From: Rhodospirillaceae bacterium
GTDB lineage: Bacteria; Pseudomonadota; Alphaproteobacteria; Rhodospirillales; Rhodospirillaceae
Direction: 5' to 3'
DNA length: 64,000 bases
NCBI GenBank assembly: GCA_947476925.1
Contig: CANJSF010000009.1
Span: forward strand, 1 to 64,000
Below, piece by piece: positions 1-64,000 of the stretch; the first letter of the stretch is position 1, and every line of letters starts with the position of its first letter. Position numbers and translations under genes: made by a program. The notes beneath the pieces are model-generated. The model was not told where the DNA came from. It made no database searches and was given only the letters and a program-made list of their open reading frames with translations.

Positions 1-57
1 TCGAACACTTGACCTACCGCTTACAAGGCGGTTGCTCTACCCCTGAGCTAATCCGGC
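1..57 (-). tRNA. tRNA-Thr (anticodon TGT), 3' end cut by window edge
   Basis: Read on the minus strand, the acceptor 5' strand GCCGGAT, a D arm GCTC...GAGC and an anticodon stem-loop with loop CTTGTAA are visible. The loop gives anticodon TGT, which reads threonine ACA codons. The T arm is cut off by position 1. In many proteobacteria a tRNA-Thr belongs to the Tyr-Gly-Thr-tuf cluster. Here it lies 3.8 kb from tRNA-Tyr and on the opposite strand. Confidence 0.93.
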
Positions 58-99
58 GCCGGGCCTGACAGGCATGCGCCCTGGGGCGCAATGCGCCGG

Positions 100-128
100 A
101 CCATAAGACTCGTCCCGCCAAAGGGCAA
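100..128 (-). promoter_or_regulatory. Candidate sigma70 promoter for tRNA-Thr
   Basis: On the minus strand TTGCCC (128-123) and TATGGT (105-100) are separated by exactly 17 bases. The -10 box lies about 43 bases before the tRNA 5' end. The match is moderate, and the position directly upstream of a tRNA supports it. Confidence 0.5.
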
Positions 129-136
129 GATACCTA

Positions 137-180
137 GACAGCCGCCCGGGCGGGTAATTTAAGGCCCGGGACGAGCTGTC
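137..180. terminator. GC-rich hairpin after the TonB receptor
   Basis: Nested inverted repeats GACAGC/GCTGTC (137-142 and 175-180) and CCCGGG (145-150 and 165-170) form a long stem between the receptor stop and the tRNA-Thr promoter. A TTTT run follows only on the plus strand. It could block read-through from the receptor into the tRNA on the minus strand, but there it lacks a U-tract. Confidence 0.4.
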
Positions 181-187
181 TTTTAGG

Positions 188-2515
188 CTAGAATCGCACC
201 GCCATATGAGCCCCGAATGTTTGGGTTTCTGGCGGCGCCAAGATGACTAAATTGAGGCCTTGGGTTGCCAGCGCATTCGGGTTGGCGTTGCGCAAAATAT
301 TCGATGGGACCTTATTATCGAAAATATTCTTTCCGTAGAGTTCGACGGTGAAGATCTCATCGGTGACGCCGATTCTGGCATTGAAGCGGCTGGATGGTTT
401 TAACCACGCCTTGTTGGCTGCGGTGGCGAATTGCTTTCCGGTATAAACGTAGTCGATATGGAACTTGCCACTCCAATCGCCGGAAATGGGTTGTTCATAT
501 GTTGTACCCAAAGTTCCGCTCAGGGCAGGGTAGCGCTCCATGCGATTGCCCAAAGGGTTGAGAACGCCGCTGATGGCGACGCACTCGGCGCAAGCAGTGC
601 GGCGGATACTTGTTTCAGCCCAATTGAATGTTGCGTCAAACGTCAAATTTTCGGTGGCTTTGAAGGTGCTTTCAAGTTCAAGGCCCCAAAGGTTTGTCGA
701 GCCATTGGCAAGGGTCAATGTAATTGAAGACGACGTCGTTGCCGTCGGGGTGGCGAAGTATAGGAAGTTTTGGTTGATCTGACGGTCACGCCATTGGCCG
801 TAGTATGCGGCAGCAAGAACCCGCAAGCGACGATCCATGAAATCGCCCTTTAGGCCAGCCTCATAGGTTTTCAGGGACTCTTCGGGGATTGCCAAAGGCA
901 CAGGCAATTGTGTCGTAATTTGCGCTTGCTGGAATGCATTGAGCGACAAGAAGTTGATGTTGAAAGTGCCCGGCCGTGTGCCGCGCGCAAACGACACATA
1001 AGCGCTCGAACTGTCGTCGATCTCATAGTTCAAGATGACGCGCGGTGAGAATGACTTGAAGGTCTTCTCGGCAAAGAAGCCATTTGCGATGCGCTGGATG
1101 TGTTTGATTTTATCCCACTGATAGCGCGCTTCGCCGTTCAGCGTCAGGGCATCGGTGATGTCGTAGCTCGCCGAGCCGAAGACCCCATCGGTATGGGCAA
1201 TGTAGTCGGTTGGGACAGTCAGAGTTGTGAGCGGACCGCCGGCGGGAGGACGCGAGGCTCGGACCTGAAAGAAAATGCTTTCGTTGTAGTGGTTCTCGCC
1301 AATCATGAATTTGAAGCGCTCAGTTTGAGGCGAGGTGAGGCGAACTTCGCTCGACCAATTGTAGATATTGTAGGGAAGGTAGACGGTCGAATAGTAGCCG
1401 GTCGCATCGGGCGGCCGATTATAAGTGTCTGTCAACGCGGCCCAACGGTTATGGTTCTGACCGACCGAAGCACTGAGTGTGTAGTCGCCCATTGAATAGT
1501 CAGCGATCAGGTTGGCTTGGGACTCTTTGCGGCGAAGTCCGAGCTCGGTGATAAAACCATCCGGCTCGACGACCAAACCTGAGGTCACGACGCCAGGGGC
1601 AACTGGCGGGGTCGTGTTTTGCGCAATGCGATTGAGGGGCGCTGCACCGATACCACCGCAAATGTAATTTAACCCATTGACGGCGCGGCCATTGCCGCCT
1701 GCAGCGCAGTTGTAATCGGCCTCCGTCAGCGCGGCTTGTGCTGATGGCCCGTCATTGTCACTCCAGGTCGTGAAGAACCCGCGAATTTTGAGATCGTCAT
1801 TGGGTTGCGCAACGAGATTAAGCGCCCCCGACCACGTTTTCTGCGCGCCTAATTTTCCGCCGCGTCCGAAATTTTCGTACTGTCCACCCGTTTTGTAATA
1901 GCGCGTCGAAATGCGTGTCGCGACTTTGTCCGCGACCAAGGGCATCTCGACATTACCATTCACTTCGACAAAGCCATGATTGGCGACCGACGTGTCAATG
2001 CCGCCACTGAATTTGTAGCCTGGTTCACGCGTTACGAAATTGATCGCGCCGGCAAATGTTGAGCGGCCGAAGTAGGCACTTTGAGGGCCTTTGACGATTT
2101 CGACGCGCTCGATGGCATTGAGGCCAGGAATCGCGCCGCCAGGAATGGGCACGCCGTCGACGAAGGCAGTGACGCCTGGGCGATTTGGCGAGTCACCCGG
2201 GTACATGCCGCGCATCGTGAATGTGTGAAAGCCACGGTCGTTGCGGTTTGCAGCCGAGTTTTCATAGCGCAAGCCCGGAACAAAATCGTTGAGTTGATTG
2301 TATCCCGTGATCCCGCGCTGCTGGATTGATTCTGCCGTAATGGCCGAGATGGCGACGGGCACCGAGATTAATGACTCCGATGACTTACGCGCCGTGACAA
2401 GGATCTCATCGATCACAGGTTGCGCCAGAGCCGCGAATGGCAAGCAAATCGACAAGCCAAGAATTGCTTTTAGAAAAAGGCGTGGCGTTGGCTTTGCGTA
2501 AATATCTGACGTCAT
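188..2515 (-). CDS. TonB-dependent outer membrane receptor
   Basis: A 775-residue outer membrane receptor that would use TonB/ExbBD energy to import a scarce substrate; the substrate is not evident. A Sec signal peptide spans about residues 1-31 (cleavage near ALA-Q), followed by a TonB-box-like segment (IDEILVTAR, about 35-43), the plug domain with the motif GPQSAYFGRSTFAGAINF, and a beta-barrel ending in phenylalanine (AVRF). A strong AGGGGAA ribosome binding site lies 5 bases before the ATG. It is clearly a paralog of the two receptors at 45.5-50.8 kb, sharing plug wording and a CxxC motif (CAEC), but it is more diverged. It stands alone, between tRNA-Thr and rlmB on the same strand. Confidence 0.92.
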   Translation of the reverse strand: MTSDIYAKPTPRLFLKAILGLSICLPFAALAQPVIDEILVTARKSSESLISVPVAISAITAESIQQRGITGYNQLNDFVPGLRYENSAANRNDRGFHTFTMRGMYPGDSPNRPGVTAFVDGVPIPGGAIPGLNAIERVEIVKGPQSAYFGRSTFAGAINFVTREPGYKFSGGIDTSVANHGFVEVNGNVEMPLVADKVATRISTRYYKTGGQYENFGRGGKLGAQKTWSGALNLVAQPNDDLKIRGFFTTWSDNDGPSAQAALTEADYNCAAGGNGRAVNGLNYICGGIGAAPLNRIAQNTTPPVAPGVVTSGLVVEPDGFITELGLRRKESQANLIADYSMGDYTLSASVGQNHNRWAALTDTYNRPPDATGYYSTVYLPYNIYNWSSEVRLTSPQTERFKFMIGENHYNESIFFQVRASRPPAGGPLTTLTVPTDYIAHTDGVFGSASYDITDALTLNGEARYQWDKIKHIQRIANGFFAEKTFKSFSPRVILNYEIDDSSSAYVSFARGTRPGTFNINFLSLNAFQQAQITTQLPVPLAIPEESLKTYEAGLKGDFMDRRLRVLAAAYYGQWRDRQINQNFLYFATPTATTSSSITLTLANGSTNLWGLELESTFKATENLTFDATFNWAETSIRRTACAECVAISGVLNPLGNRMERYPALSGTLGTTYEQPISGDWSGKFHIDYVYTGKQFATAANKAWLKPSSRFNARIGVTDEIFTVELYGKNIFDNKVPSNILRNANPNALATQGLNLVILAPPETQTFGAHMAVRF

Positions 2516-2634
2516 CGTAATTCCCCTCGCTTGAAATCGGCTTGCCGCAGCTACCCGCAGGCTTTGCGATTATCTATAATTGTTGAAGGGACTTGCGTGG
2601 TCCATGCCAACAAAAAAGTAAGCCCGCTGGGTGA

Positions 2635-3681
2635 TCATTTAGTCTCTATCTGACGGCGCCGCTCATAAAGTGCCACAGCCGCTGCGTTCGACACATTCAG
2701 GCTTTCAGCAGCAGCGTTGATGGGAAGGCGGGCAATTTCATCGCAGCTTTCGCGCACAAGGCGGCGCAGGCCTTCGCCTTCAGTTCCCAACACAAAGGCC
2801 ACGCGACCCTTCAGATCAATCGCCGAGACGGTTTTCTCACCGTCCGCTTCCAGACCCACGACCCAAAAGTTGTGTTCTTTCAGAACTTCGATAGCGCGCG
2901 CCAAGTTTGTGATTTGCACGAATGCAATGCGGTCGAGCGCGCCCGAGGCAGACTTGGCCATGGCACCGGTTTCGGCTGCGGCACGACGATCAAGCGTGAT
3001 GACGGCAGACGCATCGAACGCCGCAGCCGATCGGATAATAGCGCCAACGTTATGAGGATCACTGACTTGGTCCAGCATCACGACGCAGCAGGTTTCACGC
3101 GCTTCAGCGATCGCCAGCACATCTTCTAAATGATGCTCGATGCTTCGCGTCAACATGGCAATGCCTTGGTGCACGGCTTGCTCGCCCACAACTTTGTCGA
3201 TGTCGCTGCGGCCCACCGTATGCGCGCGACCCAAGGCTGGCTGCGGCACCGAGGCATCGGCTCGCAAACGATCCAAGGCTTCGCTGGTGACCAGCAGACG
3301 CAAAATGCGCCGTTCCTGATTGGCCAGGGCCGCTGCAACGGCGTGATAACCGTACAGCCACACTTCCGACGCAGCCGCATTGCTGGGCCGACCGGCCGGG
3401 CGCTCAGCAGGTTGCGCCGCCTGGATTGGTTTTGGGCTGGCCTGCAAGGCAGGCGAGGGGCGGGCCCTTAACGGTGATTCGTAAACTTTACTGGGCTTTG
3501 GCGCGGGCTTTCGCGCGACATCAAAGTGCGCGCTTTTACTTTTGTGATCCTTGCGAAAGGGCTTACGGCCCTTCTCAAACTTTGCTGCCCCGCGATCCGG
3601 GCCCTTTCGGTCATTGCGGTCATTGCGGTCGCTACGATTATTGCGCTCGCGGTTTTGGCCGCGGGGTGGGGGCGATCTCAT
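2635..3681 (-). CDS. rlmB: TrmH/SpoU-family 23S rRNA 2'-O-ribose methyltransferase (RlmB type)
   Basis: SPOUT methyltransferase expected to methylate the ribose of a 23S rRNA guanosine (G2251 in E. coli) using SAM. The C-terminal 240 residues carry a substrate-binding start (LYGYHAVAAAL) and the three SpoU motifs: DQVSDPHNVGAIIRSA, LGTEGEGLRRLV and LNVSNAAAVALYE, which form the knotted SAM site. I chose the ATG at 3681 because GGAG lies 9 bases upstream; an upstream in-frame start would add 34 residues without such a site. The first roughly 100 residues are a basic, low-complexity, presumably disordered extension with NDR-type repeats, longer than in E. coli RlmB. Its placement upstream of the tRNA/secE cluster is usual for alphaproteobacteria, although here it is divergent from it. 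Confidence 0.92.
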   Translation of the reverse strand: MRSPPPRGQNRERNNRSDRNDRNDRKGPDRGAAKFEKGRKPFRKDHKSKSAHFDVARKPAPKPSKVYESPLRARPSPALQASPKPIQAAQPAERPAGRPSNAAASEVWLYGYHAVAAALANQERRILRLLVTSEALDRLRADASVPQPALGRAHTVGRSDIDKVVGEQAVHQGIAMLTRSIEHHLEDVLAIAEARETCCVVMLDQVSDPHNVGAIIRSAAAFDASAVITLDRRAAAETGAMAKSASGALDRIAFVQITNLARAIEVLKEHNFWVVGLEADGEKTVSAIDLKGRVAFVLGTEGEGLRRLVRESCDEIARLPINAAAESLNVSNAAAVALYERRRQIETK

Positions 3682-3729
3682 GGTGGGGTGCTCCAATATA
3701 AAGGTGGGGCGTAAACTGCCTGTTTGACG

Positions 3730-3758
3730 TTGACAAGCCAGGCTATCCCTCCTATCCC
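3730..3758 (+). promoter_or_regulatory. Candidate sigma70 promoter for tRNA-Tyr
   Basis: A perfect -35 box TTGACA (3730-3735) is followed after 17 bases by TATCCC (3753-3758), ahead of tRNA-Tyr at 3830. The -35 is consensus and the -10 is weak. It overlaps the region upstream of the divergent rlmB. Confidence 0.5.
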
Positions 3759-3829
3759 CCTTGCCGCGCGCGAAAGCCTGCACACCCTTGGTTTTCCTGG
3801 CTTTTGCTCAAGGGGCGTCGAGGGTTTCC

Positions 3830-3915
3830 GGAGGGGTGGCCGAGCGGTCAATGGCACCAGACTGTAAATCTGGCGGGTTCGCCCTACGAAGGTTCAAATC
3901 CTTCCCCCTCCACCA
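3830..3915 (+). tRNA. tRNA-Tyr (anticodon GTA)
   Basis: Complete class II tRNA of 86 nt: acceptor GGAGGGG pairs with CCCCTCC, the anticodon loop CTGTAAA gives GTA (tyrosine), a long variable arm follows, the T loop is GTTCAAATC, and the CCA end is encoded at 3913-3915. Confidence 0.97.
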
Positions 3916-4040
3916 CCCTTTGCAATTGCTTTCGGGCGGCAGGCTGTTTGAGTAAATCAGTCCGACGGTTAAATTGAGGTTTGTTACTGGTGATCAAAGC
4001 CTCTGTTTAAATTACTGTTACGACGCATAGGACTTGAGTC

Positions 4041-4114
4041 GCGGGTGTAGCTCAATGGTAGAGCAGAAGCCTTCCAAGCTTACGACGAGGGTTCGATTCC
4101 CTTCACCCGCTCCA
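4041..4114 (+). tRNA. tRNA-Gly (anticodon TCC)
   Basis: Complete 74-nt tRNA: acceptor GCGGGTG pairs with CACCCGC, the anticodon loop CTTCCAA gives TCC (glycine GGA), the T arm is GGTTCGATTCCC, the discriminator is T and CCA is encoded. It sits 126 bp after tRNA-Tyr, as in the classical Tyr-Gly tRNA cluster. Confidence 0.97.
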
Positions 4115-4503
4115 AGCTTTGCTTTTGTTTGTGAGCGATAACGAACTTACAAAAGCTGGCGCCTTGCCAATGCCCGCAGGGCGAAGACGGGTCGCGCAAT
4201 GCGCTCGACATTCGATTCCCTCCCATACGGGCATCAACTTTATCGATATTGTGCGTCTCGGAAAAAGCCCGCGGAACCCAGGACTTAACCCCCTGTTTCG
4301 ATATTGTTTTTAAGGGCTTGATTCAGTTAACCAGCACGGGGTATAGACCCTGCGCCGGTCGAGAGTCCGTTTTCGACCGGTACTTTTGTGTTGCCTAACG
4401 GCAACGAATCAGCGGGCGGCGGTGACAGAAAACAAAACAATTGGACGATCACTTAATCGCTCAAACGTTTTGTTATTAGAAACAAAGACTTACGGCAGGA
4501 TCT
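4115..4503. other. 389-bp gap between tRNA-Gly and tRNA-Trp, no gene seen
   Basis: No convincing coding sequence. The only open frame here (4119-4313) has no ribosome binding site or recognisable product. An 11-nt tRNA T-arm-like string occurs near 4211-4221, and a hairpin with a short T tract lies at 4355-4387. In many proteobacteria a tuf gene occupies this slot; here it is absent. Confidence 0.5.
4355..4387 (+). terminator. Candidate terminator hairpin after tRNA-Gly
   Basis: Perfect 8-bp inverted repeat CCGGTCGA (4355-4362) and TCGACCGG (4373-4380) with a 10-nt loop, followed by TACTTTT. It fits a weak intrinsic terminator for the tRNA-Tyr/Gly transcript. It lies 240 bp past the tRNA, so the assignment is tentative. 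Confidence 0.4.
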
Positions 4504-4579
4504 AGGGGTGTAGCTCAACTGGTAGAGCACCGGTCTCCAAAACCGGGGGTTGTAGGTTCGATCCCTATCGCCCCTGCCA
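4504..4579 (+). tRNA. tRNA-Trp (anticodon CCA)
   Basis: Complete 76-nt tRNA: acceptor AGGGGTG pairs with CGCCCCT, the anticodon loop CTCCAAA gives CCA (tryptophan), the discriminator is G and the 3' CCA is encoded. It lies just before secE, the arrangement found in most proteobacteria. Confidence 0.97.
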
Positions 4580-4701
4580 AATCGGAAATCGGTGCCTTGG
4601 CCAGGACAATACGCCGTCCTAGCAGAGCCTGTTTTGTCTGTTGTTTCGCCCGGATTCGGTGTTGTGCGGCGCGCTTTATATAGTTGTGGCGAAAGTATTC
4701 G

Positions 4702-4893
4702 ATGGCTTCAATAAGTCCCGGCCTGTTTGTCCGCCAAGTCCGTCAGGAAATGGCGAAGGTCACCTGGCCTAGCCGTCGGGAGACCACGATGTCGCTGATT
4801 CTGGTGTTCGTGTTTTGCACGGTCATCGGTCTGTACTTCTTGGTCGTTGATAAGTTGCTGACGTTTGGCGTGTCTTTGATTTTCGGGGTTTGA
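4702..4893 (+). CDS. secE: Preprotein translocase subunit SecE
   Basis: A 63-residue inner membrane subunit that clamps SecY in the SecYEG channel. It is the short single-spanning form typical of alphaproteobacteria: a cytosolic amphipathic segment with the conserved FVRQVRQEMAKVTWPSR signature, then one transmembrane helix of about 20 residues. I start at the ATG at 4702; an in-frame TTG 18 bases upstream is possible but would add residues unlike the family. nusG starts 6 bp downstream, so the two are co-transcribed. Confidence 0.95.
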   Translation: MASISPGLFVRQVRQEMAKVTWPSRRETTMSLILVFVFCTVIGLYFLVVDKLLTFGVSLIFGV

Positions 4894-4899
4894 GGGACG

Positions 4900-5430
4900 A
4901 TGGCTGCGAAGTGGTACGTGCTGCACGTTTACTCGGGCTTTGAGAATAAGGTCGCCCAGTCGATCCGCGAGCAAGCGGTTCAGCAGGGCATGGCCGAGAA
5001 AATTCAAGAAGTTCTGGTGCCGATGGAAGAAGTGGTGGAAGTGCGCCGCGGGGCGAAAGTCAACGCCGAGCGCAAATTCTTCCCCGGTTACGTATTGTTG
5101 AAAATGGATCTGACGGACGGTGCTTGGCACTTGGTCAAGAACACGCCGAAGGTCACAGGGTTTTTAGGAACGCAGAATAAACCGCTGCCAATTTCGGAAG
5201 CCGAAGCCCAGCGCATTATGAAGCAGGTGCAAGAGGGTATTGAGCGTCCGAAGCCCAGCGTGGTGTTCGAAATCGGTGAGCAGGTGCGCGTCAGCGATGG
5301 TCCGTTCACCTCGTTCAACGGCACGGTTGAAGAAGTTGATGAAGAGAAAGCGCGCATAAAAGTTTCCGTTTCGATCTTCGGCCGGGCGACCCCGGTTGAA
5401 CTCGAATACAGCCAGGTCGAAAAGCTTTGA
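4900..5430 (+). CDS. nusG: Transcription termination/antitermination factor NusG
   Basis: A 176-residue factor, near the usual 180. It binds the RNA polymerase clamp through its N-terminal NGN domain ([18 protein letters not shown] at the start) and links to Rho or ribosomal protein S10 through the C-terminal KOW domain ([19 protein letters not shown]). It modulates pausing, Rho termination and transcription-translation coupling. It directly follows secE. Confidence 0.97.
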
Positions 5431-5443
5431 TCTGACTGTCAGC

Positions 5444-5470
5444 GTTGTTCCGAACCGGGTTCGGAGCAAC
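5444..5470 (+). promoter_or_regulatory. Hairpin in the nusG-rplK spacer
   Basis: An 11-bp stem GTTGTTCCGAA / TTCGGAGCAAC (one G-U pair) with a 5-nt loop lies in the 135-bp spacer before rplK. There is no T tract, so it is not a classical terminator. In E. coli the rplK leader is where L1 binds to repress the L11-L1 operon. I cannot say whether this hairpin is that site. Confidence 0.35.
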
Positions 5471-5565
5471 GTCAACGCGGGAGGCACTGTTCCAAAGACC
5501 AGGAGCAGCCGTACCGCGGACCCGGCCCGCCAGTGGCTTACTGGTAACGATGCTGAGGTATTAAG

Positions 5566-5994
5566 ATGGCTAAGAAAATCGAAGGCTACGTCAAGCTGGA
5601 GATCCCAGCGGGCAAAGCTAACCCGTCGCCGCCGGTCGGTCCTGCATTGGGCCAACGTGGCGTCAATATTATGGAATTCTGCAAGCAGTTTAACGCTGCA
5701 ACTCAGAAGAGCGATCCCGGCGTGCCTACGCCCGTGATCATTACGGTCTACTCGGACCGCACGTTTACATTTGTCACCAAGACCCCTCCGGTCAGCTACT
5801 TCTTGAAGAAGGCAGCCAAGATCGAGAAGGGATCGGGCACAACCGGCCGTGGCTTCGTCGGCAAAGTGACGCAAGCTCAGCTGCGTGAAATCGCCGAAAA
5901 GAAAATGCCAGATCTGAACTGCGCAACCGTTGAATCAGCCATTGCTCAAGTCGCAGGTTCGGCCCGCGCAATGGGCCTGGAAGTGGTGGGGTAA
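5566..5994 (+). CDS. rplK: 50S ribosomal protein L11
   Basis: 142 residues, the E. coli length. Binds the GTPase-associated region of 23S rRNA and contacts EF-G and the stringent factor. The N-terminal domain carries the proline-rich [19 protein letters not shown] segment and the C-terminal domain the rRNA-binding part ([20 protein letters not shown]). A 5-bp spacer to rplA shows co-transcription. Confidence 0.98.
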
Positions 5995-5999
5995 CGCAC

Positions 6000-6698
6000 A
6001 TGGCACGTTTAGGAAAACGCATGACGTCTGCAATCGCCGGTCTTGACCGCGATCAGACTTACTCTGTTGTCGAAGCCGTGAAGTTTGTGAAAAACGGCGC
6101 CAAGGCAAAATTCAATGAAACCATTGAAATCGCCATGAACTTGGGCGTTGACCCCAAGCATGCCGACCAAATGGTGCGTGGTGTTGTGGCCTTGCCACAT
6201 GGCAGCGGCAAGTCGATGCGCGTGGCCGTGTTCGCCAAAGGCGACAAAGCCAAAGAAGCCACCGAAGCTGGTGCAGATTTGGTTGGCGCCGATGATTTGG
6301 CCGATAAAATCAACGCCGGCGAAATGGGTTTTGACCGTGTCATCGCCACGCCCGACATGATGGGCGTTGTCGGTAAGCTGGGTAAAGTTTTAGGCCCGCG
6401 CGGCCTGATGCCCAACCCGAAGCTTGGCACAGTCACTGCTGACGTGAAGACGGCCGTGAAAAATGCCAAAGCCGGTGAAGTGCAGTTCCGCGTCGAAAAG
6501 GCCGGCATTGTGCACGCTGGTATCGGCAAGGCGAGCTTCACCGAGGCGCAGATCGCCGACAACGTAAAAGCGTTTGTCGACGCGATCATGAAAGCCAAGC
6601 CCACAGGCGCCAAAGGCACCTACGTGAAAAAGATTTCGCTGAGCTCCACGATGGGGCCTGGCGTGAAGATTAATCCCGGCGAAGCGGTTGCTCGCTAA
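6000..6698 (+). CDS. rplA: 50S ribosomal protein L1
   Basis: 232 residues, close to E. coli L1 (234). Forms the mobile L1 stalk that helps release E-site tRNA; in many bacteria it also represses the L11-L1 operon by binding its own mRNA. Family signatures are visible: [17 protein letters not shown] and the C-terminal [11 protein letters not shown]. It follows rplK and ends before a 328-bp leader to rplJ. Confidence 0.98.
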
Positions 6699-7026
6699 GG
6701 GAGTTTGAATTTTGATCGAGCGATGAAAGTCGCGCGGTCAAATCAGTCCTCGATCGCACGTTTTGCGAAACAGGATTGAACCTGTCCGAGACCGGTGGTG
6801 CCGATCCCACGTTTGGGTGACGCATAAAGGGGCAACCCACCGCCACAGACGGGAGTCGCAAGACGTTTTGGTTTGTGATCATCGAACCACGGCGGATTGA
6901 GCTTCTGGGGCAGGACGAAAGAACCGGTCGATGTAAGTTTTTACATCGGGCGGAGTTTGTAACCGGTCCGATCTCGCGATGGATCAATGTCCATTGTCGA
7001 GGCGGTCCTCAGAAGCGGAGATACCC
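6699..7026 (+). promoter_or_regulatory. Long rplJ leader (candidate L10 autoregulatory region)
   Basis: A 328-bp non-coding stretch between rplA and rplJ. In other bacteria the L10-L12 complex binds a structured leader here to repress rplJL translation. Complementary blocks are visible: GATCGAG/CTCGATC early on, GGTGG with CCACC around the middle, and a perfect 8-bp stem CGATGTAA/TTACATCG at 6929-6948. The position and length fit an L10-type leader, but I could not fold it. Confidence 0.5.
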
Positions 7027-7545
7027 GTGAACCGAGAGCAAAAGAAGGAGCTGATTGGCTCGCTCAACGCTCTCTTAACGCAGCAAACGCTCCTCACCGT
7101 GACAGTCAACAAAGGTTTGACGGTCGCCGAGGTGCAGGAACTGCGCAAGAGAATGAGAGCAGCCGGTGCCGGCTTCAAAGTTGCGAAAAACCGGCTCGCG
7201 CGACTGGCTCTGGCTGGAACGAAGTTCGAAGGACTGAGTGCGCTGCTCAAAGGCCCAACGGGAATTGCATTCTCGAAGGACCCCGTCGCCGCGGCGAAAG
7301 TCTGTGCGAAGTTCGCAAAAGAAAACAACAAACTGATCATTGTCGGCGGTTCGCTCGACGGTCAGACGATGGACACCGCAGGCATCGAAGCCCTGTCTGT
7401 GCTCCCGTCGCTGGACGAGCTCCGTGGCAAGATCGTCGGATTACTGCAGGCACCTGCGACCAAAATCGCTGGCGTTCTGGCAGCTCCGGCAGGTCAGCTT
7501 GCTCGTGTTCTTTCAGCCCGCGCCAAGCAAGGCGAAGCCGCGTAG
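7027..7545 (+). CDS. rplJ: 50S ribosomal protein L10
   Basis: 172 residues. It is the base of the L7/L12 stalk, binding 23S rRNA with its N-terminal domain and L12 dimers with its C-terminal helix. I start at the GTG at 7027, which gives the family N-terminus (M)NREQKKELI and has CGGAG 7 bases upstream; an upstream in-frame start would add 16 residues unlike L10. The alanine-rich C-terminal helix (LAAPAGQLARVL) is typical. Confidence 0.96.
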   Translation: MNREQKKELIGSLNALLTQQTLLTVTVNKGLTVAEVQELRKRMRAAGAGFKVAKNRLARLALAGTKFEGLSALLKGPTGIAFSKDPVAAAKVCAKFAKENNKLIIVGGSLDGQTMDTAGIEALSVLPSLDELRGKIVGLLQAPATKIAGVLAAPAGQLARVLSARAKQGEAA

Positions 7546-7593
7546 CGCAATGTCGATATCACTCAAACCGTAGAATAAATCAGGAGAACCACC

Positions 7594-7962
7594 ATGGCTG
7601 ACTTAGCCAAACTCGTAGACGACCTTTCGAAATTGACGGTCCTTGAAGCCGCCGAACTGTCCAAGATGTTGGAAGAGAAGTGGGGCGTTTCCGCTGCTGC
7701 ACCTGTGGCTGTTGCCGCTGCTGCCGCTGCTGGCCCTGCCGCTGAAGTCAAAGACACGTTCGACGTGATCTTGAAAGACGCCGGCGCGAACAAGATCAAC
7801 GTGATCAAAGAAGTTCGTGCAATCACCAACCTCGGCTTGAAAGAAGCCAAGGACCTCGTCGAAGGCGCGCCGAAGACCGTGAAGGAAGGCGTGAACAAGG
7901 ACGAAGCCGCGACTCTCAAGAAGAAGTTGGAAGACGCTGGCGCCAAAGTCGACGTGAAGTAA
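7594..7962 (+). CDS. rplL: 50S ribosomal protein L7/L12
   Basis: 122 residues, the usual length. It is the multicopy acidic stalk protein that recruits translational GTPases. It has an N-terminal dimerisation helix, an alanine/proline-rich hinge (about residues 33-50), and the C-terminal factor-binding domain with [20 protein letters not shown]. An AGGAG ribosome binding site precedes the ATG. Two hairpins follow before rpoB. Confidence 0.98.
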
Positions 7963-7979
7963 TTCACGTTCGTGATGCA

Positions 7980-8095
7980 TTCGGTGGTGGCCATCACGGC
8001 CATCACCGAAGCGCATCGCGGTGTTTTGTCGAGAGCAGCGCAACATCGATGCGCTTCTGTCGCCAAAGCATTGCAAGAGATGCTGAGGGTTTTTT
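7980..8095 (+). promoter_or_regulatory. Structured rplL-rpoB spacer (possible attenuator or processing site)
   Basis: Three potential stems lie between rplL and rpoB: a 13-bp stem at 7980-7992/7998-8010 with one G-U pair, an exact 11-bp inverted repeat GAAGCGCATCG/CGATGCGCTTC at 8008-8018/8047-8057, and a short AGCAT/ATGCT stem at 8067-8084 followed by GAGGG and six T residues. In E. coli this spacer holds a partial terminator and an RNase III site that lower rpoBC output relative to rplJL. The layout here is consistent with that role. Confidence 0.5.
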
Positions 8096-8164
8096 GTTCT
8101 GTTTGTGAATCTTATTTCAGGTTCATCGGCAGAATTTTGTATTGATAAAAAGCGAGGATTCGTA

Positions 8165-11100
8165 ATGGCCAAATCCTTGAGCGGTCGTAAGCGCGTACGT
8201 AAAGATTTCGGGCGGATTCATATTGTCGCCCCCATGCCCAACTTGATCGAGGTGCAAAAAAGCTCCTACGACAAGTTCCTGCAGCCCGGAGCGCCACTTG
8301 ATGTGCGCCAGAAGTCTGGCTTGTGGGACGTGTTCAAGGGCGTGTTCCCGATTAAAGACTTTAGCGGTAAAGGCGAGCTGGAATTTGTCGGCTATGACCT
8401 CGAAGCGCCGAAGTATGACGTGGAAGAGTGCCGCCAACGCGGCATGACGTTCTCAGCTCCGCTGAAAGTCACGTTGCGCCTTGTCGTGTGGGATATCGAC
8501 GAACTGACGGGTGCTCGCTCGATCCGTGATATTAAAGAACAGGACGTTTACATGGGCGACATGCCGCTCATGACAGATACCGGCACGTTCATCATTAACG
8601 GCACCGAGCGCGTGATCGTGTCGCAGATGCATCGTTCGCCCGGCGTGTTCTTCGATCACGACAAAGGCAAAACCCATTCCTCGGGCAAATACCTGTTTGC
8701 TGCTCGTGTCATTCCGTACCGTGGTTCATGGCTCGATTTCGAATTCGATGCCAAAGACCTTGTTTATGTACGTATCGACCGCCGCCGCAAACTGCCGGTG
8801 ACGACATTGCTTTATGCGCTGGAAAGCCGCGAGACCGAAGATTTGCGCGTCAAGCGCGCCAAGCAAGGCAAGACCGTCGACATAACTGAAGTGCGCGGGA
8901 TGTCGTCGGAAGAAATTCTTAACTACTTCTACGAAGCGCAAAGCTTTAAGCGCGATAAAAAAGGCTGGGTCACGGCCTTCGATGCCCAAAAAATGAAGGG
9001 CATGAAGCTGCTGTTCCCGTTGATCGACGCTGATTCGGGCCGCGTGAAGGTGGAAGCTGGCGAAAAGTTATCGCCGCGCGTCGCGCTGAAACTGGAAAAA
9101 GAAGGCTTGAAAGAGCTGCGCGTACAGCCTGAAGAACTGGTTGGCCGTTATGCTGCCGAAGATGTGGTCAACACCAAGACCGGCGAAATCTACATCGAAG
9201 CGGGCGAGGAAATCACCGCCGAGACCGTAGGCGTGTTTGATGAAAACGACGTCGATCATTTCAAGACGCTGTTTATCGACGCCGTCAACGTTGGCCCTTA
9301 CATCCGCAACACATTGGCGCTCGACAAAAACACCAATCGTGACGAAGCGTTGGTGGACATTTACCGCGTGATGCGCCCCGGTGAACCGCCGACTTTGGAA
9401 ACCGCCGAAGCGTTGTTCCAAGGTTTATTCTTTGACTGCGAGCGTTATGACCTCTCGGCCGTTGGCCGCGTGAAAATGAACGCGCGTTTGAACCTAACCA
9501 ACGATGATGTGCCCGATACCACGCGTGTGCTGCGTAAAGACGACGTATTGCGCATCGTGAAAGTCTTGACCGACCTGAAGGACGGCAAAGGCGAAATCGA
9601 CGATATCGATCACTTGGGTAACCGTCGCGTGCGCTCGGTGGGCGAGTTGATGGAAAACCAATACCGCGTTGGCTTGCTGCGTATGGAGCGCGCAATCCGC
9701 GAACGTATGAGCTCGGTAGATATCGACACCGTGATGCCGCATGACCTGATCAATGCGAAACCGGCGGCAGCCGCTGTGCGCGAATTCTTTGGTTCGTCGC
9801 AGCTCTCGCAGTTTATGGATCAAACTAATCCGTTGTCGGAAGTCACGCACAAGCGTCGCCTTTCAGCCTTGGGACCAGGCGGTTTGACGCGTGAGCGCGC
9901 GGGCTTCGAAGTCCGCGACGTGCATCCCACGCACTATGGCCGTATTTGCCCAATTGAAACACCCGAAGGCCCGAACATCGGATTGATCAATTCGCTGGCC
10001 ACATATGCGCGTGTCAATCAATACGGCTTTATTGAAGCGCCTTATCGCAAAGTCGAAGACGGCCGCGCGACATCGGACGTCGTCTATCTCTCGGCGATGG
10101 AAGAAGGCCGCTACAACGTTGCGCAAGCTAACGAGCCGCTCGATCCACGCGGCAAGTTTGTCAATGATCTCGTGCAATGCCGTCACTCCGGCGACCTCGT
10201 CATCATCCCTGGCGCAGAAGTTCACTACATGGACGTCTCGCCCAAGCAATTGGTCTCGGTCGCTGCGGCGCTGATTCCATTCTTGGAAAACGATGACGCT
10301 AACCGCGCGTTGATGGGCTCGAACATGCAACGCCAAGCGGTGCCATTGATCCGCAGTGAAGCGCCGCTGGTCGGCACGGGAGTTGAAGAAGCGGTTGCCC
10401 GCGATTCCGGCGCGACAGTTGTCGCAGGTCGTTCAGGCGTTATTCAGCAGATCGATGCCACGCGTATTGTTGTGCGTGCGACAGCCGATACGTCGACAAC
10501 CACGCCGGGCGTTGATATCTATCGTTTGCAAAAATTCCAACGCTCGAATCAAAACACCTGCATCAATCAGCGTCCGTTAGTGAAGGTCGGTGATATCGTC
10601 TCGAAGGGCGATATTTTGGCCGATGGTCCGTCGACTGAGCTGGGTGAGCTGGCGCTTGGCCGTAACGTGCTTGTCGCGTTCATGCCTTGGAACGGTTACA
10701 ACTTCGAAGACTCGATTTTGATCTCTGAACGCATTGTTCGTGACGATGTGTTTACGTCGATCCACATCGAAGAATTCGAAGTCATGGCCCGTGACACCAA
10801 GCTTGGCCAAGAAGAAATCACGCGTGATATTCCCAACGTTGGTGAAGAAGCGCTGAAGAACATGGACGAAGCCGGCATCGTGTATGTCGGTGCGGAAGTG
10901 AAGGCTGGTGACATTCTGGTTGGTAAGGTCACACCAAAAGGTGAGTCGCCTGTCACGCCTGAAGAAAAGCTGCTGCGCGCGATCTTTGGTGAAAAAGCCT
11001 CAGACGTGCGTGACACGTCCTTGCGTGTTCCGCCGGGTGCCCAAGGCACCATCGTCGAAGTGCGCGTGTTTAACCGCCGCGGCGTAGATAAGGACGAGCG

Positions 11101-12346
11101 CGCGCTCGCCATTGAACGCGCCGAGATTGAGAAGTTGGCCAAAGATCGCGATGACGAGAAGGCGATTTTGGAGCGCAGCTTTTATGATCGTCTCAAAGAA
11201 TTGTTGATGGGTCGTAAGATTGTCTCGGGTCCCAAAGGCTTGAAGGGCGGCGGCAAAGTCACTGACGAGCTGCTGGCCGAGTACTCGCAGGGCCAATGGA
11301 AACAATTTGTCATTGCCCACGACGGCGCCATGGAAGAAATCGAAGAGATGAAGAAGTCTATCGATTATTCGGTTGGCCTCATCGATAAGCGCTTCGAAGA
11401 CCGCGTGGAGAAACTGCAACGCGGCGACGAGCTGCCTCCGGGCGTGCTGAAAATGGTCAAAGTGTTTGTGGCCGTGAAGCGCAAGCTTCAGCCGGGCGAC
11501 AAAATGGCCGGACGTCACGGCAACAAGGGTGTGATCTCGAAGATCGTCCCCATTGAAGATATTCCCTATCTGGAAGACGGCACGCCTGTCGACATCGTGC
11601 TCAATCCGCTAGGCGTGCCTTCGCGCATGAACGTCGGTCAAATTTTGGAAACCCACCTGGGTTGGGCTTGCCGCGCATTGGGCTTGCAAGTCGGTCAAAT
11701 GATCGATGCGCACAATGCGGGGCGTTCTGACCGCGATTTGCGTTCAACCTTAAAGAAAATCTATGGCGAAAAAGCCTACAAGGCCGAGTTCCAAGATCTC
11801 GACGACAAGACGCTCATTGAAGTGTCCGAGAACTTACGGCCGGGTATTCCTATCGCCACCCACGTGTTTGATGGCGCGCATGAAGCAGATATTGTGGAAA
11901 TGCTCGATAAAGCGGGTTTGGACTCCTCAGGCCAAGTCGCGCTGCATGATGGCATGACCGGTGAAGCGTTTAGCCGCAAGGTCACGGTTGGCTACATTTA
12001 TATGCTCAAGCTCCATCACTTGGTCGACGATAAGATCCACGCACGTTCGATTGGTCCTTACTCGCTGGTCACTCAACAGCCGTTGGGCGGCAAGGCGCAG
12101 TTCGGCGGTCAGCGTTTCGGAGAGATGGAAGTGTGGGCGCTCGAAGCTTATGGCGCGGCCTACACATTGCAGGAAATGTTAACGGTGAAGTCCGACGACG
12201 TTTCAGGCCGCACAAAAGTCTACGAAGCCATCGTGCGTGGCGAAGATACGTTCGAAGCTGGTATCCCCGAGTCCTTCAACGTCTTGGTGAAGGAAATGCG
12301 GTCACTGGGCTTGGATACGGAACTCAGCCACACGGGCGAAGCATAA
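8165..12346 (+). CDS. rpoB: DNA-directed RNA polymerase beta subunit
   Basis: 1393 residues; with beta' it forms the catalytic core. I start at the ATG at 8165, preceded by GAGG, giving the family N-terminus [16 protein letters not shown]. The rifampicin pocket around residue 546 reads [20 protein letters not shown] then LSALGPGG, all wild-type positions, so no classical resistance change is present. Other core motifs include [21 protein letters not shown]-like wording, [15 protein letters not shown], and the C-terminal [17 protein letters not shown] that contacts beta'. rpoC begins 83 bp downstream. Confidence 0.98.
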
Positions 12347-12417
12347 ACGTCGAGCTACGGTTAAGAATTGCGCGGTGCCCTTCGGGGTGCCGCGCTGGAA
12401 CAAGCGAACTCCTTTAG

Positions 12418-16578
<4,161 letters not shown>

Positions 16579-16600
16579 GGGTTGAGAAATTATATTTCGT

Positions 16601-16629
16601 AAAAGGGGGCCTTTGGCCCCCTTTTATTT
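16601..16629 (+). terminator. Intrinsic terminator of the rpoBC operon
   Basis: A perfect 11-bp stem AAAAGGGGGCC (16601-16611) and GGCCCCCTTTT (16615-16625) with a 3-nt loop, followed by ATTTT. It begins 22 bp after the rpoC stop and separates rpoBC from the str operon. Confidence 0.9.
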
Positions 16630-16695
16630 TGCAATACTGCGAGATTCAGAGATCGAAGCCCCTGAAAAACTGTCAAAAAATGCCATTAACCGCGC

Positions 16696-16724
16696 TTGAC
16701 GCCCCAATACCCCCTCACTATAAC
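16696..16724 (+). promoter_or_regulatory. Sigma70-type promoter of the str operon
   Basis: TTGACG (16696-16701) and TATAAC (16719-16724) with an optimal 17-base spacer, directly after the rpoC terminator. It would drive rpsL-rpsG-fusA-tuf and perhaps the following S10 genes, with a leader of about 240 nt. Confidence 0.8.
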
Positions 16725-16827
16725 ACCGGCACTCGAAGGCGTCCGGTGGTAGAGCCGACTTTGCGCTCTAGACGAGGAACGTAGTCGATTAGCTGAGAAA
16801 AAATTAGGTCTTCGTGACCTGTTGTTA

Positions 16828-16872
16828 CCGGGAATGGGCCCGGCGTTGTGGCCCGTGTATTCCGGTTTTTTC
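16828..16872 (+). terminator. Terminator-like hairpin within the rpsL leader
   Basis: An outer stem ACCGG(G)AAT (16828-16836) with ATTCCGGT (16860-16867) encloses an inner GGGCC (16837-16841) and GGCCC (16851-16855) stem. Six T residues run from 16867 to 16872. It lies about 140 nt into the leader and 100 nt before rpsL, so it looks like an attenuator rather than an operon end. Confidence 0.55.
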
Positions 16873-16973
16873 GCGTCGGGTGTTTACGCGCCGGTTGGCT
16901 TGCGCGCGTGACCAGATGTGAAGCTTAGCGCTTGAGATGCTGCCGACAGAACGAACAAAAGGGTTAGACGTCG

Positions 16974-17345
16974 ATGCCGACAATCAACCAGTTGGTCCGC
17001 AAGGGCCGCCAAAGTCCGGTTAACCGTAATAAGGTTCCCGCCTTGCAAAGCTCGCCGCAAAAACGTGGCGTTTGCACGCGCGTCTATACAACGACCCCCA
17101 AGAAGCCGAACTCAGCGCTGCGCAAAGTCGCGCGCGTTCGCCTGACCAACCATTTCGAAGTCACCAGCTACATTCCCGGCGAAGGTCACAACCTTCAAGA
17201 ACACTCTGTTGTCATGATCCGTGGCGGCCGCGTGAAAGATTTGCCGGGCGTTCGCTATCACATCATCCGCGGTACGCTTGATACACAAGGTGTCACTGCC
17301 CGCCGCCAGCGCCGTTCGAAATACGGCGCGAAGCGTCCGAAATAA
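16974..17345 (+). CDS. rpsL: 30S ribosomal protein S12
   Basis: 123 residues, the usual length. Part of the decoding centre. The loops that carry streptomycin-resistance changes are wild type ([12 protein letters not shown], and [13 protein letters not shown] with the Asp that is methylthiolated in other species). Head of the str operon, 27 bp before rpsG. Confidence 0.98.
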
Positions 17346-17372
17346 GACGCGAGAAGGGAGCAAGTCGCCACC

Positions 17373-17843
17373 ATGTCACGCCGCCGCCAAGCAGATAAAC
17401 GTCCGCAATTGCCCGACGCCAAGTACGGTGACTTTGTCATCGCGAAGTTCATCAGCACCGTCATGATGCACGGTAAGAAGGGTGTCGCCGAAACTATTGT
17501 TTACGGCGCGCTCGATAAGCTGAGCAAAAAAGCAGGCGGCGATGCTCTGAAAACGTTCCACGACGCAATTGAGAATATTAAGCCGACTGTTGAAGTGCGT
17601 TCGCGCCGCGTTGGTGGTGCAACTTATCAGGTGCCCGTTGAAGTGCGCACCGAGCGCCGCCAAGCCCTGGCTTTCCGTTGGTTGGTTCAATATGCGCGCG
17701 AGCGTAACGAATCGACAATGATTGATCGTTTGTCTGCCGAGCTGATGGACGCCTCTGCCAACCGCGGCGGCGCTGTCAAAAAGCGCGAAGACACACACCG
17801 CATGGCTGAAGCTAATCGCGCCTTCTCGCACTATCGCTGGTAA
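17373..17843 (+). CDS. rpsG: 30S ribosomal protein S7
   Basis: 156 residues, the usual length. It nucleates assembly of the 30S head and lines the E site. Signatures [16 protein letters not shown] and the C-terminal FSHYRW are present. It lies between rpsL and fusA; in E. coli S7 represses this operon from the rpsL-rpsG spacer. Confidence 0.98.
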
Positions 17844-17870
17844 CGAATTCCGGACCATTTAGAGTTTACA

Positions 17871-19949
17871 ATGAGCGAAAAGACTCCTCTCGAGCGTTAC
17901 CGCAACATCGGCATCATGGCCCACATTGATGCCGGGAAAACCACGACTACGGAACGCGTGCTTTATTATACCGGTCGTTCGCACAAGATCGGCGAAGTTC
18001 ACGATGGCGCAGCCACCATGGACTGGATGGAGCAAGAGCAAGAGCGCGGAATTACCATTACGTCGGCCGCTACGACCTGCTTCTGGAAAGACCATCGCAT
18101 CAACATCATCGATACTCCTGGCCACGTCGACTTCACGATTGAAGTTGAACGCAGCCTTCGTGTTCTTGATGGTGCTTGCACAGTGTTTGACGGCGTTGCT
18201 GGCGTTGAGCCGCAATCTGAAACGGTGTGGCGTCAGGCCGACAAATACAACGTTCCCCGCATGTGTTTCGTCAACAAGATGGACCGCATGGGCGCGAACT
18301 TCTACCGTTGCGTCGACATGATTGTTGACCGCCTTGGCGCTCGCCCGATGGTGCTGACACTGCCCATCGGTGTTGAAGCCGAATTCACGGGCGTTGTTGA
18401 CCTCGTGAAGATGAAAGCCCTGATCTGGAAGGGCGAAGATTTGGGCGCGAAATTCGACGAAGTCGAAATTCCGGCCGACCTTCTTGAAAAGGCAAAGCAA
18501 TACCGCACGACAATGGTTGATATGGCCGTTGAGCTGGATGATGCGGCCATGGAAGCTTACCTCGATGGCAAAGAGCCATCTGAAGAAGTGCTCCACGCTT
18601 GTATTCGCAAAGGCACGATTAGCCAAAAATTCGTTCCCGTCATTTGCGGCTCGGCATTCAAAAACAAAGCTGTTCAAGTTTTGCTCGATTGCGTTGTTCG
18701 CTATCTCCCATCTCCGCTCGACCTGCCGCCCGTTAAAGGGCTGTTGCTCGACGACGTGACCGAAGCAAGCCGCAAAGCCGACCCGTCCGAGCCCTTCGCT
18801 GGTTTGGCCTTCAAGATTATGACCGACCCGTATGTCGGCAGCTTGACGTTCGTGCGCATTTACTCCGGCAAGCTCGAAAGTGGCACGGGCGTGCTGAATT
18901 CGATCAAAGACAAAAAAGAGCGTATTGGCCGTATGTTGTTGATGCATGCCAATAACCGCGAAGAAATCAAATCGGCCACCTGCGGCGACATCGTTGCCCT
19001 CGTTGGCATGAAAGACACCACCACTGGCGATACGCTGTGTGATGTGGATAAGCCGATCATCCTCGAGCGTATGATTTTCCCCGAGCCCGTGATCGAAGTC
19101 GCTGTCGAGCCAAATTCCAAAGCCGACGTCGAGAAAATGGGCATCGCGCTGTCGCGCTTGGCGGCAGAAGATCCTTCGTTCCGCGTTACTTCCGATCAAG
19201 AAAGCGGTCAAACGATCATCAAGGGAATGGGCGAACTGCACCTTGAAATCATCGTCGATCGCATGAAGCGCGAATTTAAGGTTGAAGCCAACGTTGGCGC
19301 GCCGCAAGTGGCCTATCGCGAAACCATCAGCCGCGTTTACGACGTTGACTACACTCATAAAAAGCAATCAGGCGGCTCGGGCCAGTATGCCCGTGTTAAA
19401 ATCCGCTTTGAGCCGCTGCCACCTGGCTCGGGCTATGTGTTCGAGAATGAGGTCATCGGCGGCTCGGTGCCCCGTGAATACATTCCTGGCGTTCAGAAGG
19501 GCTTAGCGGCCTCGATTGGTAACGGTGTCATCGCCGGCTTCCCAGTCACTGATTTCAAGGCAACCTTGCACGACGGCGCCTATCACGACGTTGACTCTTC
19601 GGCGCTGGCATTCGAAATCGCAGCGCGCGCAGCTTTTCGCGAAGGCATTCCGCATGCGTCCCCGAAATTGCTCGAGCCGATCATGAAGGTCGAAGTTGTC
19701 ACCCCGGAAGACTACATGGGCGACATCATCGGCGATTTGAACAGCCGTCGCGGCCAAGTTGGTGGAATGGACAGCCGCGGTAACGCGCGCGTCATCAGCG
19801 CCATGGTGCCGTTGGCCAATATGTTTGGTTACGTCAACACGCTGCGGTCCATGAGCCAGGGCCGTTCCCAGTTCACAATGGAATTCCACCATTATGAACA
19901 GGTGCCAAACAACGTATCTGATGAGATCAAAGCCAAGATGGCGGGCTAA
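17871..19949 (+). CDS. fusA: Translation elongation factor G
   Basis: 692-residue GTPase that drives tRNA-mRNA translocation and, with RRF, ribosome recycling. The P loop AHIDAGKT lies at residues 17-24, followed by RGITITSAA (switch I), DTPGHVDF (G3) and NKMDRMGA (G4). Domain IV contains the [12 protein letters not shown] loop. Full-length, start ATG near a purine-rich site, 27 bp after rpsG. Confidence 0.98.
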
Positions 19950-19997
19950 GCCGTCAAACTACTGTCGCATTAACACTGTTCTAGTCTGGAGAGAGCC

Positions 19998-21188
19998 ATG
20001 GGTAAGGAAAAGTTTAACCGTAATTTGCCGCACTGCAACGTCGGCACGATTGGTCACGTTGACCACGGCAAGACATCGCTGACGGCAGCGATCACGAAGG
20101 TTTTGGCCGAGACGGGTGGTGCGACGTTCACAGCGTACGACCAAATCGATAAGGCGCCAGAAGAAAAGGCACGCGGGATCACAATCTCAACGGCGCACGT
20201 TGAGTACACCACCAAAAACCGCCACTACGCGCACGTGGATTGCCCCGGTCACGCCGACTACGTGAAAAACATGATCACCGGCGCCGCCCAAATGGATGGC
20301 GCGATCTTGGTGGTCTCGGCTGCTGACGGCCCGATGCCCCAAACCCGCGAACACATCTTGTTGGCCCGCCAGGTTGGCGTTCCCTCGATTGTCGTGTTCC
20401 TCAATAAGGTTGACCAAGTTGACGACCCGGAACTGCTGGAACTCGTCGAGATGGAAATTCGCGAACTTCTGACGAAGTACGAATTCCCCGGCGACACCAT
20501 TCCGATCATTAAGGGTTCGGCTTTGGCCGCCCTTGAAGGCAAGACTCCTGAGATTGGTCATGATGCGATCTTGAAGCTGATGCAGGCGGTGGACGAGTAC
20601 ATTCCCCAGCCCGCACGCGCTAAAGACAAGCCGTTCTTGATGCCGATCGAAGACGTGTTCTCGATTTCGGGCCGTGGAACAGTTGTCACGGGTCGTGTCG
20701 AACGCGGCATCGTGAAGGTTGGCGAAGAAATCGAAATCGTCGGTTTGAAGCCGACGGTTAAGACGGTCGTGACCGGCGTTGAAATGTTCCGCAAGTTGCT
20801 CGATCAGGGCGAAGCGGGCGACAACATCGGCGCGCTGTTGCGCGGCACGAAGCGTGAAGACGTCGAGCGCGGCCAAGTTTTGGCTGCTCCCGGCTCGATT
20901 ACGCCGCACACCAAGTTCAAGTGCTCATGCTACATCCTGAGCAAGGACGAAGGTGGCCGCCATACGCCGTTCTTCTCGAACTATCGTCCGCAGTTTTACT
21001 TCCGCACCACCGACGTCACCGGCACGATTGAGTTGCCGGCTGGCACCGAGATGGTGATGCCTGGTGATAACATCACCATGCAGGTCAACCTGATTGCCCC
21101 GATTGGTATGGACGAAGGCTTGCGTTTCGCCATCCGCGAAGGCGGCCGCACCGTCGGTTCGGGCGTCGTCGCTAGCATTATTGAGTAA
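19998..21188 (+). CDS. tuf: Translation elongation factor Tu
   Basis: 396-residue GTPase that delivers aminoacyl-tRNA to the ribosome. The P loop GHVDHGKT spans residues 19-26; DCPGHADY and NKVDQVDD are the G3 and G4 motifs. Start ATG preceded by GGAGAG. It is the only tuf copy in this window; the second slot common in proteobacteria, beside tRNA-Trp, is empty here. Confidence 0.98.
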
Positions 21189-21197
21189 GACTAAGAC

Positions 21198-21228
21198 CGG
21201 CATCCCTGCGTAGCCCGCAGGGATGCCG
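21198..21228 (+). promoter_or_regulatory. Perfect 13-bp hairpin between tuf and rpsJ
   Basis: CGGCATCCCTGCG (21198-21210) and CGCAGGGATGCCG (21216-21228) form a perfect stem with loop TAGCC, starting 10 bp after the tuf stop. No T tract follows, so it is more likely an mRNA-stability or processing element, or part of the S10 leader, than an intrinsic terminator. Confidence 0.55.
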
Positions 21229-21277
21229 ATCAACTTCGAATATCTGAGTTTGGACATACCCGGCTGGAATTAACGTC

Positions 21278-21589
21278 ATGATCGATAGTCAAAACATCCG
21301 CATTCGCCTGAAGGCGTTCGACCATCGCGTGCTCGATCAATCCACTAAGGAGATCGTGAGCACGGCGAAGCGTACGGGCGCACAAGTGCGCGGACCAATT
21401 CCGCTGCCAACACGGATCGAGAAGTTCACGGTTAACCGTTCGCCGCACGTCGACAAAAAGTCGCGCGAACAATTTGAAATTCGGACGCATCGCCGTTTGC
21501 TCGACATCGTCGACCCGACGCCGCAAACCGTTGATGCGTTGATGAAACTCGACCTCGCCGCCGGCGTAGACGTCGAGATTAAGCTGTAA
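21278..21589 (+). CDS. rpsJ: 30S ribosomal protein S10
   Basis: 103 residues, as in E. coli. 30S head protein and, as NusE, the partner of NusB and NusG in antitermination and coupling. Signatures: [16 protein letters not shown] and [14 protein letters not shown]. First gene of the S10 cluster, 89 bp after tuf. Confidence 0.98.
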
Positions 21590-21599
21590 GGTGATTCAC

Positions 21600-22307
21600 A
21601 TGCGCACGGGTCTCGTCGCAAAGAAGGTGGGTATGACCCGCCTGTTTAATCAAGAAGGCAACGAAGTGCCGGTGACCGTTCTGGATGTGAACGGTGTGCA
21701 GGTTGTTGCTCAACGCACACAGGAGAAGGACGGTTACACCGCTCTTCAACTGGGCATTGGAGCACGCAAGCCATCGCGCGTCAGCAAGCCTTTGCGTGGC
21801 CAATATGCCAAGTCGAAGGTTGAGCCGAAGCAAAAGCTCGTTGAGTTTCGCGTTGACGCCAAGAACATGGTCGATGTCGGTGCCGAATTGGCCGCCTCAC
21901 ACTTCGTGCCAGGTCAATTCGTCGATGTTGCCGGTACCACAATCGGTAAGGGTTTTGCTGGCGCCATGAAGCGTTGGAACTTCCGTGGTTTGGAAGCCAG
22001 CCACGGCGTTTCGGTCTCTCACCGTTCGCATGGTTCAACCGGCCAACGCCAAGACCCCGGCAAAGTGTTCAAAGGCAAGAAGATGGCCGGTCACTTGGGT
22101 GTCGAGCGCGTGACTGTGCAAAATTTGAAAGTCGTCTCGGTTGATGACGACAAAGGCTTTGTGTTCCTGCAGGGCGCTATTCCTGGTTTCGAAGGCGGCT
22201 ACGTGATGGTGTTCGATGCCGTGAAGAAGAAGCTGCCCGAGAAGCTGCCACTGCCAGCGGGCCTGAAGGCCAAAGCTGCGGCAGCCGATGCCGAGAAGAA
22301 GGGCTAG
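21600..22307 (+). CDS. rplC: 50S ribosomal protein L3
   Basis: 235 residues, longer than E. coli L3 (209) through an alanine/lysine-rich C-terminal tail. Early-assembly protein reaching toward the peptidyl transferase centre. I start at the ATG at 21600 ([14 protein letters not shown]), 5 bases after AAGGTGA; a GTG 9 bases upstream is the alternative. The loop [20 protein letters not shown] is conserved. Confidence 0.96.
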
Positions 22308-22311
22308 CGTC

Positions 22312-22932
22312 ATGAAATGCGATGTCATTACGCTCGATAAAAAGAGCGCCGGTTCGATTGATCTGCCCGACGATTTGTTCGGCGTGGAAGTCCGGAAGGA
22401 TATTTTGCACCGTGTTGTGAATTGGCAGTTGGCCAAGCGCCGTGCGGGTACGCACAAGACCAAAACCCAAAGCGAGATCAGCGGCACCACGAAAAAGCCG
22501 TTCGCTCAGAAGGGCGGCGGTCGTGCCCGTCAAGGTTCGATGCGCTCGCCGCAGTTCCGTGGTGGTGCAACCATTTTTGGGCCAGTGGTTCGTAGCCACG
22601 GATTTTCGTTACCCAAAGCCATTCGCCGCCTGGGTTTGATGTCGGCTCTGTCGTCAAAAGCTAAAGACGGCAAGCTGATTGTGCTCGACGAAGCCAAGTT
22701 GGCCAAATCGAAGACCAAAGACCTGGTTGGCAGCTTCAAGAAGCTCGGCTGGACGTCGGTGTTGATCATCGATGGCCCGCAAATTGATGACGCGTTTGCC
22801 AAAGCGGCCCGCAACATCAAAGGCATTGATATTCTGCCCAGCCAAGGGGCCAACGTTTACGACATTCTGCGCCGCGACACCTTGGTGCTGACCAAGGCTG
22901 CCGTAGCGAAGTTACAGGAACGCCTGTCATGA
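22312..22932 (+). CDS. rplD: 50S ribosomal protein L4
   Basis: 206 residues. L4 lines the exit tunnel through its extended loop ([20 protein letters not shown]); in E. coli it also represses the S10 operon. Start ATG 4 bp after the rplC stop gives [11 protein letters not shown]; an upstream in-frame start would overlap rplC. Its stop overlaps the start of rplW. Confidence 0.97.
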
Positions 22933-23264
22933 GAAAAAGAACCAAGAAAGCAGTGACGCCGAAAGACGGCCCGATTGATCCGGCGCTGTATGACGTGCTC
23001 AGCGCGCCGATGATCACTGAAAAGGCGACCATGGCATCGCAGTATAACCAAGTGATGTTCCGTGTGCCGTTGACGGCTACCAAGCCGATCATCAAGCGTG
23101 CGGTTGAAGCGTTGTTCAAAGTCGACGTCACAGCCGTAAATACCTTGATCACCAAGGGAAAGACCAAACGCTTCCGTGGCCTGCCAGGCCGCCGCAGCGA
23201 TGTGAAAAAAGCGATCGTGACACTGGCCGAAGGTCAGTCAATCGACGTGACGACGGGACTCTAA
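22929..23264 (+). CDS. rplW: 50S ribosomal protein L23
   Basis: 111 residues, about ten longer at the N-terminus than E. coli L23 (basic [10 protein letters not shown]). Sits at the tunnel exit and docks SRP and trigger factor. Start codon overlaps the rplD stop (ATGA), implying translational coupling. Confidence 0.96.
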
Positions 23265-23267
23265 GCC

Positions 23268-24104
<837 letters not shown>

Positions 24105-24118
24105 GGCGGAGGACTCTA

Positions 24119-24427
24119 ATGGCTCGTTCAGTCTGGAAAGGCCCGTTCGTCGACGGTTATCTGCTGAAGAAAGCAGAAGCCGTGCGCGGCAAGGGTCGCA
24201 ACGAAGTGATCAAAATTTGGTCACGCCGTTCGACTATTCTGCCCCAGTTCGTGGGTCTGACGTTTGGCGTGCACAATGGCCACAAACACATGCCCGTGAT
24301 TGTGACCGAGAATATGATCGGCCATAAGTTTGGTGAATTTGCGCCAACTCGCTCGTTCCACGGCCACACGGCTGCCACGGCTGGCGACAAGAAGGCGTCG
24401 CCGGCTCCTGCGGCGAAGAAGGCCTAA
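24119..24427 (+). CDS. rpsS: 30S ribosomal protein S19
   Basis: 102 residues, with an alanine/lysine-rich C-terminal tail beyond the 92-residue E. coli form. 30S head protein contacting S13. Starts [29 protein letters not shown] lies just upstream. Signature [16 protein letters not shown] is intact. Confidence 0.98.
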
Positions 24428-24430
24428 GTC

Positions 24431-24826
24431 ATGAGCAAAAAAGCAGCTCCTCGTCGTGTCGGTGATACTGAAGCGCGTGCCTTCGGTCGTTCGATCCGCA
24501 TCAGCCCGCGCAAACTGAATTTGGTTGCCGAAAGCATTCGCGGCAAGTCGGCGGACAAAGCCTTGGCCGAGTTGGAATTCTCGCCGCGCCGCATTTCGCG
24601 CGTGGTCAAGACCGTGCTGGAATCGGCCATCGCCAATGCTGAAAACAATCATCAGCTTGATGTTGACCAATTGTTTGTCTCGGAAGCTTTCGTTGGCAAA
24701 TCGTTGATTATGAAGCGCTTTAGCCCACGTGCGCGTGGCCGCGTTGGTAAGATCGTGAAGCCATTTAGCAATCTGACCATCGTTGTGCGCGAAAAGAGCG
24801 AGACTGAATCTAAGGAGCGTGCCTAA
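24431..24826 (+). CDS. rplV: 50S ribosomal protein L22
   Basis: 131 residues, extended at both ends relative to E. coli (110). Its beta-hairpin ([16 protein letters not shown]) lines the exit tunnel and is the usual macrolide-resistance site. The stop overlaps the rpsC start by one base, so translation is coupled. Confidence 0.97.
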
Positions 24827-25512
24827 TGGGTCAGAAAGTCAACCCGATCGGTCTTCGCCTGGGCATTAACCGGACCTGGGATTCTCGCTGGTACGCAGGG
24901 CGTAACGATTACGCCAGAATGCTCCACGAAGATTTGAAGATCCGCGATTACCTGCGTGAGCGTTTGGCGCAAGCCGGCGTGGCGCGCATCGTGATCGAGC
25001 GCCCTGCTAAAAAGGCGCGCGTGACCATTCACACGGCTCGTCCCGGTGTTGTTATCGGCAAAAAGGGCGCAGACATCGAAGTGATCCGCAAGGATCTGCA
25101 GAAGATGACGGGCAATGAAGTCAGCCTGAACATCATCGAGATCCGCAAGCCTGAAATCGATGCCCAACTGGTTGCTGAAAACATTGCTCAGCAGCTCGAG
25201 CGCCGCGTGGCGTTCCGTCGCGCCATGAAGCGCGCCGTGCAGGCGGCCATGCGCCTTGGCGCAGAAGGCATTCGTATCAATTGCTCGGGCCGTTTGGGTG
25301 GCGCTGAAATCGCGCGCATCGAATGGTATCGCGAAGGCCGCGTGCCCTTGCACACGCTTCGCGCCGACATCGATTATGGCGAAGGCACCGCATTTACGAC
25401 ATACGGCACATGCGGCGTCAAAGTTTGGGTGTTTAAGGGCGAGGTCATGGAACATGACCCAATGGCTCAAGATAAGCGCCTGGCCGAAAACTCATCGCCA
25501 GCCAGAACCTAA
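24826..25512 (+). CDS. rpsC: 30S ribosomal protein S3
   Basis: 228 residues. mRNA entry-tunnel protein with a KH domain ([20 protein letters not shown]). N-terminus [19 protein letters not shown] is canonical. Start overlaps the rplV stop. Confidence 0.98.
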
Positions 25513-25562
25513 GGAACACGTAACCCGGGGCGATCCTCGCACCGAGATTATGAGCAACGATC

Positions 25563-25976
25563 ATGCAGTCACCGAAACGAACCAAATACCGTAAGGCCTT
25601 TAAAGGCCGCATCAAGGGCAAGGCCAAAGGCGGCTTTTCGCTCAACTTCGGAACCTTTGGCCTGAAAGCCTTAGAACCCGATCGTATGACGGCTCGCCAA
25701 ATCGAAGCGGCGCGTCGTGCTTTGACGCGTGCTCTCAAGCGTCAGGGCCGCGTTTGGATCCGTGTATTCCCCGATGTGCCGGTGTCAACGAAGCCTGCTG
25801 AAGTACGCATGGGCTCGGGCAAAGGAACGCCAGAGTACTGGGTGTGCCGTGTAAAGCCGGGCCGTATTCTGTTTGAGGTAGACGGCGTACCGGAAGCGAT
25901 CGCACGCGAAGGATTTACGCTGGCGGCTGCAAAGCTGCCAATCAAAACTAAAATTGTCGCCCGTATCGGCGGCTAA
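25563..25976 (+). CDS. rplP: 50S ribosomal protein L16
   Basis: 137 residues. Located near the A-site tRNA elbow. Conserved basic N-terminus ([16 protein letters not shown]) and [13 protein letters not shown]. The 50-bp spacer after rpsC has another ATG 14 bases upstream in a different frame; the chosen start gives the family N-terminus. Confidence 0.96.
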
Positions 25977-26001
25977 GACGAATTAATTTAGGACGACGAC
26001 G

Positions 26002-26205
26002 ATGGCCAAAGCAGCGGATATGAGAGCCAAAACTGACGATGAGCTCGCCACACGTATGGGCGAGTTGAAGAAGGCGCAATTCAACATGCGTTTTCAGAAG
26101 GCGTCGGGCCAGCTTACGAACACCGCGCAGGTCAGCGAAACGCGCAAAGAGATAGCGCAAGTTCAGACCGTGATCGGCGAGCGCCGCCGATCTGCGTCTA
26201 AATAG
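26002..26205 (+). CDS. rpmC: 50S ribosomal protein L29
   Basis: 67 residues (E. coli 63). Two-helix protein at the exit tunnel next to L23. Contains LKKAQFNMRFQKASGQLTNT, the family core. 25 bp after rplP. Confidence 0.96.
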   Translation: MAKAADMRAKTDDELATRMGELKKAQFNMRFQKASGQLTNTAQVSETRKEIAQVQTVIGERRRSASK

Positions 26206-26228
26206 TGCGCGAGTGAAAGGGTAAAGCG

Positions 26229-26468
26229 ATGCCGAAACGTATTCTTCAGGGTGTTGTGGTCAGCGACAAGCAGGACAAGACAGTTGTCGTGAGTGTCGAG
26301 CGCCGCATCATGCACCCGATCTATAAAAAATTCATTCGTCGCAGCAAAAAATATGCGGCTCACGACCCAGCGAATACCGGGAAAGTCGGTGATGTGGTGC
26401 GTATCCGCGAGTGCCGCCCGATCTCGAAGTCGAAGCGGTGGGAACTGGTTGAGGAGCAGGCGAAATAG
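26229..26468 (+). CDS. rpsQ: 30S ribosomal protein S17
   Basis: 79 residues. OB-fold primary 16S-binding protein. Starts [20 protein letters not shown]; the conserved [18 protein letters not shown] follows. An AAAGGG ribosome binding site precedes the ATG. Confidence 0.97.
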
Positions 26469-26512
26469 CGCCCTAACTTTGGCGTGACGTCCCTCAACGA
26501 AGGATCGAAACA

Positions 26513-26881
26513 ATGATTCAGCAGCAAACAAATCTCGATGTAGCCGATAACTCGGGTGCCAAGCGCGTCATGTGCATCAAGGTGCTCGGTGGCTCGAAGC
26601 GCAAATACGCCAGTGTCGGCGATGTGATTGTCGTCTCAGTGAAAGACGCTATTCCACGCGGTCGCGTGAAAAAGGGCGACGTGCATCGTGCCGTCATCGT
26701 TCGCACGGCCTTCCCGTTGCGCCGAGCAGATGGCACGACCATTCGCTTCGACCGCAATGCCGCCGTTCTGATCAGCAAGCAAGACGAGCCCATTGGAACG
26801 CGTATCTTTGGACCCGTTACTCGTGAGTTGCGCGGAAAGAACTTCATGAAAATTATTTCTTTGGCCCCAGAGGTGTTGTGA
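26513..26881 (+). CDS. rplN: 50S ribosomal protein L14
   Basis: 122 residues (E. coli 123). Forms intersubunit bridge B8. [20 protein letters not shown] opening and the C-terminal [10 protein letters not shown] are canonical. The stop overlaps the rplX ATG by one base. Confidence 0.98.
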
Positions 26882-27198
26882 TGGCCAAGCTAAAAATCAA
26901 AAAGGGCGACAAGGTCGTTGTATTGACCGGTCGCGACAAAGGTAAAACTGGCGAAGTGCTCAAGGCATTCCCGCGCGACAATAAGGTGATCGTGCAGGGT
27001 GTGAATATGATCAAGCGCCACACCAAACCATCGACCGCACAGCAAGGCGGAATTATTCAGCGCGAGGCGAAGATTCACGTCTCCAACATCGCGCACGTCG
27101 ACCCGAAAGATAGCAAGCCGACCCGTATTGGCTTCAAAACTCTCGAAGACGGCACCAAGGTCCGCTTTGCACGGCGGTCCGGCGAAGTCATCGATTAG
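26881..27198 (+). CDS. rplX: 50S ribosomal protein L24
   Basis: 105 residues. Assembly initiator with a KOW motif ([20 protein letters not shown]). I start at the ATG at 26881, which overlaps the rplN stop; a GTG one codon earlier is also in frame. Confidence 0.96.
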
Positions 27199-27215
27199 AG
27201 CAAGGACGAACGACA

Positions 27216-27758
27216 ATGTCGCGTTTGCGTGAACACTACGAAAAGACAGTTAAAGCCAACTTGGTCACCAAGTTTGGTTATAAAAATGTCATGGCTGTGC
27301 CGAAGTTGACGAAGATCGTCATCAACATGGGCGTTGGCGAAGCGTCGCAAGATCGTAAAAAGATCGAAGGCGCCGTTGATAACTTGACGTCGATTGCCGG
27401 CCAGAAGCCGATTATCACGCGCGCTCGCAAGGCTATCGCGAACTTTAAGCTGCGTGAAGGTCAACCTGTTGGCTGTACTGTCACGTTGCGCAAATCCCGC
27501 ATGTACGAATTCCTCGACCGTTTGGTTAACGTTGCGCTGCCTCGCGTGCGCGACTTCCGTGGTTTGCCCCCGAAGGCGTTTGATGGCTCGGGCAACTATA
27601 ATATCGGTCTCAAAGAACAAATCGTGTTTCCCGAAATCAACTACGACAAAGTCGACAAAGTTCGGGGCATGAACATCACCATCTGCACGACAGCCAAGAC
27701 CGACGAAGAAGCTTTTGCGCTTCTCGAAGGCTTTGATCTGCCGTTCCAGAAGAATTGA
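27216..27758 (+). CDS. rplE: 50S ribosomal protein L5
   Basis: 180 residues. Binds 5S rRNA and contacts P-site tRNA. Motifs [16 protein letters not shown] and the C-terminal [16 protein letters not shown] are conserved. Followed by rpsN after 17 bp. Confidence 0.98.
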
Positions 27759-27775
27759 GAGCGGAGCTAAAGCCT

Positions 27776-28081
27776 ATGGCGAAAACAAGCACAGTCGAGC
27801 GCAACAAGAAGCGCATCCGGATGACCAAACAGTTCTCGGCGCGTCGCGCGAAACTGAAGGCCGTTATCATGGACCGCGACACTTCAGACGAAGCGCGCTT
27901 TGAGGCGGTGACGAAGTTGGCCGAATTGCCACGCAATAGCGCAGCGATCCGCCGTCAAAACCGTTGTGAACTGACAGGGCGCCCCCGCGCCGTATACCGT
28001 AAATTCAAGATGGCTCGTAACAAGCTGCGGGAATTGGCCAACAAAGGCCAAATCCCCGGCATGGTTAAGTCGAGCTGGTAG
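27776..28081 (+). CDS. rpsN: 30S ribosomal protein S14 (zinc-independent form)
   Basis: 101 residues, the long form. It has a single Cys in the [16 protein letters not shown] segment rather than the CxxC pairs of the zinc-binding short form. I start at the ATG at 27776 ([13 protein letters not shown]) with GCGGAG upstream; a TTG 21 bases earlier would overlap rplE. Confidence 0.96.
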
Positions 28082-28093
28082 GGAGGACCGACA

Positions 28094-28492
28094 GTGGCTC
28101 TATCCGATCCGATCGGCGATTTGTTGACCCGTATCCGCAATGGTCAGCAAGCCGGAAAATCAAGCATCCTCGCTCCTGCTTCGAAGCAGCGTGAAAACGT
28201 ACTGCGCGTGCTCGAGCGCGAGGGGTACATCCGTGGCTTCGAGCGCACCAATCAGCGTGAAGGTGTGGACGAGTTGAAAATCGAACTGAAGTATAGCGAG
28301 GGCGAGCCCGTGATCAGCCAGATCATGCGGGTCTCGACACCTGGCCGCCGCGTCTATTCGAAAATCAAAGACCTGCCGAAAGTCTACAACGGCCTTGGGA
28401 TTTCGATTTTGTCGACTCCCCGCGGGATCATGTCTGATAGCGAAGCTCGTCAAGCCAATGTCGGCGGCGAAATCATCTGCCAGGTATTCTAA
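28094..28492 (+). CDS. rpsH: 30S ribosomal protein S8
   Basis: 132 residues. Binds 16S helix 21; in E. coli it represses the spc operon. Starts with GTG (family N-terminus ALSDPIGDLLTRIRNGQ) preceded by GGGAGG. C-terminal SDSEARQANVGGEIIC is typical. Confidence 0.97.
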   Translation: MALSDPIGDLLTRIRNGQQAGKSSILAPASKQRENVLRVLEREGYIRGFERTNQREGVDELKIELKYSEGEPVISQIMRVSTPGRRVYSKIKDLPKVYNGLGISILSTPRGIMSDSEARQANVGGEIICQVF

Positions 28493-28543
28493 CGAAGGGT
28501 ACGCCCGGAGCCGGTTCGCCGGCTCGCGAGTGAGGAAAAAAAT

Positions 28544-29077
28544 ATGTCGCGCGTAGGAAAAAACCCCGTCTCTATCCCCACCGGCGTCACCGTGACGTTG
28601 AGTGGCGCCGTCTTGGCGATCAAAGGAAAGCTGGGCGAGCTGAAATTGAACATCACCAGTGACGTTCTGACCGAAGTGAAGGACGGCAAAGTCTGGGTAA
28701 AAAACGTCAATGACAGCAAGCGTTCGCGCATGCAGTGGGGCACCACCCGCGCGCTTGTGAACAATATGGTTGTGGGTGTTAGCCAAGGTTACAAAAAAGT
28801 CCTCGACATCAATGGCGTTGGCTTGAAGGCGCAAGCTCAGGGCAAGAAACTTAACCTCAACATGGGTTTCTCTCACGACGTGGTTTACATGGTGCCGGAA
28901 GGTATCGAAATCAAAACCCCAACGGCCACGCAAATTGAAATTTCTGGGGCTGATCGCCAACGTGTCGGCCAGGTCGCGGCTGAAATCCGCGCCCACAAGC
29001 GGCCCGAGCCCTATAAAGGCAAAGGCATTAAATATAGCGACGAGACCATCCTGCGTAAGGAAGGCAAGAAGAAGTAA
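28544..29077 (+). CDS. rplF: 50S ribosomal protein L6
   Basis: 177 residues, as in E. coli. Two repeated domains near the factor-binding site. [16 protein letters not shown] opening and [16 protein letters not shown] close to the end are canonical. Confidence 0.98.
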
Positions 29078-29106
29078 TAGAGCCGATTGGCTCAAGGACA
29101 CATACA

Positions 29107-29469
29107 ATGACCGGCAATACATCGACTTTCGCACGCCGCCAGGCGCGCAACCGTTTCAAACTCAAGGCCAGCGCTCAGGGTCAGGCACGCTTGTGCGTGT
29201 TCCGCTCGGGTCGGCATATCTATGCTCAAATTATCCAAGACACCGATGGCAAAACCATCGCGGCCGCATCCTCGGTTGAAAGCGATGTTTTGGCTCAGGT
29301 GAAAAAGGGTACTGGCAAAGATGCTGCCACGGCTGTTGGCAAAATTTTGGCTGATCGTGCGACCAAAGCTGGCGTGAAAAAAGTTGTGTTTGATCGCGGC
29401 GGCTACATCTACCACGGGCGCATTAAAGCCTTGGCCGATGCGGCACGCGAAGCTGGGCTGACATTCTAA
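29107..29469 (+). CDS. rplR: 50S ribosomal protein L18
   Basis: 120 residues. 5S rRNA-binding partner of L5. Basic N-terminus ([13 protein letters not shown]), then [17 protein letters not shown] and [20 protein letters not shown]. Confidence 0.97.
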
Positions 29470-29502
29470 TCGAGATCGAGAGACGAAGAAGGATTACTGA
29501 AG

Positions 29503-30144
29503 ATGGCACGTGCACCCCAAGGCGCGGAAAAATCTGAACGCGGCGGGCGCGGCGAGCGCGGCGAACGTGGCGGTCGTGATCGTGATCGCGGCGGAGATCG
29601 TGGCGGTCGTGATCGCGAGAAGGGCGAAGACGATCTTATTGATAAGCTCGTCCACATCAATCGCGTTGCGAAAGTGGTGAAGGGCGGCCGTCGTTTTGCG
29701 TTTGCCGCACTGGTTGTCGTGGGTGATGGCAAAGGCCGCGTTGGTTATGGTTCGGGCAAAGCACGCGAAGTGCCTGAGGCAATCCGCAAAGCTACGGAAC
29801 AAGCGAAGCGCAACATGGTTCGCATCCCGCTGCGCGAAGGCCGCACATTGCACCACGATCTGCGTGGCCGCTTTGGCGCAGGCAAAGTGATTTTGCGTGC
29901 GGCTCCTGCCGGAACCGGGATCATTGCCGGTGGCCCGATGCGCGCTGTGTTCGAAACCATGGGCGTGCAAGACATCGTTGCCAAAAGCGTGGGCAGCAAT
30001 AACCCCCACAACATGGTGAAGGCGACATTCGCCGCACTGCAAATTATGACGTCACCGCGCATCGTTGCCGCCAAACGCGGCAAGAAAGTGGCAGACATCA
30101 TTGGCCGGCGTGAAGACGCCGCCAAGGACGCAAAGGAAGCCTAA
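29503..30144 (+). CDS. rpsE: 30S ribosomal protein S5 with long RG/RD-rich N-terminal extension
   Basis: 213 residues versus 167 in E. coli. The canonical part begins near residue 44 ([20 protein letters not shown]) and includes [16 protein letters not shown] and [16 protein letters not shown]. The first ~43 residues are low complexity, built of repeated Gly-Arg-Asp-Glu units ([19 protein letters not shown]-like). Alphaproteobacterial S5 often has a shorter charged extension; this one is long. S5 guards decoding fidelity and mRNA entry. Confidence 0.97.
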
Positions 30145-30147
30145 GTC

Positions 30148-30348
30148 ATGGCGACAAAGAAGAACGATAAAACCGTGACCGTGCGCCAAATTCATAGCGG
30201 TGCAGGACGTTACAAAAATCAGCGCGATACCTTGGTGGGCTTGGGCCTGAACAAGATCGGCGCCGTCAGCACGCTGGAAGATACCCCGGCTGTGCGCGGC
30301 ATGATTAATCGCGTGCACCATCTGGTTGAAGTGGTTCAGGACGCCTAA
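30148..30348 (+). CDS. rpmD: 50S ribosomal protein L30
   Basis: 66 residues. Small 50S protein with the signature [25 protein letters not shown]. Starts 3 bp after rpsE; the N-terminal AT(K)KN lysine-rich stretch is a few residues longer than in E. coli. Confidence 0.96.
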
Positions 30349-30418
30349 GTAGCGTTCAAGCAGGACAGCGATCACGGCCGACACATCATCGGTCGTTCTA
30401 AATAGGGATGTGACGGCG

Positions 30419-30925
30419 ATGAAGTTGAATCAATTGAGAAACCGCCCGGGTGCCACGCGCGCTCCAAAGCTTTTGGGTCGTGGTATTGGCTCGGGCCTGG
30501 GCAAAACATCTGGTCGCGGCGTGAAGGGTCAGAAGGCCCGCACCGGCGTGTCGATCAATGGCTTTGAAGGCGGTCAAATGCCGATGTATCGCCGCATCCC
30601 GAAGCGCGGCTTCACCTCGCTTGCTCGCAAAGATTATGCCGTCGTCAACGTCGGTCGTATTCAGGCGGCACTCGATGCAGGCGAACTGAAGGGCGATAAG
30701 ATCAATATTGAAACCCTGATTAACGCCGGCCTGGTGCGTCGTGAGCTCGATGGCGTGCGTTTGCTAGGCACGGGCGAATTGAAAGCCAAGCTGTCGATTG
30801 AAGTCGACGGTGCTTCCAAGACGGCTGTTGCCGCTGTTGAAAAAGCGGGCGGCAGCGTGACGATTATTCCGGCGCAGCAGCATCAGCCGGGTCCGAAGGA
30901 GCGCAAGAAGAAAGCCGCGAAATAA
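30419..30925 (+). CDS. rplO: 50S ribosomal protein L15
   Basis: 168 residues (E. coli 144), with a lysine-rich C-terminal tail. Late-assembly 50S protein. Glycine-rich N-terminal region [20 protein letters not shown] and [18 protein letters not shown] are canonical. I start at the ATG at 30419 (MKLNQLRN); a GTG 9 bases earlier is in frame. AGGGA lies upstream. Confidence 0.96.
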
Positions 30926-30970
30926 TCGCCGCTTTCGATCAGCGCCCCTGAACTGAAAAGAGCACCATCG

Positions 30971-32323
30971 ATGGCTTCAGCCGCCGATAACATCGCATCC
31001 AATATCAACTTCGGAGTCTTCTCAAAGGCCGAAGAGTTGAAGCGCCGCATATGGTTCGTGCTTGGCGCGCTGATTGTTTATCGGGCCGGCACGTTTATCA
31101 CTTTGCCAGGCATCGACCCGTTGGTCATGGCTGATATCATTAAAACCCAAAGCCGCGGCGTTTTGGGTTTGTTTGACGTTTTCGCAGGCGGCGCGTTATC
31201 GCGCATGAGCATCTTTGCGCTCAATATTATGCCCTACATTTCTGCGTCCATCATCATCCAGCTGATGTCTTCGGTTAGTCCGCAGATGGAGCAGATGAAG
31301 AAAGAGGGTGTGAACGGTCGCATTCGCTTGAACCAGTACACGCGCTATCTGACTGTCACGATCACGGCGTTGCAAGCGTTCGGGATTGCTTCAGGCCTTG
31401 AAGGTGCAACAGGGGCCAATGGCGCACCTGCGGTGCTCAATCCTGGTTTGTTCTTTAAGTTCACGACAGTTGTTACGCTGGTCGGCGGAACGATGTTCCT
31501 GATGTGGCTCGGCGAGCAAATGAACGAGCGCGGCATCGGCCAAGGTATCTCGATGCTGATTTTTGCTGGTATTGTGGCGGGCCTTCCCGGCGCACTGGCC
31601 AGCACCCTGGAATTGGGCCGCACGGGCGCGATTTCCTGGTTTGTCATTCTATTGTTGATGGTCGGCGCCGTGGCCACCATCGGCTTCATTATTTTCATCG
31701 AACTGGGGCAGCGACGAATCCTCGTGCAGTACCCCAAGCGACAAGTGGGCGCCCGTGTCATGGGCGGCGAAAGCTCGCACTTGCCGCTGAAAGTGAACAC
31801 TGCTGGTGTTATTCCGCCAATTTTTGCCAGCTCTTTGCTCCTTTTGCCGCTCACGGTTGCTGGTTTTCAGGGTGCTGCTGGGGGTGATGGCGGCGGAATT
31901 CTCAATACTATGGGCGCACTTCTGGGCCGTGGTCAGCCGCTGTACATGGTCTTGTACTCAGCCATGATCATCTTCTTCGCGTTTTTCTACACCGCCGTTG
32001 TGTTTAATCCGTCGGAAACAGCCGAGAATTTGCGCAAGTACGGCGGCTTTGTGCCCGGCATTCGTCCCGGCAAGAACACTGCTGAATATTTAGATTACGT
32101 GCTCACACGCTTGACGGTTGTCGGCGGAGCTTACCTGATTATCGTTTGCTTGATCCCCGAGTTCCTCATCTCGCGGCTGAGTGTTCCGTTCTATTTTGGC
32201 GGCACGAGCTTGATGATTGTCGTCAACGTGACGATCAATACGATGCAGCAAGTGCAATCTCATCTTTTGGCTCACCAATACGAAGGCCTGCTGAAAAAGG
32301 CCCGGTTGCGGGGCAAGAAGTAA
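30971..32323 (+). CDS. secY: Preprotein translocase subunit SecY
   Basis: 450 residues, ten transmembrane helices. It is the channel of SecYEG for export and membrane insertion. Visible signatures: GLFDVFAGGALSRMSIFALN after TM1, GEQMNERGIGQGISMLIFAG, and QRRILVQYPKR in a cytosolic loop. Its stop codon overlaps the adk start by one base. Confidence 0.98.
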   Translation: MASAADNIASNINFGVFSKAEELKRRIWFVLGALIVYRAGTFITLPGIDPLVMADIIKTQSRGVLGLFDVFAGGALSRMSIFALNIMPYISASIIIQLMSSVSPQMEQMKKEGVNGRIRLNQYTRYLTVTITALQAFGIASGLEGATGANGAPAVLNPGLFFKFTTVVTLVGGTMFLMWLGEQMNERGIGQGISMLIFAGIVAGLPGALASTLELGRTGAISWFVILLLMVGAVATIGFIIFIELGQRRILVQYPKRQVGARVMGGESSHLPLKVNTAGVIPPIFASSLLLLPLTVAGFQGAAGGDGGGILNTMGALLGRGQPLYMVLYSAMIIFFAFFYTAVVFNPSETAENLRKYGGFVPGIRPGKNTAEYLDYVLTRLTVVGGAYLIIVCLIPEFLISRLSVPFYFGGTSLMIVVNVTINTMQQVQSHLLAHQYEGLLKKARLRGKK

Positions 32324-32979
32324 TGGCGGGCAAGCGCCTCATCATGATGGGTCCTCCTGGCGGCGGTAAGGGAACCCAGGCGAAGCGCATCCAAGAGCGC
32401 TACAAGGTAGTGCAGCTGTCAACGGGTGACATGCTGCGTGCCGCGATAGCAGCGGGTAGCCCGGTGGGGCTGCAGGCCAAAAGCGTAATGGATGCGGGCA
32501 AACTGGTCTCGGACGATTTGCTGATCGAGATGATTGATAAGCGGCTTGATGAGGCTGATTGCGGCAACGGTTTTATTTTGGACGGATTCCCTCGCACAAT
32601 TCCGCAAGCCGAAGGTCTAGAGCGGTTGATGGCTAAAAAGGGCCTGAAGCTTGATGCGGCCATTGAAGTTCGGGTGCCGGACGAAAAATTGCTAGAGCGC
32701 CTAACTGGGCGCTACACCTGCGCTAAGTGCGGCGAAGGTTACCATGATAAATTTAAGCTGCCGAAGGCGGCGGGCGTTTGCGATGTATGCGGCGGGAAGG
32801 ACTTCTCGCGCCGGGCAGACGATAAGGCCGAAACGGTCAAAACCCGCCTGAAGGCTTATCACGAACAGACAGCACCCCTGCTGCCCTTTTACGAGCGCAA
32901 GGGGGTGCTGAAAGTGGTCGACGGGGACCGGGACATGAGCCTGGTAGCCGCTGATTTAGAACGTGTTTTAGGGTTGTGA
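32323..32979 (+). CDS. adk: Adenylate kinase (zinc-type LID)
   Basis: 218 residues. Catalyses ATP + AMP to 2 ADP. The P loop GPPGGGKGT is residues 10-18; the LID carries four cysteines C133, C136, C153 and C156, predicting a structural zinc site as in Gram-positive enzymes. The start overlaps the secY stop (TAATG), so it is coupled to it, the usual alphaproteobacterial arrangement. Confidence 0.97.
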   Translation: MAGKRLIMMGPPGGGKGTQAKRIQERYKVVQLSTGDMLRAAIAAGSPVGLQAKSVMDAGKLVSDDLLIEMIDKRLDEADCGNGFILDGFPRTIPQAEGLERLMAKKGLKLDAAIEVRVPDEKLLERLTGRYTCAKCGEGYHDKFKLPKAAGVCDVCGGKDFSRRADDKAETVKTRLKAYHEQTAPLLPFYERKGVLKVVDGDRDMSLVAADLERVLGL

Positions 32980-32986
32980 GCGTCGA

Positions 32987-33014
32987 TTGACTCGAGGAGC
33001 TAAGTGCCTATAAT
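32987..33014 (+). promoter_or_regulatory. Consensus-like sigma70 promoter for the alpha operon
   Basis: TTGACT (32987-32992) and a perfect TATAAT (33009-33014) separated by 16 bases, beginning 8 bp after the adk stop. It would give rpsM-rpsK-rpoA-rplQ its own transcription start, independent of the upstream ribosomal genes. Confidence 0.8.
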
Positions 33015-33082
33015 AGCGCGCTTTTTCGAGTTCGCTTCGGCGCTCACCAGACATTTGAACGATTAAACAAGGAGTACGGGCT

Positions 33083-33460
33083 TTGGCACGTATCGCTGGC
33101 GTCAACTTACCGACAAACAAGCGTGTGGTGATCGCGCTTCGTTACATTTATGGCATCGGACCAACCAATGCGCGCGAAATTTGCGTGAAGGTCGGTATCG
33201 ACGATACGCGTCGGGTGAACCAACTGACCGAAGATGAAATCATTCGTATCCGCGACATGATCGATAAAGACTTCACGGTTGAAGGTGACCTGCGTCGCGA
33301 AGTGGCCATGAACATCAAACGTTTGATGGACTTGGGTTCATATCGTGGCCTGCGCCATCGCAAAGGTTTGCCTGTGCGCGGTCAGCGCACGCACACCAAT
33401 GCGCGTACTCGCAAGGGTCCGGCCAAGCCGATCGCTGGTAAAAAGAAGGTCACGAAGTAA
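33083..33460 (+). CDS. rpsM: 30S ribosomal protein S13
   Basis: 125 residues. 30S head protein forming bridges B1a/B1b. The start codon is TTG, since only that gives (M)[15 protein letters not shown]; it is preceded by AAGGAG. C-terminal [19 protein letters not shown] is canonical. First gene of the alpha operon. Confidence 0.97.
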
Positions 33461-33508
33461 TCCGACTTCCGACCGTACACAACGCAAGACGACAGACTGG
33501 AACGACAT

Positions 33509-33943
33509 ATGGCAAAACCCGCAACCGCTGCATCTGACGCAGGCGCAGCAGCTCCGGCCGCAGGCGCACCTCGCGCACGCAAAAAAGAGCGCAAAAACAT
33601 TAGCGCGGGCATCGCGCACGTCAACGCGACGTTCAACAACACCATGATTACGATTGCTGACATGCAGGGCAACACCATTGCCTGGTCATCGGCTGGCACC
33701 ATGGGCTTCAAAGGTTCGCGCAAGTCGACGCCGTACGCCGCACAGGTGGCCGCCGAAAGTGCCGGCAAAAAAGCCATCGAGCACGGCATGAAGACCGTCT
33801 CGGTCCTCGTGAAAGGCCCAGGCACCGGTCGTGAGTCTGCGTTGCGCGCGTTGCAGGCCGTCGGCTTCACGGTCACGTCGATCCAAGACGTTTCGCCAGT
33901 GCCGCATAACGGATGCCGTCCGCGTAAGCGTCGGCGCGTCTGA
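33509..33943 (+). CDS. rpsK: 30S ribosomal protein S11
   Basis: 144 residues, longer than E. coli (129) by an Ala/Pro-rich N-terminal stretch. Platform protein lining the mRNA exit and Shine-Dalgarno cleft. Motifs [33 protein letters not shown] and the C-terminal [13 protein letters not shown] are conserved. Confidence 0.98.
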
Positions 33944-34035
33944 TTTTTCTTTAGTACACCGCGCCCCGAACGACGCGGTCGTGTTGCCTCTTCGATGGGA
34001 AGAGGATGTCGTAACTTTTCGGACTGGAATACGCC

Positions 34036-35052
34036 GTGATCCAAAAAAATTGGCAAGAATTGATTAAGCCCTCGAAGCTCAACATTGAAACCGGCGATGA
34101 CCAACGCCGCGTCGCGACTGTTATTGCTGAGCCGCTCGAGCGGGGCTTTGGCGTAACCCTTGGCAATGCGCTGCGTCGCGTATTGCTGTCATCACTCCAA
34201 GGTGCAGCAGTGACCTCGCTGCGCATCGATGGTGTGTTGCATGAATTCTCGTCGATCCCAGGTGTGCGCGAGGACGTGACCGACCTGATCCTCAACATCA
34301 AGCAGTTGGCGCTGTCTATGCATGCCAACGGCCCCAAGCGCATGACGCTGAAGGCTAAAGGCCCCGGCGAAGTGACGGCCGCGCAGATCCAAACGCCGGC
34401 AGATATCGAGATCATGAATCCTGATCTCATCATCTGCCACCTTGATGAAGGCGCTTCGCTGTCCATCGAGCTGGAAGTTAATTCCGGCAAAGGCTATGTG
34501 CCGGCCTCGGCGAACCGCAAGGAAGACGATCCGATTGGGTTGATCCCGATTGACGCGATCTTCTCGCCAGTGCGTCGCGTGTCTTACAAAATCGAGAACA
34601 CCCGCGTTGGTCAACAAACCGATTACGACAAACTGTCGATGACAGTTGAAACCAATGGCGCCGTGAAGCCCGATGATGCAGTGGCTTTAGCCGCGCGCAT
34701 TTTGCAAGAACAGCTGCGCTTGTTTATCAACTTCGAAGAGCCCCAGCACCAAATTGCTGAGCGCGTCGAAGACGAGCTGCCTTTCAATAAAAACTTGCTG
34801 CGCAAGGTCGACGAATTGGAACTATCAGTTCGCTCTGCCAACTGCCTCAAGAACGACAACATCATCTACATCGGCGACCTGGTTCAGAAATCAGAAGCCG
34901 AGATGCTGCGGACGCCGAACTTCGGCCGCAAGTCGCTCAACGAGATTAAGGAAGTGCTGGCGCAGATGGGCTTGCACCTGGGCATGGAAGTGTCTGGATG
35001 GCCACCTGAAAACATCGAAGACTTGGCCAAGAAACTCGAAGAGCCGTTCTAG
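34036..35052 (+). CDS. rpoA: DNA-directed RNA polymerase alpha subunit
   Basis: 338 residues. GTG start. The N-terminal domain dimerises and binds beta/beta' ([20 protein letters not shown]); the C-terminal domain ([20 protein letters not shown], then [16 protein letters not shown]) contacts UP elements and activators. Lies between rpsK and rplQ as in most bacteria. Confidence 0.98.
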
Positions 35053-35222
35053 TTCTTGTTTGGTCGCATTTCCAACGTTGAGTGGAAGTCCACCTGTCGG
35101 GGAAATGCTTGAGTAGGGCCGTGGCGGCCCGCTCTGCTTGATCCTGCTGCTATAGCAGCGCGGCAAGCGGATTTTAAAAATCGGTTTCGTGAGCGAAACC
35201 AGAGTGAAGAAAGGGACGTAAC

Positions 35223-35654
35223 ATGAGACACGGTCTAGCAACGCGTAAGTTGAATCGTACCAAAGCCCACCGCAAGGCAATGTTCTCGAACATGGTCAAT
35301 GCGTTGATTAAGCACGAGCAGATCAAGACAACGCTGCCCAAGGCTAAAGAATTACGCCCCATTGCTGAGAAGCTGATCACTCTGGCCAAGCGCGGCACGT
35401 TGCACGCTCGTCGCCAGGTAGCCTCGAAGCTTCGGGACGACAAGATGGTGCAGAAATTGTTCTCGGTTTTGGCCGAGCGCTACAAAGAACGCAAGGGCGG
35501 TTACACCCGCATTCTGAAAGCCGGCATGCGCTACGGCGATGCCGCCGCCATGGCGATTGTGGAATTGGTTGACCGCGACGTCGATGCCAAGGGCCTTGAC
35601 TCAGGCCCCAAGGTTACAGCCCAGAATGACGCGGCAATGGCCGACGCGGCCTAA
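35223..35654 (+). CDS. rplQ: 50S ribosomal protein L17
   Basis: 143 residues with a C-terminal tail beyond the 127-residue E. coli form. Near the exit tunnel. [20 protein letters not shown] opening and [17 protein letters not shown] are canonical. A 170-bp spacer separates it from rpoA. Last gene of the translation cluster. Confidence 0.97.
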
Positions 35655-35682
35655 CCCATACCGCGATTAAGGCGATAGTTTA

Positions 35683-35717
35683 CGAAAGGCAGCCCGCAAG
35701 GGCTGCCTTTCGCATTT
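35683..35717 (+). terminator. Intrinsic terminator after rplQ
   Basis: A perfect 13-bp stem CGAAAGGCAGCCC (35683-35695) and GGGCTGCCTTTCG (35700-35712), GCAA tetraloop, then CATTTC. The T tract is weak, but stem and position fit the end of the ribosomal superoperon. Confidence 0.8.
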
Positions 35718-35814
35718 CAAGCTAACCACGCAATGGATGACGGGCGATCAATTGTCGGGTTAGGCCCAGCATCAGATTAATGTCATGCGTCGCGTGGCCG
35801 CCGGGGAGGGCGCT

Positions 35815-36552
35815 ATGATTACAGTGGGGTATCTCATCATTTCGGTGATGTGTTTTGTGGCGCTTTATTTTTCGTTTAAGTTGTGGCGCCAGCATACCAA
35901 CGCAATCACCCTACTGATCCTGATCCCGTTGCTATTTTTATGGCTCGACAATTTTGCCATCGCGACAGGTAAGTGGGTCGGCGACGGACCGATCCTGACC
36001 GGTATGACGTACTTGCGCTTTTACTGGCACTGGCAAATGTTGCCTTTGTATATGATCGTTGCTGGCGCGTTGGCCCGCCGTGCCGGGTTTGGCTGGGCGC
36101 AAAATAAGTACGTCATGGCGGCGTTTTGCGTCGTCGCAGTCTTTTTCATGATCGAGGATGTGCCCTACATCTGGCAGGTTCAATTTCAGCCAGCCTGCTA
36201 TGGCGACACTTATCGGTTCGTCATTAACGTGCCTGCTGGTCAGTTGTGCGAAGGTATGACGGCATTAGCTAAGCAGGCGAGCCCATCTCCACTACCGGCG
36301 ATTTCAGTCAACGTTGCACTCATGATCATCGGATTTATGATGTGGCGGAAAGACAAGTTCCCATGGCTGGCGGTCACGAGCGTGATCATGTTTGGCTGCG
36401 CGGCTTCAGGCGCCATCCCCGGATTTTATTGGGGCCAAATCATCGGCAACGTGGGTGAGCCAATCTTTAACCTAGGCCTAGCTGCGGCGGGGTTTAAGTA
36501 TGCGGGCTTACCAAAACCCTCGGCAACTCCGGCGGCGGCAACCGCAAGTTAA
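35815..36552 (+). CDS. Multi-pass membrane protein of unrecognised family (copy A)
   Basis: 245 residues from the ATG at 35815, chosen because GGGGAGGG lies just upstream; an earlier in-frame ATG would add 10 residues. About seven hydrophobic segments. I do not recognise the family. It is clearly homologous to the next gene: shared motifs are W(V/L)GDGP, GALAR followed by F.WA..K, and ACYGDT.R, plus a second conserved Cys followed by G (LCEG here). The two Cys could form an extracytoplasmic disulfide. It follows the rplQ terminator and probably starts its own two-gene unit. Confidence 0.85.
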   Translation: MITVGYLIISVMCFVALYFSFKLWRQHTNAITLLILIPLLFLWLDNFAIATGKWVGDGPILTGMTYLRFYWHWQMLPLYMIVAGALARRAGFGWAQNKYVMAAFCVVAVFFMIEDVPYIWQVQFQPACYGDTYRFVINVPAGQLCEGMTALAKQASPSPLPAISVNVALMIIGFMMWRKDKFPWLAVTSVIMFGCAASGAIPGFYWGQIIGNVGEPIFNLGLAAAGFKYAGLPKPSATPAAATAS

Positions 36553-36583
36553 CTCTCTGTTCTGACAACAACGGGGTCTTGTC

Positions 36584-37291
36584 ATGTTTTCCGTCGCATT
36601 AGTTTTGTGGGCCCTCGTCGATGCAGCGTTGTTAGTGTGGTCCGCAGGCGCGTGGCTGCGGGATCGCAAAAACAACGCGCTATTGTTGCAAGTGATTTTG
36701 CTGTTGTTGCTATGGTTTGATGTGCTGACCGTGGCGGTTGGCGGCTGGCTTGGAGATGGGCCGCTGCTGCAAACAATGAGCCGTATTCGCTACACATGGT
36801 TTTATCTCACAATGCCGTTGCTACTCATCGCGGTGGGAGCGTTGGCGCGGCAAGCAAACTTTGCCTGGGCAAAGCCTAAGTGGGTGATAGGTCTGATCTG
36901 CATTGTCGCCACCGGGTTTATTGTCACAGACACCCCAAGGATCCTCGTGGCTGAGTTCCAGGTGGCTTGCTACGGCGATACGCTGCGCCATGTGGGGCGC
37001 GTGGCAGTGGGCGAGGCATGCCCTGGCGGCGTCGAGGGCGCTGGGGGGTGGTTTAAGTCATTGTCTATTCCCGTGACTTTTCTGTCTGTGACGCTGATGG
37101 GTTTGCTGTTGTGGATTCGCCGCGGCTGGCCTTGGTTGGGACTCAGTGCCCTCGCGTTCATGGGGGCGACTGCTATTCCCACGGCAATCATCACGCCATT
37201 TTTGACCTACCCGCTCGATAGCTTAATGACGGCGGCGTTTGTGGTGACGGCCATCAAGTTCGCACCCGCGGCCCACCCAGCAAAAGCCTAG
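36584..37291 (+). CDS. Multi-pass membrane protein of unrecognised family (copy B, paralog of copy A)
   Basis: 235 residues, about seven hydrophobic segments, starting 31 bp after copy A. Same order of conserved motifs: WLGDGP near residue 55, GALARQANFAWAKPK, VACYGDTLRH, then a Cys-Pro-Gly-Gly matching LCEG of copy A. Both ends and loop lengths match, so this looks like a tandem duplication that has since diverged. No catalytic motif is visible; a sensory, channel or carrier role is open. Confidence 0.85.
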   Translation: MFSVALVLWALVDAALLVWSAGAWLRDRKNNALLLQVILLLLLWFDVLTVAVGGWLGDGPLLQTMSRIRYTWFYLTMPLLLIAVGALARQANFAWAKPKWVIGLICIVATGFIVTDTPRILVAEFQVACYGDTLRHVGRVAVGEACPGGVEGAGGWFKSLSIPVTFLSVTLMGLLLWIRRGWPWLGLSALAFMGATAIPTAIITPFLTYPLDSLMTAAFVVTAIKFAPAAHPAKA

Positions 37292-37393
37292 GATTTCTGC
37301 CGATTCCCTGTGTAATTCTGGCGCGGTAAAGGTCCCCTGGCAAAACCCTCCGTCTGCTATTATCTCAGGCGCTTCGTAGGGTATGGATAGAGC

Positions 37394-38812
37394 ATGTTTC
37401 GCATCATTCGATTATTGGCGCTGAGCTGCCTCGGCGCATTGGCCTCCGCAACATCGTTTGCCCAAGACGCTGCAGTGCCGCGCACGCGCGAGCAGGTCAC
37501 GCTGACCTTCGCGCCTGTCGTCAAACGCTCCAGTCCGGCCGTGGTCAACATTTACACTAAACGTGTTGTGCGCTCTCGCGCGTCGCCGTTTTTAGACGAT
37601 CCGTTCTTCAAACAATTTTTCGGCGAACAATTCGAACGTCAATTCGGTGGCTTCTCGCGCGAGAGAATTGAAAATTCCCTCGGATCGGGCGTAATCGTGC
37701 GAGGCAATGGCATCGTTGTGACAAATAATCACGTGATTGCCGGCGCCGACCAAATCAGTGTTGTGTTGTCGGATCGCCGCGAGTTCGAAGCCACAGTCGT
37801 TGGCAAAGACGAGCGAACCGACTTGGCCGTGCTGCGCATGAAGATCACCAACGAAACGTTGCCCGCCCTGGAACTTGCCAACTCGGACGCCGTCGATGTG
37901 GGTGACTTGGTGTTGGCGATTGGCAATCCATTCGGTGTTGGCCAAACCGTCACCTCTGGTATTGTCTCGGCCTTGGCGCGTACAAATGTTGGCGTTGCCG
38001 ATATCCAATCGTTCATTCAAACCGATGCGGCGATCAACCCGGGGAACTCGGGCGGTGCACTCATTACATCTGATGGTCGATTGATTGGAATCAATACCGC
38101 CATTTTTTCGCAAAGTGGCGGCAGTGTCGGCATTGGCTTTGCGATCCCTGCAAATTTGGCACGCAACGTTGTCACTTCAATATTGACCGGCGGCAAAGTG
38201 GTGCGTCCGTGGTTGGGAGCTTCAGGCCCAACATTGGATAAGGACTTGGCGAAAACACTGGGGATCTCGAGGCCAGGCGGCATAGTTGTGCAAAAAATTA
38301 TCGCCAATAGTCCTGCCGCACGTGGTGGTCTGAAGGTTGGAGATGTGATTGTCTCAATCAACGGCAAGGATGTGTTCGACCAAGAAGAGCTGCGCTTCTT
38401 GCTGGCAGTCATTCCGCTTGGCGAGACGGCAAATGTCGTGGTTAATCGAGCAGGTATAGACGTGACGTTGGCCATCAAAATTCAAGCTGCGCCCGACACA
38501 CCCGCCCGACAAAAGACCACGCTGGCCGGTCGCCAACCTTTTTCCGGGGCAACGGTCGCAAATCTTAATCCTGCGCTGGCTGACGAACTACGGGCCGAGT
38601 ATGCCGAACCAACGGTCATCGTGATGGAGGTTGCCAACAACTCCATTGCGGCAAGGGTGGGAGTGCAGCCCGGTGACCGCATCATCGAGTTGAATGGCGT
38701 AGGTATCGGCTCGGTTGAAACGTTGATGACCGAGGTTCAAAAGCCGGCCACTTCCTGGGCCATTGCACTCAATCGCAACGGTCAGATTTTGAAAACGACC
38801 GTGGGGGAATAA
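37394..38812 (+). CDS. degP: HtrA/DegP-type periplasmic serine protease
   Basis: 472 residues. Sec signal peptide (1-23, SFAQDA cleavage region), S1C trypsin-like domain with catalytic triad H113 (TNNHV), D143 (RTDLAV) and S219 (NPGNSGG), then two PDZ domains (about 270-355 and 385-470). It degrades or refolds damaged envelope proteins. The length and two PDZ domains fit DegP/DegQ; the exact subtype is not resolvable. rarA begins 6 bp downstream. Confidence 0.93.
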   Translation: MFRIIRLLALSCLGALASATSFAQDAAVPRTREQVTLTFAPVVKRSSPAVVNIYTKRVVRSRASPFLDDPFFKQFFGEQFERQFGGFSRERIENSLGSGVIVRGNGIVVTNNHVIAGADQISVVLSDRREFEATVVGKDERTDLAVLRMKITNETLPALELANSDAVDVGDLVLAIGNPFGVGQTVTSGIVSALARTNVGVADIQSFIQTDAAINPGNSGGALITSDGRLIGINTAIFSQSGGSVGIGFAIPANLARNVVTSILTGGKVVRPWLGASGPTLDKDLAKTLGISRPGGIVVQKIIANSPAARGGLKVGDVIVSINGKDVFDQEELRFLLAVIPLGETANVVVNRAGIDVTLAIKIQAAPDTPARQKTTLAGRQPFSGATVANLNPALADELRAEYAEPTVIVMEVANNSIAARVGVQPGDRIIELNGVGIGSVETLMTEVQKPATSWAIALNRNGQILKTTVGE

Positions 38813-38818
38813 TTTCGG

Positions 38819-40162
38819 GTGGCCGATCTCTTTGCCGACGTCGATCTGCCGCCCTCATCTGTTCCTGATGCCGCGCGCCCATTGCCCGACAGATTGCGCC
38901 CAAAAACGCTCGCCGACGTCGTGGGGCAGGAGCACTTACTTGGACCTGAAGCGCCTTTAGGCCGCATGCTTGCGGCCAAGCGCATTCCATCTATGGTGCT
39001 CTGGGGGCCCCCGGGGTGCGGTAAAACCACCATCGCTAAATTGTTAGCCCAAGATACCAATTTGTACTTTCAGCCTATGTCTGCGGTGTTCTCGGGCGTG
39101 GCTGATTTGCGCAAGGCGTTCGATGCGGCGGTGCAACGCCGTCGCAAGGGCCAAGCAACATTGCTATTCGTTGATGAGATTCACCGCTTCAATCGCTCGC
39201 AGCAAGACGGCTTTTTGCCATTTGTCGAAGACGGTACTGTTACGCTGGTTGGCGCGACCACTGAGAACCCCTCGTTTGAATTGAACGCAGCGCTGCTCTC
39301 GCGCTGTCAGGTGTTTGTGCTGCGCCGCTTGGATGACGCGGCGTTAGAATTGCTGCTTGCGCGCGCTGAAGTGGCTGCTGGCCGCAAACTTCTTCTGACC
39401 GATCAGGCGCGTGCGACCTTACGAGCCATGGCCGACGGCGACGGGCGGCACATGCTGACGCTTGCTGACGATGTCTTTTCGCTCTCGCCGTATCCGACAA
39501 AGCCTCTGGATACAGCCGATTTGACCGGCGTGGTGCAGCGACGTGCACCGGTTTACGATAAGGACCGCGAGGAGCATTACAACCTCATTAGCGCCGTGCA
39601 TAAGTCCTTGCGTGGGTCCGACCCCGACGCCGCCCTATATTGGGTTAGCCGCATGCTGGATGCGGGCGAGGACCCAGCTTACCTGTTGCGCCGCCTTACG
39701 CGCTTTGCTGTCGAGGATATCGGTATGGCCGATCCCCAGGCCCTACAAACCGCCATCGCGACCTGGGAGACCTACGACCGGTTGGGTTCGCCCGAGGGTG
39801 ACTTGGCCATTGCCATGTTGGTGATCTACCTTGGGACCGCCCCCAAATCCAATGCCACATACGAGGCTCACAAAGCTGCGCTGCAATCCGCGCGCGAAAC
39901 AGGGTCGCTGATGCCGCCAAAGCACATTCTCAACGCGCCGACACGATTGATGAAAGACATCGGCTACGGCAAAGGGTATGCCTACGACCACGCCACCGAG
40001 GACGCTTTCTCGGGCCAACACTATTTCCCGGATAACATGCCCCGACGCGATTTCTATCAGCCCCCTGAACGCGGCTTCGAGCGCGAGATAAAAAAGCGGC
40101 TGGAGTATTGGACCAAGTTGCGCGCACAAAAACAGAGCCGGGCCGACGAGGAGCAATCGTGA
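38819..40162 (+). CDS. rarA: Replication-associated recombination protein RarA (MgsA)
   Basis: 447 residues, GTG start. AAA+ clamp-loader-like ATPase acting at stalled replication forks. Walker A GPPGCGKT (63-70), Walker B LLFVDEIHRFN, sensor I GATTENPSFELN, and the RarA C-terminal tetramerisation region with RLTRFAVEDIGMADP. Its stop overlaps the next gene's GTG start. Confidence 0.95.
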   Translation: MADLFADVDLPPSSVPDAARPLPDRLRPKTLADVVGQEHLLGPEAPLGRMLAAKRIPSMVLWGPPGCGKTTIAKLLAQDTNLYFQPMSAVFSGVADLRKAFDAAVQRRRKGQATLLFVDEIHRFNRSQQDGFLPFVEDGTVTLVGATTENPSFELNAALLSRCQVFVLRRLDDAALELLLARAEVAAGRKLLLTDQARATLRAMADGDGRHMLTLADDVFSLSPYPTKPLDTADLTGVVQRRAPVYDKDREEHYNLISAVHKSLRGSDPDAALYWVSRMLDAGEDPAYLLRRLTRFAVEDIGMADPQALQTAIATWETYDRLGSPEGDLAIAMLVIYLGTAPKSNATYEAHKAALQSARETGSLMPPKHILNAPTRLMKDIGYGKGYAYDHATEDAFSGQHYFPDNMPRRDFYQPPERGFEREIKKRLEYWTKLRAQKQSRADEEQS

Positions 40163-41142
40163 GTGGCGTGCATCAAACAACGGTTGGAAATGACGAGGCC
40201 GACCAGCGGCTGGATCGTTGGTTCAAGCGTCGTTACCCCACGCTGACTCATGGGCGGTTGGAAAAATTGCTGCGGACCGGGCAAATCCGTGTCGATGGCG
40301 CGCGCGCTAAGGCCAATCAGCGCCTGGAAGTGGGGCAGACTATCCGCATCCCGCCACTTGGTGACGCCGAAGCGAAAAAGAAAGCCGACGCCAAAGGTAA
40401 TGTGTCGGACCGCGACGCAGCGATGATGCGATCCATCGTGATTTACAAAGATGCTGACATGTTGGCGATCAATAAGCCTGCAGGCCTTGCCGTGCAGGGC
40501 GGCAGCAAGACCACAAGACATATTGATGGCATGCTCGATGCTCTGACGTTCGATGCCGACGAGCGGCCCCGGCTCGTTCATCGTCTCGACCGTGATACGT
40601 CTGGCGTCATGCTGCTGGCGCGCACTGTCAAAGCGGCAAGCCGCTTAGGCAAGGCGTTCCAAGAAGGCGAGATGAAGAAGGTGTATTGGGCGCTGGTTCA
40701 TGGCCGCCCACATTTTCCTGCAGGTACGATTGATGCCGCGCTCGCTAAAGGTGGCGATGTGGGCTTCGAACGCATGCAATGGGACGATGAGGATGGTCAA
40801 GATGCAGTGACCGACTACATCACTGTGACCCAAGCGGCGGATAAATTTACCTGGCTCGCACTCATGCCGCGGACGGGGCGTACGCACCAAATACGTGCGC
40901 ACTGTGCCATTATGAAAACGCCGATTATCGGCGACCTCAAATATGGCGCGCCCAAATTGGACGACGAGGGTGAGTTGGAAGGCTTAGGCCAACAGTTGTG
41001 CCTTCATGCCCGCTCGCTCACCGTCACGTTGCCCAATCGCAAGCAAGTAAGGCTCAGTGCCCCGTTACCGCCGCACATGGCAGCGCTGTTCAAAGCGCTT
41101 GGTTTTGCCGAGCGTGAGGGCGATGAGATGGATCCGGGTTAA
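40159..41142 (+). CDS. rluC: RluA-family 23S rRNA pseudouridine synthase (RluC-like)
   Basis: 327 residues from the GTG at 40159, which overlaps the rarA stop (GTGA) and follows GAGGAG. An N-terminal S4 RNA-binding domain (DQRLDRWFKRRYPTLTHGRL) precedes the catalytic domain with HRLDRDTSGVMLLA (141-154; catalytic Asp144) and GRTHQIRAHC. By family it isomerises uridines of 23S rRNA; RluC versus RluD specificity is inferred from context only. Confidence 0.9.
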   Translation: MSGVHQTTVGNDEADQRLDRWFKRRYPTLTHGRLEKLLRTGQIRVDGARAKANQRLEVGQTIRIPPLGDAEAKKKADAKGNVSDRDAAMMRSIVIYKDADMLAINKPAGLAVQGGSKTTRHIDGMLDALTFDADERPRLVHRLDRDTSGVMLLARTVKAASRLGKAFQEGEMKKVYWALVHGRPHFPAGTIDAALAKGGDVGFERMQWDDEDGQDAVTDYITVTQAADKFTWLALMPRTGRTHQIRAHCAIMKTPIIGDLKYGAPKLDDEGELEGLGQQLCLHARSLTVTLPNRKQVRLSAPLPPHMAALFKALGFAEREGDEMDPG

Positions 41143-41144
41143 TC

Positions 41145-41858
41145 GTGGCCGAGTCGGTTTCCCCATTGCGTTTGGTGGTTTTTGACCTCGATGGAACCAT
41201 TGTCGACAGCCTTGCCCATATTGCGCGAGCGATCGTTCAAGCTTCTGAAACCATTGGAATAAAGCCGCCGACTGAACAGGCGATCCCAAGAGTCATCGGA
41301 TTGTCTTTGGACGTCGCCATCGCAACCCTATTTCCTGACCATGGTCCAGATGTCCATGGAGAGATCGACCGTGTTTATCGCAAAGTCTTCGCCGAATGGC
41401 GCGCCCAACCAGGTCATGGCGAGCCCCTCTTTGCCGGAAGTCACCAGGCCATCGCCGCGCTTGAGGCGGCTGGATTTGTCTTGGGGATCGCCACTGGCAA
41501 AGCGCGGCGCGGGGTCGACTTCCTACTCGACCATCATCGCCTTAGCGGCCGTTTTGTCACGATCCAAACCCCCGATATCGCTCCCGGCAAGCCCGACCCG
41601 GGGATGCTCCTGCAAGCCATGAACGATACCGGCGCTTCGCCGGACAACACAGTCATGATCGGCGATACGATCTACGACATCACAATGGCGCGCAAAGCGG
41701 GCACCAAAGCGCTTGGGGTAGCATGGGGCAACCACCCTGCCGATGAGTTGCATCGAGCCGGGGCCCATATGGTGGTTGATCGTATGGACCAAGTCTTGCA
41801 GGCTGTGCACGATCTTACTACTAGGTCCAACCCATTGCCAGCTGAGGCCGTGTCATGA
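41145..41858 (+). CDS. HAD-superfamily phosphatase (phosphoglycolate phosphatase-like)
   Basis: 237 residues, GTG start 2 bp after rluC. HAD motif I FDLDGT with nucleophile D14 and D16, motif II within GIATGKARRG, motif III Lys in APGKPDP, motif IV IGDTIYDI. The cap domain suggests a Gph-like subfamily. The substrate is unproven. The stop overlaps the next ATG. Confidence 0.9.
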   Translation: MAESVSPLRLVVFDLDGTIVDSLAHIARAIVQASETIGIKPPTEQAIPRVIGLSLDVAIATLFPDHGPDVHGEIDRVYRKVFAEWRAQPGHGEPLFAGSHQAIAALEAAGFVLGIATGKARRGVDFLLDHHRLSGRFVTIQTPDIAPGKPDPGMLLQAMNDTGASPDNTVMIGDTIYDITMARKAGTKALGVAWGNHPADELHRAGAHMVVDRMDQVLQAVHDLTTRSNPLPAEAVS

Positions 41859-43783
41859 AAGCCGTCAAGATCGTCGCGGGTATTGTTGTCGTTCTCATCA
41901 TTGCCGTCGCTGGCTTTTTGCTCACGTTTGACGTCTCGCAATATAAAGGTTTGATTCAAGAACAGGCCAAAGCCGCTACGGGCCGCGAGGTAAAAATTGG
42001 CGATATCAAGTTGTCGATTTCGCTCAACCCCGCCATCGTCATTAGCGATGTGGCGTTGGCCAATGCGCCTTGGGGCAGCAGGCCTGAGATGGTCACGGCC
42101 AAACGCATCGAGGCCAGCACGCAACTGATTCCTTTGTTGTCGGGCAATGTTAAAATTGCTGGATTAAAACTTGTCGATGCGGACGTATTGTTAGAAGTGA
42201 ACAAGGACGGCAAACCCAATTGGGAGTTTGACGTTCCGCCCTCGCCATCGTCACCCGCGCCAGCTTTAAGCATACCCAGTTTTACCGGCTCGAATTTGAA
42301 GTTGGCCTACCGCGATGCCAAGCAGCGGCAAGAGGCGACGGTAGTGTTGGAAACATTACTGGTCAAAATCGCCGGGGATGTTTCCAAGCTGGAAATCACT
42401 GACATTGATTTGGGCGGTGCCAAGATTGATTTCAAAGACCCTGCGCAAACCGCCGCAGTTCAAATCGCCAAACTGTCGATGGATGCCAAGGGGCCGATTG
42501 CCGCATTGGGAATCACATCGCTCGATATCACGGATGCCAAGGTCAGCCAAAAAGGGCAGGGCGCGCCGTTAGATTTGAATGTGTTGACGGCCAAACTGGG
42601 CGGCGACGGCACTGTGAGTCTGGACGGCACCTATGCCGGCCAACCCATCAAAGCCACCGGCAAGTTAGCGGCGCTCGCCGAGTTGGCCGATATGAAGAAG
42701 CCTGTGCCTGCCAAGCTAGCGATTGAAGCGATGGGTTTAAGGGTTGATGTCGACGTGGTGGCCGATATGTCCAAGAAAACGCCATCTCTTAGTGGCAGCA
42801 TCAACATTCCTAACCTTGATCTAGCCGCCATGATACCCCCCACGCCTGCTGCGGCGAAGGCTGCGCCAAAAGCAGCACCAGGTGCGAAAATTTTTCCGGA
42901 CGATCCGTTGCCGTGGGAGATGCTGGACTTGGCTAATGCCGACGTCAAACTCAGCATCGGAAATCTGAAATTGCCCAACGGCGTGATGTTGAGTGATGTG
43001 GCGGTGCCGGTAAAGCTGAATAACGGCACGCTCTCGGCAAATGGCGTTGGCGCTAATCTGTTGGGCGGACGTGTGACGGCCGACATCGGTGCCGCCCGCG
43101 CTGACCGACGCATTTCACTCCAATTCACTGCGCAGGGCTTCACGGCTGAAAAACTGGCGAAAGAATTGAAGGTCACAGACCTTGTCACCAACGGCCCGGT
43201 CGATGTCGTGCTAGATGTGCGTGGCAACGGCAATTCTGTGCGGGCCGTCATGGCCAGCTTGAACGGCTCCGTGATCGGCGGCATGGGCGAGAGCAAAATC
43301 CGCAACGATGCACTCAATATCATCGGTGCCGATGTGATTATGCAGGTGCTGAGTGCCATCAACCCTCTAGGCAACAAAGACCCCTATACGGTTGCCAAGT
43401 GTGCGGTGGTGAACTTCCAAATCAACAACGGCATCGCCAACACCGACAAGGGCTTAGTGCTGGTCACAGACAAAATGGAAGTCGTCTCGACGGGTAAGGT
43501 CGACTTAGCCCAAGAGCAATTGGATTTGGCGATGCGCCCCAAGGCAACCTCGGGCATCAGTGTCGGCATGGGCAACCTCACGCAAAGTTTCAAACTGGCC
43601 GGCCCGTTGTCGAGCCCCGGCATCAAGATCGATGCCAAGGGCGCGGTGAAAGCATTGGGTACATTGGGTGCCGCGTTTGCCACTGGTGGCGCTTCGCTTC
43701 TCGCACAAAGTGCCGCTGAAAAAACCGAGGCTGGTGGCGACCCATGCGAAGCGGCCCGCTCCTGGCATCAAAAGAAGCAATGA
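41855..43783 (+). CDS. AsmA family protein
   Basis: 642 residues. One N-terminal transmembrane helix (about 5-26), then a long beta-rich periplasmic region with the AsmA N-terminal wording GREVKIGDIKLSISLNPAI and a C-terminal AsmA-like domain (GVGANLLGGRVTADI, GPVDVVLDVRGNG). Such proteins bridge the periplasm and are linked to phospholipid transport or outer membrane assembly. A Pro/Ala/Lys-rich linker lies near residues 326-345. Translationally coupled to the HAD gene. Confidence 0.9.
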   Translation: MKAVKIVAGIVVVLIIAVAGFLLTFDVSQYKGLIQEQAKAATGREVKIGDIKLSISLNPAIVISDVALANAPWGSRPEMVTAKRIEASTQLIPLLSGNVKIAGLKLVDADVLLEVNKDGKPNWEFDVPPSPSSPAPALSIPSFTGSNLKLAYRDAKQRQEATVVLETLLVKIAGDVSKLEITDIDLGGAKIDFKDPAQTAAVQIAKLSMDAKGPIAALGITSLDITDAKVSQKGQGAPLDLNVLTAKLGGDGTVSLDGTYAGQPIKATGKLAALAELADMKKPVPAKLAIEAMGLRVDVDVVADMSKKTPSLSGSINIPNLDLAAMIPPTPAAAKAAPKAAPGAKIFPDDPLPWEMLDLANADVKLSIGNLKLPNGVMLSDVAVPVKLNNGTLSANGVGANLLGGRVTADIGAARADRRISLQFTAQGFTAEKLAKELKVTDLVTNGPVDVVLDVRGNGNSVRAVMASLNGSVIGGMGESKIRNDALNIIGADVIMQVLSAINPLGNKDPYTVAKCAVVNFQINNGIANTDKGLVLVTDKMEVVSTGKVDLAQEQLDLAMRPKATSGISVGMGNLTQSFKLAGPLSSPGIKIDAKGAVKALGTLGAAFATGGASLLAQSAAEKTEAGGDPCEAARSWHQKKQ

Positions 43784-43793
43784 TCGCGCTACT

Positions 43794-44540
43794 ATGACCG
43801 CAGTTGATACGTCCAAATTGGCCGTGCGCGAAGCACCGCGGCCCAAACCCAAGCGCGTCTATAAGACGGTGGCGATTGCCAGTGAAGGTGATGCTTGGCG
43901 AGTGCAGCTTGACGGCAAGGGCGTCTCAACCCCCATGCGTAAGCCGCTGGTGACGCACATCAAGCCGTTGGCTGAAGAGATCGCTGCCGAGTGGGATGCA
44001 CAGAAAACGCATGTGGACCCCGAAACAATGCCGCTGACGCGGCTGCTGTCGACGGCGATCGATAAGGTGACGCCGGCTCGCGCCACAATTGTTACGGAGT
44101 TGATGAATTACGCCGATACGGATTTGCTATGCTATCGCGCTTCGCATCCCGCTGATCTGCGCCAACGGCAAGACGTTGTGTGGCAACCCGTGCTTGACTG
44201 GCTGGCCGCAAAAACCGGCGCCTCGCTAGAGGTGGTGCGCGGAATTATCCCAACTCAGCAACCACCTCAGTCGCTAACAGCCTTGGAACGTGCGATTGGC
44301 GAGCTGCCTGATTTGGCGCTGACAGCGTTTCAAGCCAGTGCTGCGGTGTCCTCGTCCCTGGCGCTATCGCTAGCATTTGTCGACAAACGGTTATCTGCGG
44401 CCGAGGTGTTTGCGGCCTCGCAGCTTGATGAAACCTATCAAATTGAAAAATGGGGCGAGGATGAACTCGCCGCTCAGCGTCGGGCGAATATTGCAGCCGA
44501 ACTGGAAGGTATTGGCCGGTTTATTGCGCTTGTACTTTAG
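43794..44540 (+). CDS. ATP12 family F1-ATPase assembly chaperone
   Basis: 248 residues from the ATG at 43794; an earlier in-frame start would overlap the AsmA gene. By homology it binds free F1 alpha subunit during ATP synthase assembly, a family found in alphaproteobacteria and mitochondria. Signatures: EWDAQKTHVDPETMPLTRL and YADTDLLCYRASHPADLRQR. Last gene of the 37.4-44.5 kb set. Confidence 0.93.
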   Translation: MTAVDTSKLAVREAPRPKPKRVYKTVAIASEGDAWRVQLDGKGVSTPMRKPLVTHIKPLAEEIAAEWDAQKTHVDPETMPLTRLLSTAIDKVTPARATIVTELMNYADTDLLCYRASHPADLRQRQDVVWQPVLDWLAAKTGASLEVVRGIIPTQQPPQSLTALERAIGELPDLALTAFQASAAVSSSLALSLAFVDKRLSAAEVFAASQLDETYQIEKWGEDELAAQRRANIAAELEGIGRFIALVL

Positions 44541-44683
44541 CGCCCGCTGCGTGCGACCGGTGCGCGCGCCGCACGAGAATAGCCGGCCGCCGGGCGCGCA
44601 CTTTGGGCGCTATTGCTGGCTTTCGGCAGGCTTTTGGCCTGGACTGGCTTTTTCTTAATGGCTTCAGTTTTCTCGGTCGGCAT
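44537..44683 (-). CDS. Possible 48-residue basic small protein
   Basis: A short open frame on the minus strand, ATG at 44683 and TAA at 44537-44539, overlapping the last 4 bases of the ATP12 gene. The product begins MPTEKTEAIKKK and is rich in Ala, Arg, Ser and Lys, resembling a disordered nucleic-acid-binding tail. No good ribosome binding site (GGGGACTT is at a poor distance). It otherwise fills the 238-bp gap between ATP12 and yciB. Could be chance. Confidence 0.3.
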   Translation of the reverse strand: MPTEKTEAIKKKPVQAKSLPKASNSAQSARPAAGYSRAARAPVARSGR

Positions 44684-44778
44684 GGCAGTTAAGTCCCCAA
44701 AACGCAGTCAGTGCTGTAGCCTTCGCAACTGCGTCATCAATGGTGCACTGCATAAACTTATGATGCCAGCCTGTCCAG

Positions 44779-45372
44779 CTACGCTGAAGGTGTATCCCCA
44801 TTTGTGCCTACAGGAGGTTCCGGGATTTGGTGCTTCATGATGATGGGGACCAGCGCCAAGCTGAACAGCAGGGTTAGAGGCATCACGCCGAAGACCTTGA
44901 AGCTAACCCATGTGTCCGTGGGGAAATTGCGCCAAGCGACCTCATTGGCCACGGCCAAAAGCACGAAAAACCCAATCCAAGCGCGAGTCAGAAGCAACCA
45001 CCCTCGATCTGTAAGCTGAATGGCAGCCCCTAATACAATTTTGATAAACAGGCGCTTCATCAATAGCCCGGTCAATAACAGCGCCGCAAAGATCAGGTTG
45101 ACGATCGTAGGCTTGATTTTGATGAATAGATCATCTTGCAGGTAGATCGTCAGCCCGCCGAAAAACAGCACGAAGACGCCACCAACAAGCGGCATGACGG
45201 GGATGCTGCGAACCAGCGCGTACGAGACGCTGAGTGCTGCAATGGTGGCCACCATAAAAGCGATGGTGGCTGGGAAAATGCCAAAGCGTGAATTGCCGAT
45301 AAAGAACACCAGTAACGGGCCCATTTCGAGCGCCAGCTTGAGCCATTGGTTCATGGGTTTGGGTGTCGACAT
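44779..45372 (-). CDS. yciB: YciB-family inner membrane protein (septation protein A)
   Basis: 197 residues from the ATG at 45372 (MSTPKPMNQWLKLALEMGPL). Five to six transmembrane helices and the family wording ALEMGPLLVFFIGN, PTIVNLIFA, and NEVAWRNFPTDTWVSFKVFG. In enterobacteria the family affects septation and envelope biogenesis; mechanism unclear. The start is weakly supported; a TTG-type start 54 bases upstream exists but lies in the receptor terminator. Confidence 0.9.
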   Translation of the reverse strand: MSTPKPMNQWLKLALEMGPLLVFFIGNSRFGIFPATIAFMVATIAALSVSYALVRSIPVMPLVGGVFVLFFGGLTIYLQDDLFIKIKPTIVNLIFAALLLTGLLMKRLFIKIVLGAAIQLTDRGWLLLTRAWIGFFVLLAVANEVAWRNFPTDTWVSFKVFGVMPLTLLFSLALVPIIMKHQIPEPPVGTNGDTPSA

Positions 45373-45420
45373 AGCGTTTTTATACGCAAGGGCCGGCCTT
45401 GGGGCAAAGCCTATTGCGCA

Positions 45421-45454
45421 AAACAAAAGGGCCGGGGAAGAACCCCGGCCCTTT
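45421..45454 (-). terminator. Intrinsic terminator of the downstream TonB receptor
   Basis: AAAGGGCCGGGG (45426-45437) and CCCCGGCCCTTT (45443-45454) form a 12-bp stem. On the minus strand it is followed by TTTTGTTT. It ends the receptor transcript before yciB. It is nearly identical to the terminator at 48236-48272. Confidence 0.9.
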
Positions 45455-45475
45455 GCAAAGTCGTAGTTTAGCCGA

Positions 45476-47959
45476 TTAGAACGTGTAGTTGGCTTTCATG
45501 CCAAACATGCGCTTCACGGGCAACGAGAACCGTACTTCGTTCGAGTTCAGGATTGGCCCCACGAAGAAGCGAACGTCGGTGCCATAAAGGCCAGCCTGCA
45601 GAACGTTGTTCTTCGTCAGGTTGGTGACAAAGGCTTCGATCGTAAGGGCTTCGTTACGCACGCCAGCACGCAGGTTGACGGTCGTTGACGCGCCAACTTT
45701 TAAGACGTTGGTGTAGTCGGTGAAGTTTGACGAACGATGGGCAAGGTCAAACCGGCTGTACCAATCGTAGTCGCCGACAAACTTATCGGTGAACTCAGCA
45801 CCCACCGAGACGGTCGTCTTAGGTGTTGTCGGCAAACGGTTGCCAAGGCCTGCTTTTGGGTCGCCTAGGATGACGTTGCAATCTGCGCAGATGTAAGCAC
45901 CCAAATTGGACGTCTTGACCTTACTTTCATTGTATCCAATGGCAGTTTGGAAAGACAGGTTTTGGGTCGCTTTGATCTGACCTTCGAACTCAACGCCCTT
46001 AAGGTCGACGAGCCCGCTGTTCACAACGATATTGAAGATATTGACGTTCGGAACTGTCACAGCTGTTCCAGCTTGGCCATTCTTCCACTTATCGTAATAC
46101 ACAGCCAATGTTGTTCGGGCTTGACCGTCAAGGAACGTCGATTTCAGGCCTGCTTCCCAATTGTCCAACTGTTCTTGCTCATAAGCTGCCTTGGCTGCCG
46201 GTTGAACCGCCACAAGCTGCGCAACGACGGCTGGCGTATTGACGAAGAGAGCCGTGTTAAAGCCACCGGGACGATATCCGCGCGAGAACAATGCGTAGAC
46301 TGTCGAGTTCTCGGCATATTTGTAATCCAACGAAATGCGAGGCGAGAAGCTCTTGTAGGTGGCGTCAAGCGGGTTTGCAGCCGCACCGACAAGCGCTGCC
46401 GGCCGTCCGCCGACCGCGGTGTTGATCGGTTGGACGTGGATTTTATCCCACTGGTAGCGCGCTTCTGCTGTCGCCGTCAGTTCGTCAGTGATGTCGAAGT
46501 ACGCACCACCAAACACGCCCGACGTTTTAATGTCGGTCGTTGTCCTGCCGCCGGCTGCGAACGTCCCGATGTTAGTGTTGCTCAGCGTGCCGCCCGCTGG
46601 ATTGTGAACGTCGATGTAGTTACCACCGGCCGTCCAACGGAAGCGTTCCTTCGCAGGCGACGTCACACGAAGTTCTTGGCTCCAGTCTTGCGTACGTGAC
46701 GCGGCAACCGTTGTGAAGTTTGTATAAGGAAGCGTGCCGGGGAATGCGGCTGCAACCGGGTTGGGTGTGTCGTGGCTGTCACGGTACAACAGATCAAGAT
46801 TGGTCTGCGTTTTATCGGCGTGGTAAGCGCTCAACGAACTGAAATTATAGCCAGATTCGGTGTCGTAATCGACTTTGACGTCGGCTTGTTTGGCATTGCG
46901 CTTCAAGCCAAATTTTTGGTTGAAGGTCAAATCAAAGGCCATGGTGTCGGGATTGCCCTTGGTCGTGAACAACTTGTTCACGAGATATGGCGTCAACGTT
47001 GAGTCAGCTGAGATAAACGTCGGGTTGATCTGATTTGCTTTGGGCAATGTGCCGCAAATATAACCCTTGTTGACCAAGTTGGTCAGCGGAAGGCCAGCAG
47101 GAGGTGTGAATTTGCAGTTCAGAGATTCACCCTTGAGCGCGCCTTGAGCGGGCGTACCGTCGCGGTCTTCAAAGTAGTTCAAGAAACTCTTGATCTTCAA
47201 AGAGTCGCTGGGCGTGAAAACCATGACCTGGCTGAGCGAACGGGTTGACTGGGCTCCCATCTTTTCAGATGTGTTCGCCGCGTTGGTCCATTGACCGCCT
47301 CGGTACCAATGACGACCGCTGACGCGCACTGCGAATTTGTCGGCGACGACTGGTCCTTCGACGCTCAGAGTTTGCTCGTTAGAACCGTAGCTGCCGTATT
47401 CAACGCCAACACGGCCCTTGAAGGTGTTGCTTGGATCGCGAGTCACGTAGTTGATCGCGCCTGCAAACGTCGACCGGCCAAAGAACACGCTCTGTGGCCC
47501 TTTCAGAACTTCAACGCGTTCAACTTCGCCTGCGGCGGGACCTTGTGACGAGAGCACCGGTGCGCCGTCGACAAACAGCGAGCCGCCACCTGCGGCGCCA
47601 ACTTGGGCCACGTTAATGAACAGGCCGCGGAACGTGAGGGCTACGGCAGAACGGTCGTTACGACCCGAGCCGCCGGTTTGGTTCACGAAGTTAAAGCCGG
47701 GGGTGAAGCGGGCGATGTCATTAATGAGCGTAATTCCGCGGGCTTCGATATCTTTCGCTGTAAACGCTGTAATGGCGATAGGCACCTGCATCAGGTTTTC
47801 TTCAACCTTACGCGCTGTAACGACGATTTCTTCCAGGGCCAGGCCTTGGGCCTGCGCAGTTTGTTGGGCCATGGCTGGGCTAATTGCAGGCAGGCTGGCC
47901 GCAATCGCGATCAGGCTGGCAGACGCTGAAAGTCGCGACAAGGTTTGAGATAGGCGCAT
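45476..47959 (-). CDS. TonB-dependent outer membrane receptor (tandem copy 1)
   Basis: 827 residues from the ATG at 47959 (MRLSQTLSRL), chosen because it gives a clean signal peptide (1-31, cleavage after PAMA) and has AAGGGGGAT just upstream. TonB-box-like ALEEIVVTAR lies at 41-50, then the plug (GPQSVFFGRSTFAGAINYVT) and a beta-barrel ending in NYTF. A CADC motif occurs in the barrel. Substrate unknown. The neighbouring receptor on the same strand is a paralog with almost the same first 50 residues. Confidence 0.93.
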   Translation of the reverse strand: MRLSQTLSRLSASASLIAIAASLPAISPAMAQQTAQAQGLALEEIVVTARKVEENLMQVPIAITAFTAKDIEARGITLINDIARFTPGFNFVNQTGGSGRNDRSAVALTFRGLFINVAQVGAAGGGSLFVDGAPVLSSQGPAAGEVERVEVLKGPQSVFFGRSTFAGAINYVTRDPSNTFKGRVGVEYGSYGSNEQTLSVEGPVVADKFAVRVSGRHWYRGGQWTNAANTSEKMGAQSTRSLSQVMVFTPSDSLKIKSFLNYFEDRDGTPAQGALKGESLNCKFTPPAGLPLTNLVNKGYICGTLPKANQINPTFISADSTLTPYLVNKLFTTKGNPDTMAFDLTFNQKFGLKRNAKQADVKVDYDTESGYNFSSLSAYHADKTQTNLDLLYRDSHDTPNPVAAAFPGTLPYTNFTTVAASRTQDWSQELRVTSPAKERFRWTAGGNYIDVHNPAGGTLSNTNIGTFAAGGRTTTDIKTSGVFGGAYFDITDELTATAEARYQWDKIHVQPINTAVGGRPAALVGAAANPLDATYKSFSPRISLDYKYAENSTVYALFSRGYRPGGFNTALFVNTPAVVAQLVAVQPAAKAAYEQEQLDNWEAGLKSTFLDGQARTTLAVYYDKWKNGQAGTAVTVPNVNIFNIVVNSGLVDLKGVEFEGQIKATQNLSFQTAIGYNESKVKTSNLGAYICADCNVILGDPKAGLGNRLPTTPKTTVSVGAEFTDKFVGDYDWYSRFDLAHRSSNFTDYTNVLKVGASTTVNLRAGVRNEALTIEAFVTNLTKNNVLQAGLYGTDVRFFVGPILNSNEVRFSLPVKRMFGMKANYTF

Positions 47960-48296
47960 AGAATCCCCCTTAGGAATTATTGATTTAAGCATCGCATAGA
48001 TGCGGAAATACAGCGCCGAAGCGACATCGATATTAAGGTGCCCAATTGGGCAGTAACGTTGGCGCAATAATTTTCGCAAAACACCCTACTTCATATCCGG
48101 CTAAGGCGACACGCCGTCGATCATTTGAGCCCGCCATCCAGACAACTTATGATTCCGTTCGGTCGTGTGCTGTTTAAGTCACACTTTTCGACCGTTTGGG
48201 GCGGTTTATGCGATCCCATCGTGCCAAATACCCCAGACAAAACAAAAGGGCCGGGGAAAACCCCGGCCCTTTGACGCTTCGCAGTAACTTAAGTGA
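47960..48296 (-). promoter_or_regulatory. Upstream region of receptor copy 1
   Basis: 337 bp with no gene. It contains the upstream receptor's terminator at its far end, a block AAGTGTG.C.TAAA (minus strand, about 48175-48188) and GTAGGGTG (about 48087-48094), both also present upstream of receptor copy 2. No clear -35/-10 pair was found. These are candidate operator or promoter elements. Confidence 0.4.
48236..48272 (-). terminator. Intrinsic terminator of the upstream TonB receptor
   Basis: AAAGGGCCGGGG (48245-48256) and CCCCGGCCCTTT (48261-48272) with a 4-nt loop, followed on the minus strand by TTTTGTTTTG. Almost the same sequence as the terminator at 45421-45454. Confidence 0.9.
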
Positions 48297-50840
48297 TTAG
48301 AAGTTATAGCTGCCGCGGATACCGAATGCGCGTGGGTCGGCAGGCGAAAAGCGGATTTCGTTCTTGTTTGGCGGAACCAAGAACGTAAACACGTCGATGC
48401 CCAACAAAGCCGACTTCATGACCCGGTTTTGTGTGGCGTTCGTCACGAAGGCTTCGATCGACATGGCCTTGTTACGCATGCCCAGGCGAAGGTTGATATT
48501 GTCCGACGAGCCGACCTTTGCAACGTTTGACAGGTCGGTGAAGTTTGAGCCCTGATGTTGGTAGTCCACGCGGCCAAACCAATCGAACTCACCGGTCAAA
48601 TTGTCGGTGTATTCAGCTGAACCAGTCCATGTGTATTTTGGAGCAGTTGGCAAAGTACGACCGATAGCGCCGGCGAAGCTTCCGTAAACAAAGTTACAAT
48701 CGCTGCAGTTGCCGGTTCCGATGCCATAGGACTTAACCTTTGAATCATTCAGGCCTGCTGTAGCTGAAAGTTTGAGTTCCTCGGTCGCTTGGAACTGACC
48801 TTCGAACTCAATACCCTTCAAGCGCGCGATGCCGTTATTGATCGTTAAGCCAATCAAGTTCGCGACAGTTGTTCCGGGTGTTGGGCCAGGAATAGTGACA
48901 GGAACGCTATTGGCAACCTGACCATTCGCCCACTTGTCAGAATACAGCGTCAAAGTGGCGCGACCGCGACCATCCATAAAGCTCGACTTAATGCCGACTT
49001 CCCAGTTATCGAGCTTTTCTTGCTCGAAAGAAACTCCGGCGGACGGCACGACGGCGCGCAAGGCATCAAGAGTTGCCTGGTTGGCTGTAACGAGGCCAGC
49101 GTTGAAGCCGCCCGGGCGATACCCACGCGAGAACAGCGCATACACCGTCGAATTGTCGGCATATTTGTAGTCAACCGAAACGCGCGGCGAGAAGCTCTTG
49201 AAGGTGTTCTGAAGCGGATTGGCTGCGGCACCCGTCACAGGGTTACCTGTGATGCCAACCTTTGGCGTGGTGATGATTTTATCCCACTGATAGCGAGCTT
49301 CGGCGCTGACAGTAAGTTGTTCCATGACGTCATAGTAAGCGGCGCCAAAAACGGCGGGGGTCTTGACGTCTTGCTGCGTAATTGCCGCTGTGAACAGCGG
49401 GCCGCTTGTCGTTTGACCATACACAGTGCCGCCTGGTGAGTGGGCGCGAAGATAATTGCCCCCTGCGGTGACGCGGAATGGCTGATCTTGAGGCGACGTC
49501 ACGCGTAGTTCTTGGCTCCAGTCACGCGATTTGTTTTGCGAGACCAGCAAGAATTGCATCCAGGGAACGCGTGTCGCTGACGTCGCAGCGGAGAAGAGCG
49601 GGTTAACGCGATCATGGCCGTCACGATAATTCAAGTCGATGAGGGTCATTGTCCGCTCTTTGTGGTAAGCGGTCAGCGAACTTAACGAATAACCTTCGGT
49701 CGTGTCGTAATCCATGCGCAAGTCGGCTTGGAAAGCACGACGTTTGATACCGCCATGGCGGTTGAACGTCGTCGGGAAGATAATCCAGTTTGGGTTAGGA
49801 TTAAAAAGATTGTTGCGTGTTGTTGCGTTGGTCAGATCGTAATCGCCTGAAATCAGCGAGAGCAAATTACCTTCGACCTTCGGCAAAGTTCCGCAATAAT
49901 AGCCCAGCGACGCACGTGAGTTTGCGGTGACGGTGCCGGAAGCTACACCTGGAGCGAGGGTCGTAAACGGTGTGCATGAACCATCTGCATTCGCGCGGCC
50001 CGTGAACTCACCTTGTTTCAGTGCACCCTGAGCTGGTGCGCCATCGTTATCTTGGAAGTAATTGATATAGGTCTTCGCTTTAAATCCGTCGCTTGGCTTA
50101 AAGACAGCCGAACCAGAAACGGACCGGGTGGTCTGGCGGCCGAGACGCTCATTGGTGTTTCCGGCATTTTCGAACTGGCCGCCACGCACGAAATCGCGAC
50201 CGGCAATGCGGGCTGATACTTTATCTTCAACCAACGGGCCTTCAAAGCTGACGCTGGTATCGTGAGAACCGAAGCTTGAGGCTTCAGCATTCACTCTGCC
50301 TTTAAAGCTGTCAGATGGATCGCGTGTGACAAAGTTGATCGCGCCGACGAAAGTTGATCGACCGAAGTATGCGCTCTGGGGACCTTTTAAGACTTCAATT
50401 CGTTCGACGTCGATGATGCTTGGCGGCTGCGCACCGATCACAGGCGCGCCGTCAACAAACAATTGACCGCCAGAATTTAGACCAACGTTGTTCGCCAGGA
50501 ACAAACCACGGAAGACGAGGGCATTTGAAGACCGGTCGTTGCGACCAGAGCCACCTTGCTGGTTCACAAAGTGGAAACTGGGGGTCATGACCATGACGTC
50601 GCCCAATTGTTTGATGCCGATGGCTTCGATGTCCTTCTCGCCAAACGCCGTAATGGCAATCGGCACCGTCATCAGATTTTCTTCAACCTTACGCGCCGTA
50701 ACGACGATTTCTTCCAGGGCCAAGCCTTGGGCCTGTGCAGTTTGTTGGGCCATGGCTGGGCTAATTGCAGGCAAACTCGCCGCAATCGCGATCATGCTGG
50801 CAGACGCTGAAAGTCGAGATAAGGTTCGAGATAGGCGCAT
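48297..50840 (-). CDS. TonB-dependent outer membrane receptor (tandem copy 2)
   Basis: 847 residues from the ATG at 50840 (MRLSRTLSRL), with a purine-rich AGGGGAT upstream; an earlier in-frame codon would add 60 residues without a signal peptide. Signal peptide 1-31, TonB-box-like ALEEIVVTAR 41-50, plug with GPQSAYFGRSTFVGAINFVT, barrel ending SYNF and containing CSDC. The first 50 residues differ from tandem copy 1 at only two positions, while the barrels are much more diverged. Substrate unknown; the divergent neighbour is the propionyl-CoA carboxylase operon. Confidence 0.93.
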   Translation of the reverse strand: MRLSRTLSRLSASASMIAIAASLPAISPAMAQQTAQAQGLALEEIVVTARKVEENLMTVPIAITAFGEKDIEAIGIKQLGDVMVMTPSFHFVNQQGGSGRNDRSSNALVFRGLFLANNVGLNSGGQLFVDGAPVIGAQPPSIIDVERIEVLKGPQSAYFGRSTFVGAINFVTRDPSDSFKGRVNAEASSFGSHDTSVSFEGPLVEDKVSARIAGRDFVRGGQFENAGNTNERLGRQTTRSVSGSAVFKPSDGFKAKTYINYFQDNDGAPAQGALKQGEFTGRANADGSCTPFTTLAPGVASGTVTANSRASLGYYCGTLPKVEGNLLSLISGDYDLTNATTRNNLFNPNPNWIIFPTTFNRHGGIKRRAFQADLRMDYDTTEGYSLSSLTAYHKERTMTLIDLNYRDGHDRVNPLFSAATSATRVPWMQFLLVSQNKSRDWSQELRVTSPQDQPFRVTAGGNYLRAHSPGGTVYGQTTSGPLFTAAITQQDVKTPAVFGAAYYDVMEQLTVSAEARYQWDKIITTPKVGITGNPVTGAAANPLQNTFKSFSPRVSVDYKYADNSTVYALFSRGYRPGGFNAGLVTANQATLDALRAVVPSAGVSFEQEKLDNWEVGIKSSFMDGRGRATLTLYSDKWANGQVANSVPVTIPGPTPGTTVANLIGLTINNGIARLKGIEFEGQFQATEELKLSATAGLNDSKVKSYGIGTGNCSDCNFVYGSFAGAIGRTLPTAPKYTWTGSAEYTDNLTGEFDWFGRVDYQHQGSNFTDLSNVAKVGSSDNINLRLGMRNKAMSIEAFVTNATQNRVMKSALLGIDVFTFLVPPNKNEIRFSPADPRAFGIRGSYNF

Positions 50841-51166
50841 ATAAATCCCCTGATTAAAATAAAGATAGAGAACAGCTTTTAGTTTTTTGGGGCCCGGCAC
50901 GGAAAAGCCCCCACCTGTTAATTGCAAGCCCTCGATTAAAATATCACAAGGTTTGCAGAATAGTGAGTCCACCCTACAAACGCCCTTGAAATCAACCGCG
51001 CTGTTGCTTTTAGGCCACACTTTGTGGGACCCTACTTTTTACTGGCAGACCAGGGGGCTGGGTGTGCTAACTGAGACATAAAATTGGTGCCCAAAAAGGC
51101 ACCCGCGAGGGGCGAAATTTCGATCATTTTCGGGCCACAGCCGTTGGCCATCAGACCGGGACCAGC
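50841..51166. promoter_or_regulatory. Divergent region between receptor copy 2 and pccB
   Basis: 326 bp with no gene. On the minus strand it holds the AAGTGTG.CCTAAA block (about 51009-51024), GTAGGGTG (about 50972-50979) and a second GTAGGGT directly before the block (about 51028-51034). A 6-bp hairpin GGTGCC/GGCACC (51086-51103) lies nearer pccB. It must carry promoters in both directions; I cannot assign -35/-10 boxes. Confidence 0.4.
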
Positions 51167-52699
51167 ATGAACGCCATTATTAAAAAACTCGATGAGAAGC
51201 GCCGTTTGGCACGTTTAGGCGGAGGGCAAACCCGCATCGACAGCCAGCATGCCAAGGGCAAGCTGACGGCCCGCGAGCGGATCGAACTTTTGTTCGATGA
51301 AGGTTCGTTTGAAGAGTGGGATATGTTCGTCGAGCACCGCTGCACCGACTTCGGTATGGCTGACCAAAAGGTGCCTGGCGACGGTGTGATTACCGGCTAC
51401 GGCCTGATTAATGGCCGGCCCATGTTTGTCTTCAGCCAAGACTTCACGGTGTTCGGCGGTTCGCTGTCGGAATCCCATGCCAAAAAAATCCTTAAAATTA
51501 TGGAAAAGGCCGTGCAGGTTGGCGCGCCGGTGATTGGCCTGAACGATTCAGGCGGCGCGCGCATCCAAGAAGGCGTCAACTCGCTGGCCGGCTATGCAGA
51601 TGTCTTTTTGCAAAATGTGCTGGCTTCGGGTGTGGTGCCGCAAATTTCTATGGTGATGGGGCCGTGCGCAGGTGGCGCGGTGTATTCGCCCGCGATCACC
51701 GACTTCATCTTTATGGTGAAGGATACCAGCTACATGTTTGTCACCGGGCCCGACGTGGTGAAAACCGTGACGCACGAAAACGTCACCCACGAACAGTTGG
51801 GCGGTGCGATGACGCATGCCACAAAGTCGGGCGTGTCGGACGGTGTTTTCGAAAACGACGTGGACGCATTGTTGCAGCTTCGCCGTTTGATGAATTTCCT
51901 GCCGCGCAGCAACAAGGAAAAGCCGCCGGTTATTCCTTGCGTCGATCCGGCTGATCGGAACGACTATTCGCTCGACACGCTCATTCCAGAAAATCCCAAC
52001 AAGCCTTACGACATGAAAGAGCTGATCGCCAAAATTGTCGACGAGGGCGACTTTTTCGAGATCGGCGAACACTTTGCCAAAAACATTATCTGCGGCTTTG
52101 CCCGCATGGAAGGCTCGACGGTCGGCATCGTCGCCAACCAGCCCATGGTGTTGGCCGGTTGTTTGGACATCGACTCTAGCTGCAAAGCCGCGCGCTTCGT
52201 GCGTTTCTGCGATTGCTTCAATATTCCCATTCTCACACTGGTTGACGTGCCGGGCTTCATGCCCGGCACCGACCAGGAATACGGCGGCATTATCAAGCAT
52301 GGCGCAAAATTGTTGTTTGCCTATGCCGAAGCCACGGTGCCCAAAATTACGCTCATCACGCGCAAGGCCTACGGCGGCGCATATGACGTCATGAGTTCCA
52401 AGCATGTCCGCGCCGATGTGAACTTTGCCTGGCCCACCGCTGAAATCGCGGTCATGGGTGCGAAAGGCGCGGTGGAAATTATTTTCCGCGGCGACATCGG
52501 CGACAAAGCCAAAATTGCCGCACGCACCAAAGAGTATGAAGAGAACTTCGCCAACCCCTTCAAGGCGGCCAACCTGGGCTTTGTCGATGACGTGATCTTG
52601 CCGCACACCACGCGCCAACGCATCTGTCGCTCGCTGAACATGCTGAAAACCAAGGACATCAAAAATCCTTGGAAAAAGCATGGCAATATTCCGTTGTAA
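51167..52699 (+). CDS. pccB: Propionyl-CoA carboxylase beta subunit (carboxyltransferase)
   Basis: 510 residues. Transfers carboxyl from biotin to propionyl-CoA giving methylmalonyl-CoA. N- and C-terminal crotonase-fold halves with oxyanion-hole glycines ([12 protein letters not shown]; later [20 protein letters not shown]) and PccB-type wording [17 protein letters not shown] and [16 protein letters not shown]. pccA follows 12 bp downstream. Preference for propionyl over acetyl is inferred from overall sequence. Confidence 0.94.
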
Positions 52700-52711
52700 G
52701 AGCACTCCGTC

Positions 52712-54754
52712 ATGTTCAAAAAAATTCTGATTGCTAACCGGGGTGAGATTGCCTGCCGCGTCATCAAGACCGCGCGCAAGATGGGCATCAAAACTGTCGC
52801 TGTTTATTCCGACGCCGACAAAGACGCGTTGCATGTGCAAATGGCCGACGAGGCGGTGCACATTGGCGAAGCGCCCACAGCCAAAAGCTATTTGCAGATC
52901 GATCGCATCGTTAAAGCATGCAAGCAAACGAAAGCCGAAGCTGTTCATCCGGGCTACGGCTTTTTGTCTGAAAACCGTGCATTCCAAGAAGCGCTGGCCA
53001 AGGCCAAGATCGTGTTCATTGGGCCCGATGCTCATGCGATTCAGGCGATGGGCGACAAGATTGAATCTAAAAAGCTCGCCGTGAAGGCAGGCGTTAGCGT
53101 GGTTCCGGGCTTCAACGGCGTCATCAAAGATGTCGCGCACGCGATGAAGATTGCCAAAGACGTCGGCTATCCGGTGATGATTAAGGCGTCGGCGGGCGGC
53201 GGCGGTAAAGGTATGCGCATCGCTCGTAACGAGGGTGAAGTGCGCGAAGGCTTCGAACGCGCCACCTCAGAGGCTAAGTCGTCGTTTGGCGATGACCGCG
53301 TGTTCATCGAGCGTTACATCGAGCAGCCGCGCCATATCGAAATTCAAGTTCTGGCCGACCGCAAGGGTAACACATTCTATCTCGGCGAACGTGAGTGCTC
53401 TATTCAACGCCGCCACCAGAAGGTGATCGAAGAAGCGCCCTCGCCATTCCTGGATGCGAAAACCCGCAAGGCCATGGGCGAGCAAGCTGTCGCGTTGGCC
53501 AAAGCGGTGAAGTACGTTTCCGCTGGGACCGTGGAGTTCATCGTCGACCAGAAGCGCAATTTCTATTTCTTGGAAATGAACACGCGCCTGCAAGTCGAAC
53601 ACCCCGTCACCGAGATGGTCACTGGGCTCGACCTTGTTGAATTGATGATCCGCATTGCTTACGGCGAAAAAATTCCCTTCGCACAGAAAAATGTGCAACT
53701 CACAGGCTGGGCTATGGAAAGCCGCGTGTACGCCGAAGACCCGTACCGCAATTTCTTGCCGTCTACTGGCCGTCTCGTGCGTTATATGCCGCCGCTCGAA
53801 GGCAAGAACGTGCGCGTAGATACGGGCGTGTATGAGGGCGGCGAAATCTCTGTCTATTACGACCCGATGATCGCCAAGTTGGTGACCTATGGCAAAACTC
53901 GCAGTGAAGCCATCGAGTACATGCGCGAAGCTCTCGACGCCTATTATATTCGCGGCGTCAGCCACAACATTCCGTTCCTGGCCTCGCTTATGGGCAAGAA
54001 AAAATTCGAAGACGGGAAGCTGTCGACCAACTTTATCGCTGAAGAATACCCTGACGGCTTTGCGGCAAAAGATTTGCCCGCAAAAGACCCAACACTGCTC
54101 ACCGGCATCGCAGCGCTCGTGCATCATGCCTATCAAGCACGAGCCGCAGCCATTTCCGGCCAGGTCTCAGGCCATGGCCGTGATCTGCCAGAAACCTGGA
54201 TGGTCGTCTCGGGCGAGGGCAAAAACCAGAGTGCTCACCAAGCGTGGGTCTCGCCCCACCCCGAACGAGAGGCCGACCCCAATATGGGCCCGGCGAGTGG
54301 TGTGGTGAAGGTGGGCGCGCGCACGCTCACATTGGCTAGTGCGTGGACCTATGGCCATCCGTTGCTCACGGCGAAAATCAAAATCGATAAGGGCGCTGCC
54401 ACTGAAGTGACCGTGCAGGTTGATCAACGCGGTGCTGGCTATCGGCTGTTTCATGCGGGCGCGCAAATTGACGTGAAGGTGTTAACGGTGCGCGAGGCCG
54501 AACTGAACCGTCTGATGCCCTTTAAACCGCCGCCGGATTTATCGAAGTACCTCCTCTCGCCTATGCCGGGCCTATTGGTCTCGCTGGCGGTGAAGGAAGG
54601 CCAAGAAGTAAAGGCAGGCGAAACGCTGGCTATTGTCGAAGCTATGAAAATGGAAAACGTGCTGAAAGCCGAGCGCGACGGCACCGTGAAGAAAATTCAC
54701 CAAGCACCCGGCAGCAGTTTGGCCGTCGACCAAGTCATTTTGGAATTCGCTTAA
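52712..54754 (+). CDS. pccA: Propionyl-CoA carboxylase alpha subunit (biotin carboxylase and carrier)
   Basis: 680 residues. ATP-dependent biotin carboxylase (FKKILIANRGEIACRVIKTA; ATP-grasp KASAGGGGKGMR; EMNTRLQVEHPVTE), a middle BT region that docks to the beta subunit, and a C-terminal biotinyl domain with EAMKMEN, Lys646 being the biotinylation site. Supplies carboxybiotin to PccB. Typical PccA length and order. Confidence 0.95.
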   Translation: MFKKILIANRGEIACRVIKTARKMGIKTVAVYSDADKDALHVQMADEAVHIGEAPTAKSYLQIDRIVKACKQTKAEAVHPGYGFLSENRAFQEALAKAKIVFIGPDAHAIQAMGDKIESKKLAVKAGVSVVPGFNGVIKDVAHAMKIAKDVGYPVMIKASAGGGGKGMRIARNEGEVREGFERATSEAKSSFGDDRVFIERYIEQPRHIEIQVLADRKGNTFYLGERECSIQRRHQKVIEEAPSPFLDAKTRKAMGEQAVALAKAVKYVSAGTVEFIVDQKRNFYFLEMNTRLQVEHPVTEMVTGLDLVELMIRIAYGEKIPFAQKNVQLTGWAMESRVYAEDPYRNFLPSTGRLVRYMPPLEGKNVRVDTGVYEGGEISVYYDPMIAKLVTYGKTRSEAIEYMREALDAYYIRGVSHNIPFLASLMGKKKFEDGKLSTNFIAEEYPDGFAAKDLPAKDPTLLTGIAALVHHAYQARAAAISGQVSGHGRDLPETWMVVSGEGKNQSAHQAWVSPHPEREADPNMGPASGVVKVGARTLTLASAWTYGHPLLTAKIKIDKGAATEVTVQVDQRGAGYRLFHAGAQIDVKVLTVREAELNRLMPFKPPPDLSKYLLSPMPGLLVSLAVKEGQEVKAGETLAIVEAMKMENVLKAERDGTVKKIHQAPGSSLAVDQVILEFA

Positions 54755-54772
54755 AATTGCAGCGAGGTGGCG

Positions 54773-55084
54773 ATGTCTGCCAGCGACAGCGTCACACTGC
54801 ATCTGCTCATTTCTGGCCGCGTGCAGGGCGTGGGCTATCGCGCCTGGGTGCTGCGCACCGCGCGCAAGGCCGGCCTTATGGGATGGGTGCGCAATCTCAC
54901 CGATGGCCGCGTTGAGGCGGTGGCGTGTGGACCAAAATCTGCCATCGATCATTTTGTCGGCGCGTGTCACGCCGGGCCGTTACTCGCGCGCGTGACGGCT
55001 GTAGACACCAAAGTCGTAGCTGCGCCGGAAAGTTTTATGAACTTTGAGCAACGCGAAACGGTTGCGCCGCGCAGCGACGTCTAG
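54773..55084 (+). CDS. acyP: Acylphosphatase
   Basis: 103 residues from the ATG at 54773, 5 bases after GAGG; an in-frame GTG 6 bases earlier overlaps that site. Catalytic Arg in the phosphate loop GRVQGVGYRAWV and Asn in GWVRNLTDGRVE are present. Hydrolyses acyl phosphates in vitro; the cellular role is unclear. It follows pccA by 18 bp, so probably co-transcribed. Its last 4 bases overlap the convergent methyltransferase gene. Confidence 0.93.
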   Translation: MSASDSVTLHLLISGRVQGVGYRAWVLRTARKAGLMGWVRNLTDGRVEAVACGPKSAIDHFVGACHAGPLLARVTAVDTKVVAAPESFMNFEQRETVAPRSDV

Positions 55085-55995
55085 CTTTTCCACCTTACGT
55101 ACAACGACGTCGGCAACAGCCGCGTGTGTGATGATCCAGACGCGGGTGCCTCGTGGATCGCAAGTTCGCCGGTTTCAAACGCACCGCCACGCTCAGCCAG
55201 CGCATCTTTCATCACGCCATCCATCGCCAGTGCCGAGGCTCGAATAGCATAGGCCGTAAAAATCATGAACCCGAACGCAGGGTCGATCAGTTTCACACAA
55301 TCGCGCATCAGTTCGGGAAGGTGATCGAATAATTCCCACATTTCGCCTTCGGGGCCGCGCCCAAACTTCGGCGGATCGAGCACTAATCCGTGATACGTTT
55401 TTCCTCGGCGAACTTCGCGTGCAGCAAATTTGCGGGCGTCATCGACGATCCAACGAATAGGCGCGGCTGCAAGGCCTGACGCAGCTTGGTTGTCCTTCGC
55501 CCACGCGACGGATTTTTTCGAGGCGTCGACATGCGTGACTTCAGCGCCAGCCTTGGCGGCGATCAGCGAGGCAATCCCCGTGTAGGCAAATAAGTTCAGC
55601 ACGCGTGGTTTTTCAGGTGAGCGCGCCAATTGCTCAGCCATCCATTGCCAATGGGGCGCTTGCTCCGGGAATACACCCATATGCCTGAAGGCGCTAAAGC
55701 GGCACACGGCCGTCACGCCGCCAATGGGCATATTCCAGTCGCGAGGCGTTTGGCCGCGGTGCGTCCACTTGCCTTGCTCGTCATCATCGCTGCCATCAAA
55801 AATGCCATTGGCCTTCTCCCAGGCGCTCTTGGGCAAGCGCTGCGACCACATGGCTTGCGGCTCGGGCCGATCTACTGTCACCTCACCAAAGCGCTCGAGT
55901 TTGCGCCCAGCGCCAGAGTCCAACAGCGCATAGCCCCCCGTGCCAGCCGGCTCGGCGGCGACAATGCGCAAATGATCTGGGGGTGACTGAGGCAT
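55081..55995 (-). CDS. Class I SAM-dependent methyltransferase (RlmI/YccW-like)
   Basis: 304 residues. SAM-binding fold with VLNLFAYTGIASLIAAKAGAEVTHVDASKK (motif I and acidic loop), then LVLDPPKFGRGPEGEMWEL, a DPPKF motif seen in RlmI-type 23S rRNA cytosine methyltransferases and relatives. It lacks the N-terminal PUA domain of E. coli RlmI, so rRNA specificity is only suggested. Divergent from the DUF1838 gene. Confidence 0.85.
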   Translation of the reverse strand: MPQSPPDHLRIVAAEPAGTGGYALLDSGAGRKLERFGEVTVDRPEPQAMWSQRLPKSAWEKANGIFDGSDDDEQGKWTHRGQTPRDWNMPIGGVTAVCRFSAFRHMGVFPEQAPHWQWMAEQLARSPEKPRVLNLFAYTGIASLIAAKAGAEVTHVDASKKSVAWAKDNQAASGLAAAPIRWIVDDARKFAAREVRRGKTYHGLVLDPPKFGRGPEGEMWELFDHLPELMRDCVKLIDPAFGFMIFTAYAIRASALAMDGVMKDALAERGGAFETGELAIHEAPASGSSHTRLLPTSLYVRWKS

Positions 55996-56115
55996 ACGAT
56001 TCTCTGGGTCTTCTGTCCGAAGCGCGAACCTAGGCCAAACGTTGTCCCTTTGCCAATCGACTCTGCGCGCAAGATCGGATGTACTTCATGCACCAACATA
56101 TTTGAGGAGAGCCCG

Positions 56116-56994
56116 ATGACCAATACGCCGACCAATCCTTCCCGCCGTTCTGCTTTGGGTTTTGGCACATTGGCGTTGGGCTTGCCATTGATGGGCGCAG
56201 CGATCAACTCGCCGGCGCAGGCCCAAACCAAAGGCAAAGGGCTGGACCTGACCAACAAGGCCGATTTTCTCACCGCTCTCCAAAAAATGCGAGGTGCGCT
56301 CGATGAGCGCATCTGCATGGGTTATGTGAAGGGCCTTTACTACGGCGTTGTTGATGATCGACTGACTCCTCTGTATGGCGTGCTCGGCGGTACCTTCACA
56401 CGCTACAAAAAGCTGCCCGACGGCAACTTCGAGGGGCGTACGTTCGAAGTTGCTTATTTCACTGATTGGGACACCGGCGCGTTGCTGGAAAATTTCAAAA
56501 ACCCCTATACCGGCGAAACCGTCAGCGTGCCGCAAACCCGCATGGGGCCCAGCACCATTATCATTACGCCGGACGGCCTAAAAATTGGTGGCGGTGGGGG
56601 GTTGCCGGGGATGAAGGTGTCGCACCGCTTTTTGCCTGCGCGTGTGGTGAATAACGATGTGTGGATTGTGGAAGAAAGCTTCGTGAGCACGCCACCTGAT
56701 TTTAAAGGCCCGAAGTTCGCCTACAACGAAGTGACCACGATGCAAACGACGCTGAGCGAACTTAATAATCCGAAACTGATGCAGACGCTTACTCACGTTC
56801 ATTACAGCGTGGTTGTGTCGTGGCGCCCGTGGTTAAAAATGGGTGATCGCCCCGGTCACCTGATGGGCAACGCGGCTGGCCGTCGCCTGGAAAAAATGAC
56901 TGACTATCCGGCTGAGTATCAAGAATGGACCAAAAAGTATCACGCTGATGTGTGGGCTGACCCCGGCGCAATATTGGATGGCAAGAAGGGTTAG
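56116..56994 (+). CDS. DUF1838 family protein with Tat-type signal
   Basis: 292 residues from the ATG at 56116, preceded by GAGGAG. The twin-arginine stretch SRRSALGFG near residue 11 and a hydrophobic segment ending AQAQ predict Tat export. The mature part ([21 protein letters not shown], then [17 protein letters not shown] near the end) resembles the uncharacterised DUF1838 family. Function unknown. Its stop overlaps the convergent lipB stop by 4 bp. Confidence 0.85.
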
Positions 56995-57707
56995 GTTGCC
57001 CCAAACACTTTTCTGAACTCCGCCACCATCGCGGCATCAACCTCGGCCATTATTGGTTTAACGCCCAATGCGGCGAGCGATGTCACGCCGTGTTGACTAA
57101 TGCCGCAAGGTACGATTCCTGAAAAGTGCGATAGGTCGGGGTTCACGTTGAGCGATACGCCATGAAAGCTGACCCAACGGCGCACGCGAATGCCGAGCGC
57201 TGCAATTTTATCTTCGCGACCGTCTTTACTTTCAACCCATAACCCAATGCGCCCTGCGCGGCGTTCAGCTTTTACGCCGAAACACGCAATCACGCCGATC
57301 AGCCATTCTTCCAAGTCGTGGACAAAGCAACGGATGTCGGGCCCCGGCGCGCATGCCCGGCGCTTCAAATCCATCAATACGTACCCCACCCGTTGGCCAG
57401 GGCCATGGTAGGTATATTGGCCGCCCCGCCCCGCTTGAAACACCGGAAAGCGGTTCGGTGCCAGAAGGTCCGCGACGTCCGCCGAGGTGCCTGCGGTATA
57501 AAGGGGCGGGTGTTCCAGCAGCCAAAGGAGGTCTGGGGCCGCGCCAATCTTGATGGCCTCAACGCGAGTCTCCATGGCGGCCAAGGCTGTGGGGTAGGCG
57601 ATTGGCTCCGCTGAATGCAGGACCTCAATTGGTCCCGCATTGGTACGCCACCGAACCTGCGGCGCGCAGGAGGCGGTTTGGCCAGGGTTATCGTTGGTGT
57701 CTTTCAT
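56991..57707 (-). CDS. lipB: Octanoyltransferase LipB
   Basis: 238 residues. Transfers octanoyl from acyl-ACP to lipoyl domains, the first step of lipoate assembly. The signature [12 protein letters not shown] (94-105), Lys167 in [18 protein letters not shown] and the acyl-carrying Cys201 in GIVPCGI are all present, so the enzyme looks active. ATG at 57707. Confidence 0.95.
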
Positions 57708-57832
57708 GGGGCTGTTTTTAGCATAAGACCGCCAGTTTTGGGGGTCTTATGCGCGGTTGCTTATGAGGGGCCGATTTGCTATTCCCGCGACCTCTATCGG
57801 GTGCCTGAAAGGGTCCCAATACCCCAAGACGT

Positions 57833-57917
57833 GCGGTCGTGGCGGAAATGGTAGACGCGCAGCGTTGAGGTCGCTGTGGGGCAACTCGTGAAGGTTCGAT
57901 TCCTTTCGACCGCACCA
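57833..57917 (+). tRNA. tRNA-Leu (anticodon GAG)
   Basis: Class II tRNA: acceptor GCGGTCG pairs with CGACCGC, D arm GCGGAAATGGTAGACGC, anticodon loop TTGAGGT giving GAG (leucine CTC/CTT), a long variable arm, T arm GGTTCGATTCC, and an encoded CCA at 57915-57917. Confidence 0.96.
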
Positions 57918-57939
57918 AACTTGGCTTCCCAGTAGAGCC

Positions 57940-58323
57940 CTAAATGGCTGCCGCGATAAGCGCGGCGATCGCCAGAAGTCCGATCCAAGCCGGGTGCTTG
58001 CCCTTGGTCCCAGCAAGCCAATAGAGGCCAGAGATGGCAAAGGTCGCTGCCATAATGATGGCAACCGTACCGGCCGCTTTTGCAACGTCATCATACATCG
58101 CAGCGGCAATCATCGCGGCGCTCAGCCCCAGACCCAGCACCGACAAAAGATGCCATGTGCTCCAAAGGGCGTCCCACCTGCGCGGGGGCAACAGTTGATT
58201 TGCCATGACATGGCCGGGCTTTCCGGCGCGCACGTGCCTGAAGACCAATCGCTCGCCCAGGACCGAATGCAATATCGCCAACGCGAACATTACGATGCCA
58301 GCTGAAAACAGATAAAAATTCAT
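57940..58323 (-). CDS. Small four-helix membrane protein, function unknown
   Basis: 127 residues from the ATG at 58323 (MNFYLFSAGIVMFALA); a TTG two codons earlier is possible. About four transmembrane helices with a conserved-looking loop GERLVFRHVRAGKPG after helix 1 and PPRRWDALWSTWH before helix 2. I do not recognise the family. Convergent with tRNA-Leu. Confidence 0.7.
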   Translation of the reverse strand: MNFYLFSAGIVMFALAILHSVLGERLVFRHVRAGKPGHVMANQLLPPRRWDALWSTWHLLSVLGLGLSAAMIAAAMYDDVAKAAGTVAIIMAATFAISGLYWLAGTKGKHPAWIGLLAIAALIAAAI

Positions 58324-58492
58324 GCTCAATTGTAGCCGATACGACCTTCAATAAAAGCGCTGCATGTCTATTTGCGGCCCCACTTTTTGTTTGATCAGTC
58401 CTGCATAAAGGTCTAGGCCAAAAGGGCAGACGTCGAAGCGTTCTCGGCGCTATCTGCGCGCCAGTTGAACCGCCGTGTGACGAGGTCCTGCT

Positions 58493-58930
58493 ATGCCCAT
58501 GCTCAAACGAATCAATCTTTGTGTTGCCGACATGGAACGCTCCTTGAAGGTTTATCGCGATATCTTGGGTTTCACCGTCAACCATCTGAAAGACTCAGCC
58601 TCTGATTCGTACTCCTACCCCGTCTTTATGTTTCCCAAAGAGGCCAAGCTTCGGTTCGCCACGCTCGATAGCCCCACCCAAGAACGCACGCTGGCGCTGA
58701 CTGAGGTGCGCGGCATCACGCTGCCGAAAATGCCTATTCCGCACATGACCGCTGTTGTTTTGAATTGCGTGAATTTCGACGAGGTCGTGACCAAAGCCAA
58801 GGCCATGGGCTTGAAGGTTGTGCCCGAGCAGCCTTTGCCAGATTTAGATGGCAAACCAAAGGGTCGTGAAACGGCTTTCGTCGACCCCGACGGTCATTTG
58901 GTTGTGCTCTACAAGATGCTCAATCAATAA
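58493..58930 (+). CDS. VOC/glyoxalase-fold protein
   Basis: 145 residues. Two beta-alpha-beta-beta-beta modules of the vicinal-oxygen-chelate fold: RINLCVADMERSLKVYRDILGF and the second-half TAFVDPDGHLVVLYKML. The first metal position usually held by His or Gln is Asn (INLCV), so the activity is uncertain. A start at the third residue (58499) is also possible. Isolated gene. Confidence 0.85.
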   Translation: MPMLKRINLCVADMERSLKVYRDILGFTVNHLKDSASDSYSYPVFMFPKEAKLRFATLDSPTQERTLALTEVRGITLPKMPIPHMTAVVLNCVNFDEVVTKAKAMGLKVVPEQPLPDLDGKPKGRETAFVDPDGHLVVLYKMLNQ

Positions 58931-58986
58931 CCGTTTTCTCTCACGCTATGCGGCTTTTGTCGCATCCTTAACCTGAGTTTCCATCG

Positions 58987-60384
58987 ATGTCCGACAGCGT
59001 CGCCCATCGCCAATTGGCCCCAGAGCCGGAAGAAGCCTTCGGGCTAGATGCCGCCTTTGTTGATGAGATTGCCGCGCTGTTGCGGGCCGATAATCGCGTC
59101 CGGGTCAAAGAACTTGTCACCGATCTTCACTACGCCGACATGGCCGACTTGTTGGAACGTCTGGATTCGCAAGACCGTCAACTTTTGATCGAGACTGTGC
59201 GCGACAACTTCAATGCTGATGTGCTGCCCGAGTTGGCCGAAGCCGTTCGCGACCAGGTGATGGAAGCCTTGGGTTTTGAAGACTTTGCCGCCGCCTTATC
59301 GCAGCTTGATTCTGACGATGCCGTTTATGTGGCCTCGAAATTGTCGGCCTCTGAGCGCGAGCAAATTGCGGCGCGCATGCCCCAAGAAGCCCGCTTGTCG
59401 ATTGAGCAGGGGTTAGCGTACGGCGAAAACTCTGCTGGTCGTTTGATGCAGCGAGAGTTTGTTGCGGTGCCCAATTACTGGACAGTGGGCGAAACCATCG
59501 ACTACATGCGCTCGGGGCAAGCATTGCCCGAGAAGTTCTATGCCGTGTTTGTGGTCGATCCACGCAATCGCCCCCAAGGCATGGTTGAGTTATCGCGGTT
59601 GTTGCGCGCCAAGCGCCCCGAGCGGATGAAAGACCTGTTCGATCAAGACGTCGAACCGGTGGCGCTGGATATGGACCGCGAGGACGTTGCGTTTTTTGTC
59701 AAGCAGCGCAACTTAGTCAGTGTGCCGGTCATTGATAAGTCGGGCCGGTTAGTTGGTCAAATTACGATTGATGACATCGTCGACGTCATCGACGAAGAAG
59801 CCGAAGATGACATTTTGAAATTGGCTGGTGTGCGCAATAGCGAGGTCTCGAGCCTCTACAACGCCATCATCAGCACAGCCAATTCAAGGTTCCCATGGCT
59901 GGCGGTGAACTTAGCGACTGCGTTTTTGGCGTCCGGGGTCGTCGGAATGTTTGAGCACTCTATCGAAAAATTAGCAGCACTCGCAGTGTTGTTGCCGATT
60001 GTGGCGGGGATGGGCGGCAACGCCGGCACCCAAACATTGGCCACCGCCGTGCGCGCGTTAGCTACGCGCGAGCTTGACGGCAGCAATGCCTGGCGCGTCA
60101 TGAGCCGCGAGCTCTTTGTCGGCATGATCAATGGCTTGTTGTTTGCCGCAATTGTTGGCGTCATCGCATATTTTTGGTTTGATGATCAGCTGCTGGCGAT
60201 CGCCATTGCCAGCGCAATGTTCATAACACTTACCGTCGCGGGCCTTTCAGGCATCGTGATCCCGTATGCACTACAAAAATTTGGCGCCGACCCGGCCGCA
60301 TCGGGCGGCGTATTTTTAACGACAGTCACCGATGTCGTTGGGTTCTTTAGTTTTTTGGGATTGGCAACCTTGATCTTGTTATAA
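58987..60384 (+). CDS. mgtE: Magnesium transporter MgtE
   Basis: 465 residues. N-terminal helical MgtE_N domain, two CBS domains (about 140-270, with SVPVIDKSGRLVGQITIDDI) that sense cytosolic Mg2+, and a C-terminal five-helix pore with the signature GNAGTQTLATAVRALATRE and final TDVVGFFSFLGLATL. No Mg2+ riboswitch is evident in the short upstream spacer. Confidence 0.94.
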   Translation: MSDSVAHRQLAPEPEEAFGLDAAFVDEIAALLRADNRVRVKELVTDLHYADMADLLERLDSQDRQLLIETVRDNFNADVLPELAEAVRDQVMEALGFEDFAAALSQLDSDDAVYVASKLSASEREQIAARMPQEARLSIEQGLAYGENSAGRLMQREFVAVPNYWTVGETIDYMRSGQALPEKFYAVFVVDPRNRPQGMVELSRLLRAKRPERMKDLFDQDVEPVALDMDREDVAFFVKQRNLVSVPVIDKSGRLVGQITIDDIVDVIDEEAEDDILKLAGVRNSEVSSLYNAIISTANSRFPWLAVNLATAFLASGVVGMFEHSIEKLAALAVLLPIVAGMGGNAGTQTLATAVRALATRELDGSNAWRVMSRELFVGMINGLLFAAIVGVIAYFWFDDQLLAIAIASAMFITLTVAGLSGIVIPYALQKFGADPAASGGVFLTTVTDVVGFFSFLGLATLILL

Positions 60385-60467
60385 GCGTTGTAAATCGACG
60401 AAAAACCGGGGTTTCGCGGCAAGGCATTTGCCGATAGAATACGCCATCCGGTGGAGCCTATTCCTGA

Positions 60468-60959
60468 ATGTCCGAGTCCTCTGTCAAGTACATCACGCCA
60501 CCCAACAATTTGCGCAAAAAGCAAATTGATGCTGGCGTGCAGCTGACCATCGATCCAAGTCTCGTGGGTGCGGCCGAAAGCAAAATCGGCAGCATGAAGG
60601 CCGACTACCTGAAATGGGTTGGCGGCGACCTTGATGCCTTATCGGCGGCTTGCGACATTTCCATAAAAGACAAAGCTAACCGTGCCCAGCATGTTGAGAC
60701 GCTTTATAACAAGGCCGTCGAGATCAAAGGGCAGGGCGGTAGCTTCGGCTATCCTTTGATGACCACCATTGGCAGCCAACTGTGCCGCTTCCTCGAAACG
60801 CAGGGCTTTGGTGTTGATGACCTCAAAATGGACGTTGTTAAACTTCACGTCGAAACGTTGCGGTTGGTCATTTTACAAAAGATGGAAGGTGACGGCGGGC
60901 CTATGGGTCAAAAGCTGCTGACCGGCCTCGCGCTCGCTGTCAAAAAAGTAACGGGGTAG
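60468..60959 (+). CDS. Hpt-like helical protein lacking the phospho-histidine
   Basis: 163 residues, all-helical by appearance. The centre resembles the histidine phosphotransfer core: AVEIKGQGGSFGYP (83-96) aligns with the Hpt pattern A-H-x-L-K-G followed by small residues and G, but the phosphorylatable His is Val84. Downstream IGSQLCRFLE matches the next Hpt helix. It follows mgtE by 83 bp. I cannot name the family with confidence; a docking or phosphotransfer-competitor role is speculation. Confidence 0.7.
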   Translation: MSESSVKYITPPNNLRKKQIDAGVQLTIDPSLVGAAESKIGSMKADYLKWVGGDLDALSAACDISIKDKANRAQHVETLYNKAVEIKGQGGSFGYPLMTTIGSQLCRFLETQGFGVDDLKMDVVKLHVETLRLVILQKMEGDGGPMGQKLLTGLALAVKKVTG

Positions 60960-61016
60960 TTGTTTGCCCAATTTGTGGGCTTCTACTTGGCGTGGAAATA
61001 CTGCCACCCAACCGCG

Positions 61017-62234
61017 TTAATTTACTGGCGTCATAAATTCCCAGCGCCGGTAGCCTTCAACACCTGAAATCACAATCCCATCAAAGCCGAGGTCGACGAG
61101 GCCTGAAAAGGTTTTACCCACTATGGCTTTCCAAGCGGGATTCCAAAACTCGACGTGGTATTTGCCGGGGTTGGCGCGGTCGAGCGCATGCACCCATGAT
61201 GGGTTGCCGACCTGCCATTCGCGTTGCCAGTAATATTTATCATCTGACGCTTGGCCAATTTCAATCCACGCCAGCACCTGGCGGCGTGCGCCAATTTTCT
61301 TGAACTTAAGGCCGTTTACTTCGGCCTTTGTCAGCGCTTGATTACCGTTATAAAAGCCATCAACGACAAGGATGTCATAGTTGGTGTTCTTTAAAGCCAG
61401 CAGCCAATCGGCTTTGTTTCCATACTTTTTGTTGTCCAAATTGATCAGCATGCTTTTAGCAGCAGTGATGTCTTGGACGTTCGCCGAATTTTCTGGGTTG
61501 GGTCGAACATTCGGAACATCTGAATATTGGCGCTTCAGGTCGGCATCAACGTGAGCCACGATGCCTTCCTTTCGCGCCTGTTGGAAAACGCTTTGCACGC
61601 GTTCAGCAGGGCAGTGATCTACGGATAACGCTTTCAAACTTTGCGCGCGCATAGCTTCGACATCTGCAATCGGAACCCGTATGGGCGAGCAAAAGAATCC
61701 ATCTAGGATAAAACCATCGACACGCTGCTGATAACGACGCATCGGAAAGCCGACCGGTAATTCCGTCTCGGCCACTTGCTCGGGCTTCATCACAGCTGGG
61801 CGCTTCAGCTCAGTCAGGTTAAATTCGCGTTGACTCCAGGTGAATAAGTCGAAGCCGCCAAAGGTTAAAATGGTAAAGCCAGGCGTGCGTGAACGCGCAT
61901 AGCCTGAGAGTTCTTCAATGATTTTGCGCATCTCGTCGCGGTAGTTAGGAATCTGCTTTATCGGAATGTCCAAGATGATGTTGGTGTCACCCAACAATTC
62001 AATGGTGCGATCCGGCAATTCCGGCGGTAGCGCTTTGATCGAGGTAATGTCGTCTTGCGGTTTGAGCTCGGGAATTTCTTCTGGTTCCGACGGCGGCGGC
62101 CCGCCGCCAATGTCCCCGCCTTCTAAATCAGCGGCTTCTGGCGGTGGCTTACGAACTTGCTGCGCAATGGCATGGTTGGCCGTTAGCGCGAGTGCGCTGG
62201 CCAAGATAATTGCAATTGCGGTTGTTCGGCTCAT
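61017..62234 (-). CDS. Exported GH114/TM1410-like protein, apparently circularly permuted
   Basis: 405 residues. Signal peptide 1-25, an acidic proline-rich linker (28-60), then two regions resembling the MJ1477/TM1410 (GH114-like) TIM-barrel family. Residues 258-405 carry wording of the usual N-terminal half (NYDILVVDGFYNG, RRQVLAWIEIGQAS, EFWNPAWKAIV, LGFDGIVISGVEGYRRW), while residues 99-235 resemble the usual C-terminal half (YARSRTPGFTILTFGGFDL, RVDGFILDGFFC). Canonical acidic residues appear changed (GEAE-type to GQAS; LD..D-type to SG.E). Two Cys, 182 and 208, may form a disulfide. Its ATG overlaps the end of the flavoprotein gene upstream. Confidence 0.75.
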   Translation of the reverse strand: MSRTTAIAIILASALALTANHAIAQQVRKPPPEAADLEGGDIGGGPPPSEPEEIPELKPQDDITSIKALPPELPDRTIELLGDTNIILDIPIKQIPNYRDEMRKIIEELSGYARSRTPGFTILTFGGFDLFTWSQREFNLTELKRPAVMKPEQVAETELPVGFPMRRYQQRVDGFILDGFFCSPIRVPIADVEAMRAQSLKALSVDHCPAERVQSVFQQARKEGIVAHVDADLKRQYSDVPNVRPNPENSANVQDITAAKSMLINLDNKKYGNKADWLLALKNTNYDILVVDGFYNGNQALTKAEVNGLKFKKIGARRQVLAWIEIGQASDDKYYWQREWQVGNPSWVHALDRANPGKYHVEFWNPAWKAIVGKTFSGLVDLGFDGIVISGVEGYRRWEFMTPVN

Positions 62235-63337
62235 AGTCGTTCGGCTACGTAATCGGCAATGGCAAGGCTCGAGGTCAACCCGGGTGACTCAATACCGTAT
62301 AGAGCCGCATATCCTTTAACACCGGTCTCGTGTTCCGTCTGTATCATGAAATCGCGCGTTGGTTCGCCCTTAGCCTGAATTTTGGGCCGGATGCCGCTGT
62401 AGCCAGGCCGCAGGGCATCATCGGGCAGGTCGGGCCAATACTTCCGGATCGCGGCATAAAAGCTTGGCCCCCGAGCTTCATTGACGTCGTAGTTAATTTT
62501 CTCGACCCATTCGACATCGGGGCCAAAACGGCCCTGGCCTGCAAGATCTAAAGTGTAATGCAGCCCCAAGCTATGGGCACCGGGAAGCGGATAGATCAGG
62601 CGTGAAAACGGCGCTTTACCCGACAAGTAGAAATAATTGCCCTTGGCGTAGTGTTGCGGCGGAATACTGGGCGCGCCAACGCCCCTAATCGACCGGCTAA
62701 TGTTTTGCGCCGAGAGTCCTGCGCAATTGATAACGGTTTTCGCCTTCAGCGACATGGGCGCGGGGCCGCCTGCATGAATAATGACGCCGTCATCGGCGGC
62801 CTCGCCGCTAACCACGGGGCTGTTATAGGCAATGACAGCGCCGTGTGCTTCGGCGTCGCCTAAGATTGCGAGCATAAAGCCATGGCTATCGATGATGCCC
62901 GTTAACGGTGACAATAGCGCTGCCGCGCATACCAAGTTGGGTTCGAGCTTCTTGGCCTCACTGGCTTGCAAATAGGTCATGTACACGCCGCTATCTGCCG
63001 CATGGGCCTGAAGCTTTTTTAAGCCTGCGACTTCGCTGTCGTCGGCGGCAAACACAACTTTAGTCGTGCGCTTATAGGTCACGCCATAGGCATGACAAAA
63101 CGCATAAATCTTGTCACGACCCTCAATGCACAGCCGCTCTTTCAGGCTGCCATGGGGGTAGTAGATGCCCGCATGAATCACTTCGCTGTTGCGCGCGCTG
63201 GTAATCGAGCCAAAAGCCTCTTCGGCCTCGAGGATTAAAACCTCACGGCCTTTTCGTGCCATGGCCCGCGCCAACGCCAGCCCGACAACTCCGGCGCCAA
63301 TGACCACACAATCAACAGACTCAGGGGACGATGTCAT
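62231..63337 (-). CDS. lhgO: FAD-dependent L-2-hydroxyglutarate oxidase-like protein
   Basis: 368 residues from the ATG at 63337. N-terminal FAD-binding Rossmann motif VVIGAGVVGLALARAMA with the acidic ribose ligand in ILEAE, followed by the family signature TSARNSEVIHAGIYYP and the C-terminal GYSGIRPKIQ and IESPGLTSSLAIADYV. By family it oxidises L-2-hydroxyglutarate to 2-oxoglutarate; other DAO-family substrates remain possible. The stop overlaps the start of the GH114-like gene (ATGA), so the two form an operon. Confidence 0.88.
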   Translation of the reverse strand: MTSSPESVDCVVIGAGVVGLALARAMARKGREVLILEAEEAFGSITSARNSEVIHAGIYYPHGSLKERLCIEGRDKIYAFCHAYGVTYKRTTKVVFAADDSEVAGLKKLQAHAADSGVYMTYLQASEAKKLEPNLVCAAALLSPLTGIIDSHGFMLAILGDAEAHGAVIAYNSPVVSGEAADDGVIIHAGGPAPMSLKAKTVINCAGLSAQNISRSIRGVGAPSIPPQHYAKGNYFYLSGKAPFSRLIYPLPGAHSLGLHYTLDLAGQGRFGPDVEWVEKINYDVNEARGPSFYAAIRKYWPDLPDDALRPGYSGIRPKIQAKGEPTRDFMIQTEHETGVKGYAALYGIESPGLTSSLAIADYVAERL

Positions 63338-63492
63338 AGGGCTAAGTGTGGCGGCGGGCGGCGGTTTGGTCAAGAATCGTGTTTGGAATCAATGGCTTTA
63401 AGGCAGATTTTGGCCCCGTACTCATTGTCCTGGCGACTCCGGGCAGGTAGAATGCAGGTTCATTTTTAAAAATCTTAACTCCCAGGTCGCGC

Positions 63493-64000
63493 GTGAGCCC
63501 CAAGGTTATTGTTTTCGGCAATGAGAAAGGCGGCACCGGCAAGTCAACGCTGGCCATGCATTTGGCCGTGGCTTTGATGGTGCGCGGTCTGAAGGTCGCC
63601 ACATTTGATCTCGATGCCGGTCAGGGCACGATGTCGCGCTACGTGGCCAATCGTGCCGCCTACGCCCAACGCACGGGCAAAAAAATTCCGCAGTCAGTAC
63701 ACACAGCGATTTTGCCCGCTGATTTTCAAGACGCGGGCGAGGCGGAGCTAAGCAAAGCGTTGGGTAATTGCGGGGCATGCGATGCAGTGATTATTGACAC
63801 GCCCGGTCATGATTCTGCGTTGTCGCTGGCAGGGCATTCGTATGCCGATATTATTGTAACTCCGTTGAACGATAGCTTGATTGATCTTGATGTCTTGGCC
63901 GACATCGACCCCATCAAAAAAATCATTGCGCGTCCTAGCCGTTTTTCCGAGCGCGCCTGGAAAGCCAAACAATTAAGGGCCCGCCGCGACGGCGGCCGGG
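63493..64000 (+). CDS. mipZ: Division-plane positioning ATPase MipZ (3' end beyond window)
   Basis: Partial; 169 codons from a GTG at 63493 run off the window. ParA/MinD-type ATPase that in Caulobacter forms polar gradients inhibiting FtsZ. The deviant Walker A NEKGGTGKST lies at 10-19 with signature Lys12, then FDLDAGQGTMSRY, IIDTPGHDSAL and VTPLNDSLIDLDVLADIDP, which match MipZ rather than ParA. WKAKQLRARRDGG near the cut end is also MipZ-like. Divergent from lhgO. Confidence 0.92.
   Translation, partial: MSPKVIVFGNEKGGTGKSTLAMHLAVALMVRGLKVATFDLDAGQGTMSRYVANRAAYAQRTGKKIPQSVHTAILPADFQDAGEAELSKALGNCGACDAVIIDTPGHDSALSLAGHSYADIIVTPLNDSLIDLDVLADIDPIKKIIARPSRFSERAWKAKQLRARRDGGR

Follow-up and report, generated by a model that had tools for sequence, protein, structure and literature searches.

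A TonB-dependent receptor gene that very probably joins the front end of its tandem neighbour's type to a divergent plug and barrel

One of two neighbouring TonB-dependent receptor genes in a Rhodospirillaceae bacterium is very probably a recombinant. This gene, g1, carries a front end of the type found in its neighbour, g2, on a divergent body, and the breakpoint lies at the start of the modelled plug. The data support a common ancestor of the g1 and g2 fronts that is more recent than the ancestor of g2 and its ortholog in another genome of the genus (G002). They also support a g1 plug and barrel that are much older than the g2 clade, or foreign to it.

Two adjacent receptors and their locus

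The window, meaning the whole stretch of 64,000 nucleotides that was analysed, holds the two genes in a tandem unit at 45421-51034, which the initial annotation had placed correctly. Both lie on the minus strand and run in the same direction, with g2 (48297..50840, minus strand, 847 aa) first and g1 (45476..47959, minus strand, 827 aa) next downstream. The tandem is flanked by a YciB-like gene (44779-45426, minus strand) and by a divergent carboxylase pair (51167-52699 and 52712-54754, plus strand); the names YciB-like and pccB/pccA for these neighbours are our assumption. Four genomes of the same genus (G001, G002, G003 and G004) were compared, and the synteny check suggested at the outset found a single receptor in the slot YciB-receptor-pccB-pccA in G002 and in G003. 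There is none in G001, where pccB adjoins YciB, and in G004 the pccB contig appears to be broken inside the gene, which makes the slot unreadable. A scan of a genome collection with g2 returned one locus, on a contig of a Baikal MAG. The single receptor of G002 is the ortholog of g2 (82% amino acid identity), and the two pair in a tree of the receptor bodies with support of 100/100.

Both proteins match the Pfam profiles PF07715 and PF00593 above cut-off, with the plug at residues 56-168 and the barrel at residues 338-781 of g1. The hydrophobic N terminus of each, a putative signal peptide, extends up to SPAMAQQ and is followed by LEEIVVTA, which we take from its motif to be the TonB box and which is the same in aligned relatives. 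In their plug and barrel, signal peptide and TonB box, g1 and g2 are like TonB-dependent siderophore-receptor-like proteins. The siderophore receptor family TIGR01783 gave the top NCBIfam scores (113.5 for g1 and 113.1 for g2), which are below its cut-off of 223.5, and neither protein reached any other NCBIfam family above its cut-off, so that they are not assigned to a named subfamily. Among solved structures 33 distinct sequences match, chiefly over the plug, the best being a pesticin receptor (8e-12), and these matches do not indicate a ligand.

A predicted model of g1 (mean pLDDT 76.5, 20 aligned sequences) has plug elements followed by long barrel strands. The genome is rich in such receptors, with 38 ORFs of at least 550 aa matching g1 in stretches taken from the 3.8-Mb assembly. 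The GC and GC3 of g1 are ordinary among the receptors of the genome and thus carry no mark of a recent import from a distant donor, and a recent foreign origin on grounds of composition was set aside.

The copied front end and its age

The recently shared tract extends from about position -33 in the 5'UTR to about codon 63, covering the signal peptide, the linker and the TonB box, and ends where the plug starts in the model (47771..47992 in g1 and 50652..50861 in g2, both on the minus strand). The last upstream bases of g1 and G002 match at 28 of 34 positions, with ATCAATAATTCCTAAGGGGGAT unbroken, and the leader of g2 is apparently the same one without about 12 bp that are present in g1 and G002. 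The initial annotation had reported only two differences in the first 50 residues and nearly identical DNA there, and this was borne out, as 48/50 residues are identical and nucleotide identity over codons 1-60 is 0.92. Third-position identity over the same codons is 0.87; after codon 70 it falls to 0.39 and stays low (~0.4), near saturation, so divergence is not uniform along the genes. By part, 60/63 residues are identical in the tract, 76/116 in the plug, 206/376 in the barrel strands and 110/262 in the non-strand portions of the barrel (460/820 aligned residues over all), in agreement with the earlier statement that the barrels are far more diverged than the ends.

A maximum-scoring-segment test on the third positions picks codons 1-59 (0.88 against 0.43 overall), and 0/1000 permutations, which treat codons as independent, were as good. 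Searched as DNA against the genome, the 180-bp front has full-length matches in g1 and g2 only, so the same 5' end is not found in all receptors; each of the other 36 matches covers ~60 bases or fewer, and over half of these short matches fall on the TonB-box stretch. All pairs were compared among the 38 receptor ORFs of this genome and three tandem pairs of relatives, with 686 of 706 pairs kept and 20 dropped by a length filter for too few aligned codons. The g1/g2 pair ranks first, with a front-over-body third-position excess of 0.48, followed by a pair on contigs 56 and 67 of the same genome (0.34), and everything lower is at or below ~0.23. Start codons in this comparison were chosen by script: no TonB-box match turned up in three of the 47 receptor ORFs, some box matches are doubtfully placed, and four ORFs with no assigned start were taken from the beginning of the open frame.

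In the model of g1, residues 1-62 have pLDDT below 50 and the first plug strand is at residues 64-67. The low values fit a flexible linker, and would equally be expected from a shallow alignment of varied signal peptides. Judged by this model, the copied stretch would consist of signal peptide, linker and TonB box and would stop about where the folded part starts. No other part of the front is matched as often in the other receptors of the genome as the TonB-box stretch, where homology would thus be available for a crossover. The boundary at the plug start may have functional or mechanistic reasons.

The tract can be dated against G002. Over codons 1-63, g1 and g2 differ at 15/189 bases, as against 45/189 for g2 and G002, which places the sharing of the tract by g1 and g2 later than the split from G002. 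Gene conversion or recombination acting on the front end, one of two causes proposed earlier for the alike ends, is supported by these counts. The front of g1 differs from G002 at 44/189 bases; the two fronts are thus equally distant from G002, and the distances do not indicate the direction of copying. From codon 171 to the end the differences number 860/1944 between g1 and g2 and 529/2034 between g2 and G002. Informative sites in codons 1-63 group g1 with g2 at 9-10 positions and favour either alternative at three or fewer, with each of four fourth taxa. From codon 171 onwards g2+G002 has 97-123 sites against 44-67, and codons 64-170 are mixed (g2+G002 against g1+g2 at 13:6, 8:8, 14:12 and 17:7). 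In AU tests on the tract alone, which is short, a g2+G002 clade is not rejected (p 0.23 with 25 rows and 0.16 with 8 rows), so the claim of recent sharing rests on the distances and site counts; one partial G001 gene was left out of the front tree. What g1 presents is a recent tract inside an older divergence, in conflict with the rest of the gene, as in a recombinant paralog.

That the fronts are alike with no recombination at all, through constraint on translation start, export or RNA, is very hard to credit. Signal peptide and TonB box are functional, and the prominence of the TonB-box stretch among matches to other receptors would agree with constraint; yet third-position identity between g2 and G002 is only 0.48 in codons 1-65 and also 0.48 in the body, which means that the front is not unusually constrained, and the other receptors of the genome are without the front DNA. 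The same equality speaks against selection keeping the ends alike, the other cause that had been put forward. As for RNA, a search of Rfam up to E 0.1 gave no match other than a sub-threshold one over the g2 terminator (26.9 bits, cut-off 43), which was taken as a chance hairpin likeness.

The divergent body and the outer parts of g1

The body of g1, comprising plug and barrel (45479..47770, minus strand), is at most ~52% identical to any relative found, with identities of 0.498 to g2, 0.517 to G004a and 0.505 to G006. The alignment left out G026 and G039, two of the 27 matches found in relatives, and the body tree left out two partial G001 genes. In this tree of 24 rows g1 stands outside a 15-row clade (support 99/99) to which g2, the rows of its genus and rows from other genera belong. 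AU tests reject g1+g2 in the body (p 2.7e-64), g1 with g2+G002 (5.5e-8), and g1 in the wider clade with G004a-c added (3.0e-6) or with G003a and G020 added (0.006). The bodies of g1 and g2 are not each other's closest relatives, whereas those of simple tandem duplicates would be.

The branch of g1 is long (0.61), and some outward pull in the tree is possible. Evidence independent of its placement is provided by a loop insertion near residue 281, which is absent in g1 and present in 11 of the 15 rows of the g2 clade (g2, G002, G004a-c, G003a, G020, G005, G052, G045 and G027). The clade members without it (G008, G040, G056 and G048) form one subclade, and the eight rows outside the clade other than g1 also lack it.

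Duplication first and diversification of the ligand-binding parts afterwards was the order of events originally suggested, and it does not agree with a g1 body that lies outside the g2 clade and has no such insertion. A recent tandem duplication of g2, after which the g1 plug and barrel diversified very fast in place, is accordingly very unlikely. It would suit a tandem that occupies a slot holding one receptor in G002 and G003, the upstream motif type and terminator type common to both genes, and barrel loops that differ more than strands (0.42 against 0.55 identity). However, selection on protein does not make third positions drop from 0.87 to 0.39 around codons 60-70, the body tree and AU tests put g1 elsewhere, the insertion of g2's subclade is missing, and the front is far better conserved between the two genes than their promoter regions are.

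The upstream regions bear on this last point. In g2 a bipartite element (50963..51023, minus strand) consists of AAAGTGTGGCCTAAAAGCAACA and then TTTGTAGGGTGGACTCAC, with a spacing of 43; g1 has a diverged counterpart (48125..48187, minus strand) with AAAGTGTGACTTAAACAGCACA and then TCTGGATGGCGGGCTCAA, at a start-to-start spacing of 45. The two-part motif started from a g2 seed, and five members of our choosing served for its training (g2, G002, G003a, G004a and G001n), in all of which the spacing is 43. Sixty-four regions were scored with it and one of fewer than 120 bases was skipped. The untrained g1 region is the best of 59 untrained regions (23.5), followed by G004b (17.4) and then by others at or below 13.8. 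Held-out training members score 25-40, the top of 343 background stretches of the window reaches 15.7, below g1, and G004c, a member of the genus, is without the two-part element (3.9). By its sequence, the promoter region of g1 appears to be of the genus type, yet more diverged than the front. Beyond -35 the alignment of the g1 and g2 upstream regions is no better than that of shuffles (z -0.7), so a recent duplication of the whole unit is unlikely and two steps are needed.

The initial annotation had listed two upstream blocks as shared between the genes, and this held in part. Both words are present, and AAGTGTG belongs to the clade motif once relatives are added. On the other hand, 8/40 shuffles reached the best 14-base match seen between the upstream regions of the two genes, and GTAGGGTG in g1 was rejected as a conserved block because training on relatives gives a motif that selects a different g1 site at near-conserved spacing; GTAGGGTG in g1 is not the homologous site and is probably a coincidence.

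Each gene ends in an intrinsic terminator with the same 12-bp stem, which has a 5-base loop in g1 (45426..45454, minus strand) and a 4-base loop in g2 (48245..48272, minus strand). Their near sameness had been noted before and is real, with 36/36 aligned bases identical and one gap (37 columns), and they are closer to each other than to the terminator of G002. In the genome search proposed for signal and terminator, the exact terminator motif, like the full-length front, occurred behind or in g1 and g2 only, at two sites. A relaxed stem pattern gave five rows, one place being counted on both strands, and GGGCCGGGG is in the g1 and g2 sites only. A GGGCCGG-type stem is found at the same place in G002, G003a and G004a-c, and a related GGCCGGG stem in G001c. 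Since this type is common to receptors of the genus, common ancestry is enough to explain it, and the terminator was dropped as proof of conversion. The near identity of the two copies suggests recent sharing, and their likeness may be ancestral. The initial annotation had thus seen a real signal and named one right cause, recombination; the order of events differs from the one it gave, and the terminator and GTAGGGTG weigh less than it had supposed.

Routes to the recombinant gene

A recombinant g1 could have been formed by homologous recombination, with a crossover in the conserved stretch from the TonB box to the plug start, and two routes may be envisaged. Either the tandem neighbours underwent gene conversion, or a g2-type duplicate had its body replaced by that of a divergent receptor. 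Along the replacement route the duplicate would have kept its promoter, front and terminator while plug and barrel were exchanged through recombination at both ends, which is a real if tentative possibility. The promoter motif and terminator of g1 are of the g2-clade type of the genus and its body is not, and the breakpoint falls at the modelled plug start, between the poorly modelled N terminus and the first plug strand. The pair on contigs 56 and 67 is similar in that its flanks, front and last 62 codons are alike around a more diverged body. Against replacement, the divergence of the g1 promoter greatly exceeds that of the front, and a single recent event does not give all the parts; the 3' ends of the two coding sequences show no stretch of likeness; and a search of 317 genomes of the order, in which the three best first-look candidates per genome were scored, yielded no donor for the g1 body (best 52%).

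Under the conversion route g1 would be an old tandem paralog, and only the front, and perhaps the terminator, would have been copied over it from g2 or in the opposite direction; this comes close to an even chance. The likeness stops on both sides, at ~-33 and at codon 63, and a comparable tract lies inside the receptor tandem of G004, a sister species, where codons 58-89 are alike at 32/32 third positions (0/1000 permutations) and the fronts of the neighbours differ more than this tract; it is best read as conversion between neighbours. However, no evident ortholog of g1 was found among 118 genomes of relatives (best 54% over full length), and an old tandem needs losses from the slot in G001, G002 and G003. 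The two routes carry about equal weight, and g1 is a recombinant under both.

In all, 11 neighbouring or paired receptors were tested, and a copied tract was present in three (g1/g2, contigs 56/67 and the G004 tandem) and in none of the other eight. A broader idea is that in this genus a shell of promoter, 5'UTR, export signal, TonB box and terminator stays in place and takes up receptor bodies as cassettes, preferentially by crossovers at the junction between the flexible N terminus and the folded plug. This idea fits the three pairs in part and does not fit the eight, and we regard it as rather unlikely.

Mosaic paralogs and mosaic outer-membrane genes are already known, and g1/g2 is a clean new example of modest novelty. 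Among the open-access papers listed, no title or abstract opening dealt with copied front ends of TonB-dependent receptors, which is no proof of absence. The oprD gene of Pseudomonas aeruginosa is a mosaic formed by recombination (PMC2777410). Like g1, it is described as having blocks of different ancestry within one outer-membrane protein gene, although there the mosaics are alleles between strains, possibly species, whereas g1 and g2 are adjacent paralogs with a boundary at the plug start (PMC2777410). The SusC/RagA shufflon of Bacteroides fragilis is similar in that a shared front or expression site is joined to different receptor genes, and it works by inversion, the extensive inverted repeats involved being ones that overlap the start codon (PMC5729914). 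In contrast, g1 and g2 have the same orientation and separate fronts. No inverted repeats joining their starts were found in 45300-51200, where 14 inverted pairs of 14-30 nt occur and the longest are the two palindromic terminators, so a shufflon is not indicated. In FpvA the sequence of the plug is reported to track ligand specificity (PMC11444679); by analogy with it, g1 and g2, whose plugs differ as well, may differ in ligand.

Were this so, g1 and g2 would take up different ligands with one TonB machinery, and parts of the resident receptor's kind would serve the export, the TonB coupling and probably the regulation of a receptor with another ligand range. A resident front on a divergent body is thus a possible way to gain a receptor for which export, coupling and probably regulation work correctly from the start. 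If cassette exchange were true, the ligand range would change at once while export, energy coupling and regulation stay fixed. Outer-membrane receptors of this kind are used by phages and bacteriocins, and frequent exchange of bodies, if it took place, would be a simple route to shifts in nutrient range and in phage or bacteriocin sensitivity. In tandem receptors with alike ends, the ends are unsafe for dating or for calling neofunctionalised duplicates. The further tracts in the same genus make a wider survey worthwhile.

Upstream element and probable translation start of g1 and g2

The two-part element upstream of the tandem TonB-dependent receptor genes lies at 48125-48187 for g1 and at 50963-51023 for g2. 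Its spacing is fixed at 43 bp in five receptors of the same genus; in the g1 copy it is 45. The g1 leader (47960-47992) is open in frame and carries an ATG 11 codons upstream (MLKSIIPKGDS-MRLS). Comparison of the two leaders revealed no counterpart of this in-frame ATG at g2, and therefore both proteins likely start at MRLS.

An internal tract in a sister species

In the tandem receptors of the same-genus genome G004 (locus L104, contig 362, 5079-7580 and 8025-10502), third positions are identical across codons 58-89 (32/32), while the signal peptides, unlike this internal tract, differ. This is a second shared tract, different from that of g1 and g2.

Other receptor pairs

The receptor loci L140 (G000 contig 56, 4133-6687) and L141 (contig 67) lie on collinear contigs, with upstream genes, presumably arsR/arsC/aquaporin-like, followed by what we take to be an acetyltransferase-like gene and then the receptor, whose stop codon is the contig end in both. 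The upstream genes, counted per 150 bases, are 92-98% alike, the acetyltransferase-like gene only 45-67%, and the receptor fronts 93-96%; the bodies drop to 63-88% before the final 62 codons, where third positions are 97% alike. The two are either paralogs or strain variants.

The reverse of this front-alike pattern occurs between the receptor at window 308-2416 and L146 (contig 42), with protein identity of 81% in the body and only 65% in the front.
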